A DNA stretch of 43,146 bases from Crenothrix polyspora. GTDB lineage: Bacteria; Pseudomonadota; Gammaproteobacteria; Methylococcales; Methylomonadaceae. The stretch's first letter is position 1. The number at the start of each line of letters is the position of its first letter. Positions 1 through 43,146 of this stretch are shown here, piece by piece. The notes beneath the pieces were generated by a model that saw nothing but the letters and a program-made list of their open reading frames with translations, had not been told where the DNA came from and ran no database searches. A program made the position numbers and the translations under genes. The stretch lies in contig CAMDNJ010000008.1 of the NCBI GenBank assembly GCA_945902915.1, positions 1-43,146 on the forward strand, in the 5' to 3' direction.

Positions 1-879
1 ATCTTTTGGTTCTTTGGTCATCCAGAAGTCTATATCATGATTTTGCCTACCTTTGGTGTGGCATCAACCATTATTCCTGTGTTTGCGCGTAAGCCTTTAT
101 TTGGTTATGCCTCTATGGTGTGGGCGACTGCTTCTATTGCCTTTCTTTCCTTTATCGTTTGGGCGCATCACATGTTTACGGTGGGTATGCCTATAGCGGG
201 TGAGTTGTACTTCATGTACGCCACTATGATTATTGCTGTGCCTACCGGCGTTAAAGTATTCAACTGGACAGCGACTATGTGGAAAGGTGCTATGACCTTT
301 GAAACACCGATGCTGTTTTCTATTGCCTTCGTAGTGTTATTTACTATGGGTGGTTTTACTGGCTTGATGATGGCTATTGCGCCGTCAGATTTTCAGTATC
401 ATGATACTTATTTTATTGTGGCTCATTTTCATTACACCTTAGTGCCTGCGTCTATTTTTATCTTGATGGCGGCCGGTTACTTTTGGCTGCCTAAATGGAC
501 CGGCCATATGTACAATGAAAAAATTGGTCAATTACATTTTTGGTTGTCTGCTATCTCGGTCAATATCTTGTTTTTTCCTCAGCACTTTTTAGGCTTAGCC
601 GGTATGCCACGTCGTATACCTGATTATGCCATCCAGTTTGCTGATTGGAATATGATTTCAAGTATCGGTGGCTTTATTTTTGGTGCCAGTCAGTTATTAT
701 TCTTATACCTCGTTTATGACACCATTAAAGGTGGCACAGGCGAAAAAGTAACGGATGAAGTATGGGAAGATGCGGCTAAGCACGGCTTGGAATGGACTTT
801 ACCGAGTCCTGTTCCTTATCATACTTGGTCGACACCGCCCGCCGCTGTGCCCACTGAGCATGTTTTAGATACTCACTAA
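1..879 (+). CDS. ctaD: Cytochrome c oxidase subunit I, C-terminal part (truncated by window edge)
   Basis: Catalytic subunit of an aa3-type heme-copper oxidase in the inner membrane, reducing O2 with electrons from cytochrome c and pumping protons. The frame is open from base 1, so the gene starts upstream of the window and about half of it is seen. The visible part starts at the HPEVY motif (CuB histidine and its cross-linked tyrosine). It continues with the WAHHMFTVG pair of CuB histidines, the K-channel stretch around PTGVKVFNW, and AHFHY, which supplies the heme a3 and heme a histidines. Several hydrophobic helices follow and the tail is soluble. No key residue is missing in the visible half. 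The downstream ctaG and ctaE genes confirm the operon. Identification is secure. Confidence 0.97.
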
Positions 880-929
880 ATAATGGGAATATACCTAGTC
901 TATTGTTAGGCTAGGTAGTCACTAATATC

Positions 930-1028
930 ATGACAATAAAAAATAAAAATTTATTAACGGCCGTTGTTTTAGTAGCTGTTGCTTTAATCGTTTATTTATT
1001 TGCGGTAGCTCAAGCGGTTTCACAATGA
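930..1028 (+). CDS. Small single-helix membrane protein between ctaD and ctaG (32 aa)
   Basis: ATG at 930 opens a 32-codon frame: a short basic N-terminus (MTIKNKN), one hydrophobic helix of about 20 residues, and a short tail ending AQAVSQ. Its TGA overlaps the ctaG start in an ATGA arrangement at 1025-1028, which points to translational coupling. Very small membrane proteins linked to cytochrome oxidase assembly sit at this place in other proteobacterial cta operons (family knowledge). No strong Shine-Dalgarno is visible upstream. The reading rests on position, coupling and the clear membrane helix. It could also be leader sequence that serves only to couple translation to ctaG. Confidence 0.55.
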   Translation: MTIKNKNLLTAVVLVAVALIVYLFAVAQAVSQ

Positions 1029-1576
1029 CTGATGAGCTTAGTAAAAAACATACTAAGCTAGTTCGTATATTGGTACTCGTTGCTGTGGCTATGTTTGGTT
1101 TCGGTTATGCCTTGGTGCCTATTTACGATGTCTTATGTGAATGGAAATGGATAGAACGTGATAGGCCTGATGATATCAAGCAAGTCTCAGAAGCGACTTA
1201 TAAAGTCGATATGGCTAGAGAAATCACCGTAGAATTTATCACTACCTTGAATGAATCTACGCCTATGGAGTTCCATCCTGAAGTCAAGCAAATAAAAGTT
1301 CATCCGGGTGAATATCATACCGTTAATTTTTATGCTGAAAATAAGGCGAATAAAGTCATGGTTTCTAGAGCGATTGCTAGTTTTTCGCCGGCTTTAACGA
1401 GCAGTTATTTTGAAAAGACGCAGTGTTTTTGTTTTTCAGAACAAACGTTTCAACCGAAAGAAATTAAGATAATGCCGATGCGCTTTGTTATTAATCCAGA
1501 TTTACCGGCAAGTTATAAAACGATTACCTTGTCATACACATTTTTTGATAATACTGAAAAATCAGTCAATAAATAA
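1025..1576 (+). CDS. ctaG: Cytochrome c oxidase assembly protein CtaG (Cox11 family)
   Basis: Copper chaperone that delivers copper to the CuB site of subunit I. At 183 residues it has the usual family length. There is one N-terminal membrane helix (about residues 12-32), then a periplasmic beta-rich domain with the diagnostic copper-binding motif CFCF inside KTQCFCFSEQ. The pattern FNPxxxxVxPGE around KVHPGE, and the FxPxE before the final strands, fit Cox11. It starts in an ATGA overlap with the upstream 32-residue peptide and is followed 11 bases later by ctaE, so it is part of the same transcript. The two motif cysteines are present, so it should be functional. Confidence 0.96.
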   Translation: MTDELSKKHTKLVRILVLVAVAMFGFGYALVPIYDVLCEWKWIERDRPDDIKQVSEATYKVDMAREITVEFITTLNESTPMEFHPEVKQIKVHPGEYHTVNFYAENKANKVMVSRAIASFSPALTSSYFEKTQCFCFSEQTFQPKEIKIMPMRFVINPDLPASYKTITLSYTFFDNTEKSVNK

Positions 1577-1587
1577 AGGGGACGCTG

Positions 1588-2439
1588 ATGTCTACAAATA
1601 CTGCTTATTACATTCCACATAAAGCAACCTGGCCGGTTATTGGTACGGCAGGTTTAATGACTATGCTGGCGGGTTTTGCAAATTATTTAAATGGTTCATC
1701 TATTGGACCTACTATGATGGTGATAGGCTTGCTTATTTTTATCGTCATGTTAGTAGGTTGGTTTACCTTGCAAGCCAAAGAAAGTGAGTCCGGTATGTAT
1801 AACCATGGCGTAGGTATTTCCTATCGTATGGGCATGATGTGGTTTATCTTTTCGGAAATCATCTTTTTCGCGGTGTTCTTTGGCACCTTATGGTACACAC
1901 GTAATTTGTCTGTGCCTTGGTTGGGCGAAGGCGCAACCAAAGAGATATTACATTCTGCTTATCAAGCGACTTGGCCTACTAATGGTCCGGGTAATGTCGG
2001 TGGTCATTATGAGCCTATGGGCGCTTGGGGCTTACCCTTTTTAAATACCTTGCTGCTGTTAACAAGTGGTGTGACTTGTACTTGGGCACATCATGGTCTA
2101 TTGGCTAATAATAGAGATCAGTTGATTAAAGGTTTGGCTGCAACGGTTTTATTAGGATTTTTATTCGTTACCTTTCAGGCTATCGAATATCATGAAGCCT
2201 ATACAGAAATGGGCTTGACCTTGGGGTCAGGTATCTATGGTTCTACGTTCTTTATGCTCACTGGCTTTCATGGCTTCCATGTTTGTGTTGGTGCCATTAT
2301 TTTAAGCGTAGTGTTATTTCGTAGCGCTAAAGGACACTTTAAACCTGAAAATCATTTCGCTTTTGAAGCGGCTGCTTGGTATTGGCATTTTGTTGACGTG
2401 GTTTGGTTGGGTTTATTTATATTTGTATATTTGATGTAA
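1588..2439 (+). CDS. ctaE: Cytochrome c oxidase subunit III
   Basis: Seven-helix integral membrane subunit of the aa3 oxidase that stabilises subunit I and helps proton uptake. At 283 residues it matches proteobacterial CoxC/CtaE. Family features seen are the N-terminal YYIPHKATWPV segment, SEIIFFAVFFGTLWY, the conserved EYHEAY stretch (about residues 201-206), TGFHGFHV, and the closing AAWYWHFVDVVWLGLF. The ATG is preceded by a good ribosome-binding site (AAGGGGA, 8 bases away). It is the last gene of this part of the operon, followed directly by a strong bidirectional terminator. Confidence 0.97.
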   Translation: MSTNTAYYIPHKATWPVIGTAGLMTMLAGFANYLNGSSIGPTMMVIGLLIFIVMLVGWFTLQAKESESGMYNHGVGISYRMGMMWFIFSEIIFFAVFFGTLWYTRNLSVPWLGEGATKEILHSAYQATWPTNGPGNVGGHYEPMGAWGLPFLNTLLLLTSGVTCTWAHHGLLANNRDQLIKGLAATVLLGFLFVTFQAIEYHEAYTEMGLTLGSGIYGSTFFMLTGFHGFHVCVGAIILSVVLFRSAKGHFKPENHFAFEAAAWYWHFVDVVWLGLFIFVYLM

Positions 2440-2450
2440 GTGACTTAGTC

Positions 2451-2488
2451 AAAAAAAGCGCGGACTTAACAGTCCGCGCTTTTTTTTT
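2451..2488. terminator. Bidirectional rho-independent terminator after ctaE
   Basis: A perfect 16-bp inverted repeat (2451-2466 and 2471-2486) with a TAAC loop. The GC-rich core is GCGCGGACT and it is flanked by an A-tract on one side and a T-tract on the other. The symmetric tracts let it terminate ctaE on the plus strand and the DUF2909 gene on the minus strand. Confidence 0.93.
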
Positions 2489-2550
2489 GTCACGATGATT
2501 GGGCTAGCGAGTGGCGGCTGGCAAACTAAGGGTAAGTGTAGGGATGTCTT

Positions 2551-2808
2551 TTATTTAAGCCGCTCAGTTTGAACGGGTTTATGCATCTGCATACCTTCAC
2601 CTAAGCCATGTGGTTCAAAAATACCCGTAGCGACGGCGATAAAAAGAAAAATAAATAACAGCATAGAAAGTCCAATACGAAAGGTCAGGTCTCTCAGGGT
2701 TTTTTGGGATTGATCTCCGGCTTTTCGATTAACGAGGTGATACAAGGCAGAACCGAGGCTGATAAGTATCAGAATAAAGGCAATGATGATGAGGCTTTTA
2801 ATAATCAT
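2551..2808 (-). CDS. DUF2909 family twin-helix membrane protein
   Basis: 85 residues with two membrane helices (about 4-26 and 46-66) around a basic loop, ending in a short soluble tail. The SLGSALYxLV stretch after helix 1 and the LTxRIGLSMLLFIFLF segment match the DUF2909 family, which is usually encoded opposite the ctaE/surf1 junction in gammaproteobacteria. The function is unknown; the location suggests a role in oxidase biogenesis (inference). It converges on ctaE and shares the bidirectional terminator at 2451-2488. Confidence 0.85.
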   Translation of the reverse strand: MIIKSLIIIAFILILISLGSALYHLVNRKAGDQSQKTLRDLTFRIGLSMLLFIFLFIAVATGIFEPHGLGEGMQMHKPVQTERLK

Positions 2809-2910
2809 GATAGAGTTAGGGTGGGTGGCAAGATGGTTTCTATTCTCGTTTAATAATGAGTTTGTGCCAATAGCTAAATTTAATAATGCCAGCTTATTTA
2901 AAAAGATACT

Positions 2911-3627
2911 GTGATGAGATTTGAGAAAGTGCCTACCTTGGCTTATTTGCTATTGTTAGTGTTGTTATGTTCGTTGGGAGTTTGGCAATTAGGTCGTGCA
3001 CAAGAAAAGCGTTTATTTCTTAAGCAGCAAGAACTAGGCGCAGCTTCTGCTGAAATTATAATCTTATCGAATCATACCGATATTAAGGCCGATGAGCTTA
3101 GGTATAAAAAAACACAGGTCACAGGGCAGTATGATACAGCGCATCAATTCCTAATCGACAATCAAGTTAGTGCTGGGAAAGTGGGTTATTTTGTTTTAAC
3201 GCCCTTTATTGTGCAAGGTGGAGCTACTGGTGTTTTAGTCAACAGAGGCTGGGTGCCTTTAAACCTTGATAGAACGGTTTTGCCTGAGGTCGAGCTCAAG
3301 GATGAATCTACTGTGGTTAATGGCCGGATAAATCATTTTCCTAGTGTAGGACTAAAATTAGCTGGCGCTGAAATACCGACGGATAGTTGGCCGGCTGTCT
3401 TGCAAGTGGTTGATGTAGATGTTTTAGCAAAGAAATTGACCTACCCTTTAATGCCCTTTCAAATAGAATTGGCTAAAGACCAGCCGGCTGGTTTTAAAAG
3501 GGACTGGCAAGCAACGACTATCATGTTGCCTGAACAACACATCGCTTATGCTATACAATGGTTTGCATTGGCAGTAACACTCACAATACTATTTATTGGC
3601 TATAGCTTTAAAAAAAATGATAAATAA
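2911..3627 (+). CDS. surf1: SURF1 family cytochrome oxidase biogenesis protein
   Basis: SURF1/Shy1 family membrane protein that aids insertion of heme a into subunit I. It has one N-terminal helix (about residues 10-27) followed by the GVWQLGRAxEK motif. A large periplasmic domain has FLIDNQVSAGKVGYFVLTPF and VNRGWVP, and a C-terminal helix follows HIAYAIQWFALA. All of these are family hallmarks. The 238-residue length is normal. The start may be GTG at 2911 or the adjacent ATG at 2914; neither has a strong ribosome-binding site. The 3' end overlaps the next gene by 11 bases, so the two are probably translationally coupled. Confidence 0.95.
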   Translation: MMRFEKVPTLAYLLLLVLLCSLGVWQLGRAQEKRLFLKQQELGAASAEIIILSNHTDIKADELRYKKTQVTGQYDTAHQFLIDNQVSAGKVGYFVLTPFIVQGGATGVLVNRGWVPLNLDRTVLPEVELKDESTVVNGRINHFPSVGLKLAGAEIPTDSWPAVLQVVDVDVLAKKLTYPLMPFQIELAKDQPAGFKRDWQATTIMLPEQHIAYAIQWFALAVTLTILFIGYSFKKNDK

Positions 3628-4360
3628 ACAACAAAAGAAAAATCAATTATTGATTTTGGCGATCTTTGCTTTAACTATTATCCCTTTTTTAATCGCGTGG
3701 GGATTAGAGAAGTATCCTGGATTAGTAAAGGGCACGACCAATAGTGGGCAGCTCATTATTCCCCCTGTCACTACCGAACGCTCTGATTTTAGCGGCTTCG
3801 ATACCTTTTCATCTAAAAACCTAGGAGAGCTTGCTGGGCACTGGTTGATAGTCAATATCATTCCAGAAACGGCTTGTAATGAAATCTGTCTTGAAGCATT
3901 ACTTAAAAGTAAGCAATTAAGACTGATGTTAAATAAGGAGTTACCGCGCACACGACGAGTTGTTGTGGTCTTTAAAGACTCGGCTAGCGCTACAGCAAAT
4001 CAATGGTGGTTAAAAGATACCTTACTGTCGAGATTGCACCGTACCAAAAATCCAGCCGATGATGCTTTATTTTTGAGTTTACTGCGTGAAGAAAACAAGC
4101 TAGATGATGCGTTGATAGAAAGATTAATTGGCGCTGATGATAAAGAGTTCGCACTTAACTCGGATTTGATCAGGGTTAAGCCTAGTCTAGAATTGCTTAA
4201 AAAATTGACTGACATCAGGCAGGGCAAGGCACTATCAGATGGATTATTATTTTTAATGGATCCTCTGGGTAATTTAATGATGCAATATGATTCAGGGTTT
4301 AATACTTACAAAGTAAAAGATGATCTTATGCATTTACTTAAAATTTCACAAATTGGATAG
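3617..4360 (+). CDS. Oxidase-associated membrane protein with Sco-like CxxxC motif
   Basis: 247 residues from ATG 3617, overlapping surf1. An N-terminal helix (about residues 12-29) is followed by a periplasmic domain with a thioredoxin/Sco-like look: the HWLIVNIIPETACNEIC stretch carries a CxxxC pair, and the end reads FLMDPLGNLMMQYDSGF. Proteins of this type sit between surf1 and ctaA in many gammaproteobacterial cta operons, usually annotated as hypothetical transmembrane proteins. By position and the cysteine pair it may act as a thiol or copper chaperone for the CuA or CuB site (inference). A true Sco histidine is not evident. An in-frame upstream start at 3596 is less likely. Confidence 0.8.
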   Translation: MINKQQKKNQLLILAIFALTIIPFLIAWGLEKYPGLVKGTTNSGQLIIPPVTTERSDFSGFDTFSSKNLGELAGHWLIVNIIPETACNEICLEALLKSKQLRLMLNKELPRTRRVVVVFKDSASATANQWWLKDTLLSRLHRTKNPADDALFLSLLREENKLDDALIERLIGADDKEFALNSDLIRVKPSLELLKKLTDIRQGKALSDGLLFLMDPLGNLMMQYDSGFNTYKVKDDLMHLLKISQIG

Positions 4361-6291
4361 TGGCACACATGTTTAGAAAATTAACAGTATTTGGCGTTGT
4401 TTTAACGCTAATAATTATACTCCTAGGTTCATATGCTCGCTTATCGGGCGTTGATTTATCGCTATCTTCGCCAGTGCTCGCCTTATTAAAAGACAATGTT
4501 CATGTAGCGCTATCGTCTACAGCGGGTTTTTTGGCTTTGCTATTGTGTTTATGGTCATGGCGTCAACAGCCACGTAAAACAGCCGAGATAACGACAGCAC
4601 TTGCGATAATTGTAATTATAGGCTTACAGTCAGCTTTAGGTGTTTTGGCGGCCGCCATAAGTGTCATGCCTATTGTTATCACAACACAGGTGTTGTTGAG
4701 TATGCTGGTTTTTGGTCTGTACTTCGGACTCTATTTGCGCAGTAATTCTGCATTAACAGGCGTACTAATCAAGCAGCGTAACGGACTGGGGTTCTTCGCT
4801 CAGCTGTCTCTGCTAGTGTTATTGCTAGAGATTATATTGGGTGTCTGGGTTAACGCTAATCATGCGGCTTTAGCTTGTAGCACTTTTCCGCAATGCAATG
4901 GATCATGGTGGCCTAAAGCGGATTATCAAAGTGCCTTAAATTTGTTTAACGGTTTATACACCGGTTATACGGGCGTTATTTCCTTCGATGCTCAAGTAGC
5001 AGCTAATTGGCTGCATAGAATTGGTGCCTTGCTGTGCTTTGCATTATTGAGTGTGCTGATGTTCAGTGCAACAGCGACTCACTCTACAAAGCCAGTAAAA
5101 ACCGCGGGTATGTGGTTAGGCGTTTTGCTATTTTTGCAAATAGGGCTGGGAATTTTAGCTGTTAAGCTCAATATGCCGCTATGGCTTGCAGTCGCTCATC
5201 ATCTAGTTGCTGCATTGTTGATGCTACCTTTGATTGCGATCAGTTTTTATAGTCGCTATGGCTTTGAGAAAAAACAAGCGCCGATTATTAGTGTTGATCT
5301 AAAGTCAGAATTGGTTACACCTTCACTTCCAGTAGCGCTTGCAGAAGAAATCTATGTTGAGTTGTCGGCTGAATCGCTCTATGTACGCCTTAAATCGCAG
5401 TTAAAACGCACCCGTTCTGGTCTTAATAATATTTTAGCGAGTCTGCCTATCGGTCAGCATGACATTAACGATGATTTACTGGAAGAAATTGAAGCCAGCT
5501 TAATCATGGCTGATGTGGGTGTCGATGCAACTACAGACATCATCAGGCATTTGACGAAACGTGTTGAACGACATCAATTAAGCGATGGTTTAGCGTTATC
5601 AATGGCTTTAAAGGAAGAATTACTGGCCATACTTCAGCCTTGTAATACTCCGCTACATATACCGAAACAAGAGACACCCTTTGTGATATTGGTGGTTGGT
5701 GTAAATGGGGCAGGGAAGACAACTACTATTGGCAAATTAGCTAAACGCCTACAAGCACAAGGACATAGTGTTATGTTAGCCGCTGGAGATACCTTTAGAG
5801 CGGCCGCTGTTGAGCAATTACAAGTCTGGGGTGAGCGCAATAATATTCAAGTAGTCGCTCAGCATACGGGTGCTGATTCAGCATCGGTTATTTATGATGC
5901 TTTGCAATCTGCACAAGCAAAAGGCATTGATGTGTTAATTGCTGATACTGCCGGTCGATTACATACCAAGTCTCATTTGATGGATGAGCTAAAGAAGGTG
6001 AAGCGGATTATGAGCAAGTTAGATATTGCTGCGCCTCATGAAGTCTTGTTGGTCTTGGATGCAGGCACAGGTCAAAATGCATTGTCGCAAGCTAAATTAT
6101 TTAATGAAACAGTTGCCTTAACTGGCTTAGTATTGACCAAGCTAGATGGCACTGCAAAAGGGGGCGTTATTTTTGCCTTAGCTAAACATACCGGTATCCC
6201 CATAAGATTTATTGGTATAGGTGAGGGTATTGATGATTTACATGATTTTAATGCCGAACAGTTTGTTGATGCTCTATTCGTAAAGGACTAA
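4360..6291 (+). CDS. ftsY: Fusion protein: heme a synthase-like (CtaA/Cox15) domain + SRP receptor FtsY
   Basis: One uninterrupted 643-codon frame. Residues ~1-300 form a CtaA/Cox15-like eight-helix membrane domain. Its second half keeps the cysteine pair ACSTFPQCNG (173-179), NWLHR (H219) and VAHH (H280/281). In the first half the usual cysteine loop is missing, the ExxH motif reads DNVH (D45, H48), and the second histidine position is Q110. Residues ~305-342 are a partly acidic linker. Residues ~343-643 are a full FtsY NG domain: helical N domain, P-loop GVNGAGKTTT (447-456), DTFRAAA, DTAGR, TKLDGTAKGG and GIGEGIDDL. FtsY normally docks ribosome-SRP complexes at the membrane through an acidic A domain, which is absent here. 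The gene starts at GTG 4360 (overlapping the previous stop) or ATG 4369, and ftsE follows after 3 bases. An internal TTG start near 5362 for a free FtsY cannot be excluded. Confidence 0.93.
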   Translation: MAHMFRKLTVFGVVLTLIIILLGSYARLSGVDLSLSSPVLALLKDNVHVALSSTAGFLALLLCLWSWRQQPRKTAEITTALAIIVIIGLQSALGVLAAAISVMPIVITTQVLLSMLVFGLYFGLYLRSNSALTGVLIKQRNGLGFFAQLSLLVLLLEIILGVWVNANHAALACSTFPQCNGSWWPKADYQSALNLFNGLYTGYTGVISFDAQVAANWLHRIGALLCFALLSVLMFSATATHSTKPVKTAGMWLGVLLFLQIGLGILAVKLNMPLWLAVAHHLVAALLMLPLIAISFYSRYGFEKKQAPIISVDLKSELVTPSLPVALAEEIYVELSAESLYVRLKSQLKRTRSGLNNILASLPIGQHDINDDLLEEIEASLIMADVGVDATTDIIRHLTKRVERHQLSDGLALSMALKEELLAILQPCNTPLHIPKQETPFVILVVGVNGAGKTTTIGKLAKRLQAQGHSVMLAAGDTFRAAAVEQLQVWGERNNIQVVAQHTGADSASVIYDALQSAQAKGIDVLIADTAGRLHTKSHLMDELKKVKRIMSKLDIAAPHEVLLVLDAGTGQNALSQAKLFNETVALTGLVLTKLDGTAKGGVIFALAKHTGIPIRFIGIGEGIDDLHDFNAEQFVDALFVKD

Positions 6292-6294
6292 AGC

Positions 6295-6951
6295 ATGATT
6301 AATTTTGACGCAGTTACTATGCGCTATCCAGAAACTGGAGACGTATTACGTAATGTTAGTTTCCATCTGCGGAAAGGAGAGATCGCCTTTCTGACAGGTC
6401 ATTCAGGTGCTGGAAAAAGTACCCTGTTGAGATTAATTACATTAATGGAGCGTAGTAGTAGGGGGCGCATCATTTTGGATGAACAGGATATTGAGCTTGC
6501 TAAAGAACATCATTTGCCCTTTATTAGAAGAAAAATGGGGGTTATATATCAAGATTATAAGTTACTTTATGATAGAACTGTTTTTGATAATATAGCACTA
6601 CCTTTAGTTATTGCAGGCTATGGGCATCATGAAGTTGCTCGAAGAGTACGAGCAGCATTAGACAAAGTTAATTTGACCGGAAAAGAGAAAAAATATCCAT
6701 TAGCTTTGTCAGGAGGAGAGCAGCAGCGAGTAGGCATTGCAAGAGCTGTAGTAAATAAACCACCTATTATTATAGCCGATGAGCCGACAGGAAATTTAGA
6801 TCCCGAATTGTCTGCTGAAATAATGATTTTGTTTGAGCAATTTCAGCAGGTTGGAGTTACAGTTTTGATTGCCTCCCATGATATTTCTTTGATTACTCAG
6901 CTAAATCATCGCGTATTAAAGTTGGATCATGGTCAATTAGTTACGAGTTAA
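6295..6951 (+). CDS. ftsE: Cell division ATP-binding protein FtsE
   Basis: Cytoplasmic ABC-type ATPase that pairs with FtsX at the division septum to control amidase activators and the Z-ring. The 218 residues contain Walker A GHSGAGKST (35-43), a Q-loop in YQDYKLL, the signature LSGGEQQR, and Walker B IIADEPTGNLD followed by the H-loop histidine in ASHD. The N-terminal MINFDAVTMRYP is typical FtsE. It starts 3 bases after the upstream ftsY fusion and is followed by ftsX after 3 bases, giving the classic ftsY-ftsE-ftsX order. Confidence 0.97.
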   Translation: MINFDAVTMRYPETGDVLRNVSFHLRKGEIAFLTGHSGAGKSTLLRLITLMERSSRGRIILDEQDIELAKEHHLPFIRRKMGVIYQDYKLLYDRTVFDNIALPLVIAGYGHHEVARRVRAALDKVNLTGKEKKYPLALSGGEQQRVGIARAVVNKPPIIIADEPTGNLDPELSAEIMILFEQFQQVGVTVLIASHDISLITQLNHRVLKLDHGQLVTS

Positions 6952-6954
6952 GAG

Positions 6955-7995
6955 ATGAAATACAGGAAAAATAATCAAAATAGGAAAAATGTACAGCAAA
7001 GTTCTTTAAAGCAGAATAAGAGGCAGACAAAAATAGCTGGAGGTGATTATTTTGATAAATTTAAAGCATACAGAGATTTACATGCTCACGCGTTATTTTC
7101 AAGTTTGGGTCGTATGGTTGCAGCCCCCTTTAATTCGATCATGACAATATCTGTACTCGCTATTGCTATTTCATTTGTGAGTGGTTTTTATATTTTAACG
7201 ATCAATATTCAACAGTTATCTGGGCAATTAGAAGCTAGTAATCAAATGTCATTATTCCTGCGAGATGATGTTTCTGAGGTACATGCTAACAAATTAGCTG
7301 AAAGCATAAAGCAAAATAGTAATGTTGAAAACGTTAAAGTAATCACAAAAGAAGAGGCCGCAGCAGAGTTTCAAAAATACAGCGGTTTTGGGGCTGCTAT
7401 TAATGAGCTAGAAAAGAACCCACTGCCTATCGTTTTACAAGTTCTACCTAAAAAAAGTTTGGAAGATAAGCAGGGTTTGGAAAATCTGCAAAAAGAGTTT
7501 CAGCAAGTTCCTGAAGTTGATGTGGCTCAGATGGACTTGCAATGGATTGAGAGATTACAGTCCATTATAAGCATGGTGAAGTTATTCGCTAGTATATTAA
7601 ATATATTATTGGGCGTTGCAGTATTGCTAATCATCGGAAATACTGTACGTATAGAATTACATAATCGTCGAGATGAAATTGTCATTGAAAAGTTGGTTGG
7701 AGCTACAAATTCGTTTATAAGGCGACCATTTTTATATGCCGGTTTTTGGATAGGATTTATTTCTGGTATATCAGCATGGTTCATAGTAACGGTGTTGATG
7801 CTAATTTTAAGAAATGCAGTAGAAAAGCTCTCAAGTTTTTATGGCGGTAGCTTTCATTTGTTATTTATGAGCGCAACAGATACATTGGCGTTAATAGCGA
7901 TTTCATCGCTACTTGGCGTCATATCGTCTTGGGCAGTGCTTAGTTATTATATGCATACTACTAAGTTAAAGCGGCGTAATCTCTTGCATTTTTAA
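6955..7995 (+). CDS. ftsX: Cell division protein FtsX
   Basis: Permease-like partner of FtsE in the inner membrane. At 346 residues it is of normal gammaproteobacterial length. It has a basic, Asn/Gln/Lys-rich cytoplasmic N-terminus (~1-50), helix 1 (~62-84), and a periplasmic domain (~85-205) with MSLFLRDDVS and ITKEEAAAEF, typical of FtsX. Three further helices are clustered in the C-terminal half, with the conserved IGNTVRIELHNRRDEIVIEKLVGATNSFIRRPFL region split by helix borders. The ATG follows the ftsE stop by 3 bases, with a short GAG just before it. Confidence 0.95.
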   Translation: MKYRKNNQNRKNVQQSSLKQNKRQTKIAGGDYFDKFKAYRDLHAHALFSSLGRMVAAPFNSIMTISVLAIAISFVSGFYILTINIQQLSGQLEASNQMSLFLRDDVSEVHANKLAESIKQNSNVENVKVITKEEAAAEFQKYSGFGAAINELEKNPLPIVLQVLPKKSLEDKQGLENLQKEFQQVPEVDVAQMDLQWIERLQSIISMVKLFASILNILLGVAVLLIIGNTVRIELHNRRDEIVIEKLVGATNSFIRRPFLYAGFWIGFISGISAWFIVTVLMLILRNAVEKLSSFYGGSFHLLFMSATDTLALIAISSLLGVISSWAVLSYYMHTTKLKRRNLLHF

Positions 7996-8063
7996 TGTTC
8001 AAGTTTACTGGAGTCTGCTTGTCCCCCGAGTTTTTTTTTTGAACTTCATAACTAATTAGAAAT

Positions 8064-8294
8064 AACTAAGCTTAGTTGTTTCAGGTTTTACTACGACTTC
8101 ATAATAACAGCGCGACCTAAATACGCTTAGGACGTTATAGTCATGGCCTCTAGCAAAAGCGTGTATAAGTTGAAAAACTCACTCACTCTTTGAAGGTTAA
8201 TAATACAAGGCAATGCTTGTAGTTGAGTGTTAAGCGCATAAGTTTCAATGTGTATAGATAAATCAACTGCCTAGATTGCCTAGATTGCTTAGAT
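8064..8294. repeat. Palindrome and 9-bp tandem repeat in the ftsX-rpoH gap
   Basis: The 439-bp gap between ftsX and rpoH holds no gene. It contains a perfect 14-bp palindrome (8064-8077, AACTAAG/CTTAGTT). It also has three tandem 9-bp units TGC(C/T)TAGAT at 8268-8294. A T-tract at 8031-8040 after ftsX lacks a strong stem, so a terminator there is doubtful. The rest is AT-rich leader and promoter DNA. Confidence 0.6.
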
Positions 8295-8376
8295 ATCAAG
8301 TATCAAAGTATATATAAGTTATAACTGACTTAATTAGTTGCAAGAATAACAAATTGAAAAGTAGATATTAAATTTA

Positions 8377-8403
8377 TTAGCACTCAATGTAGATGAGTGC
8401 TAA
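8377..8403 (+). promoter_or_regulatory. CIRCE element (HrcA operator) upstream of rpoH
   Basis: TTAGCACTC, nine bases, GAGTGCTAA: both 9-bp arms match the CIRCE consensus exactly and the spacer has the canonical length. It lies 31 bp before the rpoH start codon. A possible sigma-70 promoter sits just upstream (TTGCAA at 8338-8343, TAGATA at 8362-8367, 18-bp spacer), so HrcA bound here would block the rpoH transcript. CIRCE is the known operator of the HrcA repressor, usually found at groESL or dnaK operons. The hrcA gene itself is not in this window. Confidence 0.93.
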
Positions 8404-8434
8404 TATTTATCAAAATATTTTTTTAGGAGATTAT

Positions 8435-9286
8435 ATGAGCACTGACTTAGCCTTGCCGATAAACTTATCTGTTGGAACTTTTGATGCTTATCTGAATTTG
8501 GTTCGCCAAATGCCTCGTCTAACTGCAGACCAAGAGCGTGAATTAACATTAAAGTTTAAGGATCACGGAGATTTAGACGCTGCACGTGATTTAGTAATGA
8601 GCAACTTAAGGTTCGTTGTTCATGTTGCTAGGGGTTACAGTGGTTATGGTTTGTCAATGCCGGATATTATTCAAGAAGGCAATGTTGGGTTGATGAAGGC
8701 TGTGAAGCGTTTTGATCCTGATGTTGGGGTGCGGCTGGTTTCATTTGCGGTGCATTGGATTAAGGCAGAAATACACGAATATGTCATTAAAAATTGGGGG
8801 ATAGTAAAAGTTGCAACAACCAAGTCACAGCGAAAGTTATTCTTTAATTTACGTAAATCAAAGAAAGGCATCGGCTGGTTGTCAGGTGATGAAGCCAAAG
8901 CTATTGCTACGGATTTAAATGTGAATCTGAGTGATGTATATGAAATGGAGAATCGATTAGGAAGTCCTGATATGTCATTTGATATGCCAGTTGATGAAGG
9001 TGCTGAAGATGCTTTTTGTGCACCAGTCAATTATCTTCATCAGCATGGAACTGACCCATTAGAGTTACTAGAAAATGCTGACTGGGAAGGGTATGGGCAA
9101 CATTTATTAGCTGATGCTATGGCAGACTTAGATCCGCGAAGCTTGGATATTTTATCGAGTCGTTGGTTAGCTGATAAAAAAGCAACTTTACATGAGTTAG
9201 CTGAGCGCTATAACGTTTCTGCTGAGAGAATTCGACAGTTAGAGCAAAATGCAATGAAGAAGCTAAAAGCTTCCGTTGTTCGTTAA
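8435..9286 (+). CDS. rpoH: RNA polymerase heat-shock sigma factor RpoH (sigma-32)
   Basis: Directs RNA polymerase to heat-shock promoters. At 283 residues it is almost the same length as the E. coli protein. Seen are region 2 with MSNLRFVVHVARGY, DIIQEGNVGLMKAVKRFDP and the -10 recognition helix. The RpoH-specific box QRKLFFNLRK (132-141) sets it apart from other sigma factors. Region 4 at the C-terminus has an HTH, ELAERYNVSAERIRQLEQNAMKKL. ATG 8435 is chosen because TAGGAGA lies 5-12 bases upstream; the in-frame ATG at 8393 lies inside the CIRCE palindrome and would be wrong. It follows ftsYEX as in enteric bacteria. Confidence 0.96.
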   Translation: MSTDLALPINLSVGTFDAYLNLVRQMPRLTADQERELTLKFKDHGDLDAARDLVMSNLRFVVHVARGYSGYGLSMPDIIQEGNVGLMKAVKRFDPDVGVRLVSFAVHWIKAEIHEYVIKNWGIVKVATTKSQRKLFFNLRKSKKGIGWLSGDEAKAIATDLNVNLSDVYEMENRLGSPDMSFDMPVDEGAEDAFCAPVNYLHQHGTDPLELLENADWEGYGQHLLADAMADLDPRSLDILSSRWLADKKATLHELAERYNVSAERIRQLEQNAMKKLKASVVR

Positions 9287-9354
9287 ATTATAATATTTGA
9301 AGATTGAAGTTTAAGCAGTTTCGGGCGCACTTAAATACTAAACGATAAGCCCAA

Positions 9355-9402
9355 GTTAGCTTTCCTTCGGCCTAGATTTAGGGCGAAGGAAAAAGCTTTT
9401 TT
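9355..9402 (+). terminator. Terminator downstream of rpoH
   Basis: Stem AGCTTTCCTTCG (9358-9369) pairs with CGAAGGAAAAAGCT (9384-9397, two-base bulge), followed by TTTTTT. It is located about 70 bp after the rpoH stop. Confidence 0.75.
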
Positions 9403-9455
9403 AGGCCTTAATCAACTTAATAGGAGTATCTCATTACATTACGAGACAATAAAAA

Positions 9456-9692
9456 TTAAGTTGGATTGAGGAGATTTAGCACAGTTTGAGCTTGTTCTGC
9501 CGCATCATGACCAAGATTAGTTAAATAACCGCCATCTTCGTGGGTTATTAAGCCTTTGTCAAAAAGGCGTTTAGTTGCGGCGATGTTTTCAGTTGTTGCC
9601 GTTTTGTGTACTTTAATGCCTTCAAGTGTCGTATTTAAATTATAAAGGATAAGAATGTTTAATTCGTCTACAAGTTATTTATTATAGGGCAT
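9456..9692 (-). pseudogene. TIGR02647-like small DNA-binding protein gene with early in-frame stop
   Basis: On the minus strand, ATG at 9692 has a good ribosome-binding site (GAGGA, about 7 bases upstream) and opens MPYNK, then TAA at 9677-9675. The same frame then continues cleanly for 72 codons to TAA at 9458-9456: LVDELNILILYNLNTTLEG, IKVHKTA, IAATKRLFDKGLITHEDGGY, LTNLGHDAAEQAQTVLNLL. This closely follows the TIGR02647 family (about 78 aa, small DNA-binding proteins of gammaproteobacteria). No ATG or GTG restart is obvious between codon 6 and the conserved region, so a nonsense change at codon 6 most likely inactivates it. A sequencing error or rare readthrough is the alternative. Confidence 0.72.
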
Positions 9693-10065
9693 AGCAAATC
9701 CTCATGATTCCATTAAGAAGGACAACTAGCATAAAGCTATTTGTAAATAAGGTGTAGTTTTTTCTATGCTGCTCTGTGAGTTATTGTGAGCAAACAGGCA
9801 ATTACGTAAGAGAATATTAAAGTAGTAATAAAAATAAGATATAAGAGTCTCGACTTGGGCTTTGATATTAACTAATTGATTTAGAGATATTTATGGCTAT
9901 AAGTGCAGGCTTAACGTAAATAAAGAAAATGATTCAAGAAGACCAAGGTATTCATCAATTAATATTTTGGATTGACAGTTGTCCCCATTCTACTTTAAAG
10001 TTGTGTCCGCAAAACAAGTATGTAACCAACTATAATTATTAATATAACCCTTCGGAGCACATAAC
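9693..10065 (+). promoter_or_regulatory. Leader region of the RuMP (hps) operon
   Basis: No gene is visible in this 373-bp stretch. Candidate promoter parts are TTGACA at 9972-9977 followed, 16 bp later, by TTTAAA at 9994-9999, and a separate TATAAT at 10031-10036 without a good -35. The ribosome-binding site of hps is CGGAG at 10053-10057, eight bases before the ATG. Promoter assignment is tentative; hps is a very highly expressed gene in methanotrophs. Confidence 0.4.
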
Positions 10066-10707
10066 ATGGCAAAAGCATTAATTCAAATGGCATTAGATTC
10101 ACTGGATTTCGACGCAACAGTAGCTCTTGCTACCACTGTAGCACCGTATGTTGATATTTTTGAAATCGGAACTCCATGTATTAAACACAATGGTATCAAT
10201 CTGGTTAGAGAGCTAAGAGCAAGATTCCCAGAAAAGTTATTATTAGTCGATCTTAAGACTATGGATGCAGGCGAATACGAAGCAACTCCTTTCTACGCAG
10301 CAGGCGCAGACATCGTTACAGTTCTTGGTGTATCAGGATTGGCAACTTGTCAGGGTGTTATTAAAGCAGCAAACGCACATGGTGCAGAAGCTCAGATCGA
10401 TCTAATTAACGTTGAAGACAAAGCAGCTTGCGCACGTGCAACTTGCGAAGCTGGTGCTCAAATCATGGGTATCCACACTGGTCTTGATGCACAAGCAGCA
10501 GGCCATACACCTTTTGCTGACTTGAACGAAATCGCAGCTCTAGGTTTACCAGTAAGAATTTCAGTTGCTGGCGGTATAAAAGCATCAACTGTTCAAGATG
10601 TTGTAAGAGCCGGTGCTAGTATCGTCGTAGTTGGAGCTGCAATTTATGGCGCAGCATCTCCTGCTGATGCAGCTCGTGAAATTCGTGACTTGGTAGACGC
10701 AGTATAA
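10066..10707 (+). CDS. hps: 3-hexulose-6-phosphate synthase
   Basis: Key enzyme of the ribulose monophosphate cycle: condenses formaldehyde with ribulose 5-phosphate to D-arabino-3-hexulose 6-phosphate in the cytoplasm. At 213 residues it is a member of the orotidine-5'-phosphate decarboxylase superfamily. The signature DLKTMDAG gives D62, K64 and D67, and the phosphate-binding end reads RISVAGGIKAST and VVGAAIYG. Length and motifs are typical of type I methanotrophs. Codon use is more C-ended than in its neighbours, as expected for a very highly expressed gene. The phosphohexuloisomerase gene follows after 2 bases, forming the standard hps-phi pair. Confidence 0.97.
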   Translation: MAKALIQMALDSLDFDATVALATTVAPYVDIFEIGTPCIKHNGINLVRELRARFPEKLLLVDLKTMDAGEYEATPFYAAGADIVTVLGVSGLATCQGVIKAANAHGAEAQIDLINVEDKAACARATCEAGAQIMGIHTGLDAQAAGHTPFADLNEIAALGLPVRISVAGGIKASTVQDVVRAGASIVVVGAAIYGAASPADAAREIRDLVDAV

Positions 10708-10709
10708 TT

Positions 10710-11243
10710 ATGCATCAGCAACTTATCATAGAGAAGATTTCAGGCATTCTTGAAGCAACAGATGATTCGTATGACGTTAAGCTAACGCAATTGCTTGATA
10801 GTGCTAAACGAATATTTATATCTGGTGCTGGTCGTTCCAAGCTGGTTGGCAATTTTTTTGCGATGAGATTGGTGCATGGCGGCTATGATGTCAGTGTCGT
10901 TGGAGAAATTGTAACGCCAAGCATAAAAAATGGTGATTTATTGGTTATTATCTCCGGATCTGGAGAAACTGAGCAATTGATAGCCTTCACTAAGAGTGCT
11001 AAAAAAGTAGGCGCGAAGATCGTATTGATTTCGGCAAAAAGCGACTCGACAATCGGCGACATGGCGGATGCAGTATTTCAAATAGGCCATGCAGACCTTT
11101 ATGGTAAGGTTCTGGGTATGCCTATGGGCACTGTGTTTGAATTGTCTACTTTAGTTTTTTTGGAGGCGACCATTTCTCATATCATTCATGAGAAAGGTAT
11201 AGCTGAAGAAGTGATGCGAGAAAGACACGCTAACTTAGAGTAA
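10710..11243 (+). CDS. phi: 6-phospho-3-hexuloisomerase
   Basis: Converts hexulose 6-phosphate, the hps product, to fructose 6-phosphate. The 177-residue protein is a single SIS (sugar isomerase) domain: ISGAGRSKLVGNFFAMRL near the N-terminus, VIISGSGETEQL as the phosphosugar-binding loop, and a helical tail ending RERHANLE with the family's conserved catalytic glutamate/histidine region. It starts 2 bases after hps and is co-transcribed with it. A 132-bp gap with a weak 6-bp hairpin precedes tkt. Confidence 0.96.
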   Translation: MHQQLIIEKISGILEATDDSYDVKLTQLLDSAKRIFISGAGRSKLVGNFFAMRLVHGGYDVSVVGEIVTPSIKNGDLLVIISGSGETEQLIAFTKSAKKVGAKIVLISAKSDSTIGDMADAVFQIGHADLYGKVLGMPMGTVFELSTLVFLEATISHIIHEKGIAEEVMRERHANLE

Positions 11244-11375
11244 TATCAAAAGAACGGGTGGTTATACTGCTCGTTCTGATGTTTTATAGACTTTGCTGTA
11301 AAGATATTTCCTGGCAGACTTGGATATTTAATAGCTGTCATTACATGTAATTTTAAAATAATGAAGGAGAATAAT

Positions 11376-13370
11376 ATGACTTCGCGTAGAGATTTAGCGA
11401 ACGCCATACGCGCTTTAAGCATGGATGCCGTACAAAAAGCAAACTCTGGACATCCAGGTGCACCAATGGGGATGGCGGATATCGCCCAAGTATTGTGGAA
11501 TGATTTTTTGCGCCACAATCCAACAAATCCACAATGGTCAAATCGGGATCGTTTTGTGCTTTCAAATGGCCACGGTTCAATGCTCATATATTCTTTGTTG
11601 CACCTGACTGGCTATGATTTACCTATTGATGAGCTGAAAAGCTTTCGTCAACTTCATTCAAAAACACCCGGACACCCGGAATATGGATATGCACCAGGCG
11701 TTGAGACAACAACCGGACCTTTAGGTCAAGGTATAACGAACGCTGTTGGTATGGCGATTGCTGAAAAAGCACTCGCGGCTCAATTTAATAAAGACGGCCA
11801 TAAAATCGTTGATCACCATACCTATGTTTTTTTAGGTGATGGCTGTTTGATGGAAGGCATTTCTCACGAAGCTTGTTCTTTGGCTGGAACTCTGGGCTTA
11901 GGTAATTTAACTGCATTTTGGGACGACAATGGTATTTCCATTGATGGCCATGTTGATGGTTGGTTTACTGACAACACTCCTATGCGTTTCGAAGCTTATG
12001 GTTGGCATGTTATTGCTGACGTTGATGGACATGATGCCGCTGCAATCGCTAAAGCAATAGAATTAGCTAAAGCGATGACTGACAAGCCAACCATGATTTG
12101 CTGTAAAACTACGATTGGTTTTGGCTCTCCTAATAAAGCTGGAAGTCATGCTTGTCACGGTGCCGCACTTGGTCAGGATGAAATCAATTTAACCAAGGCT
12201 GCATTGGGTTGGGATCATGAAGCTTTTGTAATTCCTGAAGACATTTATGCAGGTTGGGATGCCAAAGCCAAAGGTGAAAAAGCCGAAAAAGACTGGAATG
12301 AAAAATTTGCAGCTTACCAAGTTGCTTATCCTGACTTGGCTGCAGAATACCAACGTCGTACGACTGGTAAATTACCCGCAACTTGGCAAGTCGATGCTGA
12401 CGCTTTTGTCAGTTCGGTTAATGACGAGGCTAAAACAACTGCGACTCGATTGTCTTCATTGGCTGCTATTGAAGGATTTGCAAAGATCTTACCTGAAATA
12501 TTTGGTGGCTCTGCCGATTTAGGCTGTTCAAATATGACGGAATGGTCTACATACAGGCCAATGCGTGCTGATAAACCTAATGCTAATTACATTAATTATG
12601 GCGTGCGTGAATTCGGTATGTCTGCGATTATGAATGGTATCGCCTTGCATGGTGGCTTCATTCCATTTGGAGCGACATTCTTGATGTTCTCTGAATATGC
12701 ACGTAATGCCTTGCGTATGGCTTCTTTAATGAAGATACGATCAATCTTTGTTTATACACATGATTCTATCGGTTTAGGTGAAGATGGTCCTACTCATCAA
12801 CCAGTAGAGCAAACTGCAACTTTGCGTTTGATTCCAGGTATACAAGTTTGGCGTCCTTGTGACGCAGTAGAAACCACCGTTTCATGGAAGGCAGCTTTTG
12901 AACGACAAGATGGCCCTTCTATTCTGGTCTTTTCTAGACAAAATTTACCGCATGTGCCGCGCACTGAGCAACAAATTGCAAATATTTCAAAAGGTGGCTA
13001 TATCTTAAGTGACTGCGACGGTCAGCCTGATGCTATTATTATAGCTACGGGATCCGAAGTTGAACTGGCTCTGAAAGCAGCGGATGAACTTAAAGCTACA
13101 GGTAAAAAGATTCGAGTGGTTTCTATGCCATCTACTAATATTTTTGATGCTCAAGATGCGGCTTATCGCGAATCAGTGTTACCGGTTTCCGTAACACAAC
13201 GTGTTGCAGTTGAAGCGGGTGTGACTGATGGTTGGTGGAAGTATGTTGGGACTCACGGTAAAATAGTTGGTCTCGATCGTTTTGGTGAGTCTGCACCTGC
13301 AGGACAGCTTTTCAAAGAGTTCGGCTTTACCGTTGAGAATGTAGTTAAAAACATAGAAGCTGTTCTTTAG
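11376..13370 (+). CDS. tkt: Transketolase
   Basis: Thiamine diphosphate enzyme of the RuMP and pentose phosphate pathways that helps regenerate ribulose 5-phosphate. At 664 residues it matches TktA. The order of features is [16 protein letters not shown], the ThDP/Mg motif [22 protein letters not shown], the pyrimidine domain with [19 protein letters not shown] and [19 protein letters not shown], and a C-terminal domain with [14 protein letters not shown] 11376 is preceded by AAGGAGA; an in-frame ATG at 11361 overlaps that ribosome-binding site and is rejected. Its place after hps-phi assigns it to formaldehyde assimilation. Confidence 0.97.
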
Positions 13371-13420
13371 TATTAACAAAATATTACAATAGTTACACAT
13401 ATAAACATGGATAAAGCTTT

Positions 13421-13456
13421 CTCGAGTATAGTTGCTCACAGTGAACTATACTCGAG
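13421..13456. repeat. 13-bp perfect inverted repeat between tkt and the GVxKYL genes
   Basis: CTCGAGTATAGTT (13421-13433) and its exact complement (13444-13456) with a 10-base loop. No T-tract follows, so it is not a standard terminator. It lies 50 bp after tkt and 38 bp before the GTG start at 13494, and could be an RNA stability or processing hairpin, or an operator. Confidence 0.8.
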
Positions 13457-13493
13457 GGATTTAGCCTCTTCTTACGACTTTTAGGTGAACAAC

Positions 13494-14201
13494 GTGAAAA
13501 AGAATAATTTGACCAAAGGTGCATTTGTGGTTTTGTTGTTAGCAAATGCTGCAGTAAGCGCAGATCAAAAATATCCAGCCGCAGACTTCCAACCAGAAGT
13601 TCTTTATCAAGATAACGCCTATATTGGTAAGAATAGTTCATCTAGCTCTGTTGAAGTTAAATCTGCTGAAACTAAAAAAGTTGATTCTAATTCTGGAAAA
13701 AACCAAGTGGTTGATTCAAAATATCCAGCAGCAGATTTTCAGCCAGAAATTTTATATCAAGATAAAAATTATAAACAAGCTCCTGCTCCTTTAGTAAAAG
13801 CACAAGTAGTTACTTCAAAAACTATAGCGAATGATGAAGCTGTTGCAGTAGATACTAGCGAGAGCAAAGATGATTCTTCGCAATTAACTTATATATTAGG
13901 TTTAGCTGTTTTGGCTTGCGCTGGTTTTTTCTTAAAAAAACGAAGTGCAGAGACAGTTCAGAAGAAATCAAATCTTTCAGATTCACCTGTTAAAAAATCA
14001 TATGCTCTTAATACAGGTGTAGCGAAATATTTGAATAAAGTAACAGGAACTGGTGTTTCTAGATATTTAGAAACACATGTTAAAGCGGCAACATTCTCAA
14101 CGGGTGTAGCTAAGTACATGGCAAAACAGGCAAGCGCACCTAAAGCAACTGAAAATAACGCAGCAACTGGCGTTGAAAAGTACATGCGTGATCGGGGATA
14201 A
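13494..14201 (+). CDS. Exported membrane protein with YPAADFQP and GVxKYL repeats
   Basis: Unrecognised function. From GTG 13494 (AGGTGA six bases upstream; GTG 13485 is less likely) it has 235 residues. A signal-peptide-like start (MKKNNLTKGAFVVLLLANAAVSA) is followed by two copies of a KYPAADFQPE(V/I)LYQD repeat about 50 residues apart. After a Ser/Lys-rich spacer comes one membrane helix (~131-147) ending in KKRS. The C-terminal third has four GV(A/S/E)(K/R)Y(L/M) motifs (about 175, 187, 204 and 226). By the positive-inside rule the YPAADFQP half is periplasmic and the GVxKYL half cytoplasmic. It lies between tkt and tal in the RuMP cluster, 3 bases before a second GVxKYL gene. No catalytic motif is visible. 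Confidence 0.9.
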   Translation: MKKNNLTKGAFVVLLLANAAVSADQKYPAADFQPEVLYQDNAYIGKNSSSSSVEVKSAETKKVDSNSGKNQVVDSKYPAADFQPEILYQDKNYKQAPAPLVKAQVVTSKTIANDEAVAVDTSESKDDSSQLTYILGLAVLACAGFFLKKRSAETVQKKSNLSDSPVKKSYALNTGVAKYLNKVTGTGVSRYLETHVKAATFSTGVAKYMAKQASAPKATENNAATGVEKYMRDRG

Positions 14202-14204
14202 GAA

Positions 14205-15011
14205 ATGAACCAAAATAACTTGGGTGGTTTTCTTTTTCCTGCTGTTGCCGGGTTGTTCTTTTTCATGAAGCGACCTAGTGTTAATGAGATAGAAGTAGTT
14301 CATACTCATTATCCGGTTTACTCTAAGGATTCAACTGGACTTACAGGTGTTGCTAAATATTTAGCATACCAAGATGATGCTCTGCAATCTCAATTAATTG
14401 CTGATGAGCTTGCAAAGCAGCACCCAGAATCATCGAAGAGTAGCGTATCAAAATACTTAGACACCCTAGATAAAAGCCTAGTAACTGGTGTAGCTAAATA
14501 TATGCTTAGGCAGGCAATAGTTGAAAAACAACAAATACAAATACTCAAGGCTGCTGAAGGATCTAGTGTTGAAAGGTACTTGAAAAATAAAAAAAATGCG
14601 CCGGAGTTGAGTGGTGTTGCTAAATATCTAAAGCATCTAGATAGTTTGCCACAGCCTAGTAATGTTGCTAAATATATGGCAAAACAAGCTGCACTTGATG
14701 CTTTAAAAGCTAAAAAAACTGATGTGCAAATGTCAGGTGTAGCTAAATATTTAAGTTACCAAGAGAGTTTACCTAAACCTAGTAAGGTAGAAAAATATTT
14801 GGCTATGCAAGCTATTTTAACTGCAAAACAAGTTAATACGACTTTAGCTAAGCATGAATTAACAGGAGTATCAAAGTATTTGCAGCATCAAGATGCTTTG
14901 CCTCAGCCAAGTAAGGTAGCTAAGTATATGAAAAGGCAGGTATTATTAGAGCAGAAACCTCTAGTTATTAATGAGACTGGTGTTGATAAATATATGCGGA
15001 TTCAAGGTTAA
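14205..15011 (+). CDS. Membrane-anchored protein made of eleven GVxKYL-type repeats
   Basis: Unrecognised function. 268 residues: a short N-terminal hydrophobic anchor (~7-20) followed by MKRP, then a Lys-rich, mostly helical-looking repeat region. The motif (T/S/N/K)-V-x-(K/R)-Y-(L/M) occurs at 48, 80, 95, 121, 137, 153, 178, 194, 221, 237 and 259. Motifs tend to come in pairs 15-16 residues apart, with 22-27 between pairs. The inner linker of a pair is often SLPxPS. The last motif ends the protein (DKYMRIQG), as in the upstream gene. The anchor followed by Lys-Arg predicts a cytoplasmic repeat domain. It is 3 bases downstream of its partner gene, so the two are surely co-transcribed, and a strong terminator follows. 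Confidence 0.9.
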   Translation: MNQNNLGGFLFPAVAGLFFFMKRPSVNEIEVVHTHYPVYSKDSTGLTGVAKYLAYQDDALQSQLIADELAKQHPESSKSSVSKYLDTLDKSLVTGVAKYMLRQAIVEKQQIQILKAAEGSSVERYLKNKKNAPELSGVAKYLKHLDSLPQPSNVAKYMAKQAALDALKAKKTDVQMSGVAKYLSYQESLPKPSKVEKYLAMQAILTAKQVNTTLAKHELTGVSKYLQHQDALPQPSKVAKYMKRQVLLEQKPLVINETGVDKYMRIQG

Positions 15012-15022
15012 AAAATATGTTT

Positions 15023-15064
15023 AAAATACACCGCTATCATAATTGATAGCGGTGTATTTTTTTG
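15023..15064 (+). terminator. Terminator after the GVxKYL gene pair
   Basis: A 17-bp perfect stem (15023-15039 with 15044-15060, core ACACCGCTATCA) and a 4-base loop, ending in seven T residues. It separates the hps-phi-tkt-repeat block from tal. An A-tract on the other side makes it potentially bidirectional. Confidence 0.93.
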
Positions 15065-15347
15065 TTTTTAAATCTAATATTGTCTCAAACAAGTGTTAGT
15101 TATAGTTTCTTCAGATTAAACTGTATAAGTTTTAATTTGTTAGCATATATATAGTTGATAAAAGCTCCATGTTTATCTTATAAATAAACACGTTCAATTG
15201 GCATGATGTAATAGATGCTTGTTTTACTTTTAGATTTTATAAATTTACTGATTATCTTTTCCTACAAAATTCAAATAGCTGCAATGAGTTCAGTGATGAA
15301 TGACATGCATTACAATAATTTTAACTTAATAATATAGAGGGCCTGTC
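15065..15347 (+). promoter_or_regulatory. AT-rich leader of transaldolase
   Basis: No gene is visible. The stretch is very AT-rich (for example GCATATATATAG near 15143-15154) and presumably contains the tal promoter, but no convincing -35/-10 pair can be named. The tal ribosome-binding site is AGAGGG at about 15336-15341, before ATG 15348. Confidence 0.4.
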
Positions 15348-16334
15348 ATGGGAATAAATTTATTAGATCAACTTAAAGCTGTTACAGTAGTTGTTGCAGA
15401 TACTGGCGACATTCAAGCCATTGAAACCTTTAAACCTCGCGATGCTACGACTAACCCTTCTTTAATTACAGCTGCAGCGCAAATGCCACAATATCAAGGT
15501 ATTGTTGATAATACATTAAAAGCTGCGCGCACTAGCTTAGGTCAAACGGCTACTGCTGCAGAAGTTGTAACTTTGGCTTTTGATCGTCTTGCTGTATCTT
15601 TTGGGCTTAAGATTTTAGAAATCATACCAGGCCGTGTATCTACAGAAGTAGATGCTCGTCTTTCTTTCGACACTGATGCGACAATAGCAAAAGGCCGTGA
15701 ATTGATAGCCCAATACGAAGAGCACAATGTTGGTCGTGATCGCGTATTAATCAAAATTGCTGCTACTTGGGAAGGTATTCAAGCTGCTGCTGTTCTTGAA
15801 AAAGAAGGCATACATTGTAACTTGACTTTATTGTTTGGAATTCACCAAGCCATTGCGTGTGCTGAAAATGGCATCACTCTGATTTCGCCATTCGTAGGCC
15901 GCATTCTTGATTGGTATAAAAAAGATACCGGTCGTGATTCTTATGCGCCTGCTGAAGATCCAGGTGTGGTTTCAGTTACTGAAATTTATAACTACTATAA
16001 AAAGTTTGGTTACAAAACTGAGGTTATGGGTGCTAGCTTCCGTAACGTTGGTGAAATTACTGAATTAGCGGGTAGTGATTTATTGACTATTGCGCCTTCT
16101 TTACTGGCTGAATTACAAGCAACAGAAGGTGAGTTGCCACGTAAACTTGATCCAGTTAATGCAGCAAGCTTATCAATTGAAAAAATCTCAATAGACAAAG
16201 CTACTTTTGAAGCGATGCATGCTGAAAACCGTATGGCTAACGATAAATTAGCTGAAGGTATTAGCGGCTTTGCTGCGGCATTAGTAACGCTAGAACAATT
16301 ACTTGCAGATCGCTTAGCTAGCCTTGAAGGTTAA
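15348..16334 (+). CDS. tal: Transaldolase
   Basis: Transfers a dihydroxyacetone unit in the rearrangement phase of the RuMP and pentose phosphate pathways. At 328 residues it is a TalB-class enzyme. [13 protein letters not shown] near the N-terminus is the family signature, and the Schiff-base lysine is K136 in [31 protein letters not shown] and [14 protein letters not shown] follow. The ATG has AGAGGG upstream. It has its own leader after a strong terminator, so it is probably transcribed separately from hps-phi-tkt but together with fba 84 bases downstream. Confidence 0.97.
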
Positions 16335-16418
16335 TATATTACACGGGGGTTTTTATAGGCCTCCGTCGTATATCTAACGTTAACTTACAATAAATAGACT
16401 GAAACAGGACTCCTTTAA

Positions 16419-17498
16419 ATGTCACAAAAAATTTTAGATGTAGTTAAACCCGGTGTTGTAACCGGTGAAGATGTGCAAAAAATCTTTGCAATTTGCAAAG
16501 AAAATAAATTTGCAATGCCTGCTGTTAACGTAATCAACACAGATTCAATCAACGCTGTATTAGAAGCCGCAGCTAAAGTTAAATCACCTGTTGTTATTCA
16601 ATTTTCTAACGGTGGCGCTCAATTCGTTGCCGGCAAAGGCCTAAAGTTAGATGGACAAGAAACAGCTGTTTTAGGTGCAATTTCAGGCGCACAACATGTA
16701 CACCTAATGGCAGAAGCTTATGGCGTACCTGTTATTTTGCATACTGACCATGCAGCAAAAAAATTATTGCCTTGGATTGATGGCTTGTTAGATGCAGGTG
16801 AAAAACATTTCGCTGCTACCGGAAAACCTTTGTTCAGCTCACACATGTTGGACTTGTCTGAAGAAAGTCTTAAAGAAAACATTGAAATTTGTGGTCAATA
16901 TTTAGCACGTATGTCTAAAATGGACATGACGCTTGAAATTGAATTAGGTGTGACAGGTGGTGAAGAAGATGGCGTTGACAACAGTAACTTAGATCATTCA
17001 TTGCTGTATACACAACCTGAAGATGTTGCTTATGCTTATGAACAATTAAGTAAAATTAGCCATCGCTTCACGATCGCTGCTTCATTTGGCAATGTACATG
17101 GTGTTTATAAGCCAGGTAACGTTAAATTAACACCAACTATTTTAGACAATTCACAAAAGTATGTGTCTGAAAAATACGGCATTCCTGAAAATACATTAAA
17201 CTTTGTATTTCATGGTGGTTCAGGTTCTTCTGCGGAAGAAATTAAAGAATCAATTGGTTATGGCGTTGTGAAAATGAATATTGATACTGATACCCAATGG
17301 GCTACTTGGGAAGGTATTATGAATTTTTACAAGAAAAATGAAGGCTATTTACAAGGTCAAATCGGTAATCCTGATGGTGACGATAAACCTAACAAAAAAT
17401 ACTACGATCCACGCGTTTGGCAGCGTGCTGGTGAAGAAGGAATGGTTACTCGTTTAGAGCAAGCATTTCAAGAATTGAACGCTGTTAATTCATTATAA
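16419..17498 (+). CDS. fba: Fructose-bisphosphate aldolase, class II
   Basis: Zinc-dependent aldolase cleaving fructose 1,6-bisphosphate, which supplies the cleavage branch of the RuMP cycle. At 359 residues it equals the E. coli FbaA type. Zinc and active-site motifs seen are LHTDHAAKK, the glycine-rich loop GVTGGEEDGVDN, NVHGVYKPGNVKL, FHGGSGSS and MNIDTDTQW. It follows tal after 84 bases, and a short GC-rich hairpin in that gap (about 16345-16370) might act as an attenuator. A clear terminator follows the gene. Confidence 0.97.
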   Translation: MSQKILDVVKPGVVTGEDVQKIFAICKENKFAMPAVNVINTDSINAVLEAAAKVKSPVVIQFSNGGAQFVAGKGLKLDGQETAVLGAISGAQHVHLMAEAYGVPVILHTDHAAKKLLPWIDGLLDAGEKHFAATGKPLFSSHMLDLSEESLKENIEICGQYLARMSKMDMTLEIELGVTGGEEDGVDNSNLDHSLLYTQPEDVAYAYEQLSKISHRFTIAASFGNVHGVYKPGNVKLTPTILDNSQKYVSEKYGIPENTLNFVFHGGSGSSAEEIKESIGYGVVKMNIDTDTQWATWEGIMNFYKKNEGYLQGQIGNPDGDDKPNKKYYDPRVWQRAGEEGMVTRLEQAFQELNAVNSL

Positions 17499-17521
17499 GT
17501 AAAGCGCTCTATGAAACAAAT

Positions 17522-17549
17522 AAGCCGATGTTTCACATCGGCTTTTTTT
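17522..17549 (+). terminator. Terminator after fba
   Basis: Stem AAGCCGATGT (17522-17531) and ACATCGGCTT (17535-17544) with a 3-base loop, followed by T5. Confidence 0.93.
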
Positions 17550-17715
17550 ATTGCATTTTTTTACATAGCAAAGTTTAGCGTTAGAAGATGTTTATTTGAC
17601 GTGTCAGCTTTTAGTTTCTAGGTACGGAACTATTTCTATATTTACAATAACTGGTCTTAGATTTAAGCTTATCCATGTTTAATTGTTTGTATAAACCTAT
17701 TAGAAGTTTTTTTAA

Positions 17716-18458
<743 letters not shown>

Positions 18459-18517
18459 ATATCTTTACCAATCTGTAAGTTAAATAGTTTACTGAATGCC
18501 GAGTTTTAATCGATTAT

Positions 18518-18727
18518 TTATGCTTTCAACGTTACACAAGAAGTTAGCCCAATCACGCTAGGATTTAACGTTATTGGGCTAGCCTCCTGCTGCCTGTGTT
18601 TTTCATTACGACGATATTGGTTTTTATCTGCAAAGACTTGCGCCTTATTAAACTGGCGTGCGAACTTAGCTACGGGGTTTTGTATAGGAATACAATCTAT
18701 TTTGTTTGGATTACTACGTTTTTTCAT
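18518..18727 (-). CDS. Small conserved basic protein with NPVAKFxxxFNKAxVFxDK motif
   Basis: 69 residues, Lys/Arg-rich: MKKRSNPNK, then NPVAKFARQFNKAQVFADK, YRRNEKH and an uncharged tail. I recognise the motif as one that recurs in short hypothetical proteins of gammaproteobacteria (DUF7230-like as I recall), but no function is known. The start is supported by AGAGGT six bases upstream and by an AT-rich -10-like TATTAT box beyond it. It is divergent from mnmG, and a small inverted repeat (GCCCATC/GTTGGGC, 18753-18771) lies in the shared promoter region. The basic nature suggests nucleic-acid or ribosome association (inference). Confidence 0.72.
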   Translation of the reverse strand: MKKRSNPNKIDCIPIQNPVAKFARQFNKAQVFADKNQYRRNEKHRQQEASPITLNPSVIGLTSCVTLKA

Positions 18728-18805
18728 GGTTTACCTCTTATAATAGCCTAAAGCCCATCTAAAGGTTGGGCGCAAATAGTGTACTACTTAGAGTGAAAAA
18801 AGCTT

Positions 18806-20677
18806 GTGAAATTTAAAAAAGATTTTGACGTAATTGTGGTAGGTGGCGGCCATGCCGGAACTGAAGCTGCCTTGGCTTCCGCACGTAGTGGCGCGAATAC
18901 CTTATTGTTAACGCAAAATATTGAAACCTTAGGGCAAATGAGCTGTAATCCGGCTATCGGTGGCATAGGTAAAGGTCATTTGGTTAAAGAGATTGATGCT
19001 TTAGGCGGCATTATGGCTAAAGCCATAGATCTTGGCGGCATTCAGTTTCGTACTTTAAATGCCAGTAAAGGGCCTGCGGTTAGAGCGACACGTGCGCAAG
19101 CTGATCGATTATTGTATAAGCAGGCAGTTAGATATACCCTAGAAAACCAACCTAATTTGGCTTTGTTTCAGCAAACGGTAGCTGATTTGATTGTCGTCGG
19201 TAATCAAGTGTGCGGAGTTAAAACCCAGATGGGTTTAAATTTTATGGCTAAGGCTGTGGTGTTAACGACCGGTACTTTTTTGGGCGGTAAGATACATATA
19301 GGCTTAGAAAATTATAGTGGTGGCAGGGCAGGTGATCCTGCTTCTATTGCTTTAGCGGATCGTTTACGTGAATTACCTTTTCGTATTGATCGCTTAAAAA
19401 CGGGCACACCCCCGCGTATTGACGGTAGAACCATAGACTTTAGTAAGTTGGAAGAACAGCATGGCGATGATCCAGTGCCTGTGTTTTCTTTTATGGGCAA
19501 ACGCTCGCAACATCCACGGCAAATCCCTTGTCATATCACCCGAACTAACAGTAAAACCCATGATATTATCCGCGCGGGCTTAGATCGATCGCCTTTATAT
19601 TCAGGCGTGATTGAAGGCATAGGACCCCGTTACTGTCCTTCGATTGAAGATAAAATTGTGCGTTTTGCAGATAGAGATACGCATCAGATCTTTGTAGAAC
19701 CAGAAGGTTTAGATACGCATGAAATCTACCCTAATGGTATTTCTACCAGCTTGCCGTTTGATGTGCAGTATGAGTTTGTGCGTTCGATGTTAGGTTTTGA
19801 ATATGCTGAAATCGTTAGGCCCGGTTATGCGATTGAATATGATTTCTTCGATCCTAGAGATTTAAAAATGTCTCTGGAAACTAAGCACATGAATGCTTTG
19901 TTTTTTGCCGGTCAAGTCAATGGTACCACTGGTTATGAAGAAGCTGCGGCGCAGGGTTTGATTGCTGGACTGAATGCGGCGCGCTTGACACAAGGCTTAG
20001 AGAGTTGGTGTCCTAGGCGTGATCAGGCCTATATTGGCGTGATGATTGATGATCTCATTACTCGTGGTACTCAAGAACCTTATCGTATGTTCACCAGTCG
20101 TGCAGAATACCGTTTATTATTGCGTGAAGATAATGCCGATTTACGCTTAACTGAAAAAGGTCGTGAATTGGGCTTAGTCGATGATGAACGTTGGCAAGCT
20201 TTCAACATTAAGCGCAATGCTATTGCTAATTTGCAGGATGATCTAAAAAAGCAGTGGGTTAGGGCTGAATCGGAGCAGGCTCGTGAAGTTGAAGAAATCT
20301 GGGGTAAGCCGCTGCTTAAAGAAGCCAACTTAATGGAATTGTTGCGTAGACCTGAAATTGACATACAACGATTACTGGGCTTTTTTGAAGGAGGCGACAT
20401 GATAGACGAGCAAGTTGGTGAGCAAGTCGAAATTCAAGCTAAATATGAGGGCTATATCGTTAGGCAACAAACTGAAATTGATAAAGCCTTGCGTCATGAT
20501 CATTTACGACTACCTGATAGCTTGGATTACAACGGTGTTCCTGGTTTGTCTAATGAAGTGAGTCAAAAACTTAAAGCGCAGCGACCTGAGACACTCGGAC
20601 AGGCCTCACGAATCCCCGGCATGACACCTGCTGCGATTTCCCTATTATTAGTTTATTTAAAAAAGAAAAGTGCCTAA
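18806..20677 (+). CDS. mnmG: tRNA uridine 5-carboxymethylaminomethyl modification enzyme MnmG (GidA)
   Basis: FAD-dependent enzyme that, with MnmE, modifies U34 of certain tRNAs. At 623 residues it is of normal length. It begins with the dinucleotide-binding motif [12 protein letters not shown] (11-22). Family signatures follow: [69 protein letters not shown] and a C-terminal helical domain ending in [13 protein letters not shown]. The GTG start at 18806 is the only start ahead of the Rossmann motif. The stop overlaps the rsmG ATG by one base. mnmG-rsmG-parA-parB is the classic origin-proximal cluster. Confidence 0.97.
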
Positions 20678-21321
20678 TGGATGATTGTCGAAAAATATTG
20701 GTCTCTGGTTTAGAAGCATTAAATCAGAATTTGACTGAACACCAGATAGAACAATTGCTGGCTTTTATTACCCTGATCGAAAAATGGAATAAATCCTATA
20801 ACCTGACCTCAATTCGTGACCGGTTGTCTATGGTGCCTATGCATTTGTTAGATAGCTTGGCGATAGTGCCTTTTATTGCAGGAAAGCGGGTGATTGATAT
20901 AGGCACTGGCGCTGGCTTGCCGGGCATTGTCTTAGCAGTTTGTTTTCCTAATATTGAGTTTGTCTTGTTAGATAGTAACGCCAAGAAAACTCGCTTCGTA
21001 CAGCAAGCTGTTTTGGAGTTAAAGCTGGCTAATGTCAGTATTTGTCATAATCGTGTAGAGCTTTATCGCCCCGGCAATATTTTTGATATGGCGATTACCC
21101 GAGCATTTGCTAGCTTAGAAGATATTGTGCGCTTATCCGCTCATTTACTTAACAAAGAAGGTGTGTTGTTGGCAATGAAGGGGCAGGTTCCTGATGTTTC
21201 TATGTTGGCGTCTGTAACAACAGAGCTTTATCCGCTCAGCGTTCCTGGTATAGACGGCGAAAGATGCCTAGTGGAAATACATTTGAATAAAGTAGCTGGG
21301 GTCAATGCATGGGAAAAATAA
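20677..21321 (+). CDS. rsmG: 16S rRNA (guanine-527-N7) methyltransferase RsmG (GidB)
   Basis: SAM-dependent methyltransferase for G527 of 16S rRNA. At 214 residues it is of normal length. It shows WNKSYNLTSIRD, LLDSLAIVPFI, the SAM-binding VIDIGTGAGLPGIVLA, LLDSNAKKTRFVQQ and ITRAFASLEDIV, all family landmarks. Its ATG shares a base with the mnmG stop, and its last 13 bases overlap parA, so the four-gene run is translationally coupled. Confidence 0.97.
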   Translation: MDDCRKILVSGLEALNQNLTEHQIEQLLAFITLIEKWNKSYNLTSIRDRLSMVPMHLLDSLAIVPFIAGKRVIDIGTGAGLPGIVLAVCFPNIEFVLLDSNAKKTRFVQQAVLELKLANVSICHNRVELYRPGNIFDMAITRAFASLEDIVRLSAHLLNKEGVLLAMKGQVPDVSMLASVTTELYPLSVPGIDGERCLVEIHLNKVAGVNAWEK

Positions 21322-22076
21322 TTGCCGTAACCAATCAAAAGGGTGGTGTGGGTAAAACCACAACGTCTGTTAATTTGTCCGCTACATTGGCTGCAGCTAA
21401 GTGCCGAGTGTTGTTAATTGATCTTGATGCTCAGGGCAATGCCGCGATGGGTTGTGGTATTGATAAGCAGGAAGTCGAGTTTTCTAGTTACGATTTGTTG
21501 ATGGAGGATGTGCCTGCTGCACAAGCAGTGGTTCATTTGCCGGATATTGGCTTTTCGGTGATATCTGGCAATGCTGATTTGACAGCAGCTGAAGTTAAAT
21601 TAATTAATGCCGATCGTAAAGAGCAAAGACTGGCTGATGCGTTGATGCCTATTAAGGCAGACTATGATTACATACTGATTGATTGTCCGCCCTCACTTAA
21701 TATGCTGACCTTAAACGCCATGGTGGCAGCGGATAGCTTATTAATTCCGATGCAATGTGAATATTATGCTTTGGAAGGTCTTTCGGCTTTGATGAGTACC
21801 TTGCAAAATATTCAAAGTACCGTGAATTCCGAGTTGCATCTGGAAGGTATATTGCGGACTATGTATGACGACAGAAATCGTTTAACTAAAGATGTTTCTG
21901 AACAATTGATACGCTATTTTGGTGATAAGGTTTTTAGAACCTGCATACCTAGAAATGTCCGTCTAGCTGAAGCCCCTAGTTATGGTTTGCCTGTAATTAG
22001 TTATGATAAATCATCACGTGGCTCATTAGCTTATGTTGCCTTGGCCAAGGAAATGATAGAAAGAAATAAATTATGA
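21309..22076 (+). CDS. parA: Chromosome partitioning ATPase ParA (Soj)
   Basis: Deviant Walker-A ATPase for chromosome segregation with ParB and parS. 255 residues: the N-terminal KGGVGKTTTSVNLSA motif has both signature lysines, followed by LLIDLDAQGNA, YDYILIDCPPSLNMLT and IPMQCEYYALEGL. Length and lack of an N-terminal HTH identify a chromosomal Soj type. The stop overlaps the next start (ATGA at 22073-22076), coupling it to a short ParB-like gene before the real parB. Confidence 0.97.
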   Translation: MGKIIAVTNQKGGVGKTTTSVNLSATLAAAKCRVLLIDLDAQGNAAMGCGIDKQEVEFSSYDLLMEDVPAAQAVVHLPDIGFSVISGNADLTAAEVKLINADRKEQRLADALMPIKADYDYILIDCPPSLNMLTLNAMVAADSLLIPMQCEYYALEGLSALMSTLQNIQSTVNSELHLEGILRTMYDDRNRLTKDVSEQLIRYFGDKVFRTCIPRNVRLAEAPSYGLPVISYDKSSRGSLAYVALAKEMIERNKL

Positions 22077-22324
22077 GTTTTAAAAATCGTGGCTTAGGAC
22101 GAGGCCTTGAATCGTTGTTGCTTGATGTTCCTGTTAATGAAGATAGGCCCATTGCGGTAAAGATAAATCTTCCCGATGATCTATTAAATAAGCCGGAGCT
22201 GGTTATTAATCTAGCAAAATCAGCAGAAGTGATTGTCCGCCAAGAAAGACTAGCCATTTTAGCAGAGGCTCTTGCCTTAAAAGAATTGATGAATGAAATT
22301 GAGCAGCAACTTCGTGATTTTTAA
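22073..22324 (+). CDS. Mini-ParB: ParB N-terminal motif on a short unrelated helical tail (83 aa)
   Basis: The first ~18 residues (MSFKNRGLGRGLESLLLD) are nearly the same as the first residues of the true ParB encoded 100 bp downstream (MSLNKRGLGRGLDALLGD). In ParB this arginine-containing N-terminal peptide contacts ParA and stimulates its ATPase (established for ParB/Spo0J). The remaining ~65 residues lack the ParB box, HTH and dimer domain and look like one long amphipathic helix (LAKSAEVIVRQERLAI, ending NEIEQQLRDF). The gene is ATGA-coupled to parA. It could be a ParA regulator that mimics ParB's activating peptide, or a leftover of a duplicated parB 5' end. I know of no described function. 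Confidence 0.82.
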   Translation: MSFKNRGLGRGLESLLLDVPVNEDRPIAVKINLPDDLLNKPELVINLAKSAEVIVRQERLAILAEALALKELMNEIEQQLRDF

Positions 22325-22423
22325 AAATCTAATTTGTTTGCTCTGACAACCGATTGTTATAACTTGATTATCATAGCGCTGTAGCATTATTGCCTAGCGA
22401 ATGAATATACATAAAGAGAAAAA

Positions 22424-23281
22424 ATGTCTTTAAATAAGCGTGGGTTAGGTCGTGGTCTTGATGCTTTGTTAGGTGATGTTACTGTTAAAGAAGAAAAGCA
22501 TCATCTGAATATGTTGCCGATAGAATATTTGCAGCGAGGTAAATATCAGCCGCGCCAAGATATTAATCCAGAAAAATTACAAGAATTAGCTGACTCTATT
22601 AAAGCGCAGGGTATTATTCAGCCTATTATTGTGCGTCAGTTGGCTTATGAGAAATATGAAATAATTGCCGGTGAGCGCCGTTGGCGTGCGGCTCAATTGG
22701 CTGGTTTGACGCAAGTGCCGATAGTAGTCAAAGAGATGGATGATCGCTCGGCGATGGCTGTTGCCTTGATTGAAAATATCCAGCGAGAAGATCTTAATCC
22801 CTTAGAAGAAGCTGAGGCATTAAAAAGATTGCTAGAAGAGTTTGAAATGACTCATCAGCATATCGCCGATGCAGTGGGTAAGTCTCGAACGACTATCACT
22901 AATTTACTACGCTTAATTGAGCTGCATCCTGAAGTAAAAAAGTTACTAGTCAGTAAGCAGTTAGAAATGGGGCACGCACGTGCATTGTTATCTTTAGAGG
23001 GAGTTAAGCAAGTAGCTGCAGCCAATAAAGTAGTTAAAGAGGGCTTAACAGTAAGGGCGACGGAACGCTTGGTTAGAGAGTTGCATTCTGAGCCCAAAGT
23101 CCAAAAAATCAAGATTCGTGATAAGGATACTCTGCGACTACAAGAAAGCTTAACAGCTAGTTTAGGGGCAAAGGTTGTTATCGATCATAAAGAAAATGGA
23201 TCTGGGAAGTTAGTTATCGCATATACCAGTCTGGATGAACTGGATGGCATTATTAGTCAATTTAAATCCTACGAAAGCTAA
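22424..23281 (+). CDS. parB: Chromosome partitioning protein ParB (Spo0J)
   Basis: CTP-binding, parS-binding clamp of the chromosome segregation system. At 285 residues it has the N-terminal ParA-contact motif RGLGRGLDALL and the ParB/Srx box (PIEYLQRGKYQPRQD, GIIQPIIVR, IAGERRWRAAQLAG, LIENIQREDLNPLEEA). A central HTH (HQHIADAVGKSRTTITNLLRL) and a C-terminal dimer domain follow. ATG 22424 has AAAGAGA eight bases upstream. A 99-bp gap separates it from the mini-ParB gene. Its stop codon lies inside a perfect 37-bp palindrome. Confidence 0.97.
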   Translation: MSLNKRGLGRGLDALLGDVTVKEEKHHLNMLPIEYLQRGKYQPRQDINPEKLQELADSIKAQGIIQPIIVRQLAYEKYEIIAGERRWRAAQLAGLTQVPIVVKEMDDRSAMAVALIENIQREDLNPLEEAEALKRLLEEFEMTHQHIADAVGKSRTTITNLLRLIELHPEVKKLLVSKQLEMGHARALLSLEGVKQVAAANKVVKEGLTVRATERLVRELHSEPKVQKIKIRDKDTLRLQESLTASLGAKVVIDHKENGSGKLVIAYTSLDELDGIISQFKSYES

Positions 23282-23298
23282 GCTTTCGTAGGATTTAA
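23262..23298. repeat. Perfect palindrome spanning the parB stop codon
   Basis: An 18-base arm (23262-23279, TTAAATCCTACGAAAGCT) and its exact complement (23281-23298) around a single central base. It includes the last codons and the stop of parB. No T-tract follows on either strand. It lies between convergent genes and could work as a transcript 3'-end hairpin or rho-linked terminator for both. Confidence 0.85.
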
Positions 23299-23321
23299 GG
23301 TGTTTTATGATAGTAAAGGTT

Positions 23322-23831
23322 TTAAACAGCGTTTAAGTGCTCATGATCATAAAGTCGTGTTTTTTTCCAGCCCGCAAATTTATCATCATAAAATTGTATG
23401 TCGTTATCGATAGAAAACTCATAGCAAATTCTAAATAATTTTGCTGTACGAAAAGCGTGTAGTTCATCATCCGCTGTGACTTTATCTACATTGCCAACTT
23501 GAAAGGTTTTATTTCTGGATTTGCCATTACAGACCCAAAAAACAGTATAGCAAAGATAGTTTTTATCTTTTCTATGGTCGTATTTAATGGTTCTTGATAC
23601 GCCAGTAACGCCAGTGGTCGTTTTATTTTTGGGTGGTTTAAGAAAGCGAGTTTTGCTGCCCTTTAAAACAACTAACATCTGGTCTCGCCAGGTGATTGCC
23701 GCATTAAGTGACTTTCCTTTGTTGCCCCATAATTTATGTGAAAAATAACGGCTAGTTTCCTTGCCTCGTCTTACTATGCGCACCTGATAACCAAATACAT
23801 CTGGTTCGGTGATATGTTTGTTTTTTGCCAT
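23322..23831 (-). CDS. AP2-like DNA-binding domain protein
   Basis: 169 residues from ATG 23831 (GAGGGGGA nine bases upstream; an in-frame ATG/TTG start farther out is less likely). Basic protein with two beta-rich units. The first, FGYQVRIVRRGKETSRYFSH followed by NAAITWRDQML, resembles the arm-type/AP2 three-stranded fold. The second, GVTGVSRTI then YTVFWVCNGKSRNKTFQVG and a helix with AFRTAKLFR, resembles bacterial AP2 domains. Similar short AP2-containing proteins occur in gammaproteobacteria without assigned function. DNA binding is likely (inference); the target is unknown. It converges on parB. Confidence 0.65.
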   Translation of the reverse strand: MAKNKHITEPDVFGYQVRIVRRGKETSRYFSHKLWGNKGKSLNAAITWRDQMLVVLKGSKTRFLKPPKNKTTTGVTGVSRTIKYDHRKDKNYLCYTVFWVCNGKSRNKTFQVGNVDKVTADDELHAFRTAKLFRICYEFSIDNDIQFYDDKFAGWKKTRLYDHEHLNAV

Positions 23832-24126
23832 ATTGATAATCCCCCTCGACAAGAATTATAGTATTAATTTAACAGCAGGGTTACGTCGCTACGGATTATA
23901 ACGACTTTTAAAATACCTTGCTGCTATATTTTTGTGATCCGTTTTTTTTTAATATTGTAATCCCTTGACTACAAATTATGGCTAAAGTTTAAATCAAAGC
24001 AAGATAAAAAACAACAATACTAGACAATTACCTACTAAGTCGGTGTAGAATAAGTCACGACGCCTCTACAAGCGTGGTACGTGAAGATTTAACCTTTTGC
24101 TTTTTAAATATTTCTGGAGACAATTA

Positions 24127-24729
24127 ATGAGCGTTTTAGTCGGTAAACAAGCACCTGATTTTACAGTTCCCGCCGTACTTGGCGATGGTCAAATAGTCGA
24201 TTCATTCAGTTTTTCGAAAGCGACTGACGGCAAATACGCCGTTGTTTTTTTCTACCCATTAGATTTCACCTTCGTTTGCCCTAGTGAGTTAATCGCTTTA
24301 GATCATCGCGTAGATGACTTTAAAAGCCGTGGCGTTGAGGTGATTGCTGTTTCTATAGATTCACACTTCACACACAATGCGTGGCGTAACACGCCTATTA
24401 ATCAAGGCGGCATAGGTCCTGTTCGTTATACCATGGCGGCTGATTTAACCCATGCTATCGTTAAAGATTATGACGTTGAAGCTGATGGTGGCGTAGCTTA
24501 TCGTGGTACTTTCTTAATTGATCGTAGTGGCGTTGTACGTCATCAAGTGGTTAATGATTTGCCATTAGGTCGTAATATGGATGAATTGCTTCGTGTAGTC
24601 GATGCTTTACAATTCCACGAAGAACATGGCGAAGTTTGTCCAGCTGGTTGGACAAAAGGTGATGCGGGTATGAATGCAAGTCCTGCCGGTGTTGCTGAGT
24701 ATTTGAACAAGAATGCCGATAAGTTGTAA
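24127..24729 (+). CDS. 2-Cys peroxiredoxin (AhpC/Prx1 type)
   Basis: Thiol peroxidase that reduces H2O2 and organic peroxides. From ATG 24127 (TGGAGA eight bases upstream) it has 200 residues. The peroxidatic cysteine is C51 in FYPLDFTFVCPSE, and the resolving cysteine is C171 in HGEVCPAGW. The catalytic Thr and Arg contexts are normal. The C-terminal helix carries the common Prx1 ending GVAEYLNKNADKL. A leader of ~270 bp precedes it, with TTGACT at 23964 as a possible -35. It is monocistronic, with a hairpin downstream. Confidence 0.95.
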   Translation: MSVLVGKQAPDFTVPAVLGDGQIVDSFSFSKATDGKYAVVFFYPLDFTFVCPSELIALDHRVDDFKSRGVEVIAVSIDSHFTHNAWRNTPINQGGIGPVRYTMAADLTHAIVKDYDVEADGGVAYRGTFLIDRSGVVRHQVVNDLPLGRNMDELLRVVDALQFHEEHGEVCPAGWTKGDAGMNASPAGVAEYLNKNADKL

Positions 24730-24740
24730 TTAAAAGTAAG

Positions 24741-24788
24741 CTTAAGGTTCAGGGTTTTTAATTAAACACCTGAACCTTGAGTGTTTTA
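24741..24788. terminator. Hairpin terminator between peroxiredoxin and convergent membrane gene
   Basis: Arms 24741-24753 (CTTAAGGTTCAGG) and 24769-24781 pair with one wobble, and the loop itself can extend the stem (GTTT/AAAC). A short T-rich stretch follows, so it is a moderate, probably bidirectional terminator. Confidence 0.65.
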
Positions 24789-24794
24789 GTTAGT

Positions 24795-25082
24795 TTAAGA
24801 TTTTTTTTCCACAATATCCGCAAGCAGTTTCTTCCTAATTAAAAAAGCGACCGCAATGGCACAAAGAGCAGGAATTTGTACCAGTAAAAAAGTCATCGTT
24901 GCGCTTTTTGCAACAAGCCCTGCTAAAGCAGTAACCACTGTTAATTTAATTGCCCACCAAGTAATCCAGAAACCTATTAGTCCTATAATAGCCCATTTAT
25001 AAGGCTGTTCCCCTTGGCTCTTTGCTGATAAAAAAAACCAAACCAGTACAGCAATTCCGGCAAGTTTAGCTAAAAACAACAT
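24795..25082 (-). CDS. Small three-helix membrane protein, function unknown
   Basis: 95 residues from ATG 25082, with GAGG about eight bases upstream. Three hydrophobic segments (about 2-18, 28-53 and 62-83) with a basic C-terminal tail ending IVEKKS. I do not recognise the family. It faces away from asmA and converges on the peroxiredoxin gene, so its expression is independent of both. Coding character is supported by the start signals and well-formed membrane topology. Confidence 0.68.
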   Translation of the reverse strand: MLFLAKLAGIAVLVWFFLSAKSQGEQPYKWAIIGLIGFWITWWAIKLTVVTALAGLVAKSATMTFLLVQIPALCAIAVAFLIRKKLLADIVEKKS

Positions 25083-25211
25083 ATTCAAAACCTCGTTTAT
25101 TATTATCTCGTTATACAATAGTCGCAATTCTTGCTAGCACATACTCGCGTCAGCTCAGCATGATATTCCATAATAGCCAATCGTACACTTTTTTAACAAC
25201 AGGAAAGCAGT

Positions 25212-27347
25212 GTGTTAAAGCTCGTTAAAATAATTCTGTCTGTCATTGCGACTTTCCTATTATTGATAGTGATTGCTGTTTTTACTGCTTATTTTTTGAT
25301 TGATCCAAATAATTACAAGTCTGAGATTGTCGCTGTTGTTAAAGAAAAAACCGGTAGAGAATTGAATTTGGCTGGGGAATTAAAATTATCTGTGCTTCCT
25401 TGGCTAGGTATTTCAACTGGGCAAATGTCCTTAAGTAATACAGCTGGCTTTCAAGATAAAAACTTCGCAACACTTGATGCGAGTGAGATTAAGCTTAATT
25501 TATTGCCATTATTGACTAGAAAAATTGATGTAAGTCGAATCGTTGTAAAAGGCTTGGTTTTAAATCTTGAGAAAAACTCAGTAGGTGAGCATAACTGGGA
25601 TAGTTTTACATCTATAAACACGCCAGAACAAGCGGCACCGGCTATTAATAATAACGAGGAGTCGCTTGCAGTTAATAGCTTATCCGTTTTAGCTGTGGGT
25701 GGTATAGCCATTGAAAATGCACAAATAAACTGGCGCGATCAAGTAACAGCTAAGACGCTACTCTTTAACGACATTAATTTAAAGGTCGACAGCTTTGCTT
25801 TAGATAAGCCAGTAGCACTGAATCTAACAGGCTTAGTTATAAAACCTGATAGCCCTTATAAAGCCGCTATACAATTTAGTTCTCAGTTTATTTTGTCTGA
25901 AAAGTTAGAGACTTTCGTATTAAATAATAGTGAGCTACAGGCAACTATAAGCATTGAAAATACAGCAAAACCTATAGTGGCGACACTTGCTGTAGCTAAT
26001 TTGTTGCTGGATAAGCCAGCACAAAGCGTTAAAACTTCTGGTGTAAAGCTTGTTGCCGACGAAATGGTGGTCAGCGCTGATTTAACAGGGCTTTATCTTG
26101 ATGATCATTATGCTCTTCAAGGCCCGGTAATAATATCGACTTTTAATCCTAGAGAGCTTATGGCTAGGCTAGGCATTAAGATACCTGATTTATCAGATAA
26201 ACAGGCTTTAACAGAGTCGTCACTGCGCTTTAATTTATCCGCGACAGACAAGACTCTTGAGTTACAAGAGCTAAGCTTAAATATCGATAATTCAAAAATA
26301 AAGGGTTCTGCACGGTTGCTGAGTTTTGTTGAGCCCGTCATAGCTATTAACTTAACAGCAGATTATCTTGATGTTGATCGTTATTTACCCTCAGTAAAAA
26401 ACAATGTGGTTAGTAAATTTTTTAGCCCGCTAGTTGCTATGGCTTTGGCTACTTATAATGTTCCGACAGATTTGTTAAGCAAGTTCAGTGTCGATAGCCA
26501 ATTGGGTTTGGCTAGTCTTAAGTTTAATGGCCTGTCATTAAATGACTACCAATTAAACTTGAAGGCAAGTAAGGGTCTGATTAACGCACAACAATCAGCT
26601 AAAGGTTTCTATAAGGGGGCTTATAGCGGCAATTTGAGTTTTGATATGCGTAATGCCAAAACCCTACTCGCCTTGGATGAAAAAATAACTCATGTCAATG
26701 TTGAATCCTTACTTAAAGACAGTAAAAGCAAGTTTCAAATGACAGGGTTGGTTGATGGCTCATGGCAGTTAAAGGGCCAGGGACAAACGATTGATGAGCT
26801 AAAGTCATCAGTGACGGGCGATATACATTTTTTATTTAAAGACACTGAAATCAAAGGCTTTAATTTACAAGCGATGCTGGATCGTGCTCATGTCAGTAGT
26901 GATGCCATAGATGCCCCTCAGGTGAATCATGATTTAACACGGTTTTCTAGTCTTTCAGGTAATTCCGTGCTGGCTAAGGGCATTATTCATACTAATGATT
27001 TAGTCGCAACTACCGCTACGCTGCATATTAACGGCAAGGGCAGTGTTGATCTTAATACAGAACAATTGGATTATAAATTACAGGCCCAGCTTATCAAGGC
27101 GGCAGCTACTCCCAGCAGTGCTGAGCAGCTTTATGATACGCCCATCTCAATGGCCGTCACCGGTAGCTTAAGTCAGCCTAATTATGCGCTAGACGTTTCG
27201 GCGCTATTAACAGAAAAGAACAAAGCCAAAATAGCGGCCTTTGTGGATAAGAATAAAGAAAAAATAGACAGTATCGTCAATAAGATTGACCAAAAAATAG
27301 GGCCGGGAGTCGGTAATTTATTAAAAGGTCTTTTTGGTAAGCACTGA
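25212..27347 (+). CDS. asmA: AsmA family protein
   Basis: 711 residues. An N-terminal inner-membrane helix (~5-29) is followed by [31 protein letters not shown], the AsmA domain signature. A long periplasmic beta-rich region follows, and a C-terminal AsmA_2-like part has [37 protein letters not shown] and [18 protein letters not shown]. AsmA-like proteins are thought to bridge the periplasm for phospholipid transfer and outer-membrane homeostasis. GTG start at 25212 with AGGAAAG just upstream. mutY follows after 2 bases, giving the known asmA-mutY-yggX order. Confidence 0.93.
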
Positions 27348-27349
27348 TC

Positions 27350-28417
27350 ATGATGAGTCCTTTACTATTCCAGCAGCAGGTTCTGACTTGGTTCGATGTA
27401 CATGGCCGTAAAGATTTACCTTGGCAGCAGGCTATCACGCCCTATAAAGTCTGGGTGTCAGAGATCATGTTGCAGCAAACGCAAGTCACTACCGTCATTC
27501 CTTACTTTAATGCCTTTATAGCGCAATTTCCGACCATCGAGCACTTGGCCAAAGCGCCGCTAGATCAGGTCTTGCATCAATGGTCAGGTTTGGGTTATTA
27601 CGCAAGAGGGCGCAATCTGCATAAAGCCGCACAATTGATTGTGGCGCAGGGTTATTTTCCTGAAACGCTGGATGAGTTAGTGGCCTTGCCCGGCATAGGT
27701 ATATCGACCGCAGGAGCTATTCTTAGCATCGTTTTCAAGAAAAGCGAACCTATCCTTGATGGTAATGTAAAAAGAGTGCTATCGCGCTTTAAAGCGGTTA
27801 ATGGTTGGCCTGGCAATAGTCAGGTTAATAAAACCTTATGGGCGATCAGTGCGCAGCTGACGCCGATAACGCGAGTCGCAGATTACACGCAAGCGATGAT
27901 GGATTTAGGCGCAACCATCTGTACGCGCAGTAAACCGGCTTGTGATAGCTGTCCTCTTGAAAGTCATTGCCTGGCTAGGCAGCAGGGTATCGTTTCCTTA
28001 TTACCTACGCCTAAACCAAGGAAAGTATTGCCCGTAAAGACATTGGTTTTGTTAATGCTCAGTAATCATCTCAATCAAGTGTATTTGGAGAAAAGACCGC
28101 CTACCGGTATTTGGGGTGGTTTATGGAGTCTGCCAGAATTTGCTGATATTGATACCGCGCATGACTGGTGCTTAGCTAAACAGATAACAGCCTACGATAC
28201 TCAGATGTTAGCCTTGCAGCGCCATACCTTCTCCCATTATCATTTAGATTACACAACGCTGTTGATGGAAACCGATAACCCTATAAATTTTGTGATGGAA
28301 GCAAATCAGGCGCTCTGGTATAACCCTAAGCAGAAAGAAGCGTTGGGTTTGCCAGCGCCTATAAAATTACTAGTGCAGCAACATATTGGAGATAACAACA
28401 ATGACGAAAATGGTTAA
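27350..28417 (+). CDS. mutY: A/G-specific adenine DNA glycosylase MutY
   Basis: Removes adenine mispaired with 8-oxoguanine. At 355 residues it is of normal length. It shows [19 protein letters not shown], the helix-hairpin-helix [12 protein letters not shown] with the catalytic aspartate just beyond ([12 protein letters not shown]), the four-cysteine Fe-S loop [17 protein letters not shown], and a C-terminal Nudix-like recognition domain ([15 protein letters not shown]). The start is ATG 27350 or 27353. Its 3' end overlaps yggX by 17 bases. Confidence 0.97.
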
Positions 28418-28673
28418 GTGCGTAAAGTTAGGTATAGAAGCAGAAGGTCTTGATGACGTACCTTTTCCTGGTGCTAAGGGCTTAGAAATTTTTGAAAATG
28501 TTTCTAAGCAAGCTTGGAAAGAATGGTTAGCTAAACAAACGATGTTAATCAATGAGAATAAATTGGCCAGCTTTGATCCTAAGGCTAGAGAATTTTTAGC
28601 CAATGAGCGTACCAAGTTTTTATTTGAAGGCAATAACGAAATGCCTGAGGGTTACGTGCCGCCTAATGCCTAG
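28401..28673 (+). CDS. yggX: Probable Fe(2+)-trafficking protein YggX
   Basis: 90 residues from ATG 28401 (TGGAGA eight to ten bases upstream). It has the YggX pattern: an N-terminal [20 protein letters not shown] with the single cysteine, [17 protein letters not shown], and the ending with EMPEGYVPP. It protects Fe-S enzymes from oxidation and is usually co-transcribed with mutY, as here, where the two genes overlap. Confidence 0.96.
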
Positions 28674-28719
28674 GTGTGATTAACTGATGTTACCCAGATA
28701 GTGTGTGTTTTGTTTTTGT

Positions 28720-28740
28720 GTCGCTAATGCGACGGTTTTT
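28720..28740 (+). terminator. Terminator after asmA-mutY-yggX
   Basis: Short stem GTCGC/GCGAC (28720-28724, 28729-28733) with a TAAT loop followed by GGTTTTT, 46 bp after yggX. Confidence 0.6.
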
Positions 28741-28766
28741 GATAGGGTTCTCGCACCCGAAGGCGA

Positions 28767-28800
28767 GATACTTTCTTTTGCGCAGCTAAAAGAAAGTATC
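28767..28800. repeat. Perfect 13-bp inverted repeat, probable dispersed repeat
   Basis: GATACTTTCTTTT (28767-28779), 8-base loop GCGCAGCT, and the exact complement (28788-28800). The whole unit, including the flanking CCGAAGGCGA, resembles intergenic repeats that are common in proteobacterial genomes. It has no T-tract and is unlikely to be a standard terminator. Confidence 0.65.
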
Positions 28801-28921
28801 CAAAAAAAAGGCGGCTCGATTACCGCTCAATCTGTGCTCCTCGGTTTTGTTGCGGCAAACGAGAATAAAACGACGTCATTGCGTAATATCAGTGATTATA
28901 AGTGCAGGGATTAGCATTTTA

Positions 28922-28947
28922 GGGTGGATAAGCCTAGCGCATCCACC
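28922..28947. repeat. GGTGGAT/ATCCACC inverted repeat
   Basis: GGTGGAT (28923-28929) and ATCCACC (28941-28947) flank AAGCCTAGCGC. A related piece (AGGTGGATGCACTC) recurs at about 29010-29025. Sequences of this kind (GGTGGAT...GCGCATCCACC) are, from memory, dispersed in methanotroph and other gammaproteobacterial genomes. Confidence 0.6.
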
Positions 28948-29169
28948 ATTTCACATTTTTGAATCAGAAGCGTTGTCAGCGAGATTATATTCAAGCTGGT
29001 CGCTACTTAGGTGGATGCACTCTCGTTTGCCGCGCCAAGCTCCCTTTCGGGTAGGTAAGCCCGATTAACACAGCGGCCTCATTATTTGTTTTTTAAACTG
29101 CCGAATGGCTGCGTAACAGCAGTCCCGAATTAATATAATACAAGTTAAGGCAGGATACCCATAAATTAG

Positions 29170-29275
29170 GCGTAGCCCTAAAGTTCGCAGGGAAAGCACT
29201 ACGTGTTGCAGGAAATGCCCTGAAGGTTGCAGGTAACGTGGCGGCTCTTTTTAGCAAAGTACCGCACTTGGCAGG
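29170..29275 (-). repeat. Degenerate 21-bp tandem repeat
   Basis: On the minus strand, about four to five imperfect 21-bp units of the type (T/C)TNCCTGCAANNNNNAGNGC would encode a heptad (L/F)PA(T/N)xRA. They sit inside an open frame on 29093-29470 that otherwise shows no family resemblance, so I treat this as a DNA-level repeat, not a confirmed gene. Confidence 0.45.
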
Positions 29276-29775
29276 GACTATGGCGAACGTCATAAATATA
29301 CTCCCGAAGGTTTTTGTCCACTCCCTAAGGACAATAGTGAAAGGCAAACATATATTTATTAGTTTACTCAGATTTATTGTTTTAAGACTGAGGTCTTTAG
29401 TGCGGCTGGTCGAGTTCATAAGGAGGCAACTCCAAAGTCGAAGGAAGGCCCCGAAGGTCTTAGGACTCAAGGTGCAGGACGCGCTATTATAGCTAAAAGA
29501 CGTAGTTTTTTTCTTGCAAGCTTCGCCATCGATGCCAGAAGATCGAGCTCTAGTGCTAAGATGTTTAGCTTTTACCTTTAAGCCAACAAGGATAGGCTTA
29601 CGACTATGAGCACTGACAGTTTCTTTCCCAGCACAAAGGTCACGCTGATCGCTGTGCTTGCTCGTTATGTTTTAAGACGTCCTATTAACGGCGCGGACTG
29701 AGGCTGAGCGCAGAGGAAATTACTGCCATCTAGGGTGTGAGCGTAGCGACTTGTGTGCCTTTTGCTATAGAGCGC

Positions 29776-30795
29776 CTATGCACTCAAAAACATGGCATCG
29801 CCATAACTAAAAAACCGGTAAGACTCCTTTATGGCGTGTTGATAAGCATTTTTAATCTCATCGTAACCGGCAAACGCAGAAATCATCATTAACAAGGTAG
29901 ATTCAGGTAAATGAAAGTTAGTTAATAAAGCGTCAACTGACTTAAAAGCATAGCCCGGTGTAATAAATAAAGCCGTGTCACCAAAGCCAGCCATCAATTG
30001 GCCGCTAGTAGAGGCTGATTCTAAAGCTCTGACCGCGGTAGTGCCAATAGCAATAACTCGCCCACCACGCTCTCTAGTGCGTTGTACTGCATCGACTGTG
30101 GCTTGTGGCACGGCAAAATACTCTTTGTGCATGACATGGTCGGCCAAGTTTTCTGCGCGCACCGGTTGAAAAGTGCCGCTACCTACATGTAAGGTGACGA
30201 AAGCTGTTGGTATGTTGAGAGCTTTAATTTTAGCCATTAGCGCCTCGTTAAAATGTAAGCCCGCAGTGGGAGCAGCTACAGCCCCCGCTTCTTTAGCAAA
30301 CACCGTTTGATAGCGAGTTAAATCCGAGGCATCATCAGCGCGGGTAATATAAGGCGGTAAAGGGATATGGCCAATTAAATCTAATAGCTCCATTACGGTC
30401 GTGTTTGCAAACTCTAAGATAAATAAATCATCTGCTCGCCCTAGTACGGTACAGCTGTAGCCTTGATCCAGTTCGATTAAGGCGCCGGCTTTGGGCGACT
30501 TACTGGCTTTAATGTGAGCCAAAGCCTGATGATCGTCGAGTAGGCGTTCAATTAATATTTCAATTTTACCGCCGCTTTGCTTTTTTCCGTACAGCCTAGC
30601 GGGAATAACCTTAGTGTCATTAAAAACCAATAAATCTTGGTCATTAATTAAGTCAATAAAGTCGGTAAATTGCCGATCTGTTAGATGCCCTGAGTTTTTA
30701 TCCATACACAAAAGGCGACTTGCATCACGTTCTGCTAAAGGTTTTTGGGCGATTAAGGAATCAGGTAATTGATAGGTAAAGTCACTTTTTTTCAT
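29776..30795 (-). CDS. queA: S-adenosylmethionine:tRNA ribosyltransferase-isomerase QueA
   Basis: Makes epoxyqueuosine in tRNA by transferring the ribosyl part of SAM to 7-aminomethyl-7-deazaguanine. At 339 residues it is close to the usual 345-356. The N-terminus [25 protein letters not shown], the [11 protein letters not shown] region, [19 protein letters not shown], and the end [18 protein letters not shown] are family hallmarks. Transcription is leftward, away from tRNA-Leu; tgt is not adjacent on either side. Confidence 0.97.
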
Positions 30796-30885
30796 AGCCG
30801 ACGATATTATCAGGTTAAGGCCATGAATACACCATTAAAATAAGCTAGCTTTTACTAAAAACTGTCCTTATAATGTTCGTTCTTT

Positions 30886-30972
30886 GCCGGGATGGCGGAA
30901 CTGGTAGACGCGCCGGATTCAAAATCCGGTTGGGGTGACTCAGTGCCGGTTCGATTCCGGCTCTCGGTACCA
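30886..30972 (+). tRNA. tRNA-Leu (anticodon CAA)
   Basis: 87 bases with encoded CCA. The acceptor stem GCCGGGA pairs with TCTCGGT through two G-U pairs. The D-loop GGCGGAACTGGTAGACGC is typical of leucine tRNAs. The anticodon stem CCGGA/TCCGG encloses loop TTCAAAA, giving anticodon CAA. A long variable arm (TGGGGTGACTCA) marks class II. The T arm is GCCGG-TTCGATT-CCGGC. A TATAAT box lies at 30869-30874, about 12 bases upstream. The gene borders the accessory island and is a likely integration target. Confidence 0.97.
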
Positions 30973-31002
30973 AATTCTGGTTTCGAGAAGTGCAAAGAAA
31001 CC

Positions 31003-31040
31003 AATGGCTTAGAGAGCGTTACGTTCTCTAGGCCATTTTT
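31003..31040 (+). terminator. Terminator after tRNA-Leu
   Basis: AATGGCTTAGAGA (31003-31015) pairs with TCTCTAGGCCATT (31025-31037) with one mismatch, followed by TTT, 30 bp after the tRNA. Confidence 0.8.
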
Positions 31041-31179
31041 CATTGTGTTGTAGTATTCTGTTAAAGCCTTCTGCGTGACACTAACGTGCCAGTAAAAAAT
31101 AACTCCACACAATAAACCGCAATTCCTGCCAATAATTAAGGCACAAAAAGAACCTGTCAATCGGCTCCTAAATTGTCCA
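31041..31179. other. Non-coding spacer between tRNA-Leu terminator and integrase remnant
   Basis: No gene or repeat recognised. If the tRNA was the attachment site, the left junction of the island should fall between the tRNA 3' end and 31180, but no second copy of the tRNA 3' end is seen in the window. Confidence 0.4.
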
Positions 31180-31308
31180 TTACATTGCCCCAAATATTTT
31201 TGCATTCATCGATGCAAGCACCTTACTTAGATGACCGTCTGCTAAATGCGCGTAACGCTTCACCATGCTTAAGGTTTTATGTCCTAGCACTTCGGCTATC
31301 TCTGCCAA
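31180..31308 (-). pseudogene. Tyrosine recombinase (integrase) remnant A, last 42 codons
   Basis: On the minus strand the frame from 31308 to the stop at 31182-31180 reads LAEIAEVLGHKTLSMVKRYA, then HLADGHLSKVLASMNAKIFGAM. This is the C-terminal end of a phage-type integrase: LGH motif and the region with the catalytic tyrosine (KRYAHL). Everything upstream, including the HxLR box, is lost at 31308, where the AbiE operon end begins. It shares 59 identical bases with remnant B at 33122-33180 and differs downstream. Confidence 0.85.
31250..31308. repeat. Direct repeat copy 1 (59 bp, integrase 3' end)
   Basis: Identical over 59 bases to 33122-33180. The two copies bracket the AbiE module and diverge abruptly at 31309 and 33181. 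Confidence 0.9.
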
Positions 31309-31324
31309 TCTCCTTATACATAAC

Positions 31325-32284
31325 TTATAACAGCACCAAATTCTTTTCAATTACAGAGAGTACTTCATCAAAAGCAGGCTGTCCTTGATAATAAAGCGCA
31401 GCACGGCGCTCATATTCCTTTTGGTAAAGATCTCGTGTATGAGCATCGCTTAGAACAAGAGCTTCATTTTCTATGAGGTCTTTCTGAAGATCAATATTGG
31501 GGAAACGCAGATTCTTATGGGCATAGTATTCATCCGTACCAATAAATGTTTGAACCAAATCATTTTGTAAAAGACAGAAAACATCATAGTAATGGCGCAT
31601 AAAGTTAGGTGGAAATGTACCGCCCGCCGCTTGGTATTGTCTGTATTTAGTGACAATAGCTTGTAACTTTTCTACTAAAGTATAGCCGGGGTCATAACAA
31701 TGAATTTGAAATGCTCTACTATCAAGGACATCAACTTTTTTATCTAAGGCAAAATCCATGGCCCATGAGCTGATGTCTAAGGGCCGATTTGGGATAACAT
31801 TATCAAATCCAACTTCGAGTAGAACTCCTTCTTTAGCGCTGCCATCTGATGGAAACTTAGATTCATAATAAAGTCGAATACCGCCACTAAAATATTTCGG
31901 TGGGCTATCAAACTGCGTATCCCGATCAACGTTTACAATGCCAGGTATGCTGATGCTACTGGCCAGATAATCGTAATAGTTCTTGCGACCTAGGCAATCC
32001 TTTTCTTTGTCATGATTTCTGGATGTTCTTACTTGCATGCCTTTTGGAGGAACAATAAGAATATCAATGTCTTCAGAGAAACGATGAATGATACCGTATT
32101 CCTTAGAAAGTGATGTCCCACCCTTAAGCTGAAACTCGTACCCAGTGAGTTTGAGGCCATAAAGACAGTGCATGATCCAATAATCTTTTTCAGCTAGGTA
32201 CGGATCGATATTACGCCCACCCGCAACGATTTGAATAAGATCGCTAAAATCAGTGTGCTCATGAAGATAAATATTAGGCGGCAT
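31325..32284 (-). CDS. abiEii: AbiEii/AbiGii family nucleotidyltransferase toxin
   Basis: Toxin of a type IV toxin-antitoxin, phage-abortive-infection pair (DUF1814 family). 319 residues: the nucleotidyltransferase motif KGGTSLSK (54-61) is followed by RFSEDIDI with the metal-binding D72/D74. The conserved YTLVEKLQAIVTKYR and RHYYDVFCL segments complete motifs III and IV. Known members modify tRNA by adding nucleotides; the substrate here is unknown. The ATG overlaps the end of the upstream antitoxin gene by 11 bases. The 3' end abuts integrase remnant A, 16 bp away. All catalytic motifs are intact. Confidence 0.92.
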   Translation of the reverse strand: MPPNIYLHEHTDFSDLIQIVAGGRNIDPYLAEKDYWIMHCLYGLKLTGYEFQLKGGTSLSKEYGIIHRFSEDIDILIVPPKGMQVRTSRNHDKEKDCLGRKNYYDYLASSISIPGIVNVDRDTQFDSPPKYFSGGIRLYYESKFPSDGSAKEGVLLEVGFDNVIPNRPLDISSWAMDFALDKKVDVLDSRAFQIHCYDPGYTLVEKLQAIVTKYRQYQAAGGTFPPNFMRHYYDVFCLLQNDLVQTFIGTDEYYAHKNLRFPNIDLQKDLIENEALVLSDAHTRDLYQKEYERRAALYYQGQPAFDEVLSVIEKNLVLL

Positions 32285-32870
32285 GATTCATCTCGTCAGA
32301 ACGGAAGAGTTTTTCAAAAAAATTCTTTGTTCTTGCTCCTGCATACATTGTAACGGCGCTCATTAGTTTGACCTTATCCATACTGCGTACTTTTTCGGCA
32401 ACGTTATTTCGAACGCTTTCTTTGTCCTCAGCTAGGAACTTAAGATTGTTGATAAGATCGACTAACAAGAATTCAGGGCTGCTTTTTTCAGGAAATCGCG
32501 CTCTTTTCAAAAAAAAGAATTGTCGTCCATTCAGGTTATATCGGCCATCACGCTTATGGTTATAAACTAACTTCTCATTGTAAAGTTGCGTAGTGCCTAC
32601 ACCTAGGGAGTTATAGGCATTTAAAGATGCCATATAAAAATGATCGTCTTTAAGAAAAGCCCGAACAAGAGTTGCGTCCTCTGGCGGCACATCACCAAAA
32701 GCTGTTTTCTTAGGGTAATAGTAAAGCCCCCCCGCAAGCTTTTGAATAACTCCTTTGCCGACCAGTTGCTGTAAATGGCGATCGACGGAATTTGACCATT
32801 GAGCTAGATCAGTACGCCGATAAACTTGCCCAGGTTGAAGATGTTCTTGTAGTTCGTTAACTTTATGCAT
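32274..32870 (-). CDS. abiEi: AbiEi-type antitoxin (DUF6088 family)
   Basis: Antitoxin and probable autorepressor of the AbiE pair. 198 residues: an N-terminal winged helix-turn-helix (PGQVYRRTDLAQWSNSVDRHLQQLVGKGVI then a GLYYYPKK wing, split across ~10-55) and a C-terminal domain ending in the tail GARTKNFFEKLF. Start ATG 32870 has the very strong TAAGGAGG at 32882-32875. It precedes the toxin gene and overlaps it, the standard order. A palindrome in its promoter is the likely operator. Confidence 0.88.
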   Translation of the reverse strand: MHKVNELQEHLQPGQVYRRTDLAQWSNSVDRHLQQLVGKGVIQKLAGGLYYYPKKTAFGDVPPEDATLVRAFLKDDHFYMASLNAYNSLGVGTTQLYNEKLVYNHKRDGRYNLNGRQFFFLKRARFPEKSSPEFLLVDLINNLKFLAEDKESVRNNVAEKVRSMDKVKLMSAVTMYAGARTKNFFEKLFRSDEMNHAA

Positions 32871-32888
32871 AGCCCCTCCTTAGTTGAT

Positions 32889-32917
32889 ACTATAAAACAA
32901 CTTAGGGTTGTTGTCAC
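32889..32917 (-). promoter_or_regulatory. AbiE promoter with palindromic operator in the spacer
   Basis: Reading leftward: -35 GTGACA (32917-32912), a 17-bp spacer, and -10 TATAGT (32894-32889). An inverted repeat AACAAC-N5-GTTGTT (32896-32912) fills the spacer almost exactly, as expected for an autorepressor site. The predicted transcript start (~32882) leaves a very short leader, so the exact promoter is tentative. Confidence 0.55.
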
Positions 32918-33051
32918 ATTTTAGTCTAAAAATCATGCATTACCTTGGTATTGTTTATATCTCCATTAACACAAATAATCTCAAGCCTAAAAATTAACTC
33001 TTATACTGCTAATTCGGTAGCAAGTAACTATTGTTATGCTTGATGCCATAA

Positions 33052-33363
33052 TCAAACATCTCCAAATATTTTGGCATTCATGCTAGCAACTACATTGCTT
33101 ACATGGTCGTCCGAAAGGTGAGCGTAACGCTTCACCATGCTTAAGGTTTTATGTCCTAGCACTTCGGCTATCTCTGCCAAACTAGCGCCATTCATCGCTA
33201 AATATGACGCTGTGCAATGTCTCAAGTCATGCCAGTGAAAGTCCTTAACGTCTGCTCGTTCCATTGCATATTTAAAAGCGCTCCTTATATCTATCGGTTT
33301 TTGTGATGGATTGTGAATTATATGATTTTCGACTAAGCATATATTTAAGAGCTGAATCGTCAT
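33052..33363 (-). pseudogene. Tyrosine recombinase (integrase) remnant B, C-terminal part
   Basis: Open frame of 103 codons whose last ~80 are the catalytic C-terminus of a phage integrase: FHWHDLRHCTASYLAMNGA (HxLRH box) then EIAEVLGHKTLSMVKRYAHL with the second histidine and the nucleophilic tyrosine. The N-terminal DNA-binding and core domains are missing, and the first ~20 codons look unrelated, so this is a 5'-truncated gene. It lies between the AbiE promoter and hsdM and shares an identical 59-bp segment with remnant A. Confidence 0.85.
33122..33180. repeat. Direct repeat copy 2 (59 bp, integrase 3' end)
   Basis: Identical to 31250-31308; see integrase remnants A and B. Confidence 0.9.
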
Positions 33364-33540
33364 TAAATTTAATGAACATTGAATTTTTATAGTAATGTCT
33401 TCAGGTAATTATGAGCTGAGTGTTAATTCCATATTTTATGGAGAATACGCTTAACTGAATGCGATTTTTAAATTTAAATATCATAAAGTGCTATAAAGTA
33501 AGGCATTAGCAATAATTCATAGCTTACTAGCAAAAAACAC

Positions 33541-35109
33541 ATGATTGAAGACATCAAAAAAACTCTCTGGGCTACTGCTGACAAGCTTCGCGCTAACATG
33601 GACGCCGCCGAATATAAGCACATCGTGCTCGGCCTGATCTTCGTCAAGTACATCTCGGACACCTTCCAGACACGTCGGGTAGAACTCACCAGTAAATTTA
33701 CTGATAGCCAAGATGACTACTATTTGGATAATGCTGATTCAGACTTAATCAATATAGAACTAGAAGACCGCGACTATTACAAAGAGGTCAACGTGTTCTG
33801 GGTGCCGGAAGCCGCCCGCTGGGAAAGCTTACGCGCTCAAGCTAAGCAAGCTGACATAGGTAAACGTATCGACGACGCCTTGTCCTTGATTGAAACAGAA
33901 AACCCCAAGCTTAAGGGCATCCTCGATAAACGCTATGCTCGTGTACAACTGCCTGATGGCAAGCTTGGCGAACTGGTTGATCTAGTTTCACAAATTGGTT
34001 TTGGTGAATCTACAGATACGGCAAAAAATCATGCCCGTGATTTATTGGGACAGGTTTATGAATACTTTCTCGGACAGTTCGCCAGTGCTGAAGGTAAACG
34101 TGGTGGACAGTTCTATACGCCAGCATCGATAGTTAAAACCTTGGTCGCTGTACTCGCTCCGCATCATGGTCAGGTTTATGATCCTTGCTGTGGTTCCGGT
34201 GGTATGTTTGTGCAATCAGAGCGATTTATCGAAGCTCATGGCGGCAAATTGGGCGACGTATCCATTTATGGGCAAGAAGCCAATCCCACTACTTGGCGCT
34301 TAGCCGCTATGAATCTTGCCATACGTGGCATTGATTTTAATCTGGGTAAAGAACCCGCCGATACCTTCGTGCGTGATCAACATCCTGATCTGCGTGCTGA
34401 TTTTGTACTTGCTAATCCACCATTCAATATCTCCGACTGGTGGCATGGCAGCCTGGAAGGTGATCCGCGCTGGGTTTACGGTACGCCACCGCAAGGCAAC
34501 GCTAACTATGCCTGGCTGCAACATATGCTTTATCACCTAAAACCCACAGGTAGAGCCGGTATCGTGCTTGCTAATGGTTCCATGTCGTCCAGCCAGAACA
34601 GCGAAGGTGATATTCGTCGTGCCATGGTCGATGCCGACAAGGTAGAAGTGATGGTCGCACTGCCCGGTCAACTTTTTTTCAATACCACAATCCCCGCCTG
34701 TTTGTGGTTTTTAGTTAAAGAAAAACGGATTAGAAAAGGTGAAGTTCTGTTCATAGATGCCCGCAAACTCGGCAGCATGATCAGCCGCGTGCAATGCGAA
34801 TTTACCGATGACATCATCGAACAAGTCGCCAGCACCGTTGCCGCCTGGCGTGGTGAGAGCACCTCAGGTGATGACTATGCTGATGTTGCAGGCTATTGCC
34901 GCAGCGTTACTCTGGCAGAAATCGCCGAACACGGGCATGTTTTAACGCCCGGTCGCTATGTGGGTGCGGAAGCCGTTGAAGACGATGACGAGGCCTTCGC
35001 TGACAAAATGCAAAAGCTGACCGAGACGTTGGGCGAGCAAATGGCGAAAGGCGCGGAACTGGATCAACTGATTCGCCTGAAGTTGGGAGGCTTGGGGTAT
35101 GAGTTTTGA
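33541..35109 (+). CDS. hsdM: Type I restriction-modification system methyltransferase subunit HsdM
   Basis: N6-adenine DNA methyltransferase subunit; with HsdS it methylates the recognition site, and with HsdR it forms the restriction complex. 522 residues: an N-terminal helical HsdM_N domain (IKKTLWATADKLR to KYIS), GGQFYTPASIVKTLVAVLAP, the SAM motif DPCCGSGGMF, and catalytic motif IV NPPF (292-295). A GC-richer base composition than the flanking core genes is visible. No clear Shine-Dalgarno precedes ATG 33541. It overlaps hsdS by 11 bases. Confidence 0.97.
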   Translation: MIEDIKKTLWATADKLRANMDAAEYKHIVLGLIFVKYISDTFQTRRVELTSKFTDSQDDYYLDNADSDLINIELEDRDYYKEVNVFWVPEAARWESLRAQAKQADIGKRIDDALSLIETENPKLKGILDKRYARVQLPDGKLGELVDLVSQIGFGESTDTAKNHARDLLGQVYEYFLGQFASAEGKRGGQFYTPASIVKTLVAVLAPHHGQVYDPCCGSGGMFVQSERFIEAHGGKLGDVSIYGQEANPTTWRLAAMNLAIRGIDFNLGKEPADTFVRDQHPDLRADFVLANPPFNISDWWHGSLEGDPRWVYGTPPQGNANYAWLQHMLYHLKPTGRAGIVLANGSMSSSQNSEGDIRRAMVDADKVEVMVALPGQLFFNTTIPACLWFLVKEKRIRKGEVLFIDARKLGSMISRVQCEFTDDIIEQVASTVAAWRGESTSGDDYADVAGYCRSVTLAEIAEHGHVLTPGRYVGAEAVEDDDEAFADKMQKLTETLGEQMAKGAELDQLIRLKLGGLGYEF

Positions 35110-36478
35110 TTTGGTCGATATAGAGAGTAAAGAGATTAACAATCCTGGTGCATTTGAAAATCAATACCCATATGTTTTTGTTGCTGAGGTCTGTTCAGTA
35201 GGTGATGGAGCGCATAGTAAAGTAAATCGAGTTTCAGAAGGACTGCCTTATTTAACTTCAAAGAATATAGGTCAAGGAAAGTTAAAACTTGATAACTATG
35301 ATTGCATATCAAAAGAAGACTTTGAACGTTTGTTTCCTCAAAATAGTAAGGCGACAAGGCGGCCAATCGCTGGAGATGTGCTAATAGGCATTATTGGTAC
35401 ATTTGGTAACGCATACTTGTACAAAAATAATGATCATTTTGGATTTGCCAGTTCAATCGGAATTCTTCGTCCAAACCCCAAAGTACTTTTTCCAGGATTT
35501 TTGTATTACGTAATTACGAGTCAGAAATTTAAGAATGTTCACGCAAACTATAATGCGGGGTCTGTACAAGGGTATACAAACATTCCGACGATAAAAAAAC
35601 TACAATTGCCATTGCCTCCGTTAAACGAGCAGAAGAAAATTGCAGCGTTACTTAAAAGCCTCGACGATCGTATAGCCTCACTACGCGAAACCAACACCAC
35701 CCTCGAAGCCATCGCCCAAGCCCTGTTTAAATCCTGGTTCGTGGACTTCGATCCCGTATATGCCAAACAGCAAGGAAACGAGCCGGAAGGCATGGATACC
35801 TTCACCGCAGCTCTCTTCCCCGATAGCTTCGAAGAATCAGAACTGGGCTTGGTGCCGAGAGGGTGGTGGGTTGGAAATGTCGGTCAAATTGCTGAGATTA
35901 TTGATTGTTTACATGCCAAAAAACCTGAACTATTAGGAGAAGGATGGCCATTTCTTCAGTTAAGTAACATCCGTGATGATGGCCTACTAGATGCTTCCAA
36001 GGTTTCCTATATAACTGAGGTAGATTACAAAAAATGGATCTCACGCATTGAAGTTAATCAAGGGGATTGCGTAATTACGAATGTTGGTCGTGTTGGTGCT
36101 GTTGCCCAGATACCAGCAGGATTCAAAGCAGCTATGGGACGAAACATGACTGCAATACGACCAAAAAATGAGTGGTTTTATCCGACGTATCTTGTTGAGC
36201 TACTTCAGTCTTCATGGATGCGAACTGAAATAAAAAGAAGAACAGATGTTGGTACTATTTTAGATGCACTTAATGTGCGCAATATTCCTGCTTTGCGTTG
36301 TGTTCTTGCTCCAAGCGAAGTAATGATAAGTTTTGAATCAACATGTCGTTCATTACGCGCAGCCATGGAAGCAAATTTGGAACGGATAAACAGTCTAGCT
36401 GCGATTCGCGACACCTTGCTCCCCCGCCTGATCTCCGGCCAACTCCGATTGCCAGAAGCCGTAGATACCAACTTATGA
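35099..36478 (+). CDS. hsdS: Type I restriction-modification specificity subunit HsdS
   Basis: Determines the bipartite DNA target. 459 residues in the usual two-half layout. The first target-recognition domain (~10-170) ends in IPTIKKLQLPLPPLNEQKK. A central conserved helix follows (KIAALLKSLDDRIASLRETN, then LEAIAQALFKSWFVDFDPV). The second domain (~245-420) is followed by the closing helix (LERINSLAAIRDTLLPRL). The two recognition domains are more AT-rich than the conserved helices, a sign of domain exchange. The start overlaps hsdM by 11 bases; the stop overlaps the Fic start (ATGA). Confidence 0.95.
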   Translation: MSFDLVDIESKEINNPGAFENQYPYVFVAEVCSVGDGAHSKVNRVSEGLPYLTSKNIGQGKLKLDNYDCISKEDFERLFPQNSKATRRPIAGDVLIGIIGTFGNAYLYKNNDHFGFASSIGILRPNPKVLFPGFLYYVITSQKFKNVHANYNAGSVQGYTNIPTIKKLQLPLPPLNEQKKIAALLKSLDDRIASLRETNTTLEAIAQALFKSWFVDFDPVYAKQQGNEPEGMDTFTAALFPDSFEESELGLVPRGWWVGNVGQIAEIIDCLHAKKPELLGEGWPFLQLSNIRDDGLLDASKVSYITEVDYKKWISRIEVNQGDCVITNVGRVGAVAQIPAGFKAAMGRNMTAIRPKNEWFYPTYLVELLQSSWMRTEIKRRTDVGTILDALNVRNIPALRCVLAPSEVMISFESTCRSLRAAMEANLERINSLAAIRDTLLPRLISGQLRLPEAVDTNL

Positions 36479-37425
36479 GCTATCAGCCTCCTTACACCAT
36501 TACCCCACTGATATTGCAACGGGTAGCAGAAATTGTCGAATTGCTAACCCGTTGGAAAGTGGCCGGTGATAACGCACTGTCGCCGCAGTTACGCCGCAAC
36601 AATCGAATCCGCACCATTCAGGCATCGCTGGCTATTGAAAATAACACCCTGAGCATCGAACAGGTGACTGCCGTATTGGAAGGCAAAACGGTGCTGGGTT
36701 TGCCGCGTGAAATCCAGGAAGTGCGTAACGCCTTTGCCGCGTATGAACAACTGCCGAACTGGCAAGCGCATTCTGCGACCGATCTACTAACTGCCCAGAG
36801 CTTATTAATGTCAGGCCTAGTCGATGACGCGGGCAGTTTTCGCTCCAAAGGTGTAGGCATTTACAATGACCAGATTTTAGTGCACATGGCGCCACCCGTC
36901 AGCCGGGTCGACGCATTAATGACTGATTTACTGGCTTGGCTGGCATCGGCTCCGGTACATCCGTTAATCGCCAGCTGCGTGTTCCATTACGAATTTGAGT
37001 TTATCCACCCGTTCGCTGATGGCAATGGTCGTATGGGCAGGCTTTGGCAAACGTTGATATTAAGCCAGTGGCAACCGCTATTGGCTTATTTACCCGTTGA
37101 ATCGGTGATCAGAGTGCGGCAAACCGCTTATTACCAAGCTTTAGCAGTAGCGGACTCAACGCCTTTTATTGAATTTATGTTATACGCCTTGCTTGATGCC
37201 ATGACAGAAGTGCTGGTAAAAACGTCGGGAAAAGTGTCGGGAAAAACGTCGGGGAAAATCCTGGCATTGATTCGTGAAAATGCCTTAGTAACGATCCCGG
37301 AATTAGCGGTTGCTATCGGGGTAAGCGAGCGTTCCATTGAACGTAACCTCAAAAAACTGCAAGCTGAAAATCATCTGTCACGTATCGGGCCGGCCAACGG
37401 CGGCTATTGGAAAGTCAGCGAATGA
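36475..37425 (+). CDS. Fic family protein (AMP-transferase type) with C-terminal HTH
   Basis: 316 residues from ATG 36475. An N-terminal helical part has the inhibitory motif SLAIEN (51-56, [S/T]xxxE[G/N]), so the enzyme is self-inhibited like class II Fic proteins. The Fic core has the complete active-site loop HPFADGNGRMGR (178-189). A Ser-Gly-Lys linker (KTSGKVSGKTSGK) leads to a winged-helix domain (TIPELAVAIGVSERSIERNL). Fic proteins add AMP or other phosphate groups to target proteins; the target is unknown. The ATGA overlap with hsdS couples it to the restriction operon. An upstream in-frame ATG at 36343 would lie inside hsdS and is rejected. Confidence 0.93.
   Translation: MSYQPPYTITPLILQRVAEIVELLTRWKVAGDNALSPQLRRNNRIRTIQASLAIENNTLSIEQVTAVLEGKTVLGLPREIQEVRNAFAAYEQLPNWQAHSATDLLTAQSLLMSGLVDDAGSFRSKGVGIYNDQILVHMAPPVSRVDALMTDLLAWLASAPVHPLIASCVFHYEFEFIHPFADGNGRMGRLWQTLILSQWQPLLAYLPVESVIRVRQTAYYQALAVADSTPFIEFMLYALLDAMTEVLVKTSGKVSGKTSGKILALIRENALVTIPELAVAIGVSERSIERNLKKLQAENHLSRIGPANGGYWKVSE
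37222..37257 (+). repeat. Three 12-bp tandem repeats in the Fic linker
   Basis: Units ACGTCGGGAAAA, GTGTCGGGAAAA and ACGTCGGGGAAA encode (T/V)SGK repeats between the Fic core and the HTH. Such linkers can change length by slippage without a frameshift. Confidence 0.75.
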
Positions 37426-37493
37426 TTGAAGATCAATTGGAGTCTGGAATTGAAACCGATAGAAAAAACTAACAAATTTGTTATACTGACTTT

Positions 37494-37821
37494 ATGAACT
37501 TTACCATTAGCTATTACAACGAACGGGTTAAACAGCAAAGTCATGTTGCTGCCACCGGGAATATTAGCGGATTACATCCACTTGACCGATTTAATGCAAA
37601 GCCACGGCGCACAATTACAAATGCCGCATTCACGGGCAATGGGCGGCGGTTTGTTTGAATTACGTCCCAAGGGCAAAGAAGGCATCGGGCGGGTGTTTTA
37701 TTACACACAAGTTGGACAGGCTATTGTTATTTTGCATAGCTTTGTTAAGAAAACCAACACTACGCCAGTCACCGATTTGCAGCTTGCCAGAAAACGACTA
37801 AAGGAGGTTAAAGATGAATAA
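37494..37821 (+). pseudogene. HigB/Gp49-like toxin gene with a +1 frameshift
   Basis: ATG 37494 opens MNFTISYYNERVKQQ, the usual start of Gp49/HigB-type RelE-fold toxins. One extra A in the AAA at 37537-37539 shifts the frame. Without it the protein would read on as QQVMLLPPGILADYIHLTDL and then MPHSRAMGGGLFELRPKGKE and VILHSFVKK, a complete ~109-residue toxin. As sequenced, only a 92-codon frame from ATG 37543 could be made, lacking the first strand and having no ribosome-binding site. It is likely inactive, unless the extra base is a sequencing error. The 3' end overlaps the intact antitoxin gene by 8 bases. Confidence 0.8.
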
Positions 37822-38122
37822 CGATACTTTTCAGCCTGTTCCGCACGATGCCGCATTTCGTGAGCAATTATTAAATAATCCAGCGGTGAAGGCCGCTTAT
37901 GACACCAACATCGCGAAATACGCCATACTCGACGAAATACTCGGTGCCAGACGCGACGCAGGTTTAACCCAGGCGCAAGTCGCTGAACGCATGGGCACAA
38001 AAGCCTCGGCAGTCGCGCGATTGGAAAGTGCCTTGGTATCCGGCAAACATTCTCCCTCTATTGAAACCTTGCGTAAATATGCCGCCGCTGTCGGTAAAAA
38101 GCTGGAAGTGCATCTGGTTTAA
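37814..38122 (+). CDS. XRE-family antitoxin (HigA-like)
   Basis: 102 residues with a helix-turn-helix in the C-terminal half: ARRDAGLTQAQVAERMGTKA followed by ARLES and SIETLRKYAAAVGKKLEVHLV. This is the standard layout of antitoxins paired with Gp49/HigB toxins, and toxin-before-antitoxin order is also typical. The start has AAGGAGG at about 37800-37806, seven bases upstream. It is intact while the toxin is frameshifted. Confidence 0.92.
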   Translation: MNNDTFQPVPHDAAFREQLLNNPAVKAAYDTNIAKYAILDEILGARRDAGLTQAQVAERMGTKASAVARLESALVSGKHSPSIETLRKYAAAVGKKLEVHLV

Positions 38123-38156
38123 ACTTTCCTTAAAATAAACTATCAACGAGATTCTA

Positions 38157-38426
38157 ATGAGCATTCAAGAAACAATTAATCAACATTTGAGCACTTTGCC
38201 TGAAAACCTGCATGCAGAAATTTTAAATTTTGTTTTATTTCTCGAATATCAACGACAACCAGGCAACATTACACCGTCTGCGTTTAGCGAAGAGCAACGC
38301 CGACAAAAATTGGGCGAATGTTTAGAGCAGTTAGCTAAACATAGTCCTTTTTCTGATATTAAAGATCCGATAGCATGGCAACGAGAAATTCGCAAAGATA
38401 GAGACTTGCCGGGGAGAGAATCATGA
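38157..38426 (+). CDS. DUF2281-type antitoxin (VapB-like)
   Basis: 89 residues. The N-terminal IQETINQHLSTLPENLHAEI and VLFLEYQ match DUF2281 proteins, which commonly precede PIN-domain toxins. The C-terminal part (RRQKLGECLEQLAKHSPFSDIKDP, ending WQREIRKDRDLPGRES) is the likely toxin-wrapping tail. It overlaps the downstream toxin ATG by 4 bases, supporting a toxin-antitoxin pair. Confidence 0.87.
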   Translation: MSIQETINQHLSTLPENLHAEILNFVLFLEYQRQPGNITPSAFSEEQRRQKLGECLEQLAKHSPFSDIKDPIAWQREIRKDRDLPGRES

Positions 38427-38794
38427 TTGCCGACAGCAATTTATTCATTTATGTCACTCAACCAGACTATGGCTATTTAATTGACTGGTTCAAACAAAAC
38501 ACACCGCTAGCATCGGCTATTACACACGTTGAAACGCTAGATTATCACCGTTTACAAGCTGAAGATCAAGCACTATTGGTGCAATTATTCGGTTATTTAG
38601 GCTGTTTGTACCCGACCCCCGAAACGTTTACAACGGCTATTGAATTACGTCGGCAGCGCAAAATGTCATTGGGTGATGCGCTAATTGCCGCGACTGCGCT
38701 AGAACATCGGCTGATATTAGCGACCCGCAATGTAAAAGATTTTGAATGGATTACAGGTCTAAAAATCGTCAATCCAATTAGAGAAATGTTCTAA
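38423..38794 (+). CDS. PIN-domain toxin (VapC-like)
   Basis: Predicted Mg-dependent ribonuclease, 123 residues. Acidic PIN residues are D4 (MIADSNLFIY), the glutamate in AITHVETLDY (~37), and D84-region SLGDALIAATAL, with TRNVKDFEW near the end. All core residues appear present. It starts 4 bases inside the antitoxin gene, and its stop shares one base with the hsdR ATG. Confidence 0.92.
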   Translation: MIADSNLFIYVTQPDYGYLIDWFKQNTPLASAITHVETLDYHRLQAEDQALLVQLFGYLGCLYPTPETFTTAIELRRQRKMSLGDALIAATALEHRLILATRNVKDFEWITGLKIVNPIREMF

Positions 38795-41700
38795 TGACCG
38801 AAGACCAACTGGAACAAGAAACCCTAAGCTGGCTTACCGATGTGGGCTACACAGCCATTTATGGTCCTGATATTTCAATAGATGGCAATACACCGGAGCG
38901 CAGTAATTATACCCAAGTGGTGTTGGTCGAACGCTTACGTAACGCCATCAACCGGCTCAATCCCTTGGTGCCATTGGTCGCCCGTGATGATGCCTTGCAG
39001 CAAGTTTTAAATCTGGATACACCGGTTTTATTGGCGGCCAATCGCCATTTTCATCGTTTGCTGGTGAATGGCGTACCGGTTCAATACCAAAAAGACGGTG
39101 AAACCCGAGGCGATTTTGTCCGCCTGATTGACTGGGATAGCCCCTCATCCGGCTCTACAAGCCACCTTCTCCCGGCGGGAGAAGGGAACAATGAATGGCT
39201 GGCGATTAATCAGTTTTCCATCAAAGGCCAAAAATATACCCGTCGCCCTGATATTATTCTGTTTGTTAACGGTTTGCCGTTGGTGCTGTTGGAGCTGAAG
39301 AACCCTGCTGATTTGACTGCCGATGTCTGGAAGGCCTACGAGCAGCTACAAACCTATAAAGAACAAATACCGGATGTGTTTGAGTATAACGAAATACTGG
39401 TCGTGTCGGATGGTACGGAAGCGCTGATGGGCTCGCTGTCTGCTGACGCGGAACGTTTTATGGCTTGGCGTACCATTGACGGTGTAACGCTTGATCCCTT
39501 GGGTCAATTTAATGAGCTGGAAACATTGGTGCGCGGCGTTTTGGCTCCGGAATACTTGCTGGATTTTCTGCGCTTCTTTGTGCTGTTTGAAGATGACGGC
39601 ACTTTGATAAAGAAGATTGCCGGTTACCATCAGTTTCATGCGGTGCGTTCGGCTATTACCCAAGTAGTCACGGCATCACGTCCCGGTGGCAATCAAAAAG
39701 GCGGCGTAGTCTGGCATACCCAAGGTTCCGGCAAAAGCATCACTATGACCTGCTTTGCCGCCCGCGTGATGCGGGAAGTCGCCATGGAAAACCCGACTAT
39801 CGTGGTGATTACCGATCGCAACGATTTGGATGGTCAATTGTTTGGCGTGTTTTCCCTGTCGCAGGACTTATTGCGTGAGCAACCGGTTCAAGGTGAAACC
39901 CGTCAGGACTTAAGGGCCAAGTTGGCGAATCGTCCTTCCGGCGGTATCGTGTTTGCCACTATCCAGAAATTCATGCCGGGTGCCGATGAAGACCATTATC
40001 CGGTGTTATCAGATCGCCATAATATTGTCGTGATTGCTGATGAAGCGCATCGGACCCAATATGGTTTTGAGGCCAAACTTAAAACCAGAAAAGCCCCCCA
40101 TAGTTATTTAAGTATTAACCTGCCTGCACAAGAAAATGCCATTGCGGATGTGTCTGCCTATTATCAGGTGGGTTATGCTCAGCATTTACGCGATGCCTTG
40201 CCCAATGCTACTTTCGTCGCGTTTACCGGCACACCGGTTTCTTCTGAAGACCGTGATACTCGTGCCGTGTTTGGTGATTATATTCATATCTATGATATGC
40301 AGCAGGCGCGTGATGATGGTGCGACAGTGCCGATTTATTTTGAATCACGTCTGGCTAAATTGGGCTTAAAAGCAGAGTTATTACCTGATATTGACGCCGA
40401 GGTGGATGAACTTGCAGAAGATGAAGAAGATGATCAGCAAGCTAAACTAAAAAGTCGCTGGGCCGCACTGGAACGTATTGTCGGCGCGGAACCGCGCATC
40501 CAGCAAGTGGCCGCTGATTTGGTTGCGCATTTTGAAGAACGCAGCAAGGCGCAAACCGGCAAAGCCATGATTGTCGCCATGAGTCGTGAAGTATCGGTGC
40601 ATTTATATAATGCCATCATTGCCCTGCGACCGGAATGGCATGATGAAGACCCGGAAAAGGGCGTTATCAAAGTAGTAATGACCGGTTCTGCGAGTGACAA
40701 GCCGTTATTGCGACCACATATTTATTCAAAACAAATCAAAAAACGTTTAGAAAAACGTTTCAAAGATCCTGAAGATCCGATGCGTTTGGTAATAGTGCGG
40801 GATATGTGGCTGACCGGCTTTGACGCGCCCTGTGTGCATACCATGTATATCGACAAGCCCATGAAAGGTCATAACTTGATGCAAGCAATCGCGAGGGTTA
40901 ATCGGGTGTTTCGTGATAAACAAGGTGGCTTGGTGGTCGATTACATTGGCATTGCCAGTGATTTAAAACAAGCCTTAAAGGAATATACGGCCAGTAAAGG
41001 GCGTGGCAGTTTAACGGTCGATGCCCATGAAGCCTATGCTGTGCTGGCAGAAAAGCTTGATATTCTACAAGCCATGTTACACGGCTTTGATTACAGTGAC
41101 TTTTTAACTGGTGGTCATAAAACGCTAGCAAAAACAGCAAATCATGTACTCGGTATCAAAGAAGGTAAAAAGCGTTTTTGTGATACAGCACTGGCCATGT
41201 CCAAAGCCTTTACCTTATGTTGTACTTTAGATGAAGCCAAGGCCGTTCGTGAAGAAGTCGCTTTCTTTCAGGCGGTTAAAGTCTTACTGACCAAGAAAGA
41301 AATCAGCAGTAAAAAGAAAACCAATGAAGAGCGAGAGCTGGCGATACGCCAGATCATCGGTTCGGCAGTAGTCTCAGAAGAAGTAGTGGATATCTTTCAT
41401 GCGGTGGGTCTGGAGAAACCCAATATTGGTATTCTGGATGAAGATTTTTTAAATGATGTCCGTAACCTACCTGAACGTAATCTTGCAGTGGAGTTACTGG
41501 AACGACTACTTGAAGGTGAAATAAAAAGTCGGTTTGCTAGCAATGTTGTACAACAAAACAAGTTCTCTGAACTGCTAGCCAACGTTATTAAGCGCTACCA
41601 AAACCGCTCTATTGAAACGGCCCAAGTGATGGAAGAATTGATCCAAATGGCCAAAAAGTTTAAGGAAGCGGTTAATCGTGGAGACGATCTCGGTCTTAAT

Positions 41701-41976
41701 AATGATGAGCTAGCCTTTTATGATGCACTAGCAAACAACGAAGAGTCAGTACGTGAATTAGGTGATGAAACCCTCAAGAAAATTGCCCATGAACTAGCCG
41801 AGAGTTTGCGCAAAAGCACCAGTGTAGATTGGTCAGTCCGTGAAAGTGTTCGTGCTAGCCTGAGATTAATGGTGAAACGAATACTGCGCAAATATAAATA
41901 CCCTCCGGATAAACAAGAAGAGGCTGTGCAGTTGGTTTTGGAGCAGGCTGAGAATTTGTGTGCGGAGTGGGCTTGA
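38794..41976 (+). CDS. hsdR: Type I restriction enzyme endonuclease subunit HsdR
   Basis: Translocase-nuclease of the type I system. 1060 residues: an N-terminal nuclease with RRPDIILFVNGLPLVLLELKNP split over the D...ExK motif (~153-172), helicase motif I TQGSGKS (GSGKS 311-315), motif II DEAH (416-419), motif III FTGTP, and motif VI MQAIARVNRVFR. A helical C-terminal HsdM/S-binding region follows. The ATG shares a base with the vapC stop, so it depends on read-through of the toxin-antitoxin genes lying between hsdS and hsdR. No defect is seen. Confidence 0.97.
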   Translation: MTEDQLEQETLSWLTDVGYTAIYGPDISIDGNTPERSNYTQVVLVERLRNAINRLNPLVPLVARDDALQQVLNLDTPVLLAANRHFHRLLVNGVPVQYQKDGETRGDFVRLIDWDSPSSGSTSHLLPAGEGNNEWLAINQFSIKGQKYTRRPDIILFVNGLPLVLLELKNPADLTADVWKAYEQLQTYKEQIPDVFEYNEILVVSDGTEALMGSLSADAERFMAWRTIDGVTLDPLGQFNELETLVRGVLAPEYLLDFLRFFVLFEDDGTLIKKIAGYHQFHAVRSAITQVVTASRPGGNQKGGVVWHTQGSGKSITMTCFAARVMREVAMENPTIVVITDRNDLDGQLFGVFSLSQDLLREQPVQGETRQDLRAKLANRPSGGIVFATIQKFMPGADEDHYPVLSDRHNIVVIADEAHRTQYGFEAKLKTRKAPHSYLSINLPAQENAIADVSAYYQVGYAQHLRDALPNATFVAFTGTPVSSEDRDTRAVFGDYIHIYDMQQARDDGATVPIYFESRLAKLGLKAELLPDIDAEVDELAEDEEDDQQAKLKSRWAALERIVGAEPRIQQVAADLVAHFEERSKAQTGKAMIVAMSREVSVHLYNAIIALRPEWHDEDPEKGVIKVVMTGSASDKPLLRPHIYSKQIKKRLEKRFKDPEDPMRLVIVRDMWLTGFDAPCVHTMYIDKPMKGHNLMQAIARVNRVFRDKQGGLVVDYIGIASDLKQALKEYTASKGRGSLTVDAHEAYAVLAEKLDILQAMLHGFDYSDFLTGGHKTLAKTANHVLGIKEGKKRFCDTALAMSKAFTLCCTLDEAKAVREEVAFFQAVKVLLTKKEISSKKKTNEERELAIRQIIGSAVVSEEVVDIFHAVGLEKPNIGILDEDFLNDVRNLPERNLAVELLERLLEGEIKSRFASNVVQQNKFSELLANVIKRYQNRSIETAQVMEELIQMAKKFKEAVNRGDDLGLNNDELAFYDALANNEESVRELGDETLKKIAHELAESLRKSTSVDWSVRESVRASLRLMVKRILRKYKYPPDKQEEAVQLVLEQAENLCAEWA

Positions 41977-42199
41977 ACTGATCTGTCCTGTCCTAGAAAA
42001 ATTGTTTATACAAAAATCAAAAGCAGCTGGGCAAATCGGCGAAAATGCGTCAAAGTTGATCATTTAAATCGCTAACCTACTGTTATTTAATAGCAAGTGA
42101 ACGAGTAAAAATAAACCCTGAAGGTGGTCAACCATAGGTACTGTTAAAATGGCCATAAGTTATGCCACTCTATATAAACTATAAATAATTGAGAAAAAG
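41977..42199. other. Spacer between hsdR and SDR gene, possible island boundary
   Basis: No gene recognised. The first ~90 bases (with TGTCCTGTCCTAGAAAAATT) look like a fragment of an insertion element end, but I cannot name one. The SDR ribosome-binding site (GAGAAAAAG, 42190-42198) lies at the right end. Confidence 0.35.
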
Positions 42200-42961
42200 A
42201 TGCCTATAAATTTTAAACGTATTGCTATTGTTACGGGTGCTACATCGGGTATTGGTGAAGCTACGGTAAGAAAGTTTATTGCCGAAGGCTATGCTGTCGT
42301 GGGCAACGGTCGCAATTCTCAAAAACTTGCCGAGTTAGAACAAGAATTAGGGGTAGCGTTTTGCGGTGTTGCCGGTGATGCTAGTGATCAAAAGATATTA
42401 GACGCGTTATTTACTATGGCTCATCAGCGCTTCGGTAAAGCGGCTGACATTATTATTGCCAATGCTGGTCGTGGTCTAGGTGGCTCTGTTAAAGATGCTG
42501 ATTTAGCTGAATTTGAAAACGTACTAAAAATAAATGTAACAGGTACTCTAGCCTTACTTCAAAAAGCGGCAAAGCAAATGTTAGATCATCAGCACATTGA
42601 TTACCCAACAGCAACGGCTGATATTGTCATTATAGGTTCAGTGGTTGGACGACATATTTCGCCATTTAGCGCGGTATATGGCGCTACAAAATTTGCAATC
42701 CATTCTTTGGCAGAAGGACTGCGCCGTGAACTTGGGCCTAAAGGTATTCGAGTTTCACTTGTTGAGCCTGGCTTGGTATTAAGTGGATTTCAAGAAGGAG
42801 CGGGTTACAGCGATGAGTTAGTGCAGAATTTTAAAGATAAGTTTGGCCCCTTACTGATTGGTGAAGATGTTGCCAATACGATTCACTTTATTGTTAGTCA
42901 AGCACCGCACGTACACATTAGCGATATTGTGGTGAGGCCGACGAGACAAGATTATCCATAA
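42200..42961 (+). CDS. Short-chain dehydrogenase/reductase (classical SDR)
   Basis: 253 residues with a complete SDR core: NAD(P)-binding TGATSGIG (13-20), ANAG (~88-91), catalytic Ser in IIGSVVG and YGATK (Tyr and Lys). The next residues include VEPGLVLSGF, the substrate-lid region. GNGRNSQKL after strand 2 has a basic residue, suggesting NADP(H). It is closest to the YdfG/3-hydroxy acid dehydrogenase group of oxidoreductases by general look, but the substrate cannot be told. It sits outside the restriction operon and is probably core genome again. Confidence 0.9.
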   Translation: MPINFKRIAIVTGATSGIGEATVRKFIAEGYAVVGNGRNSQKLAELEQELGVAFCGVAGDASDQKILDALFTMAHQRFGKAADIIIANAGRGLGGSVKDADLAEFENVLKINVTGTLALLQKAAKQMLDHQHIDYPTATADIVIIGSVVGRHISPFSAVYGATKFAIHSLAEGLRRELGPKGIRVSLVEPGLVLSGFQEGAGYSDELVQNFKDKFGPLLIGEDVANTIHFIVSQAPHVHISDIVVRPTRQDYP

Positions 42962-43019
42962 TCCTTTGTAAAATAGATGCTCTGGATCCTGTACTAGATT
43001 AGTAAAGCGGGGCCTCTTC

Positions 43020-43107
43020 TTAAGCGAATTTCTGATTGAAAAATAACGTCGAGTTTATGTGACTGGGATGATACTCGATGCTGTTTTTCAATCAGAAATC
43101 TGCTTAA
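43020..43107. repeat. 88-bp imperfect hairpin element with long terminal inverted repeats
   Basis: TTAAGC...TTTCTGATTGAAAAA (43020-43043) and its near-exact complement (43084-43107), including a perfect 15-bp arm (43029-43043/43084-43098). An inner TCGAGT/ACTCGA pair (43049-43054/43073-43078) extends the fold. It may be a MITE-like element or a long terminator hairpin for the SDR gene. Confidence 0.75.
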
Positions 43108-43146
43108 AAAAAATTCTTGTTTTACTGATCTATTATTAAGTTACAC

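Follow-up and report, generated by a model that had tools for sequence, protein, structure and literature searches.

A candidate motif-repeat scaffold encoded among the RuMP pathway genes of gammaproteobacterial methanotrophs

In bacteria, the repeat protein CsoS2, a linker of carboxysomes, joins a carbon-fixing enzyme to a larger assembly. In the Chlamydomonas pyrenoid one Rubisco-binding motif is carried both by the soluble linker EPYC1 and by the tubule membrane proteins RBMP1 and RBMP2, and the latter two are proposed to connect Rubisco to the pyrenoid tubules (PMC10473226). The diatom pyrenoid has PYCO1, a tandem-repeat linker with sticker motifs that condenses with a carbon-fixing enzyme (PMC10288592). 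For synthetic methylotrophy, fusions and complexes of Mdh, Hps and Phi have been engineered that keep the production and the fixation of formaldehyde close together (PMC8879981). Here we describe two genes, A and B, in the window (the whole 43,146-nt stretch of Crenothrix polyspora DNA that was analysed), whose products may form a short-linear-motif scaffold for ribulose monophosphate (RuMP) enzymes, with B as the multivalent scaffold and A as its membrane tether; we give this reading a probability of roughly 0.58. Coordinates are collected in Table 1.

Table 1. Features of the locus, and motif proteins of two other types. Positions without a locus prefix are those of the window.
Feature	Position	Strand	Remarks
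hps, 3-hexulose-6-phosphate synthase	10066..10707	+	TIGR03128 over cut-off; candidate client
phi, 6-phospho-3-hexuloisomerase	10710..11243	+	TIGR03127 over cut-off; candidate client
tkt, transketolase	11361..13370	+	TIGR00232 over cut-off
Inverted repeat between tkt and A, 13-bp perfect, 10-nt loop	13421..13456	+	followed by leader CTTCTTNCGACTTTTAGGTGA
Gene A, secreted-then-membrane protein, 235 aa	13494..14201	+	signal peptide, two outer repeats, transmembrane helix, four cytoplasmic motifs (predicted)
Signal peptide of A, aa 1-23, ...VSA/DQ	13494..13562	+	from sequence; AF2 helix 7-21; putative cleavage site
Outer repeat 1 of A (periplasmic or luminal, predicted), YPAADFQPEVLYQD, aa 27-40	13572..13613	+	
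Outer repeat 2 of A, YPAADFQPEILYQD, aa 77-90	13722..13763	+	
Transmembrane helix of A, aa 128-151, ends LKKR	13875..13946	+	KD19 1.79; AF2 helix 128-151
Four GVx[KR]Y[LM] motifs of A	14016-14033, 14052-14069, 14103-14120, 14169-14186	+	AF2 helix begins at each
Gene B, multivalent repeat chain, 268 aa, eleven motifs	14205..15011	+	
Hydrophobic N-terminal stretch of B, GFLFPAVAGLFFFMK	14226..14270	+	KD19 1.17; no AF2 helix; anchoring doubtful
Eleven motifs of B, 18 nt each	14346..14996	+	AF2 helix begins at each
Motif starts of B, nt	14346, 14442, 14487, 14565, 14613, 14661, 14736, 14784, 14865, 14913, 14979	+	
Intrinsic terminator after B	15023..15060	+	17-bp perfect stem, T tail
tal, transaldolase	15348..16334	+	TIGR00874 over cut-off; candidate client
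fba, class II fructose-bisphosphate aldolase	16419..17498	+	NF006628 over cut-off
ChpA/PilL-like kinase with motifs	L320:5477-11176	+	
ChpA/PilL-like kinase with motifs	L321:4790-10804	+	
ChpA/PilL-like kinase with motifs	L324:3601-9207	-	
Third motif-protein type	L045:9442-10272		stretch without RuMP gene
Third motif-protein type	L112:7478-8374	-	stretch without RuMP gene
Third motif-protein type	L338:2734-3519	-	stretch without RuMP gene

A and B are two adjoining genes between tkt and tal, as an earlier note on this DNA had stated, and both lie on the plus strand. Either of two in-frame GTG codons, at 13494 or 13485, may start A, the second giving a protein of 238 aa. The note also took the two genes to be co-transcribed, which sequence signals make very likely: the gap between them is 3 nt and a strong terminator follows B. 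Because of this terminator, tal is probably transcribed separately from A-B or by read-through, and it probably has its own transcript. The stretch before A (window 13421-13500) holds the hairpin and the leader, and the leader hardly varies when the window is aligned with its congeners (10 sequences in all). Covariation for the hairpin was not found; alignment folding gave a different structure of 24 pairs, three of them with two-sided change. Elsewhere in the window, at 33541-41976, inspection of the ORF list by eye suggested type I restriction-modification-like genes (M, S and R) and a Fic-like protein, with small proteins between.

The motif [GSNK]Vx[KR]Y[LM], which the first reading had counted four times in A and eleven times in B, was recovered in exactly those numbers, starting at residues 175, 187, 204 and 226 of A and at residues 48, 80, 95, 121, 137, 153, 178, 194, 221, 237 and 259 of B. 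When each protein was shuffled 20,000 times the mean motif count was 0.004 (A) and 0.007 (B), with a maximum of 1. The DNA pattern GVx[KR]Y[LMI] gave 11 forward and no reverse matches over the whole genome from which the window comes, compared with two and two for the reversed-pattern control, and 10 of the 11 lie inside A and B. The eleventh, on contig C7, falls inside no ORF of at least 60 aa, and a further match to a TGV pattern, on contig C36, is antisense to a 488-aa ORF. These two were the only matches of the strict patterns outside A and B, and no motif-tagged RuMP enzyme was found in this genome.

Motif statistics were taken from 332 motifs in 48 RuMP-linked proteins of the order. Since the search pattern fixes Y and restricts V, K/R and L/M/I, high figures at those positions say little; the residue before G, which the pattern leaves free, is T or S in 99% of the motifs, G itself is present at 81%, and Q stands three residues past L/M/I at 46%. 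The extended motif can be written [T/S]-G-V-x-[K/R]-Y-[L/M/I]-x-x-Q, and its median spacing is 20 residues. AlphaFold begins a helix at the motif start in all 15 copies of A and B, and predicts the chains to be otherwise without a fold (pTM 0.16 and 0.18, mean pLDDT 52.9 and 63.9, for A and B), low confidence being what unfolded chains should be expected to give. One extra short helix in B, at residues 74-77, coincides with no motif. A short helix of this kind, N-capped and with one binding face, would be typical of a binding motif.

Beyond the first reading, we found a signal peptide and two YPAADFQPE[VI]LYQD repeats N-terminal to the membrane helix of A. In the first outer repeat Y27, P28, D31, F32 and P34 are invariant, and in the second Y77, P78, F82, P84 and D90, among 13 sequences (11 from family f1 and two of the f3 type). 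The transmembrane helix accounts for the blocks of highest pLDDT in the AF2 model of A (72 and 69). A signal peptide, a transmembrane helix and then a basic stretch would leave the motifs in the cytoplasm and the YPAADFQP repeats beyond it, so that A, judging from sequence and model, should be exposed on both faces of the membrane. The f3 type also has a small secreted protein between tkt and A, which combines outer repeats with a cluster of cysteines, CSCPC (L046:8425-8724; L047:9513-9827, minus strand).

Both proteins had originally been described as membrane-anchored. For A this is well supported by prediction, whereas for B it is doubtful: the hydrophobic stretch is unconvincing, with a best 19-residue hydropathy of 1.17 against 1.79 in A, and AlphaFold gives no helix in residues 1-47. 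Among 18 motif proteins at other loci, N-terminal hydropathy exceeds 1.6 in one, a 134-aa B; the other 17 look soluble or peripheral.

Database searches gave little by which to name these proteins. Pfam has nothing over cut-off for A, and for B only PF12220 (U1snRNP70_N; E 7.4e-6, 26.9 bits against a 23-bit cut-off, residues 126-173), which was judged spurious in so repetitive a chain. Nothing in NCBIfam is over cut-off for A or B, four related proteins match none of its families, and in the PDB neither B nor the A profile has a match at E up to 1. A literature search, largely outside subscription journals and in which locus-tag mentions may have been passed over, showed no title or abstract opening about these proteins.

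We examined how far the genes spread in the order (Methylococcales). At a threshold of E 0.001, B is matched in 36 of the 61 relatives to which the search was applied, and the A profile has matches in 273 of 311 genomes, 208 of 228 good genomes and 45 of 50 genera, counts that take in weak and partial matches, some of them to the outer repeats alone. An A-profile match is absent from all 14 listed genomes of family f7 and from 18 other genomes. In 41 of the 45 genera, from four families, the motif gene adjoins hps, phi, tkt or tal; one or more genomes stand for each genus, usually chosen for a strong match. The earlier note had said that its proposal would be refuted if most homologues lay away from RuMP clusters or in non-methylotrophs at unrelated loci, and this is not what was found. 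One genus (g11) was counted by inspection: its RuMP-adjacent motif copy is a short form, and a fuller copy lies elsewhere (L094). The four exceptions are g34, with a motif protein that has another C-terminal domain and lies in a stretch without RuMP gene, g46, with an outer repeat and a transmembrane helix and no inner motif, and g8 and g4, with outer repeats and a transmembrane helix and again no inner motif. A-type proteins from families f2 and f6 and from g46 have no cytoplasmic motif and do not adjoin RuMP genes. Genus g3 has the RuMP-linked form in two genomes (G036, G264) and, in the two stretches from a third (G263), outer-repeat proteins only and no RuMP gene. RuMP linkage in f6 was considered and rejected, as proteins on the RuMP contig of G052 are identical to those of G038, a member of another family, and are probably contamination.

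In the genus of the window itself, tkt or tal lies in the stretch at all 29 loci of the B search besides the window's own. Gene orders differ, both hps-phi-tkt-A-B-tal-fba and A-hps-phi occurring, and there are tandem repeats of hps-phi-tkt in two and three copies (G036, G229; L043, L102), each copy being followed by a motif protein. The B-like RuMP-linked proteins of the order are 134 to 544 aa long in the genomes read.

A wider test used a class sample of 369 genomes, in which hps (TIGR03128 over cut-off) is present in six. The A profile matches eight of the 369, and the six that remain after inspection are the same six genomes that have hps; the other two matches were set aside as chance, one to a coiled-coil-like 617-aa protein (G414) and one to a protein by a glnA-like gene, without motif copies (G637). 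Among the genomes without hps no match survived inspection, which likewise does not refute the note's proposal. The DNA pattern TGV[ADE]..Y has matches in 52 of the 369 genomes and more than three in only five (7, 20, 8, 5 and 4), all of these among the six with hps; within the sample, five of the six hps genomes are the only ones with several matches on one contig. The sixth, G312, has a single match, its copies being mostly TSV. Genomes with two or three matches have them on different contigs or not in tandem. Single matches elsewhere (30 loci checked by script) fall in unrelated proteins or outside ORFs, and the reversed pattern, used as a control, also gives occasional single-copy matches.

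Outside the order, the matches of the class sample that survived inspection come from three genomes of one Methylophaga-like family. This second family has a protein of 97-187 aa, without transmembrane helix and with [GS]VERYI repeats, encoded between hps and tal; Methylophaga lonarensis (Thiotrichales by NCBI) has the same arrangement, and only the inner-motif part of the A profile is matched there. Of 57 genomes of the family 54 match, 46 in a short frame (<250 aa) and eight only in long frames, for example a kinase. At 19 of the 20 loci fetched, hps precedes and tal follows the place of the motif gene; the twentieth, L312, is truncated where its contig stops, and there too tal follows. The ORF filter missed the motif protein at L317, which is why the scripted tally stands at 19 of 20.

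The motif is also found away from RuMP genes. In the Methylophaga-like family, hybrid kinases that we take to be ChpA-like from their gene order and domains carry two to six TGVERYL motifs (TGVERYLRQQ type) in their linkers (1868-2004 aa, three read), and long open frames, mostly of 1827-2065 aa and some incomplete, are matched by A3 in many genomes of the family. Further motif proteins away from RuMP genes were found at L045, L094, L098, L099, L111, L112 and L338. Three of these (L045, L112, L338) are of a third type, in which GVxKYL/M repeats are joined to a C-terminal cysteine/histidine domain, CxA(S/T)T..G..C...C.QH....F.P (a C..KG..C...C..H domain). The natural fusion of the motif to a ChpA-like kinase points, at the sequence level, away from RuMP, and its presence there and in other proteins without RuMP linkage means that its partner need not be a RuMP enzyme. 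The motif might bind a general hub, or itself, with A and B organising cell poles, arrays or membranes and the RuMP neighbourhood reflecting co-regulation. The kinases and the cysteine/histidine proteins speak for that explanation; what makes us consider it unlikely is that RuMP gene linkage recurs in two families with differing gene orders and that no genome of the class sample has the repeated motif unless it also has hps.

The outer repeats travel separately as well, among other places in small secreted proteins. The genome of the window encodes on contig C40 a 99-aa secreted protein with three YPAxxFxPxVI[YF] repeats and no inner motif (L082:10036-10335, minus strand), and at another locus a secreted protein with a Polyketide_cyc2 domain (PF10604) has two YPAANFEPxxIY repeats at its end (L088:8097-8903, minus strand), as if the outer motif served there as a C-terminal tag. 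The proteins with motifs or outer repeats away from RuMP genes could all belong to a single assembly, much as happens in the pyrenoid, or could indicate a more general partner of the motif. Two neighbourhoods may be recorded: the 99-aa protein gene adjoins a cysN-like gene, and at L111:8527-8916 a 129-aa motif protein comes just after a 569-aa membrane protein that by eye resembles SulP-type transporters.

A second wider test used 33 named genomes; a search with methanol dehydrogenase had given 468 loci, of which 80 with names were retained as the source of these genomes. Of the 33, 20 have hps. The 13 Methylophilaceae tested are all among the hps carriers, yet at E up to 0.01 the motif is matched in none of them, and the RuMP pathway, by this sequence comparison, does not need motif proteins. 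In a Methylothermaceae genome hps is accompanied by a match that covers the outer-repeat half only, and one Methylococcales MAG has motif proteins, with hps not found. Neither hps nor a motif match was found in a marine gammaproteobacterium, nor in Methylomirabilis, Methylosinus, Chenggangzhangella, Methylopila, Hyphomicrobium, Filomicrobium, Ancylobacter, Xanthobacter, Methyloversatilis, Derxia and a Mesorhizobium. Tal is 80-83% identical to that of the window in three Methylophaga-like genomes versus 55-56% in three Methylophilaceae (those whose tal genes lie in the fetched stretches), and Hps is 73-76% identical (motif-adjacent copy) versus 65-67%. Such conservation is suggestive of Tal or Hps as a client and is confounded by descent and possible gene transfer.

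The order of methanotrophs that carries A has internal membranes, and A and B might instead be architectural proteins of these intracytoplasmic membranes, their outer YPAxDFQP repeats and inner motifs bridging stacks or anchoring pMMO arrays, with no direct role in formaldehyde fixation. The f2 and f6 proteins, which combine outer repeats and a transmembrane helix with neither inner motif nor RuMP linkage, would suit such a role. We think it improbable, and two organisms argue against it: Methylophaga lonarensis, a methanol user, keeps an inner-motif protein beside hps and tal, and Methylosinus sporium, which does have internal membranes, has no match. As for A being a trans-envelope sensor or regulator, through which RuMP enzymes would be informed of methanol or formaldehyde status, with B as amplifier or inhibitor after the fashion of small disordered regulators, two distinct conserved motif sets predicted on opposite sides of a membrane would fit, but Pfam and NCBIfam reveal no sensory or catalytic domain in A or B and the length range of B-like proteins fits a multivalent linker better than a stoichiometric regulator, so that we hold this to be very improbable.

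A scaffold for RuMP enzymes, as the earlier note had proposed, is the candidate role that we prefer, by inference from sequence, models and analogy. It draws support from motif counts far above chance, the coincidence of motif and helix starts, gene linkage, co-occurrence and the topology signals of A, and is weakened by the occurrence of the motif in non-RuMP proteins and by the 13 Methylophilaceae that do without it. Also against it stand the A-type proteins that lack the cytoplasmic motif, the G263 stretches, the terminator that parts B from tal, the low AlphaFold confidence and the one helix of B at no motif. One short motif is present in many copies, with spacers disordered by prediction; a predicted membrane-spanning member, A, carries the same motif; and in several lineages, with exceptions, gene linkage and co-occurrence connect the family with a single enzyme system.

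In the scaffold that we propose, each motif would be a short helix capped by T or S, whose V, Y and L face would bind one site on a RuMP enzyme. The inner client would most likely be Hps or transaldolase, since the motif gene of the second family stands between the genes of these two, and that of the first shares a cluster with them. RuMP client enzymes of this sort are oligomers, and multivalent B could cross-link them. A would fix the resulting enzyme cluster to the (intracytoplasmic) membrane, and its outer repeats would bind a partner across the membrane, perhaps the machinery that oxidises methane or methanol. The formaldehyde-fixing enzymes would in this way be held where formaldehyde appears. 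Hexulose phosphate synthase of Methylococcus capsulatus was reportedly described as particulate by Ferenci, Strom and Quayle in 1974, which we take as a lead.

Arrays of pMMO, with the soluble part facing the lumen of the internal membranes, might, it has been suggested, recruit periplasmic methanol dehydrogenase (PMC9445010). That suggestion makes these enzymes candidate partners of the outer repeats of A, a pairing that we offer as conjecture. A larger version, which we raise tentatively and regard as rather doubtful, is a trans-membrane formaldehyde metabolon of gammaproteobacterial methanotrophs, in which A would span the intracytoplasmic membrane, the outer repeats would hold the luminal enzymes that oxidise methane and methanol, TGVxKYL and B would gather Hps, Phi, Tkt and Tal, and Methylophaga-like bacteria would keep the soluble half only. 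If true, a pyrenoid-like cluster would sit on the other face of the membrane, and toxic formaldehyde would be fixed while crossing.

To our knowledge, how methanotrophs keep toxic formaldehyde from escaping before its cytoplasmic fixation is an open question in the field. If the scaffold reading is true, the answer would lie in a conserved, unannotated motif scaffold that most genomes of this order of methanotrophs encode. We know of no earlier scaffold of this sort for the RuMP pathway, and this one, if true, would be the first. TGVAKYL would then also be a ready-made tag for building strains fed on methane or methanol.

The Rubisco-binding motif has a key tryptophan, and A and B, which contain no tryptophan, do not share the Rubisco-binding motif of EPYC1 and the RBMPs by that mark. 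CsoS2 resembles A and B in being a bacterial repeat protein for enzyme assembly; its model is absent among the Pfam families matched by A or B at E up to 1, and no shell gene was recognised by eye among the ORFs of the window. The Mdh-Hps-Phi fusions have the same aim and are man-made (PMC8879981), whereas A and B would be a natural, separate scaffold acting through motifs. PYCO1 is like B a tandem-repeat chain with sticker-like motifs (PMC10288592); it differs in enzyme and lineage. The closest likeness is to EPYC1 with RBMP1 and RBMP2, where, as in A and B, one motif is common to a soluble repeat linker and to transmembrane proteins and is tied to one carbon-fixation system (PMC10473226). 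That system is algal and built on Rubisco, whereas A and B are bacterial, belong with RuMP, have a putative partner, and, by the PDB search at E up to 1, show no sequence relation to it. By analogy, A and B, although not members of that family, would work like the linker-tether pair of the pyrenoid.
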